Source: Actinobacteria bacterium IMCC26256 (GTDB lineage: Bacteria; Actinomycetota; Acidimicrobiia; IMCC26256). Taken from it: 64,000 nucleotides of DNA. The position numbers and the translations under genes were made by a program. Below the pieces are notes generated by a model. That model made no database searches. It was not told the origin of the DNA and saw only the letters and a program-made list of their open reading frames with translations. Positions 1 through 64,000 of this stretch are shown in pieces; position 1 is the first letter of the stretch, and every line of letters begins with the position of its first letter. The stretch lies in contig CP011489.1 in assembly GCA_001023575.1 (NCBI GenBank), positions 1 through 64,000 on the forward strand. Direction: 5' to 3'.

Positions 1-399
1 AACGTGGGGCAATATGAGTTCTCCACAGAGCGCATCAAGGGCCCCTACCATGTTTTCAGGCTGGGGACAACCTCGCAAACTCGCTTAGTTAGCGGCTCTC
101 CGAGGTTATCCACCGTTCGCTATTCGGGCGCTAGTTTGCTACGTTCGCCCCTCGGGGTAATTCAGGGGCGCGTTATTTATCCAAACCTGTGGAGAGTCTC
201 GAAATGACATTTGGGGGATTGAGTCTAGAGAAGCGCTGCATCGGGGAGTTCTCGGGTCCGCTATTACGGCACTTCTCCCCATTGCGAATTAAGTAAATAG
301 AAGTATCTAGGGAGAATATTTGGTCAGGGATTCGCAGTAGCGATTCTTGTAAGTGGCGACTATTGCGAGTGGGGCATTTTGGACGGCGTGGAAGTAGCG
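1..399. other. Non-coding region upstream of dnaA with DnaA-box-like sites
   Basis: No convincing gene is visible. Three sequences lie one or two mismatches from the DnaA box TTATCCACA: TTCTCCACA at 19-27, TTATCCACC at 106-114 and TTATCCAAA at 177-185. Such boxes upstream of dnaA commonly mediate autoregulation and can form part of the origin. The dnaA promoter should lie here, but I could not assign -35/-10 elements with confidence. Confidence 0.5.
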
Positions 400-1908
400 A
401 TGACACAGGCAGAGGAGCTCTGGGCAATTGGGGCTGCTGCTGTGCGCGCCGAACTTAAAGACGCCACCTGGAATGCCTGGTTCCGCGAAGTGCGCGCGGT
501 CTCCTTTGACGGTGAGGTACTTACCCTCTCGGTCCCAAGTGGCGTAGCGCGAGAAAAACTTCGCAGCAACTACACCGGCCTGCTGACCTCGCTTCTCCAA
601 GAGGCAACAGGGGAGGAGATCGATGTTGAGTTGATCGTCTCCACCCCAGATCGAATAGAGCAGTCGATAACGCTCGATGAGAACCTCTCGCTCCATTACG
701 AGACCTCAACTAGGGGGCCTGCACGTAGCAACCCGCTTGGGGATAACCAGGGGCGAAATCAACAGCAATCCGGCGCTTTATCAGGGTCTTCAGGATCAGG
801 GTCTTCAGGATCAGGGTCTTCAGGATCAGGGTCGCCGGAGACAGGCGGCGGCGGAGAGAACCAGGCGCAGTGGGCCTCACTCAACCCTCGTTATACCTTC
901 GAGCATTTTGTAATCGGTGCCTCTAATCGCTTTGCCCACGCCGCGGCTCTCTCGGTAGCGGAGAATCCTGCGCGTTCCTACAACCCCCTATTCATCTATG
1001 GACCTGCTGGGCTTGGGAAGACTCACCTTCTCCACGCAATCGGCAATTACGTGCGTGACGTCCACAAGTTGCAGCGAGTTAGGTATGTATCAACCGAGAC
1101 TTTGATGAATGAGTTCGTCGATTCAATTAGGTCAAATACATCTAACGCTTTTAGGCGCCGATATCGCGAGGTTGAGGTGCTTCTAGTTGACGATATTCAG
1201 TTCTTGGAGCGCAGTCAGCAACTTCAAGAAGAGTTCTTCCACACTTTTAACTCGCTCCACGCCGCAGGTAATCAGATTGTTATCTCCTCTGACCGCCCGC
1301 CCAAACAGATTCCCCGCCTAGAGGATCGCCTCAGAACTCGTCTTGAGTGGGGGTTGATAACAGACGTCTCGCCCCCAGAGTTCGAGACAAGGCTCGCAAT
1401 TCTGCGTATGAAGGCTGAGTCGGAGAACCTCGCCGGGATTCCTTCAGAGGTTCTCGACTTCATTGCCTCAAATATCTCAGACAATGTTCGCGAATTGGAG
1501 GGCGCTCTCATCCGAGTTGCTGCATACTCAAGCCTGAATCGCTCCCCCCTAACCGAGGAGATCGCTAAGCAGGTTCTCCATGACATCCTTCCCCCAACCA
1601 AGCCGAGGGTAATTACCCCCGCATTAATCCTTGACGAGACAGCGAAAATGTTTGGTTTTCCCGTTGAGGACCTATGCGGACGCTCACGCCGCCGGCCCCT
1701 CGTAATGGCTCGCCAGATCGGCATGTACGTATTTCGAGAGATGACCGACTACTCGTACCCCCGAATCGCAGAGGAGTTCGGCGGGCGAGATCACACAACG
1801 GTGATACACGCTGTCGAGAAAATAAAGGGCCTATTGACTGAGCGACACACGGTATTCGACCAGGTCAATGAGTTAATGGGGAGAATCAGATTAGGTACCG
1901 GTGGATAA
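400..1908 (+). CDS. dnaA: Chromosomal replication initiator protein DnaA
   Basis: AAA+ ATPase that binds DnaA boxes at oriC and opens the origin. Domain I occupies about residues 1-85. It is followed by a low-complexity linker rich in Gly/Ser (residues about 129-145, encoded by a 15-bp tandem repeat). The AAA+ domain has Walker A GPAGLGKT (201-208) and Walker B with D264-D265. Domain IV carries the DNA-binding signature GGRDHTTV (461-468). The ATG at 400 is preferred because GGAAG stands six bases upstream; TTG 379 and GTG 388 in the same frame would add a few residues. Followed by the oriC-like gap and dnaN, the standard actinobacterial order. Confidence 0.98.
   Translation: MTQAEELWAIGAAAVRAELKDATWNAWFREVRAVSFDGEVLTLSVPSGVAREKLRSNYTGLLTSLLQEATGEEIDVELIVSTPDRIEQSITLDENLSLHYETSTRGPARSNPLGDNQGRNQQQSGALSGSSGSGSSGSGSSGSGSPETGGGGENQAQWASLNPRYTFEHFVIGASNRFAHAAALSVAENPARSYNPLFIYGPAGLGKTHLLHAIGNYVRDVHKLQRVRYVSTETLMNEFVDSIRSNTSNAFRRRYREVEVLLVDDIQFLERSQQLQEEFFHTFNSLHAAGNQIVISSDRPPKQIPRLEDRLRTRLEWGLITDVSPPEFETRLAILRMKAESENLAGIPSEVLDFIASNISDNVRELEGALIRVAAYSSLNRSPLTEEIAKQVLHDILPPTKPRVITPALILDETAKMFGFPVEDLCGRSRRRPLVMARQIGMYVFREMTDYSYPRIAEEFGGRDHTTVIHAVEKIKGLLTERHTVFDQVNELMGRIRLGTGG
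784..833 (+). repeat. 15-bp tandem repeat inside the dnaA linker
   Basis: The unit GGGTCTTCAGGATCA is repeated exactly at 784-798, 799-813 and 814-828, with a partial fourth copy to 833. Because 15 is a multiple of three it encodes repeated Gly-Ser-Ser-Gly-Ser in the flexible domain II linker and keeps frame. Slippage would change linker length without breaking the gene. Confidence 0.95.
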
Positions 1909-2118
1909 AGCTGTGGATTGCTGTGGACAACTACCCTCTCGCGGTGGGAAACCCCTCAGCACCTCTCAGCACCCAACCGCAAAGCGCGCAACCCTGTGGA
2001 TATCTAACAGGGGTTAAGAAACCCGCATGACCTGCGGTTATGTGCAGTTATGCACAATCCACAGGCCCTACTACTACTACAACCATCATCAACAGATAAA
2101 AGTGTGTGGAGGAGACAA
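1909..2118. other. oriC: Probable oriC (dnaA-dnaN intergenic region)
   Basis: This 210-bp gap between dnaA and dnaN holds a cluster of DnaA-box matches on both strands: TGTGGACAA 1922-1930, TGTGGATTG 1912-1920, TGTGGATAT 1995-2003, TTATGCACA 2048-2056 (a full match to TTATNCACA) and AATCCACA at 2056-2063. GGTGGATAA at 1900-1908 overlaps the dnaA stop. This is the usual location of oriC in Actinobacteria. An AT-rich unwinding element is not obvious. The dnaN ribosome-binding site (GGAGGA, 2108-2113) closes the region. Confidence 0.85.
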
Positions 2119-3222
2119 GTGAAATTTAGATGCGAACGTGACACCTTGGCCGAGGCCATCAGCATCACGCAGAGGGCAGTCGCTGCTCGAAGCGGCGCCA
2201 TGCCTGTCCTGTCAGGAATCAAGGTAACTGCAGCCGATGACTCGATTGAGTTGGTTGGATCTGACCTCGATCTAACGATACGTGTGCGAATCCCAGCTCA
2301 AGTTGATTCGCCTGGAGTATCCGTTGTTCCAGCCAAACTCTTCGATGGGCTCACAAGCAGATTGAAGCCAGGAGCAGTGACATTTGAAGTGACAGGAGAT
2401 GACGCAAAAATCTCTGGTGGGCCAGCGCAGGTAAGCGTGCGGCTACTGCCGGCTGACGATTTTCCGAAGGTTGGTTCTCCTGAGGGAACAAGCGTAAGCG
2501 TCGAGGCTGGGCCCTTCGCCGAGGCACTGCGCCAGGTAATTCCAGCGGCATCTAAAGATGATGCCCGGCCGATACTCACAGGTGTTCTTCTAGCGGCGAC
2601 CGCAACTGGGCTTCGCCTAGTAGCTACTGACTCCTATCGCCTAGCGGTGCGCGATCTTCCTGGGGTAGGGCTTCTTACTGAGGGCCAGAAAGTGCTGGTA
2701 TCCGCAAAAGGCCTCAACGAGGTACAGCGCGTATTTGGTACCGGATCCATCACCGTAACTCTCGGCGAGCGCGAGGTTGCTTTTGCCTCAGAGGATCGTT
2801 CGGTAGTGACCCGTCTCATCGATGGGGACTTCCCGAATTATGAGCAGCTGATCCCAGATGGCTACCCAAATCGCTTGATCGTTGCGAAGGATGCGCTCGA
2901 GGAGGCGGCACGGCTCATGCAGATAGTTGGTGAAGGGCGCGACTCCACACCGGTCCGTCTCACTATGAGCAGCGAGGGTCTTGAGTTATCCGCAAGCGCA
3001 CAAGAGCGAGCAGATGCGAAGGAGACCATCGAGGCAAAGTTTGAAGGAACAGATATGAGCGTTGCCTTCAATCCGCAGTTCTTACTCGATGGACTCGCAG
3101 CAATTGGTGGCGAGGAAGCACTTCTCGAGACCGTAGATCCGCTTAAGCCTGCGACTCTTCGCTCGACATCAGAGACCGGTGGAGACTTCCTCTATCTGTT
3201 GATGCCGGTGCGGATCTCCTAA
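2119..3222 (+). CDS. dnaN: DNA polymerase III beta subunit (sliding clamp)
   Basis: Ring-shaped processivity clamp for the replicative polymerase. The 367-residue product begins VKFRCERDTLAEA and ends with the clamp-typical LLMPVRIS. The length is normal for three DnaN domains. The GTG at 2119 is chosen: GGAGGA lies just upstream, and the in-frame extension back to 2050 would run through DnaA boxes and has no family similarity. recF follows after nine bases, so the two are probably co-transcribed. Confidence 0.97.
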   Translation: MKFRCERDTLAEAISITQRAVAARSGAMPVLSGIKVTAADDSIELVGSDLDLTIRVRIPAQVDSPGVSVVPAKLFDGLTSRLKPGAVTFEVTGDDAKISGGPAQVSVRLLPADDFPKVGSPEGTSVSVEAGPFAEALRQVIPAASKDDARPILTGVLLAATATGLRLVATDSYRLAVRDLPGVGLLTEGQKVLVSAKGLNEVQRVFGTGSITVTLGEREVAFASEDRSVVTRLIDGDFPNYEQLIPDGYPNRLIVAKDALEEAARLMQIVGEGRDSTPVRLTMSSEGLELSASAQERADAKETIEAKFEGTDMSVAFNPQFLLDGLAAIGGEEALLETVDPLKPATLRSTSETGGDFLYLLMPVRIS

Positions 3223-3231
3223 TAACTCAAC

Positions 3232-4341
3232 GTGCATCTTGCCCGTTTATGGCTCACCGACTTTCGCTGCTACGAGTCACTTGATTTAACCCTGCCTCCG
3301 GGCTGCACTGTAATTACAGGTGCCAACGGACAGGGAAAAACAAGCCTCCTTGAGGCTATTGACTGGATCGCTACTGGGAGATCATTTAGGGGAGTAGCCG
3401 ATAGTGCATTAGCTCGCGCTGGGTCTGATGCGGCGATTGTTCGTGTCGACGCGATGCGCGGCTCTGGAGTTGTACGTGTCGAGGCCGAGATCCGCGCAAG
3501 TGGTCGAAACCGAATACTTGTTAACGGTCAGCCATTAGCCAAGCGCAGAGACCTAGGCGACTCGGTGCGCGCAACTATTTTCTCTCCTGACGACCTCGAG
3601 TTAATCAAGGGTGGACCAGCACAACGCCGTGGATTTATTGATGATTTACTCTCGCAGAGTGCGCCGCGGTATGAAGTTGTTAGATCTGATTACGATCGTG
3701 TTCTTAGGCAGCGAAACGCTCTCCTTAAAGGCGGAGTTCGCGACACGGATGCGCGCACAACGCTCGAGGTATTTGATACACAGCTGGCTCAAACCGGTTC
3801 CCAGTTAATTCGTGCACGGCTGCGCCTAACCGATCGCCTTCTCCCAGCAATTTCTCAGGCATATGCAGACTTGGCTCGTGAGGAGCCCGCAGTGCGGGCG
3901 CGCTACGAGGTCGAGTGGAGCCAATCAACCCTCACGGATGACGCCAAGGAGATCGAGGAGGAGATCCTCAGATCACTAATAATTATGCAGTCTAAAGAGA
4001 TAGAACGCGGCGTAACCTTGGTGGGGCCGCATAGGGACGACTGGAGAATCGAACTACACGGACTCGAGGCTCGCTCTACGGCATCGCAGGGGGAGCAGAG
4101 GAGTCTGGCGCTAGCGCTGCGATTAGGGGGGCACAGGGTGGTCACAGAGGTTCTAGGAGAGGAGCCCTTGCTGCTGCTCGATGACGTGTTCAGCGAACTA
4201 GACCCTGCGCGTTCGGAGGCATTGGTTGCCAATCTCCCCAAAGGCCAGACTCTCCTAACGACTGCAAGCCTTCTCCCAGATGGAGTCAAGGCAGATCGAT
4301 GGCTTCGGGTTGAGTCAGGGATGGTGAGCGAGGTTGAGTGA
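3232..4341 (+). CDS. recF: DNA replication and repair protein RecF
   Basis: SMC-like ATPase that helps load RecA at single-strand gaps. Walker A GANGQGKT is at residues 30-37. The C-terminal half has the ABC-type signature region around QRSLALALRL and Walker B LLLLDDVFSELD. The 369-residue length is normal. GTG start nine bases after the dnaN stop. The gene end overlaps the next coding region (TTG 4334) by eight bases, suggesting translational coupling. Confidence 0.96.
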   Translation: MHLARLWLTDFRCYESLDLTLPPGCTVITGANGQGKTSLLEAIDWIATGRSFRGVADSALARAGSDAAIVRVDAMRGSGVVRVEAEIRASGRNRILVNGQPLAKRRDLGDSVRATIFSPDDLELIKGGPAQRRGFIDDLLSQSAPRYEVVRSDYDRVLRQRNALLKGGVRDTDARTTLEVFDTQLAQTGSQLIRARLRLTDRLLPAISQAYADLAREEPAVRARYEVEWSQSTLTDDAKEIEEEILRSLIIMQSKEIERGVTLVGPHRDDWRIELHGLEARSTASQGEQRSLALALRLGGHRVVTEVLGEEPLLLLDDVFSELDPARSEALVANLPKGQTLLTTASLLPDGVKADRWLRVESGMVSEVE

Positions 4342-4678
4342 GGAGCATGCAAGAGGTAGAGGCAGGAATCGTGAGCCCCAAAGCGTCTCCGATGTTCTAG
4401 GCGCAGTGGGGCGCGATCTCGGGGCTGACGATCCACGCAAGATCGGGGCGATTAGTGATTCGTGGAGCGAGATTCTCGGTGAGGAGTTAAGCGAGCATGT
4501 TCAATTCGTATCGCTTCGAGAAGGCGTGCTTGTTCTAGGGGCGACACAGCCCGAGTGGGCATCGCGTGCGCGTTTCGAGGGGGCGCGAATAGCCCAGGAG
4601 GTAAACGCACGCAATGGAGAGGGCTCCGTTCTCGACGTGAAGGTCCGAGTTTTGCGGATTGATCCCAGAGCCCACTAG
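4334..4678 (+). CDS. dciA: DUF721 protein (DciA-type helicase-loader)
   Basis: Small 114-residue DUF721 protein. The family, now called DciA, assists loading or activity of the replicative helicase DnaB in bacteria without DnaC/DnaI. The core W(S)EILGEELSEHVQ...LVLGATQPEWASRARFEG pattern is typical of the KH-like domain, and the N-terminal 20 residues are basic and disordered. The TTG start overlaps recF by eight bases. Its place between recF and gyrB matches other Actinobacteria. Confidence 0.88.
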   Translation: MSEEHARGRGRNREPQSVSDVLGAVGRDLGADDPRKIGAISDSWSEILGEELSEHVQFVSLREGVLVLGATQPEWASRARFEGARIAQEVNARNGEGSVLDVKVRVLRIDPRAH

Positions 4679-7031
<2,353 letters not shown>

Positions 7032-7090
7032 GGGAGCACTATCAAACCGATCAACGCAGCGCCATTTAGTGCGAGGCAAAGAGGAGAACC

Positions 7091-9550
7091 ATGCCTGAGG
7101 GCGTGCAGCAAACATTTGGAAATGTTGAACCAATCTCGATTCAGGACGAGATGGAGCGATCCTTCCTTGAATACGCCATGTCAGTTATTACATCGCGCGC
7201 CTTGCCAGATGCTCGTGACGGACTGAAACCAGTCCAGAGGCGAATCCTTTACGGAATGTACGACGCCGGGCTTCGACCAGATCGTCAGCACAAAAAGTGT
7301 GCGAATACCGTCGGTCAAGTAATGGCTTATTACCACCCCCATGGTGATCAAGCCATCTACGACGCTCTCGCGCGCATGGCTCAAGACTTCTCCCTCAGGT
7401 ATCCGCTTGTGGATGGTCATGGAAACTTCGGTTCGCCGGACCCCAACGATCGCCCGGCTGCCGCGCGCTATACAGAGGCGCGCCTTGCAACACTTGCAAT
7501 GCAGCTGCTCGGCGAGATCGACGAAGACACTGTCGACATGATCACCACCTACGACGGTGGAACCCTTGAGCCAGCGGTCCTCCCAGCGCGTTACCCAAAT
7601 CTCTTGGTGAACGGTGGTGGTGGCATCGCCGTCGGCATGGCTACCAACATTCCGCCCCATAACCTCGGCGAAGTTATTGATGCCTCGCTTCACGTCTTGG
7701 ATAACCCAGACGCAACTGCTGACGACCTTATGGTTTTTGTAAAGGGACCAGACTTTCCGACTGGTGCGCTTATTCTCGGCACGAGCGGCATCAGAGACTG
7801 CTATCGGACTGGTCGAGGATCGATCACAATGCGCGCGGTCGCTGAGATCGATGAAGGCAAGAAGGGCGACCAGCGAATTGTTGTTAGCGAAGTCCCTTAC
7901 CAGACCTCCGTCGAAGTAATCGGTACAAAGATTGCTGAGCTTGTAAATGATCGGCGCATTGAGGGAATTCGCGATGTACGAAATGAGTCGAGTGGTGTAA
8001 CAACTCGGCTCGTAGTTGAGTTGAAGCGTGACGCAAATGCACAGGTAGTACTTAACCAACTCTTTAAACACACTCCGATGCAGACAAACTTCGCAGCCCA
8101 CATGCTTGCGCTTGTAGACGGCGTGCCGCGTCTGCTCACTCTTGATGCAGCAATCAAGGTATACGTAGCGCATCAATTCGAGGTAGTTACTAGACGATCA
8201 GCCTTCCGACTCCGCAAAGCACAGGACCGTGCTCACATCGTCGAAGGCCTTGTGCGAGCCCTCTCAATGATTGATGCAATTATTGCGTTGATTCGTGCAA
8301 GCGATGATGATGAAGGTTCGCGCACCGGGTTGATGGCAACGCCGTTTGACTTCAGCGAGGTGCAGGCCAACCACATTCTTGAGATGCCACTCCGCCGCCT
8401 CTCTCGTCTACCGGGCGAGCGCCTACGCGATGAACTAGCCGAGCTCCAAATCACGATTGCAGATCTCGAGTCAATTCTTGCGGACGAAGGTCGGAAGCGC
8501 GAGATCATTAAAACCGAACTGGGCGTGATTCGCGAGAAGTTCGCTGATGCACGTCGCTCGCAGATAACGATTGACACGGGAAACCTTGAAGACCTTGACT
8601 TAATTGAGGACGAAGAGGTAATTGTCGTCCTCACCAACAAGGGTTACATCAAGACTGTTGCAGCAGACGCATTCCGTAAGCAGGCTAGAGGTGGTCGGGG
8701 AGTGCGCGGGCAAGCGCTCAAGGATGGCGACTTCGTCTCGCACCTTCTGACGAGCACCATGCATTCATATCTGCTCTTCTTCTCTAACCGCGGAAAGGTC
8801 TATCGCCTGCGCGCTCATGAAATTCCGATGAAGGAGCGCACTGCACGCGGTACTGCTGTCGTTAACCTCATTGCACTTGGCCCGGACGAGAAGGTGCAGG
8901 CGGTCATTGATACGCGTACCTACGAAGACGGCACCTTCCTCTTCTTTGCTACTAAGCAAGGCCAGGTAAAGAAGACCAAAATGGGAGAGTACGACTCATC
9001 TCGCCGAACAGGTTTAATTGCAATCAACCTCAAGGATGACGATGAACTCGTTGGGGTTGTCCAGACCACCGGCGATGAAGACATCTTTATGGTCTCACGT
9101 AGCGGTATGACGATTAGGTTCCCGGAGTCCGAGGTACGTCCGCTGAGCCGCGGTGCTGCCGGTGTAAGAGGTATGAAGCTGAAGAACGCGGATGACGCAG
9201 TGGTCTCGTGTGACGTTGCACGCGACGACGCAGTGATGTTGTTCGTCAGCGCATCTGGGCATGGCAAGCGCACCAAGCTCGAGCGATTTAATTCGCAGGG
9301 TCGCGGCGGGCAAGGCGTTCGTGGAATGCGCGTTACTGCCGGACGAGTTGGGGTAGTAGCAGCCTTCACTGTCCTAACCGACGATGAGATTCTCGTATTC
9401 TCATCGACCGGCAACGTCGTTCGCCTGGCTGCTAAAGAGATCTCATCTCAGGGGCGTGATGCAACTGGAGTGAAGGTCTCCTCTGTAGGTGAAGGTGAGA
9501 CGGTCGTAGCTGTTGCCTTGGTGCTCGAGGCGTCTGACGACGAGGACTGA
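7091..9550 (+). CDS. gyrA: DNA gyrase subunit A
   Basis: DNA-cleaving subunit of gyrase. The catalytic tyrosine is Y127 in [10 protein letters not shown]. The quinolone-resistance determining region reads [10 protein letters not shown], so the position equivalent to E. coli Ser83 is Gln (Q87), while the Asp87 equivalent (D91) is kept. The C-terminal beta-pinwheel carries a GyrA-box-like QARGGRG starting at Q531, which marks a gyrase rather than a topoisomerase IV. The product is 819 residues. AGAGGAGA precedes the ATG. Confidence 0.98.
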
Positions 9551-9558
9551 GGCTCGTA

Positions 9559-9984
9559 GTGGCTCGATCTGGTAAGTCAGCATCCACTGGGGACGCCATG
9601 CCCGATCGCAGCCAATTTATCGAGGGTGCCCCAGAGCGCCGGCGATACGAGATCCGAAAAATAGACCTCTGGTCGGTGATCCGTACTGCCCTGCTATTTA
9701 ACCTGGCCGGTTTAGGGGTGATAGTTGTTGCAGGAGTGGTTATATGGCTTCTCGCTACTGCCCTAGGCGCAATATCGGGGCTCGAGGACTTCCTAGGGAG
9801 CCTGCTCTCCGCTAAGGACTTTAAATTTGCCTCACTCCAGATACTTGAGGGATTTATCCTCTTGGGACTAATAATGGTTGCTATCTCAACCATTCTTGTG
9901 ACAGTTGCGACCTCCATCTACAACCTATTCGCCGAGCGCCTAGGAGGGGTGGCGTTGATTCTCGTCGAGGAGTACGACGAGTAG
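9559..9984 (+). CDS. DUF3566 transmembrane protein downstream of gyrA
   Basis: A 141-residue membrane protein with a short hydrophilic N-terminus and two long hydrophobic segments (residues about 45-75 and 95-120), then a short acidic tail. The YEIRKIDLWSVIRTALLFNL motif and the position directly after gyrA fit the DUF3566 family, whose function is unknown. GTG start eight bases after the gyrA stop; ATG 9598 is a possible later start. Probably co-transcribed with gyrA. Confidence 0.85.
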   Translation: MARSGKSASTGDAMPDRSQFIEGAPERRRYEIRKIDLWSVIRTALLFNLAGLGVIVVAGVVIWLLATALGAISGLEDFLGSLLSAKDFKFASLQILEGFILLGLIMVAISTILVTVATSIYNLFAERLGGVALILVEEYDE

Positions 9985-10037
9985 CGCAGACCCGAGTACC
10001 TCGGTAGGGGTGCTGATAACCTCGTAAATTCCTGAGA

Positions 10038-10111
<74 letters not shown>

Positions 10112-10202
10112 CTGGCCTTTGTGGTCTGAGAGAAGAACGATGTTGAGGCGGCCATCTGGTCGCCTCGCTTCGCGTAACGGGCCAATGGAGTCCTGCGTCG
10201 TT
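10112..10202. other. Spacer after tRNA-Ile
   Basis: 91 bp with the hairpin at 10145-10166 and no gene; the promoter of the small membrane ORF and the dehydrogenase may lie here. Confidence 0.5.
10145..10166 (+). terminator. Hairpin downstream of tRNA-Ile
   Basis: GAGGCG (10145-10150) pairs perfectly with CGCCTC (10161-10166), and the inner GCCA/TGGT can extend the stem over a tight loop. No T-run follows, so it is either a weak or factor-assisted terminator, a processing signal for the tRNA transcript, or chance. Confidence 0.4.
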
Positions 10203-10361
10203 ATGCTCAAGGCCATGCGCGCAAGTCGTGCCTTTAGGCGCAGCCTCATCGTTGTAGTGGTAGCAGCAGTTGCCGGCGCGTTGGTTCGCGTTCAAGGCAA
10301 GGGGAGTGTTGCTCCAACTATCGGAGGATGGCGTCAACTATCTGGTCCTCACTTCCGATGA
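10203..10361 (+). CDS. Small single-pass membrane protein, possibly translationally coupled
   Basis: A candidate 52-residue protein beginning MLKAMRASRAFRRSL, with a basic N-terminus and one hydrophobic segment (residues about 15-30). Its TGA overlaps the ATG of the following dehydrogenase as ATGA (10358-10361), a typical coupled junction, which argues that it is real. Many Actinobacteria have very small basic membrane peptides near gyrA and tRNA-Ile. The reading frame is open further upstream (to 10119), but that part is not protein-like. Confidence 0.45.
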   Translation: MLKAMRASRAFRRSLIVVVVAAVAGALVRVQGKGSVAPTIGGWRQLSGPHFR

Positions 10362-11356
10362 GCACAGTATTGCTTGTAGGGGTCGGCGCCTTAGGTGCTC
10401 GAGCAGGCCGACAACTCGGTGCCACACGCGGTATTGATCGAATACTTGTAGCGGATAGGCGCGCAGATCGCGCTGAGGCGCTGCGTAAATTTTTAGGCGC
10501 TAAAGCGGAGACCGTTGAGTGGAGCGCGAGAAGGCCGCTCCCACCGGGGGTAGATGCTGTTGCATGTGCACTACCTGCAGGCGACGATGTTCCGTTAGTA
10601 ATCGCTGCACTTGAATCAGGGGTTCCGATCGCCACTAGTGGGGATAATCAAGAGAGCATCGCCACACTGCTTCGCCTCAACGATGAAGCACTCGCTAGCG
10701 GAGTAGCAGTGCTCGCCGGGTGTGGGCTTGCTCCGGGACTATCGGATGTACTCGCCGCTCACGCTGCCACGCTTCTCGATACTGTTGATGAGATACATGT
10801 CTCGCGTGCGGGTGTCGCCGGGCCTGATAGCGAGGCCTCGATGCGGAGGCTTCATAGTGAGCGCCCTCATGAGGTAATAGGCGGAGCATTGAACGAGGTC
10901 CGGCGTCGTAGTACTCATGAATTGATTTGGTTTCCTGAGCCCGTTGGGGACAAGGAGTGTGAACTAATCGGAGCGGGTGTTGCTTTGCTCCACAAATCTT
11001 TTCCATCAGCCGCTCGCATCACAGTGCGGGCCGTCGAGCCAGAGCCGCGCTCCACAGGATGGTTTCGTAGAAATGATCCTGGGGACAACTGGGGAGCGAC
11101 GCGAGTCGAGGTATGGGGGCGCATAGGGAATGCGCGCGTTCCAGTTATTTACGGATCTGTTGGGCGTACTGCCACCATTGGGGGCGCAGTACTTGGGGTC
11201 GCAACTGCTCTGCTAGTTGGGGCGCTGCCAGAGATCGGAGGCGCGCAGCCCGGCGTGACCGGGCTCGCAGGTTGCGTTGTTCCGGAGGCTTTCCTCGCAG
11301 AGTTAGATCGACGGGGCATTACTGCATCAAAGTTCGAGGGAGTCCCGGTCGCTTAA
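10358..11356 (+). CDS. Saccharopine-dehydrogenase-like NAD(P)-binding oxidoreductase
   Basis: A 332-residue protein with an N-terminal Rossmann fold, GVGALGARAGRQLGA (nucleotide-binding Gly pattern at residues about 7-16), and a middle motif GCGLAPGLSDVLAAH typical of the saccharopine dehydrogenase-like/homospermidine synthase-like group. The substrate is unknown. I chose ATG 10358 because it starts directly at the Rossmann strand and overlaps the preceding small ORF as ATGA. ATG 10328 would add ten residues. Confidence 0.75.
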   Translation: MSTVLLVGVGALGARAGRQLGATRGIDRILVADRRADRAEALRKFLGAKAETVEWSARRPLPPGVDAVACALPAGDDVPLVIAALESGVPIATSGDNQESIATLLRLNDEALASGVAVLAGCGLAPGLSDVLAAHAATLLDTVDEIHVSRAGVAGPDSEASMRRLHSERPHEVIGGALNEVRRRSTHELIWFPEPVGDKECELIGAGVALLHKSFPSAARITVRAVEPEPRSTGWFRRNDPGDNWGATRVEVWGRIGNARVPVIYGSVGRTATIGGAVLGVATALLVGALPEIGGAQPGVTGLAGCVVPEAFLAELDRRGITASKFEGVPVA

Positions 11357-11374
11357 GAGTTGCTCAATGAATCG

Positions 11375-11617
11375 CTACTGAACTGCAGCTCGAACAGTTT
11401 CACTAAGAGCCTCAAGCGATACCCCTTGTGAACGGGCGCGACCTAAAACGTGGCAGAGCAATGGTGCATTTGTGCGAGCCCCGCTGGAGTGTGCGGCAAG
11501 GCCAGCTAATTCGAGCAGCACCTCTGCCTCTGACTCACTCACAGAGATGCTCTGCGGATCGAGAGCATGAGCCTCTGCGAGGTGGTTTACTAAGCCTTCA
11601 ATCCAAGCCATATTCAC
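11375..11617 (-). CDS. DUF6457-like small protein
   Basis: An 80-residue acidic, mostly helical protein beginning MNMAWIEGLVNHLAEAHALD, with a central LLELAGLAAHSSGARTNAPL region. The pattern resembles the DUF6457 family of actinobacterial proteins often found near molybdenum-cofactor genes, though no such gene is nearby here. Function unknown. An alternative start is the Met three codons in (11611). It converges on the oxidoreductase gene with 18 bases between stops. Confidence 0.6.
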   Translation of the reverse strand: MNMAWIEGLVNHLAEAHALDPQSISVSESEAEVLLELAGLAAHSSGARTNAPLLCHVLGRARSQGVSLEALSETVRAAVQ

Positions 11618-11666
11618 CTATTACTGACCAATCCCACGATGGCAACCGACTTGGATTATAGAACGC

Positions 11667-13205
11667 CTAGCGAATTCGCCCCGCTTCGCCCAGTTCTTCA
11701 CTCGCCTTGATGGGGCTGGCTTTTCGAGACTTGTTAACGAGGAGCTCGGGCTTTGCCTGCTTATCAACTGCGAGTTCGTAGACAAATTGGTATGCAAACA
11801 GAGTTGGGCGAAGTTGAAGCGCAACTTTGTCAATAATTTTAATAAATTTCCCTGACTTTCCTTGGTCGCCATCCTTGGCGGTTCCACGATAAAGAACCTC
11901 TATAGGCAGTCCAATGTAATGGCGCCGCTTAACTCGGAGCCCTTGAGATTTAATTAGCCTCTCAAAACTTGATCGGGTAAAAAATCTAAGGTGCGTTCCA
12001 TCAAGAATTCCTCTGCGGTCATAATCAAAAGATCCAAAGAGAATCCGAGTCCTTGGGTACCAGTGACCGAAGTTGGGGACGCTCACCACAATGGACCCGT
12101 CGGAGGAGAGCAGTTCTCTCATCTCACTAAGAAGATTTGCTGGGTCCCTAACATGTTCGACCACATCAGCTGCAAGGACGATGTCGAATTTTCCTACGAT
12201 CTCTGCAGGAAGTCCTTTATCTAAATCAGCCTTAAAGAAATGGTCAACGTTTTCTCGAACCCCTGGAGATTCCTCAAGGTCAATGCCAGTGACTTCATGG
12301 CCTGAAGCTCGTAACTCGGATGCGACTGATCCATCAGAACAGCCGATGTCAAGAACCTTCCCTGGCTTCTGGCTTCCTATCCAACTCAGGATTCGAGAGT
12401 GCGAAGTGTCCGGCGCTGACTTTTTCTCGTAGGCTCCGGGGGCAGCCGAAAGGCTCTCGCCGTTTCCAAAACCGGCGCTCTGGAGACGATACTTGAGAAC
12501 GTGTTTGCTGATATCCCGTGCATATCGAACCCCGTTGACATAGCAAATCTCGTCGCCGTAGAAAGTCGGGATGGGGATTTCCGTGATGCGCTTTCCGGCC
12601 TCTAGGAATTGAAGAATTATTTGAGTATCGAAGTCAAAGCCGTCGGAATTACGCTCAAAGGGGACGTCTTTCAGAGCGTCTACCCGGTAGGCGCGATAAC
12701 CGCTGTGCCATTCAGATAATTCTGCTCCGGCAAGGGTGTTTTCAAATCGAGTAAGGATTCGGTTTCCGTAGAGCTTATAAAGAGGCATTCCACCTTTCCG
12801 AGCAGCACCAGGCTCCAGCATTCGGGACCCGAAGACAGCATCACAGGACCCGTTCTCGAGAGGCGCAACCATCTCGGGAAGAAGCTCTGGTGCGTACTGA
12901 CCGTCACCATGTAAGAGAACGACAATGTCCAAGTTCTTTTCGATCGCCCACTCATATCCAACTTTTTGGTTTCCGCCATAGCCAAGGTTCATGGGCTGCC
13001 TTATGACGGTTAGGGGAAGATCATCTCGAATCTGCCTGTAGCCCATCCCAACTAGGTAGGTTGAGTCTTGGCTTCCATCATCACTAACAAGGACTTCGGC
13101 TATGCGATGGGTAAAATCCCTGGGGATTCGGTCCAAGACACGCGCGAGAGTTGTGGCCGCGTTATAAGCGACAACAAGTATTCCAATGCGCGGTTCGTTC
13201 TGCAT
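11667..13205 (-). CDS. Fusion of family-2 glycosyltransferase and SAM methyltransferase
   Basis: A 512-residue two-domain protein. Residues 1 to about 240 are a GT2 glycosyltransferase of the dolichyl-phosphate-mannose-synthase type, with VSDDGSQDST nucleotide-sugar motif and HGDGQYAPE metal/donor region. After a linker, residues about 265-450 are a class I methyltransferase with GKVLDIGCSDGSVASEL (SAM-binding motif I), VTGIDL and FDIVLAADVVEH. The likely role is building or modifying a cell-surface glycan or lipid-linked sugar. ATG 13205 has a G-rich stretch directly upstream; the frame stays open to 13250. No transmembrane segments are evident. Confidence 0.85.
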   Translation of the reverse strand: MQNEPRIGILVVAYNAATTLARVLDRIPRDFTHRIAEVLVSDDGSQDSTYLVGMGYRQIRDDLPLTVIRQPMNLGYGGNQKVGYEWAIEKNLDIVVLLHGDGQYAPELLPEMVAPLENGSCDAVFGSRMLEPGAARKGGMPLYKLYGNRILTRFENTLAGAELSEWHSGYRAYRVDALKDVPFERNSDGFDFDTQIILQFLEAGKRITEIPIPTFYGDEICYVNGVRYARDISKHVLKYRLQSAGFGNGESLSAAPGAYEKKSAPDTSHSRILSWIGSQKPGKVLDIGCSDGSVASELRASGHEVTGIDLEESPGVRENVDHFFKADLDKGLPAEIVGKFDIVLAADVVEHVRDPANLLSEMRELLSSDGSIVVSVPNFGHWYPRTRILFGSFDYDRRGILDGTHLRFFTRSSFERLIKSQGLRVKRRHYIGLPIEVLYRGTAKDGDQGKSGKFIKIIDKVALQLRPTLFAYQFVYELAVDKQAKPELLVNKSRKASPIKASEELGEAGRIR

Positions 13206-13397
13206 GGGCCCCCAATGCGGTTTTTTAATACGCCTAAACACGCTTAACAAAGCGAGTATAGGGTGCCCAACTCATCGACGCTAGGGGGTAATTGTGCCCA
13301 TATTTACTGAAAATGGCGTTCTCAAAACCCTCAATCCAGAGTCGTGTGCTCCGACAGCAAGGGCCTCGGCAGTGATTAAGCCGGCGTGGCCTCCCTG

Positions 13398-14954
13398 CTA
13401 AAAGGCAGACCTATCGAATGTGCCTTCGATGCAATTGGCGAAGACGGTAAAAGGTATTTGGCTTGCTGTGCTGTTTAGGACGCGTACTTCCCAGCTCTCG
13501 CCGTCTCCAGGCCCAGGGGTTGGATTCATGTAGGGCTGAGACGAGAGCACCGAGAGGAATTCATTCGGCAAGTAGAACCCACCGCCTATGGCAATTGAAC
13601 CAGCGGGGCAATCAGCTTTAGTGACTGTCACGGTGCTTCCATCAGCAAGGGCACCTGTATACGCGAGTACTACTCCTCCGGCGCCTGTCGAACCCGTAGA
13701 GCCTGTCGGTCCCGTCGGCCCTGTTACTCCAGTTATGCCTTGTGGTCCGGTTGGTCCTGCTGCACCGGTCGCACCGGTCGCACCGGTTGCACCAGTAGCG
13801 CCAGTAGTTCCGCTCTCACCTTGTGGTCCGGTTGGTCCTGCTGCTCCGGTGACTCCGGTGGTGCCGGTTGCACCTGTTGCCCCGGCCGTGCCGGTTATGC
13901 CTTGTGGTCCGGTTGGTCCTGCTGCTCCGGTGACTCCGGTTGTACCTGTTGCACCAGTCGCGCCGGTCGCGCCTGCGGTTCCGGTTATGCCTTGTGGTCC
14001 GGTTGTTCCTGCGGCTCCGGTGACTCCTGTTGCGCCTGTAGTTCCGGTTATGCCTTGTGGTCCGGTTGTTCCTGCGGCTCCGGTGACTCCTGTTGCGCCT
14101 GTAGTTCCGGTTATGCCTTGTGGTCCGGTTGGTCCTGCGGCTCCGGTGACTCCAGTCGCACCAGTCGTGCCTGTTACTCCGGTCGCTCCGGTTGCGCTTG
14201 CTGCTCCGTCATTCCCGGTTACGCCAGTGGCGCCTGTTGCTCCGGTCGCTCCGGTGTTGCCACTAATGCCTTGTGGTCCGGTTGGCCCTGCTGCTCCGGT
14301 CGATCCGGTCGATCCGGTCGCACCGGTTGCGCCGGTAGCGCCTGTAGTTCCGGTTATGCCTTGTGGTCCGGTTGGTCCTGCTGCTCCGGTGACGCCGGTG
14401 GCTCCGGTTGCACCTCGTGGCCCGGTCGCCCCAGTATCTCCAGAACCGCCGAGCGTGTAGTACCCAGCGAGGTCGGCGAGAATCTCGACGGGGGATTGAT
14501 TATTAAAGATATTCACAGCGCCGAATACGCCAAGTCGCACTGTGACCATGTTAGGCACCGGCCCTGGACCCACTTTGTTGAGGTTCGATGCGTTTGGTCT
14601 AGCCGTTCCTGCAGGGAAGACCGTTATGTATCCGGGTCCAGTCGCATTTACATAAGTGACATTTAGAACCGCAGCGACAGCATTGCTTGGAACAGTAATT
14701 GTGTCGTCTGAGACCCCGGCGATTACAACAGTGATCGTGTCGTTACTGCCAACGGGACCGACTGTTCCACCAAAGCCGGTTCGAGTATCAAGAATTCGCA
14801 CTGGGTCCATGGGTACGAAGACCGCTCCTGCCGGCACGCCGGCTAATCCTGATGCGGGCGTGACATCGTTGAGCCCCACTCCAGCAACAATGCCTGACGC
14901 GATTAGCAACATAGCCATGGCGGCTGCGGAGAAGCGAGCAAATGAAGTCTTCAT
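13398..14954 (-). CDS. Secreted collagen-like (Gly-X-Thr) repeat protein
   Basis: A 518-residue exported protein. It has a signal peptide (residues about 1-30, [20 protein letters not shown]) and an N-terminal beta-rich domain (about 40-165) with VRILDTRTG and the ending [11 protein letters not shown] long collagen-like tract of Gly-X-Y triplets follows (about 172-435), dominated by GAT, GVT, GPT and GPQ with periodic GPTGPQG. A C-terminal globular domain (about 440-518) closes it. Thr-rich collagen-like tracts are often O-glycosylated surface filaments. A paralogue with the same architecture lies at 33775-35361. The DNA of the tract is highly repetitive and likely to vary in length. Confidence 0.9.
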
Positions 14955-15102
14955 TTTCAGATCAATCCTTAAAATTCCAAGAGCGGAGAAACTGCTCGGC
15001 GAATCCTAGGGCGAGGTTGGGACAAGCGCTAGGTGACCGATAAAACAACCCCCCAATTACCCGGAGCCTCTCCAAGAGCAGCCGATCGCTACGCTTCTAA
15101 GC

Positions 15103-16074
15103 ATGCGTACCGAGATGATGCTTAACCCTGAGCATCTTGAGCAGCCATTCCCAACCGAGCGCCTTCGCTCAAACGGTGTACTCACGCCCGAAGTGCGAAA
15201 CGAGTTGGCTCAGATTCCTGATCTGCGCAACGCCCTTAGCGTTCTCTCTCTTTGGCTTTTCGCACTGCTGGCATTCGCGATTCCTGCTCGGAGCGGAGTC
15301 TGGATTCTCTGGCCTCTCGCCTTTATCTTGATGACCCCCGTATTCGCTCGCTTCGCCATCATGATGCACGAATCCGCTCATCGACTTCTATTCTCAAATC
15401 GAGCTGCAAATGACTTCGTGGGTAAATGGTTAATCGCTTACCCAGTATTTGTCCCTATGCACCTCTACCGACACTCACACCTCTCGCATCATCGAGAGGA
15501 GTTTGGACCCGAGGAGCCAGACATTGCTTTCTACTCGGGGTATCCGTGCGAGCCGCGTGATTTGGGTAGACGGTTAACGCGCGATGCGATAGGAGTCTCT
15601 GGCTATAAAAATCTCAAGCCTCTTCTCCGAGGAGCGTTTACTGGGCCACGAAAGAAACTGGCCTGGTCAATCATTGCGGTGCAGTTAGTTATTTGGAGTG
15701 CAGCGTGGGCTGTATCTGGCCTTTGGTACGCGTATTTAATACTTTGGCTAGCTCCATGGATGACAGGGTGGCGCGTCTCAAACAGGCTGCGCGCCATCGG
15801 TGAGCATGGCGGATTAGGTGCAAGCGCTGACCGCCGATTAACGACGCACAACGTCAGGCAATCTTGGGGTGCCCGACTCTGGATTACGCCTTACAACACT
15901 GGTTTTCACCTCGCACATCACGTTGACATGACGATGCCGTGGCGCAGTCTCCCTAAATTCAACGCAGAGTTAGAGGCCGCGGGATATATCAAGCCGGAGA
16001 TGACATACCTGAGTTATCGAGCGCTTTGGCGTGCGCTCTGCTCTCAAGACACTCCGATACCAGCGCGACGATAA
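15103..16074 (+). CDS. Membrane fatty-acid desaturase / hydroxylase family protein
   Basis: A 323-residue di-iron membrane enzyme. Histidine boxes are HESAHR (about residue 89), HLYRHSHLSHH (about 121-131) and HLAHHVD (about 269), with hydrophobic pairs at about 45-80 and 185-225. It probably inserts double bonds into or hydroxylates acyl chains or carotenoids; the substrate cannot be read from sequence. In-frame ATGs at 15115 and 15118 are alternative starts. It stands alone, diverging from the collagen-like gene and converging on the amidase gene. Confidence 0.85.
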   Translation: MRTEMMLNPEHLEQPFPTERLRSNGVLTPEVRNELAQIPDLRNALSVLSLWLFALLAFAIPARSGVWILWPLAFILMTPVFARFAIMMHESAHRLLFSNRAANDFVGKWLIAYPVFVPMHLYRHSHLSHHREEFGPEEPDIAFYSGYPCEPRDLGRRLTRDAIGVSGYKNLKPLLRGAFTGPRKKLAWSIIAVQLVIWSAAWAVSGLWYAYLILWLAPWMTGWRVSNRLRAIGEHGGLGASADRRLTTHNVRQSWGARLWITPYNTGFHLAHHVDMTMPWRSLPKFNAELEAAGYIKPEMTYLSYRALWRALCSQDTPIPARR

Positions 16075-16090
16075 CGAGACTCGCGCAGCG

Positions 16091-17938
16091 TTAGGCGACG
16101 CGACATCCAAGGAGCGCGGGCGGATCTGCTAGCACGCTGATTCCCCAGAGGCAGAGAGTGTGCAGCCCCGGCCCTACCGGAACGCGTGCCCAGAATCCAT
16201 GCTGCTCTCCGTAGCCACTAAATGCTGCCGCTACATCAGCACGGGGTACCACCGCGCCGGTTGTGTGAATGTAGCGACCATCAACATAAACATCTACAAG
16301 AATTGAGTCTCGAGTATCTGGGTCGAGGCTCCAACCGGATACGCCTATCCATCCCGGTTCACGCCCGATACCCTCGAAGAAACCAATCGGGCTTCCATTG
16401 GTACGCGCGCACCCAATGATGTCGTTTCGGCCTTTACCAATAGAGATTGCATATAGGCAGATTGAGTGGGAGCCCGGCGAGATCGGGAGAGTGATATCGA
16501 ATCCATGCTTTGATCCGTTGTCCGGGAATGCATTACCAATATCTGGACGCTCTAGGTCCGCTAAGTGGCGGGTTCCATTGGAGTCAACGTAGGCATGAAT
16601 ATCAATTGGATCCAAGGTGTCTGGGTCGAGCGCCCAACCTGCAAAGCGAACAGAGCCCGGAGTCCGCTGAATAAGTTCAAGGTTTGACCAAGGCACACCA
16701 ACGGGCACGCTGGCGCGTAGCGAGTTTCTGAGCCCTGGGAGAATCGCGTAACCAGCGTTACCCGGGCAAGCAGTACCGTCTCCGGAGATTGCACCAGCAT
16801 CTCGATGCCCAATAATTGGGTCAATCACTGCACCACGCGTCGCTACAGGAGTATTTGGATCGATGTGGTTTACCGTCATCTTCCAGACCAGTAAGCGATT
16901 AAGAGCGTCTTGCATAGCGGCTGGCGGCGATGCGTTCGAGAAGTCTCCAATTAGAGCAATACCGACGGAGCCGGCGTTGAAGTCCGTAGCATGGGCGCCG
17001 ATTACCCCACGGCTTACACCGCCGAAGCGCCCCTCAAATATCTGCCCGTAGCGATCGATTAAGAAGTTGTAACCATGGTCGCAGTAGCCGCGCCCTTGGA
17101 CGTAATACGTGTAGATAGATCTAACGGTCGCTGCTGACTGTGACGGAGTATCGCCATTCGATGTGGCGGTGTGGTGCACAACTACAAACTCTGGCTGCGC
17201 GTAGTTAGGGCCGTCAGGGCATGAAGCAACGCGAAGTGATTCGTTTGCTCCCCAAGCAGCACGCGAAATAATTGCTGGTTGATTTGGGATTAGTGCATTG
17301 GCAGGTTGCGGCGAAGAGAGACTCGATCCGATAAATGCGCCGCCAACAATGAGAGCAGCAAACGCTCCAGCCAATCGTCTCCGGGGCATGACCATTCCGA
17401 TCGCTATGAAAGACCCAGCAGCGCCCCCCGCTATAAGCCCTGAACCAATTGGTAGCGGTGCCTTTACCGTTGCAGTAGAGATTGCGATCAGGTGGAGGTC
17501 CGCGAGAGTGCCTTGAACTGCGCGCGCTCGAATCTCATCAACCTCCCGCACTGATACTGGGTCAGAGGCGAGGAGCCCATCTTGAAGTTTGCTCGAGGCC
17601 GCTACTGCATCGGGCGAGCCAGCGTCAGCTCCACCATCCGCTTCACCTACGGTCGCTATTCTGTGCCAACTCCCAGAGTCACTGCGCGCCTCTACCGCTA
17701 TGACTGGAGAAGTATCGCCGCGCCATTGAAAGGCGATGAGATTCGTTGAGTCGGGTACCGATGGCGACTTGCTCGTCTCGCCGGGGGTGAGAACATCACC
17801 GGTTGAAGCCAGTGAAGATCTATTTAGTCTGCTGTTAGTAGTAACGCCTGCACCCGCTGAAGTGCTCCATGCGATGGCACCGAGCAATGCAGCAACAATG
17901 ATTATGGGTGCGGAGCGGTTACGTCGACTGCTCTGCAT
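16091..17938 (-). CDS. Secreted PGRP-domain N-acetylmuramoyl-L-alanine amidase
   Basis: A 615-residue exported protein. It has an N-terminal signal segment (about 10-30), a variable region, and an internal hydrophobic pair at about 165-205. The peptidoglycan-recognition/amidase-2 domain (about 225-400) begins with ISRAAWGA and has zinc ligands in FVVVHHTATS, IIGHRDAG and GTACPGN, so it should be catalytically active. Two C-terminal modules of about 85 residues each start with GWALDPDT and GWSLDPDT and probably bind cell wall or carbohydrate. Likely role: peptidoglycan cleavage outside the membrane. Confidence 0.88.
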   Translation of the reverse strand: MQSSRRNRSAPIIIVAALLGAIAWSTSAGAGVTTNSRLNRSSLASTGDVLTPGETSKSPSVPDSTNLIAFQWRGDTSPVIAVEARSDSGSWHRIATVGEADGGADAGSPDAVAASSKLQDGLLASDPVSVREVDEIRARAVQGTLADLHLIAISTATVKAPLPIGSGLIAGGAAGSFIAIGMVMPRRRLAGAFAALIVGGAFIGSSLSSPQPANALIPNQPAIISRAAWGANESLRVASCPDGPNYAQPEFVVVHHTATSNGDTPSQSAATVRSIYTYYVQGRGYCDHGYNFLIDRYGQIFEGRFGGVSRGVIGAHATDFNAGSVGIALIGDFSNASPPAAMQDALNRLLVWKMTVNHIDPNTPVATRGAVIDPIIGHRDAGAISGDGTACPGNAGYAILPGLRNSLRASVPVGVPWSNLELIQRTPGSVRFAGWALDPDTLDPIDIHAYVDSNGTRHLADLERPDIGNAFPDNGSKHGFDITLPISPGSHSICLYAISIGKGRNDIIGCARTNGSPIGFFEGIGREPGWIGVSGWSLDPDTRDSILVDVYVDGRYIHTTGAVVPRADVAAAFSGYGEQHGFWARVPVGPGLHTLCLWGISVLADPPALLGCRVA

Positions 17939-18041
17939 GCACTAATCATCGGTCGCGCGATGTGAATATCTGTAATTGCCCTAAGAGCTTTCTTGCAGAT
18001 TTAACCGAAGAGAAACTTAAGCGATAATTGAGTGCTTGAGG

Positions 18042-18596
18042 TCAGCGCTCCCAAAGTCCGACTGGAGCCTCGCCGTGACCAAAGTGCCCAGGTAGACGCT
18101 CACCGGCCATTGCGCGCTCGAGTCTCTTCTGCATCCCCTCGGTAAGTTTGTCGTGCTTAATCATCTCCATAAATACTGCAGTTGCATTCCCGACATCGAA
18201 GAAGTCGCGCTGCCACTTCCATTTGAAGTCGCCACCATAAACAAACCAACTACCACCGAGACCTGCTACCTCGTAATGGCTTCCGTCATCGCGTTTCGCG
18301 ATTGCAACCTGTTTCCAGAGCCCCATGATCTCGCCCTTAACGTCATCAATCAAAACATGCTGGTACGGGTAGACCCAACCGCCGAGGCCACTCATCTCAC
18401 TACCGAGTGCTAGTTCTCTGATCTCATCTTTTCCAACAGCCATGAACTCATCGTTTGGCCCAACGTTCCAGCCATATGTTGCGTCATCGGTATAGAGATC
18501 AGCCATCGGCTCCCAGTTGAGGTTCTTCTCGCACTCTTTGTTGATCGCTAACCAACGCTCAACCATCTCTTCTAGTTCTGCGCGTGGGTATGGCAT
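18042..18596 (-). CDS. SnoaL/NTF2-like protein, last gene of the CYP51 operon
   Basis: A 184-residue protein. The N-terminal helices and pattern ERWLAINKECEKNLNWEPMADLYTDDATYGW are those of SnoaL-like/NTF2-fold proteins, a fold used by small isomerases, cyclases and dehydratases. It starts two bases after the ferredoxin stop, so it belongs to the same transcript. The catalytic role is unknown. The size and position resemble the conserved hypothetical next to the ferredoxin of the mycobacterial cyp51 locus; that equivalence is from memory. Confidence 0.75.
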   Translation of the reverse strand: MPYPRAELEEMVERWLAINKECEKNLNWEPMADLYTDDATYGWNVGPNDEFMAVGKDEIRELALGSEMSGLGGWVYPYQHVLIDDVKGEIMGLWKQVAIAKRDDGSHYEVAGLGGSWFVYGGDFKWKWQRDFFDVGNATAVFMEMIKHDKLTEGMQKRLERAMAGERLPGHFGHGEAPVGLWER

Positions 18597-18598
18597 CG

Positions 18599-18802
18599 TT
18601 ACTCCTCTTCGCTAATTGATATTGCATGAGTTGGGCAGTACTTCACCGCAGCCATTATTTGGGGCCGAAGTGATTCATCCGGATTCTCATTGAGAACGGT
18701 GACGGTTGCTGACTTTGGTGGAACGCTAAAGACTGCGGGTGCCTCCGACTCGCAGACGCCGTGTCCCTGGCATAGATCGCGGTCAATCTTTATCTGCATC
18801 AC
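18599..18802 (-). CDS. 3Fe-4S ferredoxin, P450 redox partner
   Basis: A 67-residue ferredoxin with CQGHGVC near the N-terminus and CPTHA near the C-terminus. The CxxHxxC...CP pattern with one Cys replaced is typical of the 3Fe-4S ferredoxins that donate electrons to actinobacterial P450s. It starts four bases inside the CYP51 gene (ATGA-type overlap), so it should supply that enzyme. It is equivalent by context to mycobacterial Rv0763c. Confidence 0.93.
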   Translation of the reverse strand: MMQIKIDRDLCQGHGVCESEAPAVFSVPPKSATVTVLNENPDESLRPQIMAAVKYCPTHAISISEEE

Positions 18803-20166
18803 AGGCCTTTCACGCGCCGCGTGTAACGGATGCGGGCAGGTTGCTCAAGCTGAATAACCATCTTGGACATATCTGCTCGGTATGAATCCGAGGGCTGTGC
18901 GAGCTCGAGACTCCAGTCGCGAAAGAGCACAGTAAAGATTGCCTTCAGCTGCATCATCGCAAATGCTGCACCGACACAGCGGTGGCGTCCGGCTCCGAAT
19001 GGAATCCAGTTCCAAGGGTTCAGCTCGTCCTCAGCTCGAGGGTCGATATAGCGCTCACACTCAAATTGATTGGGGTCCACGAAGGCCTCAGGGATTCGAT
19101 TGGAGACCCATGGAGAGGCACCGACCATCTGGCCTGCCTTAACGGCTAATCCTTGAATCTCTAGATCAACCTTCGCAACGCGCAGCAACAAAATGAGTGG
19201 CGGGTGGAGTCGCAGAGTCTCTTTCAAGGCAGCCTCTAGCCAAGGCATCTCGCGCAACACTCGGTAGGAGATCTCCTCACCGCCGGCATTGAGGCGATCT
19301 GTCTCATCTAAAACTCTGCCGAGTTGCTCCGGTCTACGAAGCAACTCAATGAGCATCCAAGATGCTGTTGTGGAGGTTGTGTGATGCCCCGCAAACATCA
19401 TCGAGATGAAGATTCCCGTTACCTGGTCCGCAGTAAAACGTAATGAGCCGTCCTCCCCTCGAATCGACATAAGCACATCCAAAAGGTCGCGATCATCGCC
19501 CTCAGCAGGAATAGCCACTTCACGGTTAGTCATGATGCCTTGTACGAGTTCAACTAAGGCTGCGCGTGAAGAGTCACGAATCGCGAACGACTCGATATCT
19601 GCATATGGATCAACAAATGCAAGTGCATCAGTGCCGCGCTCTAGGTCGTGGTAGAGGTCTGCAAACCTGCGATCGAGTTCGTCACGAAACTTCTTTCCAA
19701 TTAGGCAAGCCGATGAGGTGTAGATCGTTAGCTCGGCAAACCAATCAAGGAGGTCAATCTCGCCTGTGTCGCTCCACTTAGCGGTCATCGCCTCAACCTC
19801 TGCTGCGATAGTGGCTGCATGGCCCCGCATGAACTTGTCTCGCAGAGCCTGATTGTGAAGCATGTCGCGACGTCGTTCAGGGGAGGCGTCGAATACAACA
19901 CCTTCACCAAAGATTGGCTTCATAAAGGGGTATGCCTCAGCCTGATCGAGCACCTCCTCTGGAGCGCGAAAGAAGAACTCGTTTGCCTCGGCTCCACTCA
20001 GAAGGACAACTTCGCGTTCGGCAAGGTTGAATATCCCTACGTCGCCGCACTCGTCCCGCACGCGCTCAAGGAGCCCGATCGGATCGGTACGAAGCTCCTC
20101 AAGATGACCACTTTTACCGTCTGAGCCTGAGACAGTCGGTGGAGTCTTTATCGGTGTACCTGTCAT
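18799..20166 (-). CDS. cyp51: Cytochrome P450 CYP51 (sterol 14alpha-demethylase type)
   Basis: A 455-residue soluble P450. The heme-ligand loop is FGAGRHRCVGAAF with C397. The I-helix is MMFAGHHTTSTTASW, containing the HT pair typical of CYP51, and the ExxR motif is ETLRLHPP. The N-terminal blocks HLEELRTDPIGLLERVRDEC, FGEGVVFDASPERR and LTIYTSSACLIGKKFRDELD match the mycobacterial CYP51 sequence as I remember it. The family removes the 14alpha-methyl group of sterols. Whether this organism makes, modifies or takes up sterols is not shown here. Co-transcribed with ferredoxin, SDR and a second P450. Confidence 0.93.
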   Translation of the reverse strand: MTGTPIKTPPTVSGSDGKSGHLEELRTDPIGLLERVRDECGDVGIFNLAEREVVLLSGAEANEFFFRAPEEVLDQAEAYPFMKPIFGEGVVFDASPERRRDMLHNQALRDKFMRGHAATIAAEVEAMTAKWSDTGEIDLLDWFAELTIYTSSACLIGKKFRDELDRRFADLYHDLERGTDALAFVDPYADIESFAIRDSSRAALVELVQGIMTNREVAIPAEGDDRDLLDVLMSIRGEDGSLRFTADQVTGIFISMMFAGHHTTSTTASWMLIELLRRPEQLGRVLDETDRLNAGGEEISYRVLREMPWLEAALKETLRLHPPLILLLRVAKVDLEIQGLAVKAGQMVGASPWVSNRIPEAFVDPNQFECERYIDPRAEDELNPWNWIPFGAGRHRCVGAAFAMMQLKAIFTVLFRDWSLELAQPSDSYRADMSKMVIQLEQPARIRYTRRVKGL

Positions 20167-20948
20167 TCGCCTACCTCATGAAGTGGCGCCTCTGGATGAA
20201 TCTCGAGTGTTGTGATGTGGGTGCCACGCGCCATCTCCACTACCGCCATCACTGCCTCGGCGACACCGGCGGGGCGCATGTAATTGTCGTGGCGCGAGAG
20301 GCCCCATTTTCTCCAGAGATCGAGTGCTGCGTTGGTTGCGTCTGCGTCCCAGTCCATACCCATTCCGGTGAGTGTTGGGCCAGGGCGAACAACCGTGGCG
20401 CGAATACCTGTCCCCTCCAACTCCATCTGTAGCGCTCTCGCGTAACCCTCGAGGCCCCACTTCGACGCAACATAGGCAACCATCGAGGGCCTTGGATTCA
20501 CAACTACATCCGAGGTAACAAAAACAACGTCGCCACGTTGCCTCTCAACCATTGCAGGTAGAAGGGATCGAATAACTCGGTGAGTCCCTGCGACATTGAC
20601 CGACATCGCAGCCTCAAACTCCTCAGGCTCAGTATCGAGTACCGAGCCAACTTGATTGCGTGCAGCGTTCGCAACGATGATCTCGATCTCACCTAATGCA
20701 TCGCGTGCTGTGGAGCAGAAGGTCTCGATTGTTGCAGGATCAGCAAGGTCTAAAAATACTGCATGAGCCTCACCACCATTCTTACGAATCCGTGCAGCTG
20801 CCATCTCGAGATCGTCTATTCGGCGTGCGCCTAGAACAACAGGGTGGCCAGCGAGCGCCAAGGCTTCGGCGGTAGCAAGGCCAATCCCCGAGGATGCACC
20901 GGTTATTACAGCACCGCGACGTTGTGGGTGGAGAGGGAACTTCGCCAT
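20163..20948 (-). CDS. Short-chain dehydrogenase/reductase (CYP51 operon)
   Basis: A 261-residue classical SDR with TGASSGIGLA cofactor motif (about residues 15-24), NAA motif IIVANAARN, catalytic Ser in FVTSDVV and YVASK as the YxxxK pair. It overlaps CYP51 by four bases and starts one base after the upstream P450, so it works in the same pathway. Oxidation or reduction of a sterol-like or hydrophobic alcohol/ketone is plausible but inferred. Context equivalent of mycobacterial Rv0765c. Confidence 0.88.
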   Translation of the reverse strand: MAKFPLHPQRRGAVITGASSGIGLATAEALALAGHPVVLGARRIDDLEMAAARIRKNGGEAHAVFLDLADPATIETFCSTARDALGEIEIIVANAARNQVGSVLDTEPEEFEAAMSVNVAGTHRVIRSLLPAMVERQRGDVVFVTSDVVVNPRPSMVAYVASKWGLEGYARALQMELEGTGIRATVVRPGPTLTGMGMDWDADATNAALDLWRKWGLSRHDNYMRPAGVAEAVMAVVEMARGTHITTLEIHPEAPLHEVGE

Positions 20949-20949
20949 T

Positions 20950-22161
20950 TCAGCGCACCTTTACGGTTGTCGGGAGTGTTGCGAACCCACGTACGTTCGC
21001 AGAGTGGACACGCGCCATAAGTGCCTCATCAATCTCGTAGTCACTTACGTGCTTGACTAACTCATCGAGAGCAATTCGCGCTTCATGACGAGCAAGCAAT
21101 GCGCCTAAACAGAAGTGCCTTCCGTTTCCAAAACTCATTAGGTCTCCGTTGGGGCGATCAAGGTCGTAGACATCTGCGCGGTCGAATACATCCTCGTCCC
21201 TGTTGGCGGAGCCGATGAGAAGAAATACTCGCGCACCTGCGTCAATGTGAGTGTCTCGGATCACAATAGGAATATGTGTTCTTCTGAGCACCATTTGAGT
21301 AGAGCCATCGAAGCGCAGTGTCTCTTCAACCCAGTCTGAGATGCGAGTTGGGTCGTTAAACGGCTTGGCTCGCTCCTCGGGGTTACACCACGCCCAGTAC
21401 CACGCATTGCCAAGGAGCTTCGTTGTTGTTTCGTTCCCGGCAACGACGAGGAGAAACAAAAAACTAATTATCTCCTCGTTGGTCAAGCGGTCTCCATTGA
21501 CCTCAGTCTCTATCAATTGAGTGGTGAGGTCATCGCCTGGGTGCAGCCGTCGATCAATGAGAAATGCTTCGTAATAAACGAAGAGTTCAATCGCTGCCTC
21601 AAAGCCTTGGGGAGTGACGTCAAATACGCCCTCTTCGCGATGCACGAGCAGATCAGCGAGCCGCCGTAGTTCGGCGCGATCCGCATATGGCACCCCAATC
21701 AACTCTGAGATGACATCCATCGGCACAAGACCCGCGAAATCATTTATGAAGTCAAAGGCTCCACCATCGAGTGCTGGCTCTAGGTGCTCCCGAGTAATAG
21801 CGCGCATGCGGGGTTCGAGTGCTGCAATTTTCTTAGGGGTGAACTCCTTGGTAACGATTGATCTGATGCGGGAGTGATTTGGGGGATCCATTGCGAGGAG
21901 AGACATCGTTCGATGCGCATTAGGGCCATAGGCAGATGGATCGAGCGCAACGCCGAAGGAGTTAGAGAAGACCTCAATATTGCGGAAAGCCGAGAGAATG
22001 TCGTTGTGGCGAGAGAGCGCCCAAAAATCAAACTCCTCGTTTCTAAATACGGGGGCCTCAGAGCGCATGCGCGCATAGGTCGGGTATGGGTCGTCATGTA
22101 TTCGATAGTCATACGGGCTGAACTCGATTGGGCCGAGATCAAGAGCAGAGGCTCCTGTCAT
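20950..22161 (-). CDS. Cytochrome P450 (CYP123-like by context)
   Basis: A 403-residue bacterial P450. The heme loop is FGNGRHFCLGALLARHEARIA (C351), the I-helix is VVAGNETTTKLL, and ExxR is seen as ETLRFDGS. It starts within the last four bases of the TetR gene. The size and place match Rv0766c (CYP123) in the mycobacterial cyp51 operon. The substrate is unknown. It presumably shares the ferredoxin at 18599. Confidence 0.9.
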   Translation of the reverse strand: MTGASALDLGPIEFSPYDYRIHDDPYPTYARMRSEAPVFRNEEFDFWALSRHNDILSAFRNIEVFSNSFGVALDPSAYGPNAHRTMSLLAMDPPNHSRIRSIVTKEFTPKKIAALEPRMRAITREHLEPALDGGAFDFINDFAGLVPMDVISELIGVPYADRAELRRLADLLVHREEGVFDVTPQGFEAAIELFVYYEAFLIDRRLHPGDDLTTQLIETEVNGDRLTNEEIISFLFLLVVAGNETTTKLLGNAWYWAWCNPEERAKPFNDPTRISDWVEETLRFDGSTQMVLRRTHIPIVIRDTHIDAGARVFLLIGSANRDEDVFDRADVYDLDRPNGDLMSFGNGRHFCLGALLARHEARIALDELVKHVSDYEIDEALMARVHSANVRGFATLPTTVKVR

Positions 22162-22757
22162 TTGAGATTCTCCCGACGCTCTGTCATAAGTAGCAATGCG
22201 CCCTCAACAAATGCCGGAACGTCACTGTGCTTCATATGCCCCATGCCTGCGCTGAGCAGTGCACCAAAGTAAGTAGTTACCAGTACATCTATTAATTGGT
22301 TATCGCGTTTGTCACCCGAAGCATCTGTCATGCGCCTGCGAATATCTAGGCCAATGCGATCCCGTAACGGCTTAACGTCCGGATTAGAACTGAGCAGCGC
22401 TTGGGTGCAGGCTGCAATTACTTCAGGGCTTCCATTTGTTATCTCGCCAAGGTCGTAGACAACGCGAGCGAGACGTGCGGCGAGTGGGGATACATATTTG
22501 GTGCCCTGGTCAATCTTGGTCTCAGGCACCGCTGCAATCCTGCGCCAGAGCAACTCGCCTAAGAGGTGGTCCTTCGATGAGAAGTATGTATATGCGGTAG
22601 CGGAGGCGAGCCCAGCGCGTCTTGCAACACCGCGCATGGAGAGAGCGTCGTAACCGGTCTGCTCTACCTCAATCTCTGCAGCGTTTAGTAGTTGCTCAGC
22701 CGCTTCAACTTGGCGATCGGTTAGGCGTCGGCGAGTGGTTTCGTAAGCGACGGACAC
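22158..22757 (-). CDS. TetR-family transcriptional regulator
   Basis: A 199-residue regulator. The N-terminal helix-turn-helix is in residues about 15-60 (AAEIEVEQTGYDALSMRGVARRAGLASATAYTYFSSKDHLLGELLW), followed by an all-helical ligand-binding region. It lies second in the minus-strand operon and overlaps the downstream P450 by four bases. It probably controls this operon and the divergent one; a candidate operator is at 23550-23561. Equivalent by context to Rv0767c. Confidence 0.9.
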   Translation of the reverse strand: MSVAYETTRRRLTDRQVEAAEQLLNAAEIEVEQTGYDALSMRGVARRAGLASATAYTYFSSKDHLLGELLWRRIAAVPETKIDQGTKYVSPLAARLARVVYDLGEITNGSPEVIAACTQALLSSNPDVKPLRDRIGLDIRRRMTDASGDKRDNQLIDVLVTTYFGALLSAGMGHMKHSDVPAFVEGALLLMTERRENLK

Positions 22758-23537
22758 TTAGTTACCAACCTGTTTTGCGGGAATGTGTGGCGTGCCATCT
22801 CGCATTGGCGGGTATCTAAACGACGCTGCGGTTGTTCCGCGCACGATCTTCGTGATATCCGCTTCTGGCACGGTCTCATTGGCATCATCAATTGTGATCT
22901 CCCAGCGACAGTGGGGAGACCGGTCGCTCGGCACACGCGGAGGTCTGTGGACGTGGGTGATGTGTGCCTTTGGATTCACTGCCTGAGCCGTGTAGTCGAA
23001 GGTTCCATCCTCAATGTGGTGACACATTCCGGTGACCATCTTCTCGCCCCAGGGCTCTGCATCCATTAGAGCGCCGCAGTAGGCAAGTTCAAAAAAACCA
23101 TGACTCTCATCAATGAGTTCGTAGCGAACATCGAGGTAGTGATGCGGAAACCCAGGGTCGAGTTGCAGAACCTTAAAGATTGCGGAGACCCCGTCGCCCT
23201 CAATGTTCATGATCTCGCGAAGGCGCTCTCCATATACAGGGCTCGCCCCACGCCACTCCTCAATCGCAAGACGCTGTACCTCGGCAGCTCCGTGGCTAAT
23301 TCCAATCGCAGCGCACATTGAGCGATCAAGTAGGTGAACAATCTGCGCGAACTCGCGAACAAGCCTCACGAGCGCTGGCTTCGAGAGATCTTCGTAACGG
23401 AAGTCTGGAGTGAACTCGCCCGAGTAGTCATCGCGCTCCGGTGGTATGGGAGCAGACCCGGGTCGAGGAGTGATAGAGACAGGGGATGCTCCGGGGGCTA
23501 ATCCTTCAGAGGGCGATACAGAGGTGGGGTCAGGCAT
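22758..23537 (-). CDS. Conserved hypothetical protein, first gene of the CYP51 operon
   Basis: A 259-residue soluble protein with a proline-rich N-terminal 45 residues, then a mixed domain with DLSKPALVRLVREFAQIVHLLDRS, CHHIEDGTFDYTAQAVNPKAH and several His/Cys residues (CHH, THVHRPP) that could bind metal. I do not recognise the family. ATG 23537 is chosen because the frame's extension to 23621 would cross the divergent promoter and the palindrome at 23550. It ends directly where TetR begins. Confidence 0.7.
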   Translation of the reverse strand: MPDPTSVSPSEGLAPGASPVSITPRPGSAPIPPERDDYSGEFTPDFRYEDLSKPALVRLVREFAQIVHLLDRSMCAAIGISHGAAEVQRLAIEEWRGASPVYGERLREIMNIEGDGVSAIFKVLQLDPGFPHHYLDVRYELIDESHGFFELAYCGALMDAEPWGEKMVTGMCHHIEDGTFDYTAQAVNPKAHITHVHRPPRVPSDRSPHCRWEITIDDANETVPEADITKIVRGTTAASFRYPPMRDGTPHIPAKQVGN

Positions 23538-23549
23538 GGGATCAGAGTA

Positions 23550-23561
23550 GTGTCCAGACAC
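23550..23561. promoter_or_regulatory. Candidate TetR operator between divergent operons
   Basis: GTGTC-CA-GACAC is an interrupted palindrome located in the 75-bp gap between the two divergent CYP51-locus operons, 13 bases upstream of the minus-strand start. Its position suits a shared operator for the TetR encoded in the operon. Binding is inferred. Confidence 0.45.
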
Positions 23562-23612
23562 CTGTCCACCAACCCAAACTTTTAGCTCCCTTGATGGAAG
23601 AGGTAAGTAGCC

Positions 23613-24503
23613 ATGCAGCAAGAAGCCATCAAGAACCCGAGCATCGAGAGCATGAGTATCGGGGTAGTTGGGCTCGGAGACATTGGTGGCGGAGCCGCTA
23701 GATCAATCGCTGCGGCTGGGCATCAGTTAGTTGTCTGCGATCTGAGGGCAGATGTTCTCGAGGGGTTCGCGGAGATTGCGACCCTAGCTACGACACCGGC
23801 TGATCTCGCTCGCCGTTGCAGCACCACTCTGATCTCAGTTGTCAATGATGCGCAGGTGCGCGAGGTGGTGACCGGCGCCGATGGACTCCTAAGTGGCGCT
23901 GCCGCCGGGAGCATCATCATCGTTGCGAGCACCATCTCACCAGAGACAGTTATTGAGATAGCGGCAGAGGCTAAGAAGTTTGGAGTAGCGGTCATTGACT
24001 GCGGCGTAAGTGGTGGCCCAAGTGCAGCCGCCACCGGCGATCTCATCTGTATGGTCGGCGGCGACGAGGAAGTAATCGAGCGAGCGCGACCAGCACTCAA
24101 TTCGTTTGGGTCGCTCGTGGTTCACATGGGTCCACTCGGTAGCGGGCTCATCGCGAAACTTGCTCGAAATGTTGTGCAGTACGGCTCTTGGCTAGCGGCA
24201 TTTGAGGGGCAGCGCATTGCAGAGGCAGCGGGCATTGAACTCTCAAAACTTGCTGCTGTAATTCGCGCAAGCGATGCGAAAATCGGTGGAGCGTCAACGC
24301 TTATGTTTCGCCCCACAGTGGCACCGATGGGCCCGGATGACCACGAAGGATTAGTAAGCGCAATGCGTGCTGCTGCAGCGTTAGCGCAGAAGGACCTCGC
24401 TACGGCGATTGAAGCAGCAGGAGAACTCGGGATCGAAATACCTGGAGCCTTGGTAACACAGAAGTACTGCGACTCAATATTCGGTGTAGGGGAGGCCCTC
24501 TAG
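23613..24503 (+). CDS. 3-hydroxyisobutyrate-dehydrogenase-like NAD(P) oxidoreductase
   Basis: A 296-residue beta-hydroxyacid dehydrogenase. The N-terminal Rossmann motif is GVVGLGDIGGGAARSIAAAG, with the family signature around DCGVSGGPSAAATGDL and the catalytic Lys region LGSGLIAKLARNVVQYG. GGAAGAGG precedes ATG 23613; ATG 23652 is an internal alternative that starts at the Rossmann strand. First gene of a four-gene plus-strand operon. Context equivalent of Rv0770. Confidence 0.88.
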   Translation: MQQEAIKNPSIESMSIGVVGLGDIGGGAARSIAAAGHQLVVCDLRADVLEGFAEIATLATTPADLARRCSTTLISVVNDAQVREVVTGADGLLSGAAAGSIIIVASTISPETVIEIAAEAKKFGVAVIDCGVSGGPSAAATGDLICMVGGDEEVIERARPALNSFGSLVVHMGPLGSGLIAKLARNVVQYGSWLAAFEGQRIAEAAGIELSKLAAVIRASDAKIGGASTLMFRPTVAPMGPDDHEGLVSAMRAAAALAQKDLATAIEAAGELGIEIPGALVTQKYCDSIFGVGEAL

Positions 24504-25966
24504 TGGCGTTTGTTGGCGAAGAGCGTGTCTTGATTGATGGCGTGCTGCGCACCGCATCATCGGGGAGAGTCTTTGAGACGATTAACCCTGCAACCGAGGA
24601 GGTTCTTGGTGTCGCAGCTGACTGCGATCTCGCAGACCTCGATAACGCGATCGGTGCTGCGCGGCGCTCATTCGACGAGACAACCTGGTCTACAGATGTG
24701 GCCTTACGTGTTAAATGCTTGAGGCAACTCCGCGATGCATTTCTTGCGCACTCAGATGAGATTCGTGCCATGACTATCGCTGAGACGGGTTCGCCGTTGA
24801 TGCTCACATACTCCGCACAACTCGATGCACCTATAGAGGCACTCGGTTGGATTGCAGATTTAGCGGAGAGTTATGAGTGGGAGCATGATCTTGGTAGAGC
24901 GGAGCCTTTTGGTATGCCCGCACATCGCTGGACGCGCAGAGAGGCAACAGGGGTTATCGCTGCGATTACACCTTGGAATGTTCCCCATCAAATCAATCTT
25001 GCAAAGGTTGGCCCCGCGTTAGCAGCAGGTAACACCGTTGTTCTCAAGCCCGCGCCCGATACCCCTTGGTGCGCAACAATTCTCGGGCGCTTAATCGCCG
25101 AGGAGACAGATATCCCGGCTGGAGTGTTCAACGTCGTCACCTCAACGGATCACGGAATCGGTGCAGCCCTTACCTCCGACCCACGAGTAGATCAGATCTC
25201 GTTTACAGGCTCGACGGCAACAGGCCGATCAGTAATGCGAAGTGCATCTGAGACTTTAAAGAAAGTGTTTCTTGAGCTCGGCGGGAAGTCTGCGTTTGTT
25301 GTTCTTGACGACGCCGACTTAAAGGGAGCAACCGGGATAGCAGCCTTTACGGTCTGCACTCACGCTGGCCAAGGCTGCGCGATTACAACCCGCCTTGTTG
25401 TGCCGCGTGCGCAATTAGACGAAGCCGTCTCGCTTACTGCAGCAACGCTCGCGAAACTTCCGGCGGGAGACCCCACGGATGGAGGAACAGTCTGCGGGCC
25501 GTTAGTAAGTGCACGACAGCGCGAGCGTGTAGAGGGTTACATCCGCATAGCGGTTGAGGAGGGCGGAACGATCGTCACCGGCGGCGGGCGCCCATCGAAC
25601 ATGGATCGCGGCTTCTTCGTTGAGCCAACATTGATTACAGGTGTAAGCAATGATGCCCGCGTCGCTCAAGAGGAGATCTTCGGCCCCGTGCTTGTCGTGA
25701 TACCGCACGATGGTGACGAGGATGCGGTGCGTATCGCAAACGACTCGGTCTACGGACTCTCAGGCTCGGTCTGGTCTGGGGATCGCGATCGAGCAGTTGG
25801 CGTCGCGAATGCAATGCGAACAGGTACGGTCGGAGTAAACGGAGGCATTTGGTTTAGCCCCGATGTTCCGTTTGGTGGATACAAGCAGTCAGGCGTCGGG
25901 CGCGAAATGGGCGTTGCAGGGTTTGAAGAATATTTGGAGACCAAGTCGATAGCGGAGCCAGCATGA
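24503..25966 (+). CDS. Aldehyde dehydrogenase family protein
   Basis: A 487-residue NAD(P)-dependent aldehyde dehydrogenase. Motifs include AITPWNVP, FTGSTATG, LELGGKSAF (general-base Glu) and HAGQGCAITTR (catalytic Cys), with EEIFGPV near the C-terminus. All catalytic residues are present. The GTG start overlaps the preceding stop by one base. By context it corresponds to mycobacterial aldA (Rv0768) and would oxidise an aldehyde formed by the neighbouring P450 or dehydrogenases; that substrate is inferred. Confidence 0.93.
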   Translation: MAFVGEERVLIDGVLRTASSGRVFETINPATEEVLGVAADCDLADLDNAIGAARRSFDETTWSTDVALRVKCLRQLRDAFLAHSDEIRAMTIAETGSPLMLTYSAQLDAPIEALGWIADLAESYEWEHDLGRAEPFGMPAHRWTRREATGVIAAITPWNVPHQINLAKVGPALAAGNTVVLKPAPDTPWCATILGRLIAEETDIPAGVFNVVTSTDHGIGAALTSDPRVDQISFTGSTATGRSVMRSASETLKKVFLELGGKSAFVVLDDADLKGATGIAAFTVCTHAGQGCAITTRLVVPRAQLDEAVSLTAATLAKLPAGDPTDGGTVCGPLVSARQRERVEGYIRIAVEEGGTIVTGGGRPSNMDRGFFVEPTLITGVSNDARVAQEEIFGPVLVVIPHDGDEDAVRIANDSVYGLSGSVWSGDRDRAVGVANAMRTGTVGVNGGIWFSPDVPFGGYKQSGVGREMGVAGFEEYLETKSIAEPA

Positions 25967-26385
25967 GCGAAACACCAAGAGAAGACGAAGCACCAATGGC
26001 GGGCACTGCACGTGAACGCGGCATGGCCAAGATGGAGGAGGTCTACGGATTCTCCTACGACCCCGCGACTATCCCGGGTGGTTATGTCGATGTAACTGTC
26101 GATCACCTATTCGGAGATATCTGGACGCGACCTGGTTTAGATGTTCGCGATAGAAGAATGCTGACGATCGGCGCGTTAGCCGCTCTCGGCATGCCAAAGC
26201 TTCTTGAGATTCAGTTCGGCGCGGCATTGGAGCGCGAAGAACTCACCGAGCATCAGGTGCGCGAGCTTGTTGTTCACCTCGCTCACTACGTTGGCTGGCC
26301 ACTCTCAACAGGTGCGAATGCCGCCGCAGAGAAAGTAATTGCAGCGCGTACGAATGCTGCGGCAAACAAGGCGGACCCTAAGTGA
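25963..26385 (+). CDS. Carboxymuconolactone-decarboxylase (CMD) family protein
   Basis: A 140-residue protein of the CMD/AhpD fold. DVTVDHLFGDIWTRPGLDVRDRRMLTIGALAAL is the family core, and LVVHLAHYVGWPLSTGANAA follows. The CxxC of peroxidase-type AhpD members is absent, so a decarboxylase/lactonase-like or unknown role is more likely. Overlaps both neighbours by four bases. Context equivalent of Rv0771. Confidence 0.88.
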   Translation: MSETPREDEAPMAGTARERGMAKMEEVYGFSYDPATIPGGYVDVTVDHLFGDIWTRPGLDVRDRRMLTIGALAALGMPKLLEIQFGAALEREELTEHQVRELVVHLAHYVGWPLSTGANAAAEKVIAARTNAAANKADPK

Positions 26386-27164
26386 GTGACGCCGTAAACA
26401 AGGCCGCAGTTACATTCGATTTTTCTAACACTGTCTCGATCGTGACTGGCTCCGGTGGCGGTATCGGGCAGGCCTATGTCGAGGCAATAGCGAAGGCTGG
26501 CGGATCAGTAATAGTTGCAGATATTGATACCGAGCGCGCCGAGGGAGTTGCAGAGGGGATCCGATCTAATGGCGGAGACGCACTTGCGCTACCCGTTGAT
26601 GTTGCAAGCCCGGAATCTGCTGCTGAGATGGCCGCAGCAACGATCGAGCATTTTGGCGGCATTGATTACCTCGTGAATAACGCGGCGATTTTCGGTGGAA
26701 TGAAACTCGACGCGCTCCTCACTGTTGATTGGGAGTACCTCGAGCGTTTCCTCGCCGTCAATACACTCGGTGCGCTCAACTGCACACGCGCAGTATTCCG
26801 ATCAATGCGCAAACGCGGTGGTGGAGCGATTGTGAATCAATCCTCAACAGCGGCATATTTATATGCAGGTTTCTATGGGCTAGCCAAGGCAGGGGTTAAT
26901 TCGCTGACTCAGCAACTCGCCCATGAGCTCGGGGGCCAGAAGATCAGGGTCAACGCAATCGCACCTGGACCCACCGATACTCAGGCCTCTCGAACGGTGG
27001 TCCCAGAGGAGTTCATGACCCCAATTATCAATGGCCTAGCCCTAAAGCGCATGGGGACACCCGATGATTTGGTGGGGCTCTGCCTCTTCCTGCTCTCTGA
27101 TCAGGCCTCGTGGATTACAGGCCATGTATTCAACGCCGACGGCGGCCAGGTATTTCGCGCCTAA
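26382..27164 (+). CDS. Short-chain dehydrogenase/reductase
   Basis: A 260-residue classical SDR with TGSGGGIGQAYVEAIAKAG, NNAAIFGG and VNQSSTAAYLYAGFYGLAKAG, in which the catalytic Tyr and Lys occur as YGLAK. It ends with FNADGGQV, the usual C-terminus. The GTG start forms a GTGA overlap with the CMD gene. Last gene of the plus-strand operon. Context equivalent of Rv0769. Confidence 0.9.
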   Translation: MSDAVNKAAVTFDFSNTVSIVTGSGGGIGQAYVEAIAKAGGSVIVADIDTERAEGVAEGIRSNGGDALALPVDVASPESAAEMAAATIEHFGGIDYLVNNAAIFGGMKLDALLTVDWEYLERFLAVNTLGALNCTRAVFRSMRKRGGGAIVNQSSTAAYLYAGFYGLAKAGVNSLTQQLAHELGGQKIRVNAIAPGPTDTQASRTVVPEEFMTPIINGLALKRMGTPDDLVGLCLFLLSDQASWITGHVFNADGGQVFRA

Positions 27165-27209
27165 CCCGGCTCTATTCTCAGGCCCGTCGCGGCGTATGCT
27201 CTGCGTCTC

Positions 27210-27286
27210 GGGGACGTAGCTCAGTTGGCTAGAGCACTTGCTTTGCAAGCAAGAAGTCGTGGGTTCGAGTCCCATCGTCTCCACCA
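27210..27286 (+). tRNA. tRNA-Ala (anticodon TGC)
   Basis: Cloverleaf with acceptor GGGGACG/CGTCTCC, D-arm, anticodon stem CTTGC/GCAAG around TTTGCAA with TGC at 27244-27246, T-arm GTGGG-TTCGAGT-CCCAT (one wobble pair), discriminator A and encoded CCA (27284-27286). Its 3' end is repeated imperfectly at 29920-29941, marking it as a probable integration target. Confidence 0.97.
27261..27282 (+). repeat. attL-like half of the tRNA-Ala direct repeat
   Basis: This is the T-loop and 3' acceptor part of tRNA-Ala. It matches 29920-29941 with three substitutions. Integration into the 3' ends of tRNA genes with regeneration of the tRNA is a common pattern for site-specific elements. Confidence 0.65.
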
Positions 27287-27373
27287 ATATCATCGGCAAT
27301 ATCATTGGCGAGGTCCTCGCTGAGCTCAACTGAACCACCTCACCTCAGCATGAGGAAGCGAGCCAGCGGACCT

Positions 27374-28231
27374 TCAGTCGGCTTGGCGGCCGGCATGGTT
27401 GCGCAGGACCTTCCACAACGCTGAGGCCTTGGCACCGATCGACGGTTGGTCGGTATGGGATCGCGCTTCGGTCATCACACGCGGGCCTGTGACCACTAGG
27501 CCGTGACCGGGCAGGAGATGCTCCACGTCGAGGGAGCGGAGTCGGGCCTCGCTGGTTGCCGACAACTCGGCGTCGACGAACTCGGGGTTGAACCACGCCC
27601 GTCCGTCGGCCGAGAGGACCGCATCGCCCGAAAGGAGCGTGCGGGTGGGTGCATGGAAGAGGCAGGTTGAGTCATCGCTGTGGCCGGGAGTGTTGAGCAC
27701 CTGCCAGTCGGGGAGCCCGGGGAGGTGGTCGCCGTCGGAGAGCCACGAGTCCGGTTCGAACGGGAGCCGAACCTCTTTGCCGTTCCAGCCGATTGACGTC
27801 GCCGTGCCGGAGATCTCCTTGGAGGCCAACAGGTCACGGGGCTGGCTCGCCATCACCGGGAGGATCTGCGAGACCGCCCTGATGCCCGGCGGCCGGAGGG
27901 CCCGTGTCCCTGCGCGCATCTCCGCGATCGCGATTGGGAGGTGCACGGCGGTTCCATGCTGGTCGCGCAGCGGTGGGAGGCCGCCGACGTGGTCCGCGTG
28001 TCCGTGGGTCGCCACTGCAGCCCCGAGCTCGGACAAGTCCGACCCCCGCTCCGACAACACGCCCGCCACTAACGCGATCTGCGATGGCATGCCTAGGTCG
28101 ACCACAAAAGGTTGCCCGCCGCCGCCGTCGTGGATGACGTAGCAGTTGTAGAGCCACTTCGAGATCACGGTGACGCCGATCTCGCGCAACTCCGTGATTA
28201 CCGGTGCCTGAACAGATCGTTTGGCACCCAT
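27374..28231 (-). CDS. Metallo-beta-lactamase fold hydrolase
   Basis: A 285-residue MBL-fold enzyme with metal-binding THGHADHVGG (HxHxDH), a second ligand region NTPGHSDDSTCLFH, SGDAVLS (bridging Asp) and LPGHGLVVTGPRV. The ligand set is complete, so it is probably an active zinc hydrolase. The substrate is unknown. It is distinctly G+C-rich and lies in the tRNA-Ala island. Likely start is ATG 28231. A 13-aa N-terminal stretch precedes the first strand. Confidence 0.85.
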   Translation of the reverse strand: MGAKRSVQAPVITELREIGVTVISKWLYNCYVIHDGGGGQPFVVDLGMPSQIALVAGVLSERGSDLSELGAAVATHGHADHVGGLPPLRDQHGTAVHLPIAIAEMRAGTRALRPPGIRAVSQILPVMASQPRDLLASKEISGTATSIGWNGKEVRLPFEPDSWLSDGDHLPGLPDWQVLNTPGHSDDSTCLFHAPTRTLLSGDAVLSADGRAWFNPEFVDAELSATSEARLRSLDVEHLLPGHGLVVTGPRVMTEARSHTDQPSIGAKASALWKVLRNHAGRQAD

Positions 28232-28336
28232 GCCCCGACTCTATAGCTCCGAGGGGGAGGGGGCGCCGGTCTCAGGAAATTAACGCACTGACTCATTATC
28301 GAATCCATTATCGAAAATACCTGAGCCTGAGAAACG

Positions 28337-29062
28337 CTAGACGAACTCGATGGCTACACCGCAGTGGTCGCTCATCACCTGGCCACGATTGTTTTCACGC
28401 TGCCAAACGTCTGGGGAACTCGCCATGGATGCGAATGACTCCGAGATGGCGATGTGGTCGATCAGTCCGAATTCTCCCGACTGCACAGGGCCCGTGTTCT
28501 CAAAGTCCGTGAGCGTGACGAGGCCACACTCGGTCAGCGTCCTGCGAACAGACTCCTTGCTTTCTTCTGCACCGTAGTAGTGCGGGCCGCCGAGGTTCAC
28601 GTTGAAGTCACCCGCGATGCAGAGCGACAGATCGCGCCGTGAGTTGAGCATCTTGGTCCAATCCTCTGATTGGCGAGCGATTTCTTGAACCACGCTGCGG
28701 CCATGGTCCTGGTACCAAGGGAGTACCGTCCCAAAAACAAGGAGGTTCCCGAGTGGCGTCTCGAGTATGCCGGCTGTCGAGCGGACAGGGTCGTAGTCGG
28801 GGCGCAGGGTCTCGATGATGGGCAGCCTGCTCCAGATGGTTGTCCATCGGCTGCCTTCCTTTATATCGCGAGCCTCTCGGGGTCGGTCGTCTGAGGTGAT
28901 CGGCTTCCAGGTTCCAGACGTCGGAGGGCGAAGGTCGTCATGGGTTTCGGTAAGCACCCAGATGTCGGCGTCGACGCGCTCCATCTCCTCGAGGATCCGA
29001 ACATTCTTGGACCGGCTGATTCCGTAGGCGACATTCCACGTTGCGATCTTCACAGGCTGCAT
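28337..29062 (-). CDS. Endonuclease/exonuclease/phosphatase (EEP) fold protein
   Basis: A 241-residue EEP-superfamily protein: KIATWNVAYG at the N-terminus, a TETHDD metal-binding Glu region, IAGDFNVNLGG, LIDHIA and a terminal SDHCGVAIEF. All canonical catalytic motifs are present. It could be a nuclease or a phosphodiesterase. ATG 29062 sits just before the first strand; the frame is open to ATG 29107. Part of the G+C-rich island. Confidence 0.82.
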   Translation of the reverse strand: MQPVKIATWNVAYGISRSKNVRILEEMERVDADIWVLTETHDDLRPPTSGTWKPITSDDRPREARDIKEGSRWTTIWSRLPIIETLRPDYDPVRSTAGILETPLGNLLVFGTVLPWYQDHGRSVVQEIARQSEDWTKMLNSRRDLSLCIAGDFNVNLGGPHYYGAEESKESVRRTLTECGLVTLTDFENTGPVQSGEFGLIDHIAISESFASMASSPDVWQRENNRGQVMSDHCGVAIEFV

Positions 29063-29302
29063 CGTTGCAGACTGCTGCGACGTCCCCAGGAAGCGCAATT
29101 GACACATCCCAAGATTTCGCTTCGTGCCAAGAGCCTCCGAGGGGTTTGGAAGCCATGCTCTATGAATAGGGACGAGTTTTTCGGGGACTAAATCATTTCA
29201 TTAGGAGTTCGAGCTTCGCCCCAGTTCCGAGCGTTGATGACTTTGAAACTCTCACGACTCACGCTCCACACATCGGAGCACCCAAGTCGGTATTGAGTGT
29301 CC

Positions 29303-29626
29303 TCAGTATTGAATGTCTAGGGCGTAACGAAGTGCTTGGTCTAACGAGGCTCGTTGAGCGAGGCCAAGTTCTCCAACGGCCCGATCATCGAAGGCCGACT
29401 TCGGGATTGTCACGAGGTTGTCGCATGCGATAACACAGGTTTCGGGCAGACCTTCTTCCGGTCCAACTTCAACCTCCGATCGAATTCCCCTAATCGTGCG
29501 AGTGATCGGTGCGCAGGTCACTGCAGTCAGCACTTCAATGGCGGCATCTCGTGTCAGAACGCAGACGGGTCGTCGCCCTGCAGGGTCACCAAGGTCCGCC
29601 CAAACAACATCGCCGCGCTTCACCAA
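29303..29626 (-). CDS. MazF/PemK-family toxin
   Basis: A 107-residue toxin of type II TA modules. KRGDVVWADLGDPAGRRPVCVLTRDAAI gives the beta-barrel with the conserved RP region, and TCAPITRTIRGI is the conserved strand carrying the T/S-type active-site segment. The family are mostly RNA endonucleases. It starts seven bases inside the antitoxin gene. On the tRNA-Ala island it could act as a stability module. Confidence 0.88.
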   Translation of the reverse strand: MVKRGDVVWADLGDPAGRRPVCVLTRDAAIEVLTAVTCAPITRTIRGIRSEVEVGPEEGLPETCVIACDNLVTIPKSAFDDRAVGELGLAQRASLDQALRYALDIQY

Positions 29627-29883
29627 GTTGGCGTTGTCTCGGCAGCCAGCCTTCGCGCAGACTCAACGATGGCAGGGTCCAGAGGAGTCCTCCGATACGA
29701 GGCTTGCAGTTCGTCATCTGCCAGCCGGAGGTCGTCGGCCCTGATGACAGCAAGTGCTCCCTGGCGCAACAACTCAGAGCGATTTGTGCCGTGCTCAAGG
29801 GCGATTCGGTCGAGTTGGGCAACAAGCTCGTCATCGAGCTGGACAAGTACCTGGCGTCTGGACATAACCATATGGTATCTCAT
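29620..29883 (-). CDS. Ribbon-helix-helix antitoxin
   Basis: An 87-residue (or 81-residue) antitoxin. RRQVLVQLDDELVAQLDRIALEHGTNRSELLRQGALAVI is an RHH DNA-binding domain, followed by a C-terminal toxin-neutralising tail. In-frame ATGs lie at 29883, 29871 and 29865. The first has a purine-rich AGAGAGAG upstream; the last starts directly at the RHH strand. Palindromes over these starts suggest autoregulation. Confidence 0.83.
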   Translation of the reverse strand: MRYHMVMSRRQVLVQLDDELVAQLDRIALEHGTNRSELLRQGALAVIRADDLRLADDELQASYRRTPLDPAIVESARRLAAETTPTW

Positions 29884-29888
29884 ATGGT
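29867..29888. promoter_or_regulatory. Candidate autoregulatory operator of the island TA pair
   Basis: ACCATATGGT (29867-29876) is a perfect palindrome, and a second CATATGGT half lies at 29881-29888, 12 bases along. They cover the antitoxin start region, where RHH antitoxins usually bind. Confidence 0.5.
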
Positions 29889-29919
29889 CTCTCTCTGAGT
29901 TCGTTGTGGTTTCGTCTCA

Positions 29920-29941
29920 GGGGTCGAGTCCCATTGTCTCT
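29920..29941 (+). repeat. attR-like partial copy of tRNA-Ala 3' end
   Basis: An imperfect copy of tRNA-Ala 27261-27282 (19/22 identical). It ends two bases before the photolyase stop codon complement at 29943. The upstream tRNA body is not duplicated. Confidence 0.65.
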
Positions 29942-29942
29942 G

Positions 29943-31439
29943 TCATGAGACTGGAACGTCACCATCCCCCGCAATGATGCGACGAGAGCGAGTCGCTCCG
30001 AGTTGGATCTCGACGCGATCGGGGCGTTGCTCGGCTGCGCGTCGTTGCGGCGCAAGGCGGTGGTTGGTAGCGATCGCTTCTTTGCCATCAAGGAAAAAAT
30101 TCCAGTAGGCGTTAGTTAGTGGACACGCTCGTGGGCCGATGCGCTCATTGGGCAGGAACTCACAGTCTCGACAGAAGTTGGTCATCTTCTTTATGTAATT
30201 TCCGCCGGCTACGTAGGGCTTCGTACTCGTCAAACCACCATCCGCGAAGGTCCCCATGCCCAAGACGTTTGCCTCCATGACCCACTCGGCGCCGTCGACG
30301 AAATTCTCAGCCATCCAGTCATTGAGTGCGAGAGGCTCGATGCCTGCCAACGTGGCAGCGTTCGCGAGAACCATGAGTCGCTCAATGTGGTGCGTCCACC
30401 CGTAATCACGGAGATGGCCAAGAGTGTGATTCATGCATGACATTTCGTGCGCGCCAAAACTTCGCCACGTTAAGGGGAGTGGGTTTGTCGCCCCGAGGCT
30501 ATTGAGGCTGCGATACTCGTCGGTGCGGAGTTGGTGCCAGCCCCATACCCACTCTCGCCAACCAATTATCTGGCGAACGAAACCCTCTACGCTCGCAAGT
30601 GGTGCCAATCCATTCTGAAAAGCAGTGATCGCGGCTGCCAGTACTTCGCGGGGGTGTAGCAATCCCAGATTGAGTGCAACGCTGAGTCTGGTGTGCGCAA
30701 GATGCCAATTCTCTCCACTCGCAGCGTCCTCGTATGGGCCGAAGTGGGGAATGATGCGGGTCATGGCATCGGCGAGTTGGTCTAGAGCGTCGGAGCGGGT
30801 GCGCGGCCAGAATTCGAGAGCATCGCCTCCAGGGTGCGTTTCGCCTAACTGCAGAACGATCTCTTCCTCGGCTGGATTGAGTGGGCGCGACCACGGAGTC
30901 GGCCATTCACCTCCGTTTTTAGGCAAGGGGAGTCGGTTCTCTTCGTCGTAGTTCCAGCGATCGCCGACCGGCTCGCCATCAACCATCAGCACGTCAAGGC
31001 GCTGCCTTTGATTCCGATAGAACTTCTCCATGGTGGGAACGCGCGGCCCTGAGACCATACGTCGAAACTCTTCGATGCTGGTTAGGTAGAAGGGGTCGTC
31101 GAGCATCTCTACATTGAGTCGCTGAAAGAGTGCAGTTGCTCGACGCCCTCGAGGGTGGTTCATCCGGATGACCGATGGCGCGTGAGCAGCTCGGTGCACG
31201 GCGAGGCCTTCTGTGAAATTACGAGCCATGCGGTAATCAACCTCGAACCCCAATGACCGCACGTCCTCTGCGAAGGCTCGCATCGCTGCGAGATAGAGAG
31301 CGGTTCGCGTCCGATGTCGCGGGGCGGTCAGCAAAACATCGGATTCAATCATCACAATGACGGTGCTGGTTGAGAGAGTCGCCCAGGGAGCTACCTCTGT
31401 CGAGAGTTGATCACCGAGAACAAAGAAGGATTCAGTCAT
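29943..31439 (-). CDS. phrB: FeS-type (6-4) photolyase/cryptochrome (FeS-BCP, PhrB-like)
   Basis: A 498-residue member of the deoxyribodipyrimidine photolyase-related family that carries a [4Fe-4S] cluster and repairs (6-4) photoproducts with light. It begins ESFFVLGDQLS. Cysteines C335, C423, C426 and C439 have the spacing 88-3-13 that I recall for the cluster ligands of Agrobacterium PhrB. FAD-site regions WREWVWGWH and GMGTFADGGLTSTKPY are present. The frame is open to 31760, but the added part is another gene's shadow; ATG 31439 is the family start. It lies 17 bases after a small membrane-protein gene, probably in one operon. Confidence 0.92.
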   Translation of the reverse strand: MTESFFVLGDQLSTEVAPWATLSTSTVIVMIESDVLLTAPRHRTRTALYLAAMRAFAEDVRSLGFEVDYRMARNFTEGLAVHRAAHAPSVIRMNHPRGRRATALFQRLNVEMLDDPFYLTSIEEFRRMVSGPRVPTMEKFYRNQRQRLDVLMVDGEPVGDRWNYDEENRLPLPKNGGEWPTPWSRPLNPAEEEIVLQLGETHPGGDALEFWPRTRSDALDQLADAMTRIIPHFGPYEDAASGENWHLAHTRLSVALNLGLLHPREVLAAAITAFQNGLAPLASVEGFVRQIIGWREWVWGWHQLRTDEYRSLNSLGATNPLPLTWRSFGAHEMSCMNHTLGHLRDYGWTHHIERLMVLANAATLAGIEPLALNDWMAENFVDGAEWVMEANVLGMGTFADGGLTSTKPYVAGGNYIKKMTNFCRDCEFLPNERIGPRACPLTNAYWNFFLDGKEAIATNHRLAPQRRAAEQRPDRVEIQLGATRSRRIIAGDGDVPVS

Positions 31440-31456
31440 GAGAAGTCGTCGGGGGA

Positions 31457-31870
31457 CTATCGAAGAGCGATCGTCGCGGCCAGGGCCGCACCAATCCACG
31501 CCACAGTGCGCAAGGAATGCACCACTCGAAGCCTCTTCAAAATCGCGGTGCTGCGGGCAACACCTAGTTGACGGTGGAGATCGACCGCCATGCCGGCTGT
31601 CATGGCTACGGCGGCAAGAGCGAGGACGGCAGTAAACCACCAAGCCACTACCTCGACGCCACTGGTAAACCACCAGATAATTCCGGCTGCTTGAGAAACC
31701 CACGCTGGGCCAACTGCCCACGAAATCCGATTGCTGTGTTGATCGTGGAACGCGGCCCACTCTTCATCGCCCACCAGGGCAAATGAGGGGTACGTCGTCG
31801 TTCCGACCGTCAGACCAAGCCCCACGAGATACCAACTCGCCGATGATGTAAGAATAATTGCCAACCGCAC
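31457..31870 (-). CDS. Four-helix membrane protein upstream of the photolyase
   Basis: A 137-residue protein with four hydrophobic segments (about residues 5-28, 48-70, 75-95 and 118-136) and a conserved-looking WAAFHDQHSNRISW loop. The topology resembles the small DUF-type membrane proteins of the anthrone-oxygenase-like group, but I cannot assign the family. Co-directional with the photolyase, so a link to light or UV response is possible but unproven. Confidence 0.7.
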   Translation of the reverse strand: MRLAIILTSSASWYLVGLGLTVGTTTYPSFALVGDEEWAAFHDQHSNRISWAVGPAWVSQAAGIIWWFTSGVEVVAWWFTAVLALAAVAMTAGMAVDLHRQLGVARSTAILKRLRVVHSLRTVAWIGAALAATIALR

Positions 31871-31934
31871 GTCTTCAAGTTACTGCCCTGCGGGCCAATT
31901 ACTCACAAAGTTTAATTTCGCTGCATCAATTGTT

Positions 31935-32612
31935 CTATGCAGTAAACGCCTCTGCCGGTAGATCCTTTTCACCCGTGGCGATTGCTTCGAGTACTCGCTC
32001 AATTACTGCTTGCGGCGCCAGGCCTTCAGGCATTCTCGGAGCCGTGCCCTCAAGGGCGCGAGTTATGAGCCCCGTCTCAATGTGCGGCGCACGAATGTCA
32101 AGCACCCTGATCTTCTCTCGACGTAGTTCACGCGCGGCGACACCCATTGCCATTTTGGCTGCAGCCTTCGACGCGCAGTAAGCCCCCATCCCGAGAATCG
32201 CCATATCGGCGGCGACACCAGTAAAAGAGGCAAGAAACCCTTCAGGATTGAGACTTGTGGTAGCGAGCGAGATGACATTGATCACCCCGAGAGCGTTAAC
32301 AGCCATCAGTTCCCGCGCAACCTCATCGCTCAGTTCGCTAAAGCCCCCGAAGGCGACAACGCCAGTGCAATTGATAATTCCATCAACGGATTGCCCGTTT
32401 GAAATCGCAGCAAAGGCCGCGGCGACTTCACCGCGCTCCTTGATGTCAGCCACCGCGTAGGGGAGGTCGCGCAGACCGGTAGCAACTGAATCGGGGCTTC
32501 GAACAATGAGCCTCACGTCTGCACCGCGCTCGCGTAGCTCTAGGGCAATAAGTTGGCCGAGGATGCCTGTAGCGCCGATTACAACAACGGTCTTATTCGC
32601 AAAATAATTCAT
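31935..32612 (-). CDS. Short-chain dehydrogenase/reductase family protein
   Basis: A 225-residue NAD(P)-binding protein with VVIGATGILGQLIALELRERG, a middle INCTGVVAFGG and YCASKAA for the YxxxK pair. Short for a classical SDR but complete in its motifs. Single gene; substrate unknown. ATG 32612. Confidence 0.82.
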   Translation of the reverse strand: MNYFANKTVVVIGATGILGQLIALELRERGADVRLIVRSPDSVATGLRDLPYAVADIKERGEVAAAFAAISNGQSVDGIINCTGVVAFGGFSELSDEVARELMAVNALGVINVISLATTSLNPEGFLASFTGVAADMAILGMGAYCASKAAAKMAMGVAARELRREKIRVLDIRAPHIETGLITRALEGTAPRMPEGLAPQAVIERVLEAIATGEKDLPAEAFTA

Positions 32613-32708
32613 CAGTTTCTCTCACAGAGTTGCAGTCATAAACCTCGGTATCTCTTAAGACTACCTACGCCGTTTCGCCCAGATGCTGCGGGCCGAGACA
32701 TTTCGTAC

Positions 32709-33227
32709 TCAGCGAACAAAGGTATTTGGAGGAGTGCCAGCGCCGTCGCCGATGCGCTTGAGTATGGCTACTAACCCACCACCATCTGGTCGTGTCCAGA
32801 TCATCTGCCCGTTCTCGTCGAGCCTGCGCGTTACCTCAATGCCGGGCATGCCTACTGGGCGAAGAATAAAGACTCCATCTTCATAAGACGCGATGACATG
32901 TATCGGGGTTGTGTAGTCAAAGACAGAGACATCATGTACCCCGTTCTCCTCGGTCCCATCGGCGCGGGCATCAGCAATAGTGCCGCCACCCATATCAATA
33001 ATGCGATTACCGCACTGCTCGATGCGTTCTACATAGCTGAGAATCGGATCGCCTGCATCTACCTCGACCCCAGCGCGCTTCGCACTGACTGCTTGCCAGA
33101 GACCGCGTAGGTCTGGTGCACCCTCAGCGAGTGGCTCGGTGCAGCGATCAAGAACCATTGGAGGGAATGTGTCACCGAACCCACCAGGAGGCGTATTCGC
33201 AATCGGGATATCGCTCGCTAGCACCAC
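32709..33227 (-). CDS. Hypothetical protein
   Basis: A 172-residue soluble protein beginning VLASDIPIANTPPGGFGD with a GTG start. The C-terminal half reads like a small beta-domain (VIASYEDGVFILRPVGMPGIEVTRRLDENGQMIWTRPDG). I do not recognise the family. It diverges from the ABM-like gene at 33370. Confidence 0.65.
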   Translation of the reverse strand: MVLASDIPIANTPPGGFGDTFPPMVLDRCTEPLAEGAPDLRGLWQAVSAKRAGVEVDAGDPILSYVERIEQCGNRIIDMGGGTIADARADGTEENGVHDVSVFDYTTPIHVIASYEDGVFILRPVGMPGIEVTRRLDENGQMIWTRPDGGGLVAILKRIGDGAGTPPNTFVR

Positions 33228-33369
33228 TGTTGCCTCCGCATTTTCATTTTGATTAACTCTGTAAACGTAGCGGCACTAGCCGGCGCATTGCTGCCTACCG
33301 ACAGGTATACCTCGAACTGTGGTCTACTACGTCTTCGAGTTCAAATGACTGAGATCCTTAGGAGGATTC

Positions 33370-33651
33370 ATGGCGTATCTATTAGTGCATTTTTGGCCAG
33401 AAGCGACTGAGGAGAATTACAGGGCTGAGATCGCAGCTGTACATCCAAAAGAGGGTCTTCCGATTGGGCAGCAGTATCACGTGGCTGGACCGAGCGAGGG
33501 CGGGTTCTTAATCGCTGCAGTCTGGGACTCCAAGGAGCACATGGAGACTTTTGTGCAGGAGATACTTCTCCCCGCACAGCCAGTTGTTGGAGGGTTCCCG
33601 AATCCTGTAGTCGAGCGAACTGCAGAGGTCTTTAACCAGCAGAGCGCGTAA
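33370..33651 (+). CDS. Small ferredoxin-like-fold (ABM-type) protein
   Basis: A 93-residue protein beginning AYLLVHFWPEATEENYRAEIAAVHP, whose strand-helix pattern suggests a dimeric alpha/beta barrel. It is preceded by a near-perfect ribosome-binding site (TTAGGAGGATTCATG) and followed by a strong terminator at 33692-33744, so it is probably well expressed as a single gene. Function unknown. Confidence 0.78.
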   Translation: MAYLLVHFWPEATEENYRAEIAAVHPKEGLPIGQQYHVAGPSEGGFLIAAVWDSKEHMETFVQEILLPAQPVVGGFPNPVVERTAEVFNQQSA

Positions 33652-33691
33652 CGCGAAGCGCTTAGTTATTTTCGAGATACATGTAACGCAA

Positions 33692-33744
33692 GAACCCCGG
33701 TAACAACTTCCCTCTCGGGTTGCTGTTACCGGGGTTCCTTTTAT
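33692..33744 (+). terminator. Rho-independent terminator
   Basis: A perfect 14-bp stem, GAACCCCGGTAACA (33692-33705) with TGTTACCGGGGTTC (33724-33737), followed by a C and a T-rich stretch TTTTATT. It ends the transcript of the 33370 gene and separates it from the convergent collagen-like gene. Confidence 0.93.
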
Positions 33745-33774
33745 TGCGTTACTGCAATGCCTTACAGGTATTGC

Positions 33775-35361
<1,587 letters not shown>

Positions 35362-35754
35362 TGTGTTTCCTCTCGATGGCTCCAGCCCTCATCAGAATTG
35401 ATGATGCTGCAGTCACCGTAAACACATCCATGAATGTGCGCAAGGGACCTTTGACCGCGCGAGGCGCTAAATGAACATCTTGAGGTTATGGATGCCCCGT
35501 ATGACCGAATTGGACCCGAAAATGCCTATAAAAATAGGCAGTTTTTGCTCCCTCAGAGTGAACCTTGTGGCGGCTCAACCAAAATGCACGCACAGAAGCG
35601 AATGTTTTGAAGTTAGAACCACAAAAGAACTACAACGCGAGTCGATTCGCGTGCAAGGCCAACAATTAGTTTCCTGCATTCACGAGTTCACCCTCAGAAT
35701 TAGCGAATGCATCGCGCCACGCTGAGCGATAAAGCTGTTTAATCACTAGCAGTA
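35362..35754. other. Intergenic region between collagen-like gene and hbd operon
   Basis: 393 bp with no supported gene. It includes the promoter and leader of the collagen-like gene near 35362-35450 and an isolated terminator-like hairpin at 35524-35546. The remainder shows nothing recognisable. Confidence 0.6.
35524..35546. terminator. Terminator-like hairpin
   Basis: GCCTAT-AAAA-ATAGGC (35524-35539) followed by AG and TTTTT (35542-35546) on the plus strand. On the minus strand the hairpin is followed by ATTTTC, so it could end the hbd operon transcript. The stem is short (6 bp). Confidence 0.5.
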
Positions 35755-36594
35755 TCAATAGGTATAAAAGCCGCGCCCGGATTTTTTTCCTAGATTTCCT
35801 GCAGCAACCATCTGGCGAAGCAACGGCGGCGCCCTAAACGCATCGCCGTATGCCTCGCGCATGTCATCGAGAATTGCGAGCAAGGTGTCGAGACCGATCC
35901 GATCCGCTAGCGCAAGTGGCCCCATTGGGTGGTTGTAACCAAGGCGCATTCCGGTATCAATGTGCTCGGCGCTTGCAACACCCTCTTGGAGCACGCGCAC
36001 CGCTTCGGCCATTAGAAGTGTGCCGAGACGAGTAGTTACAAAACCAGGAAGGTCTGCAACCTCAACAGTCTCTTTCCCGAGTGCTTGGCAGAATGCAAGG
36101 GCCTTTTGAAGAATCTCTGGGCTCGTATCCGCACCTCGCACAACCTCAACAAGGCGCATTGCGGGTACTGGATTGAAGAAATGCGTACCGACTGTCTGTG
36201 CTGGTCGTCCGCTTGCAGCACCAAGGACTCCGATCGGAAGTCCGGATGTATTCGATGCAAGTACCGCGTGGTCATTAACTGCCACGCCGATGCGTTCGAA
36301 GACGGCTTGTTTAATAGAGAGGTCTTCGGGTACCGCCTCAACAACTACATCCGCATCGCGTACTGCATTCGCAAGATCGGTCGTTACGAGAAGTGTTCCG
36401 ATCCCATCTAAATCGGCACCGCGTGAGCGCGCTCGCGCTTCATAATGCTCGACACGCTCACGTGCTGGTGCGCAGTGAGCCTCGAGAGTCTCAACAATTG
36501 TTACAGGGAACCCGGCAACAAGTGCCTCGAATGCAATCCCCGCACCCATGATCCCGCCGCCAATAATTACCGTGTTGGTGGAGGTAGCGGTCAT
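35755..36594 (-). CDS. 3-hydroxyacyl-CoA dehydrogenase (3-hydroxybutyryl-CoA type)
   Basis: A 279-residue NAD-dependent enzyme. It has an N-terminal Rossmann motif GGGIMGAGIAFEALVAG, AVPEDLSIKQ, LASNTSGLPI, catalytic His in GTHFFNPVPAMRLVEVV and DLPGFVTTRL, then the helical C-terminal domain with GYNHPMGPLALADRIGLD. It acts in fatty-acid beta-oxidation or butyrate metabolism. It overlaps the thioesterase gene by four bases; a thiolase is transcribed divergently next door. Confidence 0.93.
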   Translation of the reverse strand: MTATSTNTVIIGGGIMGAGIAFEALVAGFPVTIVETLEAHCAPARERVEHYEARARSRGADLDGIGTLLVTTDLANAVRDADVVVEAVPEDLSIKQAVFERIGVAVNDHAVLASNTSGLPIGVLGAASGRPAQTVGTHFFNPVPAMRLVEVVRGADTSPEILQKALAFCQALGKETVEVADLPGFVTTRLGTLLMAEAVRVLQEGVASAEHIDTGMRLGYNHPMGPLALADRIGLDTLLAILDDMREAYGDAFRAPPLLRQMVAAGNLGKKSGRGFYTY

Positions 36595-37070
36595 GTTGTG
36601 GGCTCAGCTGCGGGGCGACGACGCAGAAAGAATGTCCCGGTAGCGGTAGATACAGGATCGCCCTCTGCGTTAGAGATAGTGGTAGTTAGGTATGCGATCT
36701 GCTTGGTGACGCGCACAACCTCTCCGCGAACACTCAATATGTCTCCGCTCGCAGCACCTCGAAGAGTGGAGTAACTAATGGAGATCGTTGCCCCATGCTC
36801 GCCCTTCTCAAGAGCGCTATTGGTAGCAAAGTTCATGGCCGCGTCGTGGACAACCCCATAGACACCGCCATGCACTCCGCCCATTGGATTGCAGGCAAGT
36901 GGAGTTGGGTTCCAGGTTGCTTCAACCCAGCCCTCGCCGTAACTATCGAAGTTGAGGCCGATCTGAGAGAGAAGGGCCATACCGCCATCACCTAGGGACT
37001 TATCCATACTGCGCATAGTTGGTGAGGTTATCGGCCAAGGGCTCCGAACTCCCCGAATCAGGGCGGGCAA
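36591..37070 (-). CDS. PaaI-type hotdog thioesterase
   Basis: A 159-residue (137-141 if started at 37007 or 37016) hotdog-fold protein with GGVHGGVYGVVHDAAMNFATNSAL, the family's catalytic helix region, and ISYSTLRGAASGDILSVRGEVVR. Likely hydrolyses acyl-CoA. The N-terminal 20 residues look unlike the fold, so ATG 37016 or 37007 is likely the true start. Co-transcribed with the hydroxyacyl-CoA dehydrogenase. Confidence 0.85.
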   Translation of the reverse strand: MPALIRGVRSPWPITSPTMRSMDKSLGDGGMALLSQIGLNFDSYGEGWVEATWNPTPLACNPMGGVHGGVYGVVHDAAMNFATNSALEKGEHGATISISYSTLRGAASGDILSVRGEVVRVTKQIAYLTTTISNAEGDPVSTATGTFFLRRRPAAEPTT

Positions 37071-37217
37071 GAGTTCGGGTATCAGCGCGGGCCATAGCGC
37101 ATAGGCGCGAGACCCCGTCGGCCGGTTACGATTCGCGGCCTAAAGCAGAACACTTAAGAAGTCCTGTAATAGGTAACAAAGACCACTCACAACAGAAGAG
37201 CCTTAGGAGCCAAGAAG

Positions 37218-38375
37218 ATGCAGACCGCCGTCATCGTTGATGCAGTACGTACCCCGCTAGGTCGCCGCAATGGGAGCCTCAAGGGAAACCACCCGGTCGA
37301 TCTTGCAGCCCACACCCTTCGCGCACTTGTTGAGCGCACGGGTATCGATCCTGCCCTCATCGAGGATGTCATCATGGGCTGTGTCATGCAGGTCGGCGAC
37401 CAGGGCCTCAATGTTGGTCGTAACGCCGCACTTGCCGCTGGGTTCCCAGAGAGCGTTGTTGGAACAACGATTGATCGTCAGTGTGGTTCATCTCAGCAGG
37501 CTGCTCACTTCGCGGCTCAAGGTGTAATGGCCGGCGCTTACGACGTTGTTATTGCTGCTGGAGTTGAGAACATGAGCCGAGTGCCTATGGGCGCATCGGT
37601 GATCAAGGACTCCTTCCCATTCGGACCTGAGATGTATGGCCGTTACCCAAACCTCGTTGGTCAGGGAATCTCTGCAGAGCTCATCTCTGAGAAGTGGGGA
37701 ATCTCACGTGACGACAACGACGCGTTCGCAGCCCAGTCGCACCAGCGCGCTGCACTTGCTCGCGCAGAGGGTCGTTTCGAGCGAGAGATTGTTCCTGTTC
37801 AAGTCACCACTGATGAAGGCACTTCTTGGTTCTCTCAGGACGAGGGAATTCGCCCAGATTCAACAACTGAGACCCTCTCGAGGCTCAAGCCTGCATTCAA
37901 GGAAGATGGCGTAATTACCGCAGGAAACTCCTCTCAAATCACTGATGGAGCGGCCGCGGTATTGATCATGAGCGAGGAGAAGGCCAAGGCTCTTGGGCTT
38001 ACACCTCGTGCACGTTTCCACGCTTTCGCACTTGCTGGTGTTGACCCGGTGATGATGCTCACCGGACCAATCCCCGCAACCACAAAAGTCTTTGAGCGCT
38101 CTGGCATGACCATCGACCAGATGGACCTCGTCGAGATCAACGAAGCATTCGCACCAGTTGTTCTTGCGTGGCAGAAAGAGCACAACGCAGATATGTCGAA
38201 GGTAAACGTCAACGGCGGCGCTATCGCCCTTGGCCACCCACTCGGCTGCTCAGGTGCACGCCTCATGACCACACTCCTCAACGAGCTTGAGCGCACTGGT
38301 GGTCGTTATGGCCTCCAGACAATGTGTGAGGGTGGCGGCATGGCCAACGCAACAATCATTGAGCGTCTTGGCTAA
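37218..38375 (+). CDS. Acetyl-CoA acetyltransferase (thiolase)
   Basis: A 385-residue thiolase. Active-site residues are C89 in DRQCGSSQ, H340 in GHPLGCSGAR and C370 in TMCEGGG, and EINEAFA is present. Catalyses the last step of beta-oxidation or acetoacetyl-CoA formation. Its codon use looks more strongly biased to C-ending and preferred codons than its neighbours, suggesting high expression. Divergent from the thioesterase-dehydrogenase operon. Confidence 0.95.
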   Translation: MQTAVIVDAVRTPLGRRNGSLKGNHPVDLAAHTLRALVERTGIDPALIEDVIMGCVMQVGDQGLNVGRNAALAAGFPESVVGTTIDRQCGSSQQAAHFAAQGVMAGAYDVVIAAGVENMSRVPMGASVIKDSFPFGPEMYGRYPNLVGQGISAELISEKWGISRDDNDAFAAQSHQRAALARAEGRFEREIVPVQVTTDEGTSWFSQDEGIRPDSTTETLSRLKPAFKEDGVITAGNSSQITDGAAAVLIMSEEKAKALGLTPRARFHAFALAGVDPVMMLTGPIPATTKVFERSGMTIDQMDLVEINEAFAPVVLAWQKEHNADMSKVNVNGGAIALGHPLGCSGARLMTTLLNELERTGGRYGLQTMCEGGGMANATIIERLG

Positions 38376-38396
38376 GCCAAAAGCTGAATCGGGTAA

Positions 38397-38681
38397 GTGG
38401 CGGTGTTGCTAACTCTCGGGGCAATTTGGTTGCCGCTCCGAGTCTTGATCGCGTTGGTTGTATTTTTCGCGTTCTATTTATTCGCAGCCAAGATTGTGCG
38501 CGCTTTTCTGAAACCGATCCCCGATGACCCCGACCCGGAGAAAGTTCGCGTTGTCTCTGAGAGATTTCGTTGCTCAATCTGTGGGGCGGAGGTCACGATG
38601 ACAGCCGCACCGGAGGGCTTCGATCCTGAGGCCCCGAGGCACTGCCGTGAGGACATGCTGCTCGTGGTTGAGGCCGAGTAA
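38397..38681 (+). CDS. Small membrane protein with CxxC zinc-ribbon-like tail
   Basis: A 94-residue protein with one or two N-terminal transmembrane stretches (residues about 3-42) and a cytosolic tail containing FRCSICGAEV and PRHCREDM, a likely CxxC...C metal site. GTG start 22 bases after the thiolase stop. Small proteins of this design are conserved near crgA in Actinobacteria; function unknown. Confidence 0.75.
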   Translation: MAVLLTLGAIWLPLRVLIALVVFFAFYLFAAKIVRAFLKPIPDDPDPEKVRVVSERFRCSICGAEVTMTAAPEGFDPEAPRHCREDMLLVVEAE

Positions 38682-38775
38682 GGCACCACTACTGAGCATC
38701 AAGTGCGGCTTGGGAGGCGGTGCAAGACTCCATGAGCAATTTTTGCGCCCTGTTGATAGCCATAATCACATCCAT

Positions 38776-38830
38776 GTGTTTTCCCACAGTTGGGGGACAA
38801 ACCTGTGGATAACTTCTGTGGATCTCAAGA
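38776..38830. promoter_or_regulatory. Cluster of DnaA-box-like sequences
   Basis: TGTGGATAA at 38804-38812 is a perfect inverse DnaA box (TTATCCACA). TGTGGATCT lies at 38817-38825 and TTTCCCACA at about 38780-38788. The cluster lies in the gap before the convergent crgA gene, about 36.7 kb from oriC. Confidence 0.6.
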
Positions 38831-38856
38831 AAACCCGCAAGTTAAGGGGATTCGGG

Positions 38857-39210
38857 CTATCGGTACTGGGTCGCCACCATGAAGCCGGCTGAGATCTGAA
38901 CCAGTCCTATTAATAGGTAACGATTCTGAGCCTCGCCTGGGAGCAGGCCTAGGTAGTTGGCGACGATGACAACAATTCCGCTTCCGAGAAGGGCAAACAT
39001 CAAGACCGGTACCCACATCGGGCTGACCTTCTTGGTCTTAGGGGTAGGCGGGGTATATCTCGAGGGCTTGGCCTTCTTTGCGCTGGCCTTCGGTGTTGCC
39101 TTGGAGCCTGATTTTGCAGGGCTCTTCCGAGGGTTATTTGAGGGCGCATTCTTGGATCGGGTCTTGGGGTTCGGCACGGGCGATACGTTACCCGCGGATG
39201 TGGGGGTCAT
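38857..39210 (-). CDS. crgA: Cell division protein CrgA
   Basis: A 117-residue protein with a long Lys/Pro/Ser-rich cytosolic N-terminus (about 1-62) and two transmembrane helices (about 66-86 and 97-113). The [21 protein letters not shown] segment is characteristic of CrgA, which helps assemble the divisome and coordinates septal peptidoglycan synthesis. Position next to trpG and pknB is the conserved actinobacterial one. Confidence 0.92.
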
Positions 39211-39231
39211 GGGCCGGGTACGGTTCAGGGC

Positions 39232-39813
39232 ATGACAGCGCGTGTTCTAGTAATCGATAACTACGACTCATTCGTCTACAACCTCGTTCAGTATCTAGGC
39301 GAGCTTGGGGCCGAGCCGGTGGTGCACCGCAAAGATGCGCTGAGCCTTGATGAGATGGTGGCCCTTGAGCCCGATGCCGTGCTCATCTCGCCCGGGCCTG
39401 GTCACCCTCAAGATGCCGGTCTCTCAAATGATGCCATCTTGAAGTTTGGCAACGCGGGTGTTCCGGTTCTCGGTGTCTGTCTTGGGCATCAATGCATCGG
39501 TCGTCTCTTCGGCGGCGAGGTTGTGCGCGCTGATCAAGTGATGCATGGCAAGACCTCTGAGATTCTTCACAACGGTTCTGGTGTATTCGCAGGGCTCGCA
39601 ACTCCACTCACCGCGACGCGTTATCACTCTCTTATCGTTGCGCGTGACTCTGTACCGGAGTGCCTCGAGATCACTGCAGAGATTGAAGACGGAACCGTGA
39701 TGGGGCTACGGCACCGCGATCTTCCAATCGAGGGAGTGCAGTTTCACCCTGAGTCGATACTTACTGAGGGCGGCCACCAACTACTACAGAACTTCCTAAA
39801 CCAAATAGCGTAA
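39232..39813 (+). CDS. trpG: Glutamine amidotransferase TrpG/PabA
   Basis: A 193-residue class I glutamine amidotransferase with [22 protein letters not shown], the nucleophile elbow GVCLGHQ, and catalytic His/Glu in [14 protein letters not shown]. Supplies ammonia for anthranilate or aminodeoxychorismate synthase. No synthase subunit is adjacent; this isolated location beside pknB is conserved in Actinobacteria. Confidence 0.93.
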
Positions 39814-39828
39814 AAACGCGAGAGCGGT

Positions 39829-41739
39829 TTAAGGAACTGTTGTAGTTGTTGTAGAGCTAGTTGTTGTAATCCCGCCTGCGCCGATCGTGAGCGTTACGGT
39901 CGCACCTGTTGTTGTTGCGGTTCCACTCGTCGGAGTCTGACTAATTACTTTTCCAAGACTCGCCGCGTCTGATGCGATGGTGGTTGTGGTGACGTTGAAA
40001 CCTGCAGCTTGAAGAGTTGATGTAGCGGCGGCTTGTGTCTGACCAACAACATTGGGCACCTTGGGCTCAGGCCCAGAAGACATCAGCACCTTCACAACGC
40101 TGCCCTTATCAACCTCGGTACCGCCTGGTGGATCAGTTGCAATCACTCGATCCTTAGCGACGGTATCTGAGGGCTGCAGTACAGCCTGAGCGGTTAGCCC
40201 GGCTTCTTTAAGAAGTGTGATTGCATCAGAGAGCGTTAGACCCTGCGCAATCTGTGGAACAGCAACCTTGGGCTTGCCGAGCGAGACAAACAATGTGATG
40301 GGTTGAGTTATAACGACTGAGCGCCCTGCGGCGGGGGTGGTGCGAATCGCAAGACCCAACGCGATGGTCTCGCTCGCCTCTTCCTTGACCTCGACACTCT
40401 TAAACCCTGCAAGATTTAGATCAGCGCGCGCAGTCTCAAGATCCTTGCCCTCCACAGGCGGAACCTTCTCTTTGCCTAGTCCTCCGCTGACACGCAGGTT
40501 TACGCTCTCGCCCTTAGCAAGCAGAGTGCCGCCCTCGGGATCCTGTGCGAATACCTGGCCCTTGGGGAGAGTGCTCGACGACTGCTCCGAGGTGACCTTA
40601 AAGCCGAGGCTCTCGAGCTTTGATTTAGCCGCATTCTCAAGCAAGTTGGTCACATCCGGGACGTCGATGCGACCCCCTGAACTCTGTGATCCAACGCGCG
40701 AGATTAGTAATCCACCAAGAACAAGAATCAATACCGCAATGATCGCGGAGATAGAGATGATGGTTCCGCGGTTACGGCCGCGCGGAGCCTGTCGTGGGCG
40801 CGCTACCGCAGCGCCTGCCCCTGCCGCCCCAACGCCAACCGCAGCTACAGCAGGGGTGAGAGTCGTGGGGACATTTACTCCTGTGGCGGTAAGCACTCCG
40901 CCGATTACCTCATCGCCGCGCCTAAACCTAAGTAGGTCGGCGCGCATGTCATCTGCTGTTGCATATCGATCGTCTGGATTCTTCTCAAGCGCAGTGAGAA
41001 TGATCTTCTCTAGCCCAGCAGCAATTGCAGGGTTGCGCGTTGAGGGTGGCGGCACTACATCTTGAACCTGCTGGTACGCGATCGCAACGGGATTATCACC
41101 AGAGAAGGGTGGAGTGCCTGTCGACATCTCGTAGAGGACTATGCCAAGTGAGTACACATCGGATCGTGCGTCAACAGCGAGCCCTTGTGCCTGCTCTGGT
41201 GAGAAGTAAGTGGCGGTCCCCATTACAGATCCTGCGCGAGTCAGCTCTGTGCCTGCGCTACTCGCGTGAGCAATACCAAAATCTGTGACCTTTACCTTGC
41301 CAGAGGTTGAGATCAAAATGTTCGCGGGCTTGATGTCGCGATGCACGACGCCAGCAGCATGAGCCGATGAGAGAGCGGCTGCGATCTCACCACCAATCCC
41401 AGCTACCTGAATATCATCAAGGTGGCCGCGGGTGTCGATCAGGTTGCGCACCGAGCGGCCATCGATGTACTCCATCACGATGAATGAAGTATCGCCATCT
41501 TGTCCCCAGTCGAAGACCGAGACGATGTTGGCGTGGCTCAGATTTCCGGCGTCTTGTGCCTCGCGACGGAAGCGCTCAACAAAACTTGGATCACGAGAGA
41601 GTTCGCCGGCGAGGATCTTGATCGCCACTGGTCGAGAGAGTCGACGATCTTGAGCGAGGAACACCTCGGACATGCCTCCGCGCGCGATTAACTCAACTAT
41701 CTCGTATCGATCTGCGATTACACGGGGTTCGTTCGGCAT
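39829..41739 (-). CDS. pknB: PASTA-domain serine/threonine kinase PknB
   Basis: A 636-residue membrane kinase that senses muropeptides and controls wall growth. The kinase domain (about 8-270) has a Gly-rich loop IARGGMSEVF, AIKIL Lys, HRDIKPANIL and DFGIAHAS. One transmembrane helix is at about 330-352. Four PASTA repeats follow (IDVPDVTN..., VPPVEGKD..., VAVPQIAQ..., KVPNVVGQ...), then a Thr/Ser-rich C-terminal tail ending TTTTTVP. ATG 41739 gives the usual start; TTG 41751 adds four residues. Last gene of the fhaA-fhaB-pstP-rodA-pbpA-pknB operon. Confidence 0.95.
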   Translation of the reverse strand: MPNEPRVIADRYEIVELIARGGMSEVFLAQDRRLSRPVAIKILAGELSRDPSFVERFRREAQDAGNLSHANIVSVFDWGQDGDTSFIVMEYIDGRSVRNLIDTRGHLDDIQVAGIGGEIAAALSSAHAAGVVHRDIKPANILISTSGKVKVTDFGIAHASSAGTELTRAGSVMGTATYFSPEQAQGLAVDARSDVYSLGIVLYEMSTGTPPFSGDNPVAIAYQQVQDVVPPPSTRNPAIAAGLEKIILTALEKNPDDRYATADDMRADLLRFRRGDEVIGGVLTATGVNVPTTLTPAVAAVGVGAAGAGAAVARPRQAPRGRNRGTIISISAIIAVLILVLGGLLISRVGSQSSGGRIDVPDVTNLLENAAKSKLESLGFKVTSEQSSSTLPKGQVFAQDPEGGTLLAKGESVNLRVSGGLGKEKVPPVEGKDLETARADLNLAGFKSVEVKEEASETIALGLAIRTTPAAGRSVVITQPITLFVSLGKPKVAVPQIAQGLTLSDAITLLKEAGLTAQAVLQPSDTVAKDRVIATDPPGGTEVDKGSVVKVLMSSGPEPKVPNVVGQTQAAATSTLQAAGFNVTTTTIASDAASLGKVISQTPTSGTATTTGATVTLTIGAGGITTTSSTTTTTVP

Positions 41740-41784
41740 GGGTGGTCTCAAACTACTTGGTGGATAGGGGTAATGGGTGTTGGG

Positions 41785-43239
41785 TCACTTCACTCCAAGG
41801 AGTGCGCGTAGAACTTTTGCAGCAACGGGAGCCGCAACTCGACCTCCAGTGGCTTCGTCGCCGACAGATCCACCGCGCTCAATGATTACCGAGATGGCAA
41901 ATCGCGGAGCCTCAGCAGGTGCGAAGGCTATAAACCAAGCGTGCGGAGGGCCTCCTGGCGATTGAGCGGTTCCGGTCTTGCCTGCAACTGCGATCCCTGG
42001 GATTCGGGCGGCGGTCCCGGTTCCGCTATTTACTACTGAGAGCATGAACTCGGTGAGGGTCGCAGCGATCTCGGGAGATGTGGCCTTCTTCCATGCAGAT
42101 GGCTTTACTCTACTGACGACCTTGCCCTCTCGATCTGTGACTTTCTCTCCAACATGAGGCTTCATGATGATTCCTTTGTTGGCGATTGCTGCAGCAACAA
42201 GTGCCATCTGAAGCGGAGTGCCGGCGACAGGGCCTTGACCGATACCAGCCAATGCAAATGACGGCTTGTCATTCTTGAAGGACCCAACTTGAGGCCCAAC
42301 GCTGACCGCTGCGCCGGGGCTCAGGTCAATCTCTGGTGCAGAGTTGAAACCAAAGCCCTCGAGCTCGGGGACAAACTCCTCGCCCATCTCAACACCGAGC
42401 CTCGCAAAGACCGCGTTGCATGACTGGCGAAATGCCTCCGGGAGAGTGCCGCCACAGGGCTTATTTCCGAAGTTATTGATTGCGTTATCGGTCTGAGGTG
42501 CCGTGTAACTGCGATCGGGTGGGTAGACGCTCTCGGGTGTTGCCTTGCCGGTTGCGAGGGCCGCCGATGTAGTTACCACTTTGAATGTTGAACCGGGCGG
42601 GTAGATCTCGCGATACGCGCGAGGTAACGCGGGGTTTAGTGGGTCGGCTGATAGCGCGCTGTAGTACTTCTGCACGGCACTGGAATTATGGGATGCAAGC
42701 GGTTGAGGATCAAACGAAGGGTTCGTGTACATCGCAATAATCGCGCCGGTACTTGGGTCAATAACCGTTACTGAGCCGCGCTGACCAGCAAGCGCGTCTT
42801 TTGCAACGCGTTGTATATCTGCACGCAGCGAGAGCACAACATCACCAACTTGGTTTCCACCGCGTAGCAATGATGGATAGCGCAGGGGATTGTTAGCGAG
42901 AGATCGACCAGTGAGGTCATCGTCGTACGAACGCTCTACGCCTGCAGATCCAATAATTACAGACTGGTAGCCAACGGTATGTGCGAAAAGCGAGCCCTGT
43001 GGGTAGGTGCGCTGATATCCATACTCGTCGTTCGTCCTGGTTGAGAGTGCGAGTACCTCGCCATCGGCACTGATTATCTTTCCTCGCGGGCGATTGAAGT
43101 TGCGGAGAAATATTCGACTGTTGCGCGGGTCATTAGCGAGTTTGGATGAGTCGATTACCTGAAGGTATGTGAGCTGCCCAACAATAATGAGGAGAAGAGC
43201 AACCACTACATAACCAACGCGCCTGATAGCTCTATTCAT
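41785..43239 (-). CDS. pbpA: Penicillin-binding protein PbpA (class B transpeptidase)
   Basis: A 484-residue protein with an N-terminal membrane anchor (about 6-26), a dimerisation region, and the transpeptidase domain with SxxK in PPGSTFKVV, SxN in RQSCNAVF and KTG in VAGKTGTAQ. Cross-links peptidoglycan together with the RodA polymerase encoded just upstream (four-base overlap). It is 45 bases from the PknB start. Confidence 0.95.
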   Translation of the reverse strand: MNRAIRRVGYVVVALLLIIVGQLTYLQVIDSSKLANDPRNSRIFLRNFNRPRGKIISADGEVLALSTRTNDEYGYQRTYPQGSLFAHTVGYQSVIIGSAGVERSYDDDLTGRSLANNPLRYPSLLRGGNQVGDVVLSLRADIQRVAKDALAGQRGSVTVIDPSTGAIIAMYTNPSFDPQPLASHNSSAVQKYYSALSADPLNPALPRAYREIYPPGSTFKVVTTSAALATGKATPESVYPPDRSYTAPQTDNAINNFGNKPCGGTLPEAFRQSCNAVFARLGVEMGEEFVPELEGFGFNSAPEIDLSPGAAVSVGPQVGSFKNDKPSFALAGIGQGPVAGTPLQMALVAAAIANKGIIMKPHVGEKVTDREGKVVSRVKPSAWKKATSPEIAATLTEFMLSVVNSGTGTAARIPGIAVAGKTGTAQSPGGPPHAWFIAFAPAEAPRFAISVIIERGGSVGDEATGGRVAAPVAAKVLRALLGVK

Positions 43240-44612
43240 TTTGTAGCACCAGACGCTGCACTTGCAGCATCTATGCGCGCTGCCTGCTCTGCTGCTAAGT
43301 GTGCTTCAATCGCAGTCTCATCAGAGACGCGAAGCAGCAATGCAAGGATCGCAAAGTTTGCAATGAGCGACGAGCCTCCATAGGAGACAAAGGGGAGCGT
43401 TACTCCAGTGAGAGGTATTAAGCGTATGACGCCGCCGACGATTACGAAGGTCTGAATTCCGATAATTGTTGTGAGGCCAGCTGCGAGAAGTTTTGGAAAC
43501 GGCCTCGACGCCTGCACGGCGATCCTGAATCCAGAGCCCACGAAGAGCAAGAAGGCGATTACAACCGAGACAGTTCCATAGAGGCCTAACTCTTCGCCGA
43601 TGGCAGAGAAGACAAAGTCTGTAGATGCATAAGGAATGAGGTCTGGGCGACCTAGACCAAGCCCTGCGCCGCTTAGGCCTCCGGATCCAAGTGCGAAGAG
43701 ACTCTGCACGAGTTGGTAACCACGATTCTGTGCATCTTTCCAAGGGTCGAGCCATATGTCGACGCGCAACTGAACATGTGAAAACGCGAGATAGGCAATA
43801 AAGGCAGCTGCAGCGAAGAGAAGAAGCCCGATGAACACGTATGCAGCGCGCTCCGTTGCCATGTAGAGCATTGCAACAAAGACTGCGAAGAAGAGCAGAG
43901 ACGATCCGAGGTCTTTCTGCTGCACCATTATGAGGATCGCTGCAGCCCACGGAAGGAGGAGTGGGCCAAGGTGTCGCGGAGCTGGGAGAAACATGCGACC
44001 TATGCGTCGGGTGCCAGCGCGCAGCAGCTCACGATTATCGCCGAGGTATGCAGCGAAGAAGATGACGAGTAGCACCTTGGCAGCTTCACCGGGCTGGAAG
44101 TTAAGAGGCCCGAGGTGAATCCATAGGCGAGCGTTGTTGGCTTCGTACCCAAGCCCTGGGAGGAGTGGAAGCAGTAACGCTCCAACCCCGAGAGCAAGGA
44201 AGATTGAGCGATAGCGGCGTAGTGCATCAATGTTGCGCACCAATCCGAGCACAAGGCAGCAGACCCCGATCCCCACAGCGATCCATACGGCCTGCGTGCG
44301 AGCAGTTCGCTGGCTCTCAGGTAGCACGAGATCGAGGCGCGAGATCATCACAAATCCAAGCCCGTTGAGCATCGTTACCAATGGAAGAAGTGTCGGCTCT
44401 GCGTTGGGTGCGAGGAACCTCACACCGATGTGTGCAACAAAGAAGAGGCTTGAGATAAATGCAAGGAAGAACCAGAAGTCAGAGGGGAGTGCCGGAGCCG
44501 AGGAGAGAGCAAGTAACAGGTAGCCGCCGACGGTCACAAGAATTGCGACGACGCCTAGGCCTAACTCTGCGTTGCGACGCTGGCTAGCGAGGGGGGTTCT
44601 AACGGCGCTCAC
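43236..44612 (-). CDS. rodA: RodA/FtsW-family peptidoglycan glycosyltransferase
   Basis: A 458-residue SEDS-family membrane protein with about ten hydrophobic segments. It has LWIHLGPLNFQPGEAAKVLLVIFFAAYL, the conserved catalytic-loop region, and the C-terminal LPFVSYGGSSLIANFAILALLLRVS signature. Polymerises lipid II with PbpA. ATGA overlaps on both sides indicate one tightly coupled operon. Confidence 0.94.
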   Translation of the reverse strand: MSAVRTPLASQRRNAELGLGVVAILVTVGGYLLLALSSAPALPSDFWFFLAFISSLFFVAHIGVRFLAPNAEPTLLPLVTMLNGLGFVMISRLDLVLPESQRTARTQAVWIAVGIGVCCLVLGLVRNIDALRRYRSIFLALGVGALLLPLLPGLGYEANNARLWIHLGPLNFQPGEAAKVLLVIFFAAYLGDNRELLRAGTRRIGRMFLPAPRHLGPLLLPWAAAILIMVQQKDLGSSLLFFAVFVAMLYMATERAAYVFIGLLLFAAAAFIAYLAFSHVQLRVDIWLDPWKDAQNRGYQLVQSLFALGSGGLSGAGLGLGRPDLIPYASTDFVFSAIGEELGLYGTVSVVIAFLLFVGSGFRIAVQASRPFPKLLAAGLTTIIGIQTFVIVGGVIRLIPLTGVTLPFVSYGGSSLIANFAILALLLRVSDETAIEAHLAAEQAARIDAASAASGATK

Positions 44613-45850
44613 GGCGTAGTTGTGGATGTCGTGGTGGTCGAGGATGTCGTCGTCGAGGTAGTGGTTGTTGAGAGGGTTGTTCGCTTCTCGAAGTCAGCCT
44701 CAAAACGCGAGACGGATTCCCTAGCTCTCTGCTCGTTTGGGAACGAGATGTTCTCGCTCACTGTTGATCTCTGCGCTGGTGTGAGGTCGCTGCGCGAGAG
44801 GTAAGAGGTCCACTCAACGGTAGGGCCCCAGCCGGCGAGACCGTTCGGTACTCCTTGAAAGACAACGACTCGCTGCCCTTGGTACCCAACGTAATATTGG
44901 CCACGCGCATACCAGCCAAGCAAGCCAATACATATAGCGATGATGGCAACGACTGGTACCGCAGCCCAGATCACGCCGCGAGAGACGCGCATGCGCCTGC
45001 GGGGTTTGGTGCTCGATTCACTTGCGAGGGCACTCGGCGCGCCGAGAGGGGTCTCGGCTTTACTTGCAGCCTCACGCGCCTCTCTTGCGCGCACGGCAAC
45101 AATCCCCACACCGATCTCAGGGAGCGGTGAAGGCTCTGGGTCGCCATCCTCGCCAATCACATCGATGACAACAACTGTGATGTTGTCCTCGCCTCCGCCG
45201 GCGTTGGCCGAAGCAATAAGAGCGCGAGCCGCTGAATCGGTATCGGTCTCGCGCCGCATGATTGCGCTTATCTCAGTCTCGCGAACCATTCCACTTAAGC
45301 CGTCAGAGCAGATAAGTACGCGATCGCCATCTGTGAGTTCGAGTGAGATGTCATCAACCTCGATGTCGCGCTCAATGCCGAGGGCGCGAGTTATGACTGA
45401 TCGCTGTGGGTGTACCGCTGCTTGTTCGAGCGTGATCTGCCCCGAGCGCACGAGTTCTTCAACGAGGCTGTGATCATCGGTGACTCGGGCGAGTATTCCG
45501 GCGCGCAGCACGTAGGCGCGCGAGTCACCAACATGGCCGATGCGCAGCCCGCCCTCAACCTCGATTGCAGCCGTAAGAGTTGTCCCCATTCCGCGCATCG
45601 CTGGATTCGCGTCGGCCTTCTCAAGAACTGCAGTATTGGCTTGTATTACAGCCTCTGTGATGAGCGAGCCACCTGCAACACCAGCGCGTAGCGCCTCGAT
45701 GGCGACTGCGCTTGCGACCTCACCGGCCTCGTGCCCACCCATGCCATCGGCGACGGCAAAGATTCCTAGTCGCTCATCGTGGAGGTAGTTATCTTCGTTG
45801 CCCTCGCGCACCATCCCAACATCGGATAGGCCTGTAGCGACGAGCCTCAC
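44609..45850 (-). CDS. pstP: Ser/Thr phosphatase PstP (PP2C)
   Basis: A 413-residue membrane-anchored PP2C phosphatase. The catalytic domain (about 1-235) has GNEDN, DGMGGHEAGEVAS, GDSRAY, CSDGLSG and GGEDNITVVV with all metal Asp residues. A transmembrane helix lies at about 297-317, then an extracellular part ending in a Thr/Ser-rich tail (TTTTSTTTSSTTTTSTTTP). Reverses PknB phosphorylation. Overlaps rodA and fhaB by four bases each. Confidence 0.94.
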   Translation of the reverse strand: MRLVATGLSDVGMVREGNEDNYLHDERLGIFAVADGMGGHEAGEVASAVAIEALRAGVAGGSLITEAVIQANTAVLEKADANPAMRGMGTTLTAAIEVEGGLRIGHVGDSRAYVLRAGILARVTDDHSLVEELVRSGQITLEQAAVHPQRSVITRALGIERDIEVDDISLELTDGDRVLICSDGLSGMVRETEISAIMRRETDTDSAARALIASANAGGGEDNITVVVIDVIGEDGDPEPSPLPEIGVGIVAVRAREAREAASKAETPLGAPSALASESSTKPRRRMRVSRGVIWAAVPVVAIIAICIGLLGWYARGQYYVGYQGQRVVVFQGVPNGLAGWGPTVEWTSYLSRSDLTPAQRSTVSENISFPNEQRARESVSRFEADFEKRTTLSTTTTSTTTSSTTTTSTTTP

Positions 45851-46320
45851 CTCTGCACCTCGAGTACGGTGCCGCCAATTGCAATGCGGTCACCACGTGA
45901 GAGTGGCTGAGTGCCAGTTATTAAGGATTCATTGACACTTGTTCCATTGGTTGAGCCTGCGTCCTCAGCAAATAGTTTGCCGTCAGCAATAAACAGTCGC
46001 ACATGGATACTCGAGATGAAGTTGTCATCAATCGGGATCGTGCACCCTGGTGCGCGTCCAACTGTGTTCTCGGCGGCGAGCAAGTACCTGCGCCCTGCAG
46101 AATCAGGAGGCTCTACAACCACAAGCTGCCAACCACGAGAGGTGCGCGAGCGCGAAGTGTCGCGTGGTGCACGCTCGCGCTGCTCACCGGGGCGCGGCTT
46201 CACGGTAAGTGGACGACTTGCGCGCATCTCACGCACGACAACAAGCACAACGCGGGAGAGAAATATCAATAGAAGTGCGAGAAAGCAGTAACGCAGAAGA
46301 GTTAGTAGGGCATCAGACAT
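45847..46320 (-). CDS. fhaB: FHA-domain protein FhaB
   Basis: A 157-residue protein with an N-terminal membrane segment (about 5-28), a basic linker, and a C-terminal FHA domain (about 80-157) with VGRAPGCTIPIDDNFISSIH and GSTNGTSVN. Binds phospho-Thr targets of PknB and links them to the wall synthesis machinery. Four-base overlap with pstP. Confidence 0.92.
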   Translation of the reverse strand: MSDALLTLLRYCFLALLLIFLSRVVLVVVREMRASRPLTVKPRPGEQRERAPRDTSRSRTSRGWQLVVVEPPDSAGRRYLLAAENTVGRAPGCTIPIDDNFISSIHVRLFIADGKLFAEDAGSTNGTSVNESLITGTQPLSRGDRIAIGGTVLEVQR

Positions 46321-46323
46321 TAG

Positions 46324-46977
46324 TTAAGAGGCCTCAAAACGCAGATTTACAGCGCCAATCGAGATCACATCGCCGTCAGTTAGACGCGCAGTTTGAATAG
46401 GAGATCCGTTCAGCTTTGTGCCGTTAAGAGATGAGAGGTCAACAATTACCCAACCGTCAGGCTCTCCGCGGATCTCGCAGTGGCGCCGCGATGCTTGGGA
46501 GTCATCAACTTGAATGCTGCACTCGGGGAGTCGGCCGATGCTCACTACATCTGCGCCGAGAACTACACGGGTACCGTCCGCGCGTACAAGTGAACCAGCG
46601 GCTCCACCTGGGCCAGCAATGATGCGCGCCTCAATCTCAATGCGCCCGGCCTTCATTTGGTTATCGCTTACAAGCCCGACAGTGATGGGGCCTGCGAACT
46701 GGGCTTTGAGTGTGATCGCGTGCTCTCGCGCCGCCTCAACCAACTCAGACTCAATCAATTCTTTGAGGTCGTCTAGGCGAATCGCATCCGGCTCCGCGAG
46801 GGCCACGATGAAGGAGTTGGGTACCAGAGCGCTCTTAGTTCCGAGCGTGCGGCCATGATCCATCTCACGTCGGAGGCGAGTAACCAACTCTGCTGGCTGC
46901 ACACCGGCTCGAGATGTGCGCGTAAAGGTCCCCTCAAGGAGCCTCTCGAGTCTGCGTTCAAAGTCCTGTACACCCAT
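46324..46977 (-). CDS. fhaA: FHA-domain protein FhaA (DUF3662 + FHA)
   Basis: A 217-residue protein. The N-terminal DUF3662 domain (about 1-110) starts MGVQDFERRLERLLEGTFTR, and the C-terminal FHA domain (about 135-217) has IGRLPECSIQVDDSQASRRHCEI and SSLNGTKLNG. It lacks the long disordered linker seen in mycobacterial FhaA. ATG 46977 with AAGG upstream is preferred over 47019. First gene of the wall operon; two bases separate it from fhaB's start region. Confidence 0.92.
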   Translation of the reverse strand: MGVQDFERRLERLLEGTFTRTSRAGVQPAELVTRLRREMDHGRTLGTKSALVPNSFIVALAEPDAIRLDDLKELIESELVEAAREHAITLKAQFAGPITVGLVSDNQMKAGRIEIEARIIAGPGGAAGSLVRADGTRVVLGADVVSIGRLPECSIQVDDSQASRRHCEIRGEPDGWVIVDLSSLNGTKLNGSPIQTARLTDGDVISIGAVNLRFEAS

Positions 46978-47057
46978 TGACCTTGAGTGTAAGGGGCTAT
47001 CTAGGTCTAGGCCCGGCACTTGGGGTGGGTGTGGCGGCTAACCTTCGGTCTCCACTC

Positions 47058-47140
47058 GGGCGAGTGGCGGAATGGCAGACGCGCTGGCTTCAGGTGCCAG
47101 TGTCCGTAAGGACGTGGGGGTTCAAGTCCCCCCTCGCCCA
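47058..47140 (+). tRNA. tRNA-Leu (anticodon CAG)
   Basis: A class II tRNA: acceptor GGGCGAG/CTCGCCC, anticodon stem CTGGC/GCCAG around TTCAGGT with CAG at 47091-47093, long variable arm TGTCCGTAAGGACG, and T-arm GGGGG-TTCAAGT-CCCCC. No encoded CCA. Its position beside fhaA matches leuT of mycobacteria, so it is ancestral; the accessory block begins just after it. Confidence 0.97.
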
Positions 47141-47174
47141 CCCTCACGTTCATCGTTTTACGAGGTATTACTGG

Positions 47175-47194
47175 AGTACTACTTTCGGTATACC
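47175..47194. promoter_or_regulatory. Palindromes upstream of the MazE-like gene
   Basis: AGTACT (47175-47180) and the perfect GGTATACC (47187-47194) lie 18-37 bases before the antitoxin start, a usual place for RHH antitoxin operators. Confidence 0.4.
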
Positions 47195-47211
47195 TTGAGT
47201 ATGCTGCTGGT

Positions 47212-47427
47212 ATGAAAATCAGCATGAGCCTCCCTGATGAAGATGTGACGTTCCTCGACGCTTATGTAGAGGCCAAGGGGCTCGCTTCGCGCTCTGCCGC
47301 CCTGCACAAAGCGGTTCGACTCCTGCGCGCCAGCGGCCTTGGCCCGGCGTACGAGGCTGCCTGGTTGGAGTGGAGCGATGAGAACGAAGTTGTGTGGGGC
47401 GCCGCCTCAAAAGATGGGCTCGGCTAA
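47212..47427 (+). CDS. mazE: MazE-like RHH antitoxin
   Basis: A 71-residue antitoxin with an N-terminal RHH domain, ISMSLPDEDVTFLDAYVEAKG and SRSAALHKAVRLLR, and an acidic C-terminal tail that would occupy the toxin cleft. Its stop is directly followed by the toxin's GTG. It resembles the MazE9-type antitoxins of mycobacteria and probably autoregulates through the palindromes upstream. Confidence 0.88.
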   Translation: MKISMSLPDEDVTFLDAYVEAKGLASRSAALHKAVRLLRASGLGPAYEAAWLEWSDENEVVWGAASKDGLG

Positions 47428-47775
47428 GTGCACCGCGGCGAAATCTATTTGGTCAACCTCGAACCCGCTAACAGCGGAGAAGCTAACAAGCAGCGCCCCG
47501 CGATCGTCGTGAGCAATGACGGTGCGAATAGCTCTGCAGCTAGAAGTGGCCATGGGGTGATCACCGTTGTTCCAGTGACGTCGAATGTCGCTCGTATATA
47601 TCCCTTCCAAGTCTTGTTGCCCGCTAACGCGACTGGCCTGGACCTCGACTCAAAAGCGCAGGCTGAGCAGGTACGTTCGATCTCGGTCGACCGCCTCGGA
47701 GCTTCTATTGGTGAGGTTCCACATGCGTTGATGGAGGAACTCGACGAAGCGCTTCGACTTCACCTCGCGCTCTGA
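47428..47775 (+). CDS. mazF: MazF endoribonuclease toxin (MazF9-like)
   Basis: A 115-residue MazF. HRGEIYLVNLEPANSGEANKQRP contains the conserved RGE and RP elements, VITVVPVTSNVARIYPFQVLL is the conserved catalytic strand (Thr/Ser), and KAQAEQVRSISVDRLG follows. By memory it is closest to the mycobacterial MazF9 (mt1) type. These cleave RNA at short specific sites. GTG start abuts the antitoxin stop. Confidence 0.93.
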   Translation: MHRGEIYLVNLEPANSGEANKQRPAIVVSNDGANSSAARSGHGVITVVPVTSNVARIYPFQVLLPANATGLDLDSKAQAEQVRSISVDRLGASIGEVPHALMEELDEALRLHLAL

Positions 47776-47996
47776 TCGCTATCTAAACCGCTGATGAGTA
47801 CGAGCTAGGCCAAACAGTGAGTAATTTCACGAATGTGACCTGGAAGAACACAATCTGCAGCGGTGGCGGTAACTCAGATACATACACTCCAAAAACCTGC
47901 CTCGGCCACTAGAGCACAGAGTTAAGTTCGATCGCTGCAGCTCCAAAGTGCTTGTGGTGGAGACTGTCGGCGGCTAACTGTGCAAAGCTGAACCGC

Positions 47997-50900
47997 ATGC
48001 CGGGCGAACTTCCAGAGGGACTATACGAAGCACTAGTAACCCGTGGCTTAGAGAAGAAGCTCGCCGAGATAGATCCGAGAGTGATTGACAAGCGCCTCGT
48101 TCATCGCGCAGAGGTCCCAGATCGTTTCGCATTACATCTAGCTAGAGCGATTGAGAAATCACTCAGATCTGTTCCGGAGACGGACCGCGTCTCGGTCGGG
48201 CTCGAAGTTTTGGAGTCGGTGCTCGATGTGCTCGCAGGTTTATCTGCGAGCGACGTCATTGACCTAGAGCGCCTTACTGCGGAACCATCAATGCTTAGAT
48301 CAGTCACGAGCATTCTTCCGGACGGATCACCGCGCCCGATTGTTTCGCCGCTGATCTCGCTTCTAGATACGACACTTCTAACAAACGCTCCAAAAGAGCC
48401 TCGTGTGGGGCACCAGATACACGCCGAGATTGGATCCGCCAACAACATAGATGTCTTGATGGCGTTTGTTCGTCGTTCTGGTATCGCTCCTATGAGAGCT
48501 GCGTTAGAGGCCCACTGTGAACGAGGGGGGCGTCTGCGGCTCCTCACTACGACGTACACAAACTCAACAGAGCGTGAAGCACTCGATGTACTAATTGCGC
48601 TTGGCGCAGAGGTTCGTGTTTCCTACGACACTTCCACCACACGCCTTCACGCTAAATCATGGTTGTTCCATCGACTGAGCGGATTCTCCACCGCATATAT
48701 TGGTTCTTCGAACCTCACACACTCAGCGCAAGTAGCGGGCCTGGAGTGGAATGTCAGGGTCTCGGGAGCGCGCAACCCAGATGTGATAGCCAAAATGGCT
48801 GCAGTCTTTGACTCCTACTGGGAAACGCCCGATTTTGCACCCTACGACCCAGCCGAGTTTGATGAGAGAACGGAACGCTTATCAAATGCAGGGCCTTTCA
48901 TTTTCCTGAGCCCGTTGCATGTTTCCCCATTTCCATTCCAGGAGAGACTCCTTGAGCAGATTGCGCTTGCTCGTGAAGAAGGCCACCACCGAAATCTTTT
49001 GGTTGCAGCAACTGGTACCGGCAAAACGGTAATGGCTGCGCTTGATTACTCGCGTCTTGCAGAGGTGCTGCCGCGTGCTCGGCTGTTGTTCATCGCTCAC
49101 CGTCAGGAAATCCTCGACCAAAGTCAGGCAACCTTTCGCCACGTTCTGAGAGACCCCGCGTTTGGTGAGCAGTGGATCGGTGGAGTTAGGCCGAAGAAAT
49201 TTGAGCATGTATTTGCCTCCATTCAGACGCTAAATCGTATTGATCTAGAGGACCTTGCAGCCGATCACTTTGATGTCGTGATTATTGATGAATTCCACCA
49301 CGCGGCGGCTTCTTCGTACCAGGCATTGATGGAGCGTGTTGAGCCAGTCGAGTTGCTCGGGCTAACTGCAACCCCAGAGCGCACAGACGGCAAGCCCATT
49401 CTCCACTGGTTCGATGATCGAATTGCAGCGGAGCTACGACTATGGGATGCAATTGATCAGCAACTGCTAACACCCTTTGTATATTTCGGTATCAGCGATG
49501 GGCTCGATCTATCTGTGGTTCCATGGAAGAGAGGAATCGGATACGACAAGCAGGGCCTTACGAATCTCTATACGGCTAACGACATGTGGGCCCAGCATGT
49601 GGTTGGTGAGTTCGCTAAACGTGTTGACGATGTGTCGACAGTTAGGGCCTTAGGGTTTTGTGTCAGCGTGGACCACGCCGTCTTTATGGCGGAAGTTTTT
49701 AACAAGGCTGGTATCCCTGCCGTCGCTGTATCTGCTTCGACGCCATCGGAGGACCGAAGATCTGCACTTCTTGATCTCAGCGCGGGTCGAATCCGCATTG
49801 TCTTCTCGGTTGATCTCTTCAACGAAGGTGTCGATGTTCCGGCGGTTGATGCGCTCCTAATGCTTCGGGCTACAGATAGCCCGACACTTTTCCTCCAACA
49901 ATTAGGCCGGGGCCTGCGCAAGAGCTCAGATAAATCTCTCTGCACGGTCTTGGACTTTGTCGGTAATCACCGCCGTGAGTTTCGATTTGATCGAATATTG
50001 CGAGCACTACTTGGAGGCTCAAGGAAGGATGTGGAGAGACAGGTCGAGCAGGGATTTCCATTCTTGCCCGCTGGCTGCCACATGGAGCTCGATGCCGTAG
50101 CTACAGAGATCGTCCTGAGAAACATCCGAGCAGCAGTGCCGACGCGTTGGAATGATAAGGCAGCAGAACTTCAAGCTTTAGGGCAAGGCAAACCCGACAT
50201 CTCGCTCGCTCAGTTCATGGAGCTGACAGGCCTCGAACTTGAGGATATATATGCGGCTAACAAGGGTTGGTCTGATCTTCGCGAGGCAGCAGGACTCCCC
50301 GTACAGCCGCCCGGCCCACACGAAGAGATCTTGCGTCGTGCTGTCGGACGCCTCCTGCACGTTGACGATCGACTTCGCTTGAATGGGTATCGGATGGTTG
50401 CGGCTGGCTTGCCAGTTAATTCCGTTGAGGGTGTACCCAACGGGCAGAGAGATGGTCTTGCGAAGATGCTCTTAGCCCAACTGGTTGAGCAGGTGGCGCT
50501 AGGGGACCTCGCTAGGAGCGCAACCCTTGAGGAGGCCGAGCGGCTTCTCGCCGATCACCCACAGGTATGTAGTGAGATTGTTGAGTTGCTCGATGTTCTT
50601 TCGGGGAACGTTTCGCATCTTGCAACGGTGTTGAGCACTAACCCGACTGTGCCATTGAGGGTCCATGCTCGCTACACCAGGCTTGAGATTCTCTCGGCGT
50701 TTGACCATGGCGAGGCGGTGCGGCCATCAACATGGAGGGAGGGTGTTCGGTGGCTGCCTGAAGAGAAGACAGATATTTTTGTGATTACGTTGAATAAAGC
50801 AGATGGCAATTTCTCACCGACCACCTCATATAAGGATTACGCAATTAGTCCGAGCATTTTTCATTGGGAGAGTCAGGCCGCAACTCGGGCAAGCAGTCCT

Positions 50901-51107
50901 ACGGGAAAGCGATACCAGGAGCACGCCGCAAATGGATCATCGGTCGTGCTATTCGCGCGAATGAAACAGAGCGATCGAGCATTTTGGTGCCTCGGACCAG
51001 CGACGTACATCTCGCACGAAAACGAGGCACCGATGGCAATCAAGTGGAGACTGGAAGTTCCCTTGCCAGGCGATATCTACACGGAGTTCGCCGCCGCTGT
51101 TGTGTAG
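47997..51107 (+). CDS. PLD-domain SF2 helicase with DUF3427-type C-terminus
   Basis: A 1036-residue multidomain protein. The phospholipase-D-like domain (about 140-285) has RLHAKSWLF and YIGSSNLTHSA. The SF2 helicase core has Walker A AATGTGKT (about residues 334-341), DEFH box IIDEFHHA, motif III GLTATPERTDG and motif VI QQLGRGLRKS. The C-terminal 300 residues are of the DUF3427 kind, ending in a beta domain. Proteins of this design are common in defence and repair islands; the catalytic status of the PLD part is unclear because the HKD motif is incomplete. GTG/ATG starts upstream (47952) are possible. Stands alone after the MazEF pair. Confidence 0.88.
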   Translation: MPGELPEGLYEALVTRGLEKKLAEIDPRVIDKRLVHRAEVPDRFALHLARAIEKSLRSVPETDRVSVGLEVLESVLDVLAGLSASDVIDLERLTAEPSMLRSVTSILPDGSPRPIVSPLISLLDTTLLTNAPKEPRVGHQIHAEIGSANNIDVLMAFVRRSGIAPMRAALEAHCERGGRLRLLTTTYTNSTEREALDVLIALGAEVRVSYDTSTTRLHAKSWLFHRLSGFSTAYIGSSNLTHSAQVAGLEWNVRVSGARNPDVIAKMAAVFDSYWETPDFAPYDPAEFDERTERLSNAGPFIFLSPLHVSPFPFQERLLEQIALAREEGHHRNLLVAATGTGKTVMAALDYSRLAEVLPRARLLFIAHRQEILDQSQATFRHVLRDPAFGEQWIGGVRPKKFEHVFASIQTLNRIDLEDLAADHFDVVIIDEFHHAAASSYQALMERVEPVELLGLTATPERTDGKPILHWFDDRIAAELRLWDAIDQQLLTPFVYFGISDGLDLSVVPWKRGIGYDKQGLTNLYTANDMWAQHVVGEFAKRVDDVSTVRALGFCVSVDHAVFMAEVFNKAGIPAVAVSASTPSEDRRSALLDLSAGRIRIVFSVDLFNEGVDVPAVDALLMLRATDSPTLFLQQLGRGLRKSSDKSLCTVLDFVGNHRREFRFDRILRALLGGSRKDVERQVEQGFPFLPAGCHMELDAVATEIVLRNIRAAVPTRWNDKAAELQALGQGKPDISLAQFMELTGLELEDIYAANKGWSDLREAAGLPVQPPGPHEEILRRAVGRLLHVDDRLRLNGYRMVAAGLPVNSVEGVPNGQRDGLAKMLLAQLVEQVALGDLARSATLEEAERLLADHPQVCSEIVELLDVLSGNVSHLATVLSTNPTVPLRVHARYTRLEILSAFDHGEAVRPSTWREGVRWLPEEKTDIFVITLNKADGNFSPTTSYKDYAISPSIFHWESQAATRASSPTGKRYQEHAANGSSVVLFARMKQSDRAFWCLGPATYISHENEAPMAIKWRLEVPLPGDIYTEFAAAVV

Positions 51108-51139
51108 GTGTGAGCGGGCGGAATCTGCTGTCTAGACAC

Positions 51140-51610
51140 TCACCCGCGCTCTTCCCACTTGCCGCTCCAATGGTTCCAGATCTTTGACCATGTTGGAGTA
51201 AATACTGCAAGATCGCGCTGGCCGAAACCCTTTACATCTTCGAGAGAAAATCCGACGCTCTCGTCAATGATGGTGACCGATAGCGCCAAGCCGTTGACCT
51301 CACGAGTGATACCCGCAAGGCGATCGAGCTCTTCCGAGTCGTCCTCTTTAAGTGTTAAGTCATGCTTCAGGAACTTTTTGCTAGCTGGCGGCTCCTTGAG
51401 TACTCCAACAGCAAGCAAGGCAAGAAGATCTGGCGCGACTCGTTCCGGCGCATAGGGCCTCCAAATAGTGGACGGTTCTGGGTTCGCCATGTCGGTCAGC
51501 ACCCAAGCTGATCGACTGCCCTCCCATAGCAACGCACTGTGCGTTGGACTGATGCGCCCCTCGTTTGGATGCATTTCGCCGATAAGTATTGATATCGCTA
51601 CAGAGCCCAT
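51140..51610 (-). CDS. Hypothetical protein
   Basis: A 156-residue soluble protein beginning GSVAISILIGEMHPNEGRISPTHSALLWEGSRSAWVL, an N-terminal beta pattern, with a mixed C-terminal part ending TPTWSKIWNHWSGKWEERG. I do not recognise it. Convergent with the helicase gene (32 bases between stops). Confidence 0.65.
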   Translation of the reverse strand: MGSVAISILIGEMHPNEGRISPTHSALLWEGSRSAWVLTDMANPEPSTIWRPYAPERVAPDLLALLAVGVLKEPPASKKFLKHDLTLKEDDSEELDRLAGITREVNGLALSVTIIDESVGFSLEDVKGFGQRDLAVFTPTWSKIWNHWSGKWEERG

Positions 51611-51972
51611 CAGACTGCCTCTCGAATCTCATTGATGTATGCAACCGGAAACCCGAATGCTTTAGTGCGGGGTTGAGAGTGTTTTACCAATAACCAAGCA
51701 TCTCGTTTTAGGTGATGGCGATCCTTAGGCTTCAAGGTTCAAACCGTGCCGACCAGCCGCGTTTCGCGTAATCGCTCCTCAGCGATTGAAACGCATCAGA
51801 TCCTCTGGTTTTGATGTCCCAGCCCTGCACCATCTTGCGAACCCTGGTGCTGCGTCCTAAATACCTGCCACGTCTATTTGTCCCACCCTAGTGGCTTAAT
51901 AGGTACATGAAGAGCAGGACTAGTGCCATCAGGGCTACTAGCGGTTCTTCACTATTGACAGGAGTAATTCCA
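51611..51972. other. Intergenic region upstream of the dual-specificity phosphatase
   Basis: 362 bp without a gene. It holds TGTCCCAGCC (51815-51824), the 75-bp copy A of a duplicated element (51877-51951) with TGTCCCACCC and a hairpin, and the phosphatase ribosome-binding site (CAGGAGT). Confidence 0.8.
51877..51951 (+). repeat. Duplicated leader element, copy A
   Basis: Aligned by hand with 55647-55722, it shows eight substitutions and one single-base indel over 76 columns. It contains TGTCCCACCC (51879-51888), GTGGCTTAATA, and a hairpin of CTAGTGCC (51920-51927) with GGC-T-ACTAG (51933-51941) around a five-base loop and one bulged T. It begins 96 bases upstream of the phosphatase start. 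A spurious ATG frame enters it, but the second copy has a stop there, so it is not coding. Confidence 0.9.
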
Positions 51973-52614
51973 ATGAGCACATCGAATCCTTCCCCCACCA
52001 TCTCCGACTCCCGAACGCCAGCAGAGTGGTGGCGCACTCTCTGCGAAGTTGTTATGCCCAAGCGTAAAGGTGCACGCATTGTCGTGAGTGGTGATCTTCA
52101 CCACGAGCATGACCAAGCATTAAGGCAGCTTCGCGAGTGGCAGGCCTATGGGATTACCCACATTCTTGATGTCCGCGGCGAACACTCAGACATCAAGTTT
52201 GTTGCCAAGCATGCACCCGAGATCACTTATATCGAGTGTGGCACGCATGACAATGGCGGACGCCAGGATGCTGCATGGTTTGACAGCGCGCTCGAGAAAG
52301 TGGGGGATGCACTCTTCGATAAGAATTCGGCAATTCTCATAAATTGCCATATGGGGGTGTCAAGAGCGCCGAGTTGCTCGGTGCGACTTCTTCTCGCCCA
52401 AGGCTACGACCTGCTTCCCGTACTTGATGCCATCCGTAAAGCACGCCCCATCGCAGCGATCCTCTACGCAGAGGATGCAGTGGATCACTGGCTTGCTAAC
52501 GAGAGTGTCGAGGGCAGACGCGATGCACGTCGCACGGTTCGGGCTTGGCATGACGATAACCCTGTAGATATAGGTTGGATCATTAGCCGAATACGCCGAG
52601 TCGAGTACAACTGA
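51973..52614 (+). CDS. Dual-specificity phosphatase-like protein
   Basis: A 213-residue protein with the PTP/DSP signature INCHMGVSRAPS (Cys-x5-Arg complete) preceded by an Asp-containing loop CGTHDNGGRQDAAWF that could hold the general acid. The N-terminal part ARIVVSGDLHHEHDQALRQLREWQAYGITHILDVRGE resembles cyclin-dependent-like DSPs. It may dephosphorylate protein, RNA 5' ends or small molecules. ATG 51973 with CAGGAGT upstream is the start. Downstream TPR gene after 66 bases. Confidence 0.87.
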   Translation: MSTSNPSPTISDSRTPAEWWRTLCEVVMPKRKGARIVVSGDLHHEHDQALRQLREWQAYGITHILDVRGEHSDIKFVAKHAPEITYIECGTHDNGGRQDAAWFDSALEKVGDALFDKNSAILINCHMGVSRAPSCSVRLLLAQGYDLLPVLDAIRKARPIAAILYAEDAVDHWLANESVEGRRDARRTVRAWHDDNPVDIGWIISRIRRVEYN

Positions 52615-52680
52615 TGAGGAACGACTCATCATTCACTCGCGTAACGGATCATCTTCTACGCACTTCGAAGGGAATCTGAA

Positions 52681-53436
52681 ATGGCTAACGTTCGGCTACA
52701 ACCTTCTCTTCCTGGGCATTTTCAACGGGCTCAGGATGAGCTCCTCAGCGGAGATCTAAAGAAAGCGATTAGCAGTTTTAAGGGTCTTATTCGAGACTGG
52801 ACTATTCACCAAGGTGTAGATGGTGAATCGACTCAAGCTTGTCGCTACTGCCTAGGCGAAGCCCTTATAAAAGACGAGCAGTGGAATGAAGCAGAGTTAG
52901 TGCTGGCGGCGTTGCTGGTCGACCGCGTTCGACTTCTTGGTCCAGAGGATCTGCTCTCTATCAACACTAGGAGGCTCTACGCGGTTGCAGCAGCGCATGG
53001 CGGGCCATCGAAATTCGTCTCTACATCAGTCGACTCTGCCAGCGCCTCTGACACAACTCAGTCAATTGATATTCACCTTATCCAGCTCAATCGATCGAGG
53101 TTTATAGCTGTCGGCACCGACATCGCTGACCAACGAGTTGTGGAGTTATGCGGAACGAAAGCATTACGGGTTCGAGCGACTAACCCGGCGGAGAAGATTC
53201 GCGAAGCTCTAAGCGACGAAAACTTTTTCATTAGAGAGGTAAGCGTCTACAAGACCCCCGATGTAACTGAGAGCAGTCCCATTGAGCAAACACAAGATGA
53301 TGCGGAGAGTTCCTTGAGTACACCGGACCAAATTCCACAAGCAAACTGGTGGCGAAGATTTCTTGCTGCACGACTTAGGGCCTCAGCGGTGAGAATTCGA
53401 TCTCGACGTGATCGTAAGGCTCAGAAGCGCTCCTAG
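52681..53436 (+). CDS. TPR-type protein (shorter paralogue)
   Basis: A 251-residue protein with an N-terminal TPR-like region. ALIKDEQWNEAELVLAALL and DRVRLLGPEDLLSINTRRL align with the corresponding repeat in the TPR protein at 57461 (AAETELAALLIDRESVLGPDDEQTL). The middle is unique, and the C-terminus is strongly basic (RLRASAVRIRSRRDRKAQKRS), suggesting nucleic-acid or membrane binding. Lies between the phosphatase and an EEP-fold gene, all on the plus strand. Confidence 0.75.
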   Translation: MANVRLQPSLPGHFQRAQDELLSGDLKKAISSFKGLIRDWTIHQGVDGESTQACRYCLGEALIKDEQWNEAELVLAALLVDRVRLLGPEDLLSINTRRLYAVAAAHGGPSKFVSTSVDSASASDTTQSIDIHLIQLNRSRFIAVGTDIADQRVVELCGTKALRVRATNPAEKIREALSDENFFIREVSVYKTPDVTESSPIEQTQDDAESSLSTPDQIPQANWWRRFLAARLRASAVRIRSRRDRKAQKRS

Positions 53437-53470
53437 CCAGTCCATTACCAGGAAAAATAAAGGGGATCTC

Positions 53471-54340
53471 ATGACATCACTACGCTTCGTTACCTGGAAC
53501 TTTAATTTATTTAACCCAGATAGATTCGAAGACAAGGTCGCATTGCTAGAGCGGCTTCAACCAGATGTGGTGGCTCTGCAGGAGATCACGAGTGATGTTG
53601 CAGCCCAACTTCTGCAGAGATTTTTAGGATCAACGTTGATACAGGGTTTAGCAAACAGTGGATGGAAGGCTCCAAAGGCAAATGGTGCCGCATTGCTTCT
53701 GCGCGAAGGTATTCAAATTCTAGATTCATCCATTCCAGCGTTGATCGGTCCGGAGAGTTCGCTAGGTGCAGACGACGCAGTCCCGGAGCAGACATTCGTT
53801 GCTGCGAAAATAGCAATAGGAGGAACTGAGTTCTTCGTGGCCTCTGCCCACCCGATGAATGCAGCAGGAAACGGCGCCGAGCGTGAGCGAAAGGTTTCTC
53901 GCAAATTAAAGACCTATGCCGCAATTGAGCAATGGGTTGGCGTCAACAAACCGGTAGTTCTTGGCATGGATGCAAATGCATGGATTGATACTGGATCCTC
54001 TCAGTCTGGTTCACCATTCGATGCGCCAGAGTTCTATGGCGATCAGCAGGAGATCATGCATTTCTTCCTCGACGGCCCAGTTCGGCACGGAATGGTTGAT
54101 GCATTTCGATCATGGCTCAACGCTCATCCTGAAGAACTTGCCGCAATCAAGTTGCGTAGACCAAAAGGACCGCTCGCAACGACCTATGTCAGGGGCGGTA
54201 ATTATCCAGTAGCAGACCGCTTCGATGTGGTGATGATTTCAGAGGGCTTGACCGTCACGTCAATTGAGCATGGATATGAGGACTCGCTCGCTGCGGGTTC
54301 CGATCACGGTTATGTCTGCTGCGACCTCGAACTCGGTTAA
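53471..54340 (+). CDS. Endonuclease/exonuclease/phosphatase family protein
   Basis: A 289-residue EEP-fold protein. FVTWNFNLFN, the metal Glu region VVALQEITSD, SAHPMNAAGN, LGMDANAWIDTG (usually GDFN) and the C-terminal GSDHGYVCCDLEL are seen. The core motifs are complete, so a metal-dependent nuclease or phosphodiesterase is likely. ATG 53471 with AAGGGGATCTC upstream is chosen over 53408, which overlaps the TPR gene. Confidence 0.83.
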   Translation: MTSLRFVTWNFNLFNPDRFEDKVALLERLQPDVVALQEITSDVAAQLLQRFLGSTLIQGLANSGWKAPKANGAALLLREGIQILDSSIPALIGPESSLGADDAVPEQTFVAAKIAIGGTEFFVASAHPMNAAGNGAERERKVSRKLKTYAAIEQWVGVNKPVVLGMDANAWIDTGSSQSGSPFDAPEFYGDQQEIMHFFLDGPVRHGMVDAFRSWLNAHPEELAAIKLRRPKGPLATTYVRGGNYPVADRFDVVMISEGLTVTSIEHGYEDSLAAGSDHGYVCCDLELG

Positions 54341-54389
54341 CGCTCGCAACTCAGAACTGATGCACCAGCAAACGACGGAGTAACAACCA

Positions 54390-55418
54390 CTATGTGGATT
54401 CGTCGTAGAAGGTCTTCCAGTCGATGTCAGGGATCGCCTCGCCGGTCACCGACCGTGTTAGTAATGCCTGAGCTCGCCCCACGCTCTCTAGAGCGTTGGC
54501 GCACTGAGTCCTGATAGCGCTCGATGCACCAAGGACTTGGTTTGCGCCTTCCTCAATAGTGGCGAGATGAGCCTCAAGTTTGAAGATATTGTTGAGATCG
54601 CGTATCAGACGCTTCGCAATCATTGCGATTCGATCAGCCTCGTATTTTCCTTCGGATGAGAGTATTGCTAGCGCACGCGCGACAGAGTAAGCAGCAAAGA
54701 GATTTGTCCAGTCGCCTTCTTCTCGATTTACGAGCACAATAAACCCTGGAATCTCTGGCTGGAAGAGGATGCCATCCACATTCTTGCGGATTGAAGTGTG
54801 CGCGATGCTCGTATCCGAAATAAAAATTGTTACATCTGCCTCGCGGTTAATGAGCGCAGTGAGATTCTGACCGTAGGCAGTCTTCTCTGACTTCTTCGTT
54901 ACGTTCTTTGACTCGTCAAGAATTGTTGGGTCGCCAAAATCGACGCTCTTGTCCCACTTCGATTCAATTACCACTCTGCAAATGTCCGAGCCATTTATTG
55001 CTGCGACAAGGTCCCCTACTTTGCGCCTCGGAATAACGCCGATCGTCTCTCCGGTAAGCGAGACCGTGTCGCTCCATTCACGCTCGTCAATAAAGTCTTG
55101 TAGAACTGATGCGATGTCGGCCTCAACAATCGCACCCTTCCCTGCAGATTTCTCTTTCAAGGTGCGAATCGTATAGAGCGCCTTCAGTTCCTCTAAGCGA
55201 AGATCCAACTCGACTTCGGCTGACGCTAGGAATGCGCCGATTCGCTCTACGGATAGTGCGTAGCAACCAAGAGTTAAAGCGCGCTCGAAAGTCGCGTCGT
55301 ACTCCGTCGCTCTTTTTCCGTTAAAGAATTCGTAAATGAACTCATTCTCGAGAATGAAGTCGCCGGTGAATTCAACGCGCTTTGGGTCTGATCCCAACTT
55401 TATGAAGTTCTTAGCCAT
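54390..55418 (-). CDS. Hypothetical protein with possible PD-(D/E)XK nuclease motif
   Basis: A 342-residue protein. VVIESKWDKSV (E-x-K) preceded by an Asp-containing strand (AAINGSDICR) looks like a restriction-endonuclease-like active site. The C-terminal 120 residues are helical. ATG 55418 with GGCAGGGG upstream is chosen. Family not recognised; nuclease activity is a guess from the motif. It faces the other genes of the array, with its promoter in the region that also drives the zinc-ribbon gene. Confidence 0.55.
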   Translation of the reverse strand: MAKNFIKLGSDPKRVEFTGDFILENEFIYEFFNGKRATEYDATFERALTLGCYALSVERIGAFLASAEVELDLRLEELKALYTIRTLKEKSAGKGAIVEADIASVLQDFIDEREWSDTVSLTGETIGVIPRRKVGDLVAAINGSDICRVVIESKWDKSVDFGDPTILDESKNVTKKSEKTAYGQNLTALINREADVTIFISDTSIAHTSIRKNVDGILFQPEIPGFIVLVNREEGDWTNLFAAYSVARALAILSSEGKYEADRIAMIAKRLIRDLNNIFKLEAHLATIEEGANQVLGASSAIRTQCANALESVGRAQALLTRSVTGEAIPDIDWKTFYDEST

Positions 55419-55766
55419 GCCCCTGCCACCTTTGTTTGGATGATCTCTGAGCTCCAATTGCTAACAGACCCACGTGCTCCCGTTCCACTTTCCGGAAAGG
55501 CCCTAGGGGATGCGGACCGTCAGAGCTTGGCCATTAAGCCGATTGGGCACCGTAGCAAAATTGGTTGCATAACTGAATCGGAGAAAACCGGCAGGCATGC
55601 AATGATGGATTCAAACCCAAGAAGTTGAACCCTCTGATAGTGCTTGTTTGTCCCACCCCTGTGGCTTAATAGATACATGAAGGGCAGGGATTAGTGCCAT
55701 TGGGGCTACTGGCGGTTCTTCATTCTGAATGTGCAATCAAGTGCACAATTTATGAAAAGGGGAATT
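55419..55766. other. Intergenic region with copy B of the leader element
   Basis: About 348 bp between divergent genes. The left third would carry the promoter of the minus-strand gene. The right half contains copy B of the duplicated element (55647-55722) and the ribosome-binding site AAAAGGGGAATT of the zinc-ribbon gene. Confidence 0.75.
55647..55722 (+). repeat. Duplicated leader element, copy B
   Basis: Matches 51877-51951. It contains TGTCCCACCC (55649-55658) and the same hairpin, here TTAGTGCC (about 55691-55698 region) with GGC-T-ACTGG. The two outer base pairs C-G and T-A of copy A become T-G and T-G wobbles, so pairing is kept in RNA. It begins 120 bases upstream of the zinc-ribbon gene. 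Confidence 0.9.
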
Positions 55767-56156
55767 ATGAGTCAGCCTGAAATCTGTAGTGGATGTGGGA
55801 ATTTCCTAGACTGCGCCGATTACGAGTGCGCTACATGCGGTCAGGTTGTGGAGGGTTCGGAGTCAGTGACGTTCGACGATGGGCGGACCGTAACCACTTA
55901 TCGAGATGTGCGTACCTCAATCGCCTACCCAAGCGGTTTAAGGGTAACTACTTTTAGAGCAGGCCGTACGCGGTCACGACTGCCCGATGGAACAATGTAT
56001 TTCGTCTATGAGGGTGGTCATGTCTTTATCAAATTCCCTGATGGACGAGAAGTGCGAATTGATGCCGACGGCGGAAGTTGGATGAAATTCCCAGATGGCC
56101 ATATGGTTGGAATGAATGCTGACGGAACCGCAAAAATTATTGAACCACTGTGGTAA
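55767..56156 (+). CDS. Zinc-ribbon protein with PDG beta-repeats
   Basis: A 129-residue protein. An N-terminal CxxC...CxxC zinc ribbon (EICSGCGNF, YECATCGQ) is followed by short beta-hairpin repeats with LPDGTMYF, FPDGREVRI, FPDGHMVG and NADGTA. The repeats resemble Tcp10_C-type PDG repeats. The zinc ribbon may dock a partner while the repeats act as a beta-scaffold. ATG 55767 with AAAAGGGGAATT upstream; copy B of the leader is in front. Confidence 0.75.
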   Translation: MSQPEICSGCGNFLDCADYECATCGQVVEGSESVTFDDGRTVTTYRDVRTSIAYPSGLRVTTFRAGRTRSRLPDGTMYFVYEGGHVFIKFPDGREVRIDADGGSWMKFPDGHMVGMNADGTAKIIEPLW

Positions 56157-56183
56157 CGATCGCGCTTCGTTCCTATTGAGCAA

Positions 56184-57212
56184 CTATCCAGTCCACTCGT
56201 CCCCAAAAAACTCTTGTGAGACTTGCGACAAGCGGGCAAGCTGGAATGCTGCGTTCTGAAGAACCCCAGGTCTTGCTAGAACATCTGGATAGAAAGACGT
56301 GTAAATAATTGACGCTTCGTTACTAGTCGGGTCGACGCACCAGGCTCCCAGAAAAGTTGCATCGGACTCAATCATTGCGAAGTGGTGGTTCAAATCGTTG
56401 GCCGAGGTGGCAGCGTCTCCAGGGGAGTCAAATAGATGGGGGAGTGCGAGGCGAAAATGCACACCTGATCCAATTCGAGGGTGATCCTCCTCGGTCCCCA
56501 TCTGCACTAATGCCGATTCACCGGGGCTGCCCTCCAACATAGTCATCATGGACGGCTTGCTCCCGGTATACGGAACCTCGAGAGTGCAAGCGTCGTCGCC
56601 GCCCATGGCGAAAAGTCCGTGAGACATTGCAAACTCTGGAACAACGCCGATCAGATCGCCTGCGAAGGTGGTAGCGGCCTCGGGAATCCCGAGCCCGAGA
56701 TTTCGCTCAATTAAAAGCATCTCATCGGCCTCTGGTCGCTCACCAGATTTTGGGTGCTGAGACTCTGCGGTTGGTACCCCAAGAACTCCGGCAAGAGTCT
56801 GGGCAATTGCGTGAGCCTCGCAGTTTTGAATAATCGCAGCCATGCCTGTTATTGGCGTGAGCTCGGGTGCATTTTCGTTATGGAACAAGACCGTGCAGCA
56901 CGCATTCAGAGTGCGGGTCTTCGGATCGATCACAAGAGCGCTCATCGTCTCTGCGATATTTAGCGCCTGAACTGCATCGATGTTCTCCTGCGTGAGGTCA
57001 ACATCACGGAGTATCTCGGTCCATATACGCACGGCACTGGTCTCCATGCCGTCCTCCCATTTCTGAGGGGGATCCGCTACAACATGTTGAGCGAGTCGAT
57101 ATGACCACCAAGTGAAGCCGCGCTTCGTATCAACTGCCCACTCATCGTCAATCTGTAATAGATCTCTAATGGCCTTAACTGCATTGATTCCGGCATCGAT
57201 TTTCTTCGACAT
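56184..57212 (-). CDS. Large hypothetical protein
   Basis: A 342-residue protein beginning SKKIDAGINAVKAIRDLLQIDDEWAV. It contains GRGFTWW-like aromatic segment KRGFTWWSYRLAQHV, an ALVIDPKTRTLNACCTVLFHNENAP block and a long acidic, mostly beta middle part. I do not recognise the family. ATG 57212 with GGCAGGAGC upstream is clearly the start; the open frame to 57566 is unrelated. A TTATCCCACCC motif lies 27 bases before the start. Confidence 0.7.
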   Translation of the reverse strand: MSKKIDAGINAVKAIRDLLQIDDEWAVDTKRGFTWWSYRLAQHVVADPPQKWEDGMETSAVRIWTEILRDVDLTQENIDAVQALNIAETMSALVIDPKTRTLNACCTVLFHNENAPELTPITGMAAIIQNCEAHAIAQTLAGVLGVPTAESQHPKSGERPEADEMLLIERNLGLGIPEAATTFAGDLIGVVPEFAMSHGLFAMGGDDACTLEVPYTGSKPSMMTMLEGSPGESALVQMGTEEDHPRIGSGVHFRLALPHLFDSPGDAATSANDLNHHFAMIESDATFLGAWCVDPTSNEASIIYTSFYPDVLARPGVLQNAAFQLARLSQVSQEFFGDEWTG

Positions 57213-57460
57213 GCTCCTGCCCCATTTCTGGTACTGCGTTATCCCACCCGATATGCATACCTCGCGTCCGCAGCATCCCAAATGGAAGAGCCTCGGAGCA
57301 ATGAGGAGAGTAATCCAGAACGGCTTACTTTGGAAATGGGCAAAAGAGTGGGTAGACGTAGTTCTTGAGCGCGAACCCCCATGGTGCCCCTCTGATAAAT
57401 GTCCCACTCTGGCGGTACTCTCTTTAAGTATTGAATATCCGCTAGTAGGGGGTAGGGCAG

Positions 57461-58627
57461 GTGCAGGAAGACAATTTTGACTCAACAGTCCTTGATGAGA
57501 TGTGTTTCGAGGCTCAGCGTGCGCAAGAAGAAGGCAATATCGAGATAGCGATAGATCTATTCTCACGACTCACCGAGATCTGGGGCGAGGTTGAGGGCGC
57601 CACTGGCCCCAAGACAATGGTGATGCGCGGATTTCTTGGCAGGGCTCTCACCGATGGTCGCAGATATGAGGCTGCAGAGACAGAGCTTGCGGCACTACTC
57701 ATCGATCGAGAGAGCGTTCTCGGGCCTGATGATGAGCAGACTCTTGTAACGCGCGGCAATCTTGCGAGGGCTATTGCATTCGGAGGGCGACCAGAAGAGG
57801 GCATTCACATCACCCGCATGCTCCTCGCAGATCGGGAGCGAATCTATGGAGCAGACGACCCGAGAACTATGAATGCTCGCGGTCAAATCGCTGAGTTCTA
57901 CGCAGATGCAGGGAGCGACGCGAGGGCGGCTGCGCTATTTGGAGAACTCGTCGCTGATCGGGAGAGAGTGCTCGGATCAACTCATCGGGATACTGAGCGA
58001 ACGCGCCAAAACTTTATAATTGCCTCTGCTAAGTCAAACCCGAATGCCGAGACAATCGGCGCGCTGCGCGAATTATTCGATCAGGAGGTCGCCTATGAGG
58101 GGCTGAGCAATCCGGGCGTAATAAATACCTATGCAATACTCGCCAACCTGACCGCCTTTTCTTTGGGGGAGCCACTAGAAGGGCTCGGAATGCTGACAGT
58201 TGTAGTTGCAGAGAGAACAAAACTCTTTGGGCCCGGTAGTCCCCTAACCCTGGCTTCTCGTAGAGGTCGAGCGCGTTGTCTGATTTTAATCGGTCAGTTT
58301 GATGATGCAGTCAGCGAGTTAGAGGATTCGTGTGTGTATGCCGACGAGGAGAGCATCGCTAACGATCTTGAGGGATTGGCCCTACGCATGGATTTGGTCT
58401 GGGCTCGCATGGCAAGACTTGAGGCTTATATTGAAGAGAGCGTCGGGGAGGAATTCGATTATGGTGAAGACGATTGGGCGACCGTGGAGTTCCTTCAAGC
58501 ACGGAGCGACTGGATTTCTCTAGAGGAAGACTCGCGCTGGTTGGAGCCTGAGCACGGACTGCGTCGTGAGACCCTACGTATGAAAGAAGAGTATGAATTC
58601 AATGAGGAGAGCGAAGAGTCACCGTAG
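57461..58627 (+). CDS. TPR-repeat protein (longer paralogue)
   Basis: A 388-residue protein with at least four TPR units of the kinesin-light-chain/NB-ARC type, recognised by repeated DRE...LG.DD..T (LLIDRESVLGPDDEQTL, LLADRERIYGADDPRTM, LVADRERVLGSTHRDT, VVAERTKLFGPGSPLTL). The C-terminus is very acidic. A protein-interaction scaffold; the short paralogue at 52681 shares one unit. GTG 57461 with GGGGGTAGGG upstream. A TGTCCCACTC motif is at 57400-57409, 61 bases upstream. Confidence 0.85.
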   Translation: MQEDNFDSTVLDEMCFEAQRAQEEGNIEIAIDLFSRLTEIWGEVEGATGPKTMVMRGFLGRALTDGRRYEAAETELAALLIDRESVLGPDDEQTLVTRGNLARAIAFGGRPEEGIHITRMLLADRERIYGADDPRTMNARGQIAEFYADAGSDARAAALFGELVADRERVLGSTHRDTERTRQNFIIASAKSNPNAETIGALRELFDQEVAYEGLSNPGVINTYAILANLTAFSLGEPLEGLGMLTVVVAERTKLFGPGSPLTLASRRGRARCLILIGQFDDAVSELEDSCVYADEESIANDLEGLALRMDLVWARMARLEAYIEESVGEEFDYGEDDWATVEFLQARSDWISLEEDSRWLEPEHGLRRETLRMKEEYEFNEESEESP

Positions 58628-58937
58628 TTTCGGCTGCTCTCGGAGCTCGCTTGGCCTCTCTTCTTGCAGTCCTCTTAGCTAATACAACTGCGGAGGGAGA
58701 GCTTATGGTTTTTCTACGAGTCTTTTGCTGAACCCGATCGGTGCAGCTTTCTCGAAGAGCATTGAGAGCAACATCTCTGTCCCCCATCAGCGCCATTTGG
58801 CGTCCCCTCCGACGGTGGTCACCATTACAAGAGGGTGGGACACCTAAATCTCACTCGCCTGACCTCGATGATGTCCCACCCACTTCTTACTCTTTATTCC
58901 AGTGAGCAGAGGGGCTGCTCTCGGCGAGGGGACCGCA
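58628..58937. other. Intergenic region with inverted repeat before the PemK-like gene
   Basis: 310 bp. The left part carries a weak minus-strand frame (to about 58796) with little protein character, which I do not call. The right part has the perfect inverted repeat at 58833-58881 and the PemK-like gene's ribosome-binding site. Confidence 0.6.
58833..58881. repeat. Perfect 10-bp inverted repeat (GGGTGGGACA ... TGTCCCACCC)
   Basis: GGGTGGGACA (58833-58842) is the exact complement of TGTCCCACCC (58872-58881), separated by 29 bases. The right arm is the same decamer seen upstream of the phosphatase and zinc-ribbon genes. It could be a binding site for a dimeric regulator or a structured RNA. 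Confidence 0.85.
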
Positions 58938-59348
58938 ATGCGTCAGACGGATAAAAGGGTAAAGAAGCTCAATGACCACCGTTCGTTTAGAAATGCCGAG
59001 AAGCGAGCAAAGTCGATGCGGGTATCGAAGCCTGAGCTTGGTGTGCTTGAGGTAGGCATGGTTGTGAGGCTTGAGATTCACTATGCCGACGGTGCTGGCT
59101 CCAAAGTGAGGCCGGCCCTCGTATTAGGAGTTGATGGCAATCAAGTCCAGGTCAGGGCGTTTACTTCGAGCGTCCAGTCTGCTGGCCCCAACGGAGTAGC
59201 TGTGGAGCCGTCGTATGCAAATGGGCTGACGCGCCGCTGTTACATCCGCTCGAATTCAATCACGGTATCTGCTAATTCCATCATTGAAATATTGGGTCGC
59301 CTACCTCTAGAGATCCTTCTTGAGTGCTCCTCAAGCGCTGCGGTCTGA
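58938..59348 (+). CDS. PemK/MazF-like barrel protein
   Basis: A 136-residue protein with a basic N-terminal extension (about 1-40), then a region VGMVVRLEIHYADGAGSKVRPALVLGVDGNQVQVRAFTSS that has the MazF/PemK barrel layout with the conserved RPALV. It lacks an adjacent antitoxin, so it may be an orphan or a repurposed member. ATG 58938 fits the start of the basic part; the frame is open from 58902. Confidence 0.6.
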   Translation: MRQTDKRVKKLNDHRSFRNAEKRAKSMRVSKPELGVLEVGMVVRLEIHYADGAGSKVRPALVLGVDGNQVQVRAFTSSVQSAGPNGVAVEPSYANGLTRRCYIRSNSITVSANSIIEILGRLPLEILLECSSSAAV

Positions 59349-59423
59349 AGCCATGGTGCAATCTCGCGAATTATTTGACGAGGTTGTCCTGTCTTTGATT
59401 CAGGTCTGAATCAGGCGTGCAGA

Positions 59424-60449
59424 TTATGCAGACCAGGAGCCGCCGGGGCTTACTTGTCCGCCCTCTGGAATCTTTAGAGCCTCGCGTACATCGGCTAGCG
59501 GTAGTGAGAGGAGCGACATCCAGTCCCAATTCGAATCGTAGAGATCTGTCTGAGTCTGCGAACCTCGAAGCGCTGCGCTTGCCATCATCTCCGGATCCAG
59601 GTGTGAGTGGCCCTCGGGGAAGACGCCAACTTTTATGCCTTGATGCCACTGCAGTAATACGACAGAGAGCCAACCGATGCCGGCCGATGCGTTGGCTGCA
59701 TTGAAGACCGCCGTGTAGACCTCGCCCTGCGCCGATGTGTTGTACGCGGCAAGAACGTGATGGACATCATGCGAACCAAGGAACTCAACGGGGAGGGGCG
59801 TACCCGGCTTGCCTGGCATATCGAATCTTGCCTCGTTATAGAACACGCGCATCATCGCACCTAGAGAACCCTCGGGCGCCTCTGCGATGAGCTGGTGATA
59901 TGTGGAGATCGTCTCAGGGGTGGTGATTGTCTCAAGGTTGTGTCGCTCCATGTGGTCTGCAATTACTTTTTTGTCAATGCCGATGCGCTCTGAGAGAAAC
60001 CGTCGAAATAGATCAGCTTTAGATGCTGCAGAGTTTTCATTCGCGATGGCCTCAATGTTGCGTGCCATTGCATCGTCAACTCCTAGACGTGTGGCAACCC
60101 AATGTGCAGCTGCGGTTGCCTCTGGGTCGGGGTCGTCTGCGAATAGTGAGACGAGCAACCCTGCATGCACTGCCTCTAGGCGATCGTTCTCGGAGGTGAG
60201 CCCCTTGAGAATCTCTGCAATTGCAGCCTCGGAGTCGACCCAAGGCTCATCAGGCCCGAGCAGATCCGAGAAATCAAGCGACTCATCGAAGCCATGGCAT
60301 CCGGCACAGCCCTCTAGCGCTGCAAACATAGTCACGAGCTCGGCCTCATCACCCACAAAAGGACGCGTGCCGAGCGCAGTAGCGACAAGGCGCATCACAC
60401 CTATATATGCACGCCGCGTCTCAGGTGATCCGAATACAAGTAGAGCCAT
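59424..60449 (-). CDS. Coq4-motif protein with TerB-like N-terminal region
   Basis: A 341-residue protein. Residues about 75-130 look TerB-like (acidic helices, DDPDPEATAAAHWVATRLGVDD). The C-terminal region carries HDVHH-x11-E exactly as in Coq4 (H227, D228, H231, E243), within LGSHDVHHVLAAYNTSAQGEV. In other organisms Coq4 organises ubiquinone biosynthesis and binds metal at this motif. Actinobacteria mostly use menaquinone, so a different hydrophobic-substrate role is likely. CAGC near residue 50 may bind metal. Single gene. Confidence 0.68.
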   Translation of the reverse strand: MALLVFGSPETRRAYIGVMRLVATALGTRPFVGDEAELVTMFAALEGCAGCHGFDESLDFSDLLGPDEPWVDSEAAIAEILKGLTSENDRLEAVHAGLLVSLFADDPDPEATAAAHWVATRLGVDDAMARNIEAIANENSAASKADLFRRFLSERIGIDKKVIADHMERHNLETITTPETISTYHQLIAEAPEGSLGAMMRVFYNEARFDMPGKPGTPLPVEFLGSHDVHHVLAAYNTSAQGEVYTAVFNAANASAGIGWLSVVLLQWHQGIKVGVFPEGHSHLDPEMMASAALRGSQTQTDLYDSNWDWMSLLSLPLADVREALKIPEGGQVSPGGSWSA

Positions 60450-60551
60450 TTCTGCTTAATCCTTCGATCGGTAAATCTGCATAGCGTTGAATCTGAATAT
60501 TTAGCCACGCTAACTGCACTTGTCCAGAACAGCATAGGACAGACTACTGAA

Positions 60552-60614
60552 GTGAAGCCCGAACTCATTATTGACTGCGACCCTGGCCATGACGATGCAG
60601 TGACTTCGTCGTAG
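60552..60614 (+). pseudogene. 5' fragment of a nucleoside hydrolase gene
   Basis: The 20 codons beginning GTG-AAG-CCC translate to VKPELIIDCDPGHDDAV followed by TSS and a stop. The start of the gene at 61580 reads MKPDLIIDCDPGHDDAM. The two DNA segments are similar over about 50 bases, then diverge abruptly. This is a broken copy, probably left by duplication and deletion. Confidence 0.75.
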
Positions 60615-60671
60615 AAGTGCTCAACGCTCGCGACTGTCAATAGTGTCGATAACTAGTTCTGCCTAGATCTC

Positions 60672-61235
60672 TTAGCGACGAACGGCTACGCGAAAAAATT
60701 TATCGGGGTCTTGATTCAGCACGAGAAGAAGATTGGTCCAGATATCGGGAAGTGGAAGAGTCTCATGGTTCACCGGAAGAACGCAGAGAATCTGTTTTTC
60801 ATACGGCTTCTCTCTCGGTCTGAACTCGAGATTGTAGAGCCTTCCTAATCGGATCCTTCCTCTCGCCGTCTCCACCCAGAACCCACTGTGGTGCACATAA
60901 TCTTCTCTTTGAAATGGGTTGAGTAGTGAAAGGAGCAACTCGCGCGCACGCTCATGGGCAGTTCGACGCGCAGCTACCCTCTCCATGCTGGATTCTGAGG
61001 GCCATATGGTTCTGACCGGTAGCGCCGAAGTGAAAATTGTTGTTCGAGGGCGCCGCCGGGCGCGGGTACGCGCCGGTGTTCGCGTTATCCAAGTGACCCC
61101 TTCGACGGGGTGTGGCCGAATCTCTGCACGACCTGATACAACAATCGACCCATCTGGATAGACGTGCAGTTCTCTGCCGTCGGGGAGTGGCTCAACCTCG
61201 TACAAAATTGATGGTGCTTCGAGCGTTGCCGTCAT
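60672..61235 (-). CDS. Hypothetical protein
   Basis: A 187-residue protein with an acidic-to-basic N-terminal half containing PDGRELHVYPDGSIVV (PDG beta motifs like those of the 55767 protein) and a strongly basic stretch TRARRRPRTT. The C-terminal part is mixed: FWVETARGRIRLGRLYNLEFRPRE, and IWTNLLLVLNQDPDKFFRVAVRR. Family not recognised. Overlaps the preceding gene by four bases (ATGA), so the two form an operon. Confidence 0.65.
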   Translation of the reverse strand: MTATLEAPSILYEVEPLPDGRELHVYPDGSIVVSGRAEIRPHPVEGVTWITRTPARTRARRRPRTTIFTSALPVRTIWPSESSMERVAARRTAHERARELLLSLLNPFQREDYVHHSGFWVETARGRIRLGRLYNLEFRPREKPYEKQILCVLPVNHETLPLPDIWTNLLLVLNQDPDKFFRVAVRR

Positions 61236-61462
61236 CCGCCGACGACAGCACGAACCCAGACGATCTCCTCAGCCTCTGCATCAAATGCTTTTATGAGCGT
61301 TGTCTCCGATGCGGGTGCACCAGCAGGCCTTGCAAATGCCATCCGGCGTTCCATCGAGAGGGATCTAAAAATACTCTCGGCCTCTACGAGCGTCTCAGGA
61401 TCATCAACTGACCACTTCACGACGGTGTCGCCGGTTTCATCCAGAATGCGCATAATTCCCAT
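61232..61462 (-). CDS. Small hypothetical protein
   Basis: A 76-residue protein beginning GIMRILDETGDTVVKWSVDDPETLVEAESIFRSL. Strand-helix pattern with a Pro/Ala-rich middle, end EEIVWVRAVVGG. ATG 61462 with AAGAGAT upstream is chosen over 61537. First gene of a two-gene operon. Confidence 0.6.
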   Translation of the reverse strand: MGIMRILDETGDTVVKWSVDDPETLVEAESIFRSLSMERRMAFARPAGAPASETTLIKAFDAEAEEIVWVRAVVGG

Positions 61463-61579
61463 CAAAATCTCTTTTCTAAAAACTAGGGAGCCTCGGGTGT
61501 GGGGATTCAGTCGAACACACATTCGCCCATGAGTCAACCCCCAAAAATGGCCCTAGACCCAATGGGTAAGACTGTGGTC

Positions 61580-62500
61580 ATGAAGCCTGACTTGATTATT
61601 GACTGCGACCCAGGGCATGACGATGCGATGGCGATCTGCGTTGGAGCGAATCGAGGCCACTTAATAGGGGTTACAACTGTCGCCGGCAATGTCTCTCTCG
61701 AGCACACAACCAACAACGCACTAGCTGTTGTGCAGATGCTCGGTATCGATATAGAGGTTCACTCCGGTGCTGCCGGGCCGCTCAATGGTGACGATGGGCG
61801 CTTTGCATCGTTTGTTCATGGAGAGAATGGACTTATAGGAGCGAGTCTCCCAGAAGTTACGAGACAGGTTGCCTCAACCGACGCTGCGGATTACATCCTC
61901 TCTGCAACTATCGAGCATCCTGGTGCGTGGATCGTGGCGATTGGGCCATTGACCAATATTGCGACTGCGCTCGAGAGGCACCCAGCGCTAATCGATCGAA
62001 TCTCTGGCATCTCAATCATGGGTGGTGGAACGTACGGAAACATCAGTGCAGCGGCAGAGTTCAATATTCACTTTGACCCAGAGGCCGCCGAGATTGTCTT
62101 TAAGAGCGGCGCGCGCATTATTCAGTGTGGTTTAGATGTCACACACCAGCTATTAGTTACCGACGCGCTCGTCGATGCGACGGCACAGATCGGAAATGGC
62201 TTTGGGCGCTTTAGCAATGGATTGCTCGCTGGTTACCTCGAGAACATTCGTCTTCTAACCGGCGAGAGCCTTGAGGCTGTCCTCTACGATCCCTGCGCAG
62301 TGCTTGCGATTACTGACCCAGAGATATTCGAGTTTGCCGATCGTTACGTGTCGGTCGAGACACGAGGTGAGCACACGCGCGGAATGACTCTTGTGGATCA
62401 AAGGTCATGGATGCGCGGTGGGCCGGTTAAGTGGGCTGAGACGATCGATGCGGAGCGCGCCACAGAGATAATTCTCTCCGCTATTACTGCTGCTCCTTAA
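61580..62500 (+). CDS. Inosine-uridine-type nucleoside hydrolase
   Basis: A 306-residue enzyme with the Asp cluster DCDPGHDDAM at residues about 8-17 that binds calcium and activates water, LTNIATALERHP, GGGTYGNISAAAEFNIHFDPEAAEIVF and a catalytic His/Asp region. It cleaves ribonucleosides to base and ribose. ATG 61580 is chosen; the frame is open from 61499, but the broken copy at 60552 starts at the same codon. The ribokinase-like gene converges on its end, fitting nucleoside salvage. Confidence 0.93.
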   Translation: MKPDLIIDCDPGHDDAMAICVGANRGHLIGVTTVAGNVSLEHTTNNALAVVQMLGIDIEVHSGAAGPLNGDDGRFASFVHGENGLIGASLPEVTRQVASTDAADYILSATIEHPGAWIVAIGPLTNIATALERHPALIDRISGISIMGGGTYGNISAAAEFNIHFDPEAAEIVFKSGARIIQCGLDVTHQLLVTDALVDATAQIGNGFGRFSNGLLAGYLENIRLLTGESLEAVLYDPCAVLAITDPEIFEFADRYVSVETRGEHTRGMTLVDQRSWMRGGPVKWAETIDAERATEIILSAITAAP

Positions 62501-63350
62501 CCAAGGCCTCTACATCGGAGCGTGTCGGGAGTGAAGAGCGCGCACCTACTGCTCTTGTAGTTAGCGCGCCAGCAGCACCCGCGAAGATGGGATCATCACT
62601 AGCTGCAAGCGCCGCGCAGAATGCGTCACCAGCACCGGTTGTATCTAGAGCCTCTACCGAGAATGCTTTGAACTCTTCATGCGAGCCATCTTTCTTATAG
62701 CGCCGCGCACCGTTCGCTCCAAGGGTCACGACCAGATCGCCAGCACCACGTTCTAGTAGGGAGAAGGCTCCACCGTAAGCCTGAGACTCAGTTTCGTTAA
62801 CAACAATCGTGGTCGAGTTCAGAATCCACGATGACTCTGTGAGGTCAATCGGGCTTGGGTTGCAGATAGTGCGCAGCGAGCGTTCGCGCCCGATTGCAAG
62901 TGCATGCGAGGCAGCCGCAACGCCGATCTCGAAACCGACAACGAGAATCTCGGGTTGTAGAGCCTCTATCGCCTCTTCGATGTGTTCGCGAGTTACGTAC
63001 CGGTTTGCCCCTGGTGCAACAGCAATCGTGTTCTCGCCGTTTGAAGCGATATTGATAAGTGCAGTACCAGTAGCCGCGGCATTAACAACGCGCATGAAGG
63101 TTGCATCGACTCCATTGGCAACAAGATCGCTCCTGATTTCGTCGCCATATGCGTCGCTACCAACGCAGCCCACAAACGAAACCCGCGCACCGAGGCGCGC
63201 AGCTGCAGTTGCCTGGTTCGCTCCCTTGCCCCCGAGTGCGGAGAAGAACTCACCTCCACTAACGGTTTCTCCTGCAGCCGGCAAGTGTGGCCCCTGCCAG
63301 ATTAAATCCATGTTGGCTGAGCCAACAACACATATGCGCACAGAATTCAT
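62484..63350 (-). CDS. rbsK: Ribokinase-like PfkB-family sugar kinase
   Basis: A 288-residue PfkB kinase with GGKGANQATAAARLGA near the N-terminus and DTTGAGDAFCAALAA (catalytic Asp) near the C-terminus. GSANMDLIW at the start is typical of ribokinase. It likely phosphorylates ribose released by the adjacent nucleoside hydrolase. The two genes overlap by 17 bases at their ends in convergent orientation. Confidence 0.9.
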   Translation of the reverse strand: MNSVRICVVGSANMDLIWQGPHLPAAGETVSGGEFFSALGGKGANQATAAARLGARVSFVGCVGSDAYGDEIRSDLVANGVDATFMRVVNAAATGTALINIASNGENTIAVAPGANRYVTREHIEEAIEALQPEILVVGFEIGVAAASHALAIGRERSLRTICNPSPIDLTESSWILNSTTIVVNETESQAYGGAFSLLERGAGDLVVTLGANGARRYKKDGSHEEFKAFSVEALDTTGAGDAFCAALAASDDPIFAGAAGALTTRAVGARSSLPTRSDVEALVKEQQ

Positions 63351-63413
63351 CTACGGAGAATAGATGCAAAGAGTGCCGCTTCCTATGGTTAGAACCAAAT
63401 TGAAGCGGGGACG

Positions 63414-63971
63414 CTAAATGCCTTGAAGGTAAGCGACCTCGTCGATGATGAACTCTGTTCTACCGCTGCCACCGCAGTACACATCAATGTTGTAATCGCT
63501 AGGTCCACCCTGGAGAAAGAGCGTTGTGGAGTTAGCAATTGTTTGATTCGATGCGGACCAGTTAATCGTTGATGTCTCAGGGATGGGACCCTTGGCATAA
63601 ACGACTAAATATCCAGAGCCAACTGTCCCAGTGATCGTTACGTTGACAATGACGCCCGAGATCCCGTCCGCATCCGAGTAGGGAGTGAATACGTTTCGAA
63701 TCCCACCGGCACCTAAGGCTCCATACCCATCTTCACGTGTGTCCCAGAGACGAAACACCGGCGAAGCGTCAACGATTACTGAAGCTGCACCAAAAGCAGC
63801 AGGCTTCGTAGGGACATCTGCTGAGCTTCCTTGTGCAGATGCCGATGACGTTCCAATGCCGATAGCTGCAGCAGTTGCGCCACCTGCGATTAGCCCCGCC
63901 CTAAGCATGAAGTTGCGCCGTGAACCCCGGAGGCTTTCTAGATCAAACTCCGTGATTTTTGAGTTGTTCAT
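63414..63971 (-). CDS. Tat-exported beta-domain protein
   Basis: A 185-residue protein with a twin-arginine signal (RGSRRNFMLRAGLIAGG) and a single beta domain (about 60-185) that aligns with the N-terminal domains of the two collagen-like proteins: VFRLWDTRE corresponds to VRILDTRTG, and IIDEVAYLQG to ILADLAGYY. It lacks a collagen tract, so it may be a stand-alone partner or cap. Probably exported folded. Confidence 0.82.
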   Translation of the reverse strand: MNNSKITEFDLESLRGSRRNFMLRAGLIAGGATAAAIGIGTSSASAQGSSADVPTKPAAFGAASVIVDASPVFRLWDTREDGYGALGAGGIRNVFTPYSDADGISGVIVNVTITGTVGSGYLVVYAKGPIPETSTINWSASNQTIANSTTLFLQGGPSDYNIDVYCGGSGRTEFIIDEVAYLQGI

Positions 63972-64000
63972 AATCCCTGCCCATTCTCATATGTACGCGA

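Follow-up and report, generated by a model that had tools for sequence, protein, structure and literature searches.

A duplicated 76-bp element with a putative PafBC-like DNA-damage promoter lies upstream of two unrelated genes in Actinobacteria bacterium IMCC26256

A 76-bp repeat ahead of two unrelated genes

The window analysed here, 64,000 nucleotides comprising positions 1 to 64,000 of contig CP011489.1 (assembly GCA_001023575.1), contains two copies of a 76-bp element, each upstream of a gene that faces the same way:

51877..51951, + strand: copy A of the 76-bp element (88% identity with copy B, E 3e-22)
51973..52614, + strand: gene behind copy A, dual-specificity phosphatase (Pfam DSPc, E 5.5e-9)
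52681..53436, + strand: TPR-like protein (weak TPR match; resembles the TPR gene at 57461)
53471..54340, + strand: endonuclease/exonuclease/phosphatase-family protein (Pfam Exo_endo_phos, E 1.4e-6)
55647..55722, + strand: copy B of the 76-bp element (88% identity with copy A, E 3e-22)
55767..56156, + strand: gene behind copy B, Tcp10_C-repeat protein (Pfam Tcp10_C, E 2.3e-11)

The copies are identical at 67 of 76 alignment columns, with eight substitutions and one 1-nt indel (BLAST E 3.2e-22), confirming the original prediction of about nine differences; among 100 shuffled windows, no match does better than an E value of about 1. The edges of the repeat are sharp, with TTTGTC at the start and TTCTTCA at the end, and the flanks of the two copies are unrelated. 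So too are the genes behind them, as had been claimed, given that Pfam identifies a dual-specificity phosphatase in one case and a Tcp10_C-repeat protein in the other. The phosphatase gene has a ribosome-binding site, AGGAG, at 51960, and the TPR-like and nuclease-family genes that follow it probably belong to the same operon.

Genome-wide work consisted of pattern searches and model searches. The 2.46-Mb genome has no copy besides A and B, and at E 1e-3 none occurs in the 394 other genomes of the class set (n = 395 including this one). A mobile repeat of the MITE or REP type is ruled out because the genome holds two copies, not many. A viral or phage origin is also rejected: viral contigs contain no exact match to the promoter described below, and there is no phage DNA match. 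The phosphatase and the Tcp10_C protein have no relatives in the viral contigs.

The element adjoins what looks like a defence island (47058-51107), where a tRNA-Leu(CAG) comes first, then a possible antitoxin frame, then a MazF/PemK-like gene (47428-47775), and then the gene for a large protein of the PLD-helicase-DUF3427 type that matches PADLOC mREase_IV (E 1.5e-250). Contig L044 (CAMDSG010000194.1) has the same order of genes, with proteins 91-96% identical, and matches the same-genus genome G003 (C194); its label, Bifidobacterium breve, is probably wrong. Elsewhere in the window, 9-nt-period repeat arrays, possibly collagen-like coding repeats, lie at two distant places (13612-14460 and 33959-34830), a tandem array of about five copies of the 16-nt unit AGCGCAGATGGTGTTG lies at 4684-4763, and two neighbouring paralogous starts of the MKPELIIDCDPGHDDA type (60534-60598 and 61562-61626) probably belong to tandem nucleoside hydrolases.

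The left 24 nt and the PafBC-like promoter signal

The left part of each copy carries promoter-like features, and related motifs occur further downstream in the window:

51879..51900, + strand: PafBC-like promoter of copy A, with the TGTCCCACCC -26 half and TGTC 12 nt from a degenerate -10, CTTAAT
51907..51909, + strand: ATG of copy A, 6 nt past the -10; transcription is predicted to start here, and the ATG may serve as a leaderless start codon
55649..55670, + strand: PafBC-like promoter of copy B (14-nt identity with 13E12 promoters)
55677..55694, + strand: equivalent ATG of copy B, opening a 5-codon frame, MKGRD* (read from the sequence)
57400..57421, + strand: full motif TGTCCCACTCTGGCGG-TACTCT, 5' of the TPR gene at 57461-58627 (exact match to TGTCNCAC-N8-TANNNT)
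58832-58842, minus strand: TGTCCCACCC half, 5' of a PemK-like gene
58872..58893, + strand: full motif TGTCCCACCCACTTCT-TACTCT, 5' of the same PemK-like gene (exact match to TGTCNCAC-N8-TANNNT)

The two TGTCCCACCC boxes within 58832-58893 stand back to back, 40 bp apart. In the leader that follows the 57400 promoter, 57432-57448 contains a 17-nt inverted match (88%; CCGCTAGTAG) to the copy A hairpin described below, which may be due to chance.

This type of promoter is already known; Gamulin 2004 reportedly treats such RecA-NDp promoters of Actinobacteria. The published consensus of RecA-independent DNA-damage promoters is tTGTCRgtg-8nt-TannnT (PMC5656591), and PafBC recognises its promoter at -26 together with the housekeeping polymerase (PMC11804915). 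Like these promoters, copies A and B have a TGTC box (51879-51882 and 55649-55652) at about -26, 12 nt from the -10. In contrast to them, both copies read C and then CAC after TGTC rather than R and then gtg, both have CTTAAT where TANNNT is expected (TANNNT is present at this distance at 57400 and 58872), and both share a 45-nt leader. Given the degenerate -10, strict membership in the mycobacterial consensus fails; because the copies depart from both the TANNNT rule and the mycobacterial R/gtg letters, we describe them as working like PafBC promoters and not as proven members. Scored against the genome's own signal, TGTCNCACCC-N6-TANNNT, each copy reaches 10 of 12, with TANNNT unmatched, and the 14-nt TGTCCCACCCCTGT of copy B recurs letter for letter in 13E12 gene promoters at 761770 and 2204019.

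The position of the ATG bears on where transcription starts. In 23 of 42 motif sites outside the 13E12 family, the hexamer is followed after exactly 6 or 7 nt by an ATG or GTG, and the ATG 6 nt past CTTAAT in both A and B falls at this modal leaderless position. This agreement supports the -10 spacing in the two copies and suggests that the transcript probably starts at the base of the hairpin.

Across its own genome, the pattern TGTCNCAC-N8-TANNNT has 39 matches, including the two inside the window at 57400 and 58872, compared with one for the reversed pattern. About 32 of the 39 come from one multiplied family, which counts against the breadth of the promoter reading. We take this to be the 13E12/DUF222 HNH family, having read the genes with TGTCCCACCCCTGT sites, where the sequence continues TTTTATACT-CGAACATATGTTCG. 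In these genes, the SOS box (CGAACATATGTTCG) overlaps the start codon beside a TGTCCCACCC-type motif; indeed, nearly all of the approximately 32 family-like genes (L014-L061; e.g. at 109033, 464425, and 2439141) carry this composite of PafBC-like motif and SOS box. From their translations, the remaining matches presumably precede genes for a RecC-like protein, a ComM-like protein, an endonuclease/exonuclease/phosphatase-family protein, a dGTPase-like HD protein, a second HD-domain protein, trigger factor, and a DUF2510 protein. The genome's own recA has a weak match alone (TGTCACAGGCTTCACATAACTT), about 170 nt 5' of the start codon, which counts against the reading. Adjacent genes encode homologues of PafB (E 2.6e-13) and PafC (E 6.4e-29), as compared with the solved PafBC, and a second WYL pair is also encoded.

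In the class as a whole, the box reads TGTC[AC]CACCC, differing from TGTCRgtg. The tighter form, TGTCMCACCC-N6-TANNNT, is found in 282 of 395 class genomes, with control matches in only 4. As is known for RecA-NDp/PafBC promoters, the motif in these relatives precedes recA and other DNA-repair genes (rmuC, SbcD-type, Lhr): Pfam assigns the genes behind sampled matches to RecA (three loci), RmuC (three), SbcD C-terminal, DnaB, Lhr, and class II ribonucleotide reductase, while other sampled matches lie ahead of genes that look defence-related, such as one with a TIR domain and one for a CRISPR Cas protein, or ahead of unrelated genes.

The motif also recurs upstream of phosphatase homologues, where a site scoring at least 10/12 occurs in 14 of about 30 distinct upstream regions and the reversed motif in 0, never scoring above 9. 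For the in-genus phosphatase paralogue, TGTCCCACCCCTATGG / TGTCCCACCCCTATGGGAGTATTACTCATCACC or a near form is kept in three species. This recurrence 5' of orthologues lends independent support to the promoter reading. Two loci in one genome (L073 and L104, genome G211) encode phosphatase homologues with a full TGTCACACCC motif, followed by an upstream frame of 16 codons, leaderless and almost the same at both loci (MTKIEEKPKVLAHGLS / MTTTEEKPKVLAHGLS), and then a CCCAGGAGG...CCTCCTGGG inverted repeat; frame and repeat together are a possible attenuation leader.

The original prediction offered a shared promoter, a structured leader RNA, or a recombination site. The shared promoter is the option that these comparisons support well, for the left 24 nt, whose most plausible reading is a PafBC/RecA-NDp-like DNA-damage promoter. 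A structured leader RNA is possible, and the recombination site is unsupported.

The right 45 nt: a predicted hairpin and its competing explanations

The remainder of the element can fold as RNA:

51908..51951, + strand: predicted hairpin of copy A, 8 + 8 bp (MFE -19.7, z -4.0)
55678..55722, + strand: predicted hairpin of copy B with three G-U replacements (MFE -14.7, z -1.6)
55731..55746, + strand: additional stem, GTGCA/TGCAC, confined to the leader of copy B; belongs to an alternative fold that covers the ribosome-binding site

The stem quoted in the original prediction exists, and its extent was incomplete. It missed an outer 8-bp stem, TGAAGAGC/GTTCTTCA, which, added to the inner 8 bp and a 5-nt loop, makes the whole 45 nt from the ATG a single imperfect hairpin of 16 pairs. 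A single base separates the hairpin from the predicted 5' end, and its last pair coincides with the end of the duplicated block. The two reported changes from C-G and T-A to T-G hold, and pairing also survives a third change in the stem, from A-U to G-U; all three of the three stem substitutions are one-sided and none two-sided in this comparison of two sequences. By z-score, copy A is unusually stable, and copy B does not stand out. With downstream sequence included, the copy A hairpin is predicted to stay folded. For the full copy B leader, an alternative fold is predicted to be more stable (-35.2 vs -28.5 kcal/mol): at equilibrium the hairpin is lost, its 3' arm being paired with the ribosome-binding site. 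During transcription, the copy B hairpin would form first.

Several candidate roles are rejected. The element is not coding, since the frame is broken in copy B, where the predicted stop codon is present, and four of the five changes in the copy A frame would be non-synonymous. It is not an intrinsic terminator or attenuator, as there is no U-run and the stem is followed by CTATTGACAGG in A and TTCTGAATGTG in B. Nor is the hairpin general to the promoter class, with none comparable in about 20 other motif leaders. A covariance-model search, as had been proposed, returned only the two copies and one marginal match (E 0.036) in a distant genome, and there is no Rfam match up to E 1.

How, then, might the right 45 nt have come to be duplicated? 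They may be a passenger, copied with the promoter as the first codons of a leaderless frame, the hairpin being incidental; we hold this to be possible, at odds well below even. The copy A ATG opens a frame shared with the downstream phosphatase, leaderless starts dominate this promoter class here, a 1-nt insertion terminates the frame in copy B, and only two copies exist. Like leaderless mRNAs in mycobacteria, in which a 5'-terminal ATG or GTG is sufficient for translation (PMC4633059), both copies have ATG as the predicted first transcript base; unlike them, there is a ribosome-binding site and a second start downstream, and the copy B frame has only five codons. The good ribosome-binding site before the internal start at 51973, the largely non-synonymous changes, and the unusually stable copy A hairpin argue against a passenger. 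That same stability, the fit of the hairpin to the predicted transcript end and block end, and the retention of all pairs as G-U favour a structured leader RNA instead, selected as an mRNA stabiliser or, in copy B, as one of two switch states, the other of which masks the ribosome-binding site by pairing it with the 3' arm. There is a precedent in the 5'-terminal stem-loops that stabilise E. coli mRNAs (Emory et al, 1992, as cited in PMC3997798): the stem here likewise sits 1 nt in from the predicted 5' terminus, although, in contrast to the ompA type, it is known from prediction alone and the full copy B leader refolds. Yet random five-transition mutants of copy A keep all pairs in 16% of cases and fold as well as copy B in 33%, two-sided compensation is absent, and neither the class genomes, Rfam, nor the other motif leaders contain a counterpart. 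Because so many random mutants keep the pairs and the copy B leader refolds, we leave a structured-RNA function at possible, and consider selection for it as the functional unit rather unlikely.

The dyad could also act as DNA, as an operator for a repressor of both promoters. It sits just 3' of the start, and 13E12 promoters carry an SOS box at the corresponding place; A and B, however, have no SOS-box match, and the changes weaken the DNA symmetry (G-T) yet keep RNA pairing, making an operator quite unlikely. We regard as very improbable that the direct repeats mark a site at which recombination or insertion introduced the 3.77-kb segment. They do flank it within an island-like stretch after the tRNA-Leu, and the congener contig L044 carries the segment and breaks near both its ends, stopping short of both leaders. 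Against this, no integrase is predicted within about 5 kb, the repeat has no further copies, the repeats are 12% diverged, and each bears promoter features facing a gene.

A probable shared damage signal for two gene sets

Our preferred explanation, to which we assign a probability of roughly 0.75, is that the element is a duplicated PafBC-like damage promoter with its transcript start, placing two unrelated genes under one signal. We infer from the features above that the promoter is used, starts at the predicted site, and is induced by damage. Upon DNA damage, PafB would read the TGTCCCACCC box at about -26, and the housekeeping RNA polymerase would then start about 7 nt past the weak -10. 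The transcript would begin at or near the ATG, with the 45-nt hairpin at its 5' end and a normal ribosome-binding site behind. With the promoter duplicated ahead of both, the phosphatase/TPR/nuclease operon and the Tcp10_C-repeat gene would respond to one and the same signal. The role of the hairpin, on weak inference, would most likely be to protect the mRNA 5' end or to tune translation.

A bolder version, which we think unlikely, combines these parts into a portable two-part cassette: a PafBC-like damage promoter and a transcript whose initial AUG lies within a hairpin at its 5' end. This AUG would recruit ribosomes and the hairpin would protect the mRNA; in copy B, competition between the hairpin and the fold that hides the ribosome-binding site would add post-transcriptional damage control to two unrelated genes.

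The hairpin would matter only if it proved to act as RNA. The duplicated damage promoter would place two sets of genes that otherwise defy annotation, the operon of phosphatase, TPR and nuclease genes and the gene for the Tcp10_C-repeat protein, in a DNA-damage regulon of a little-studied actinobacterial class, and two neighbours probably belong to the same regulon. The lineage-specific signature TGTC[AC]CACCC-N6-TANNNT can be used to map this damage regulon in hundreds of genomes.
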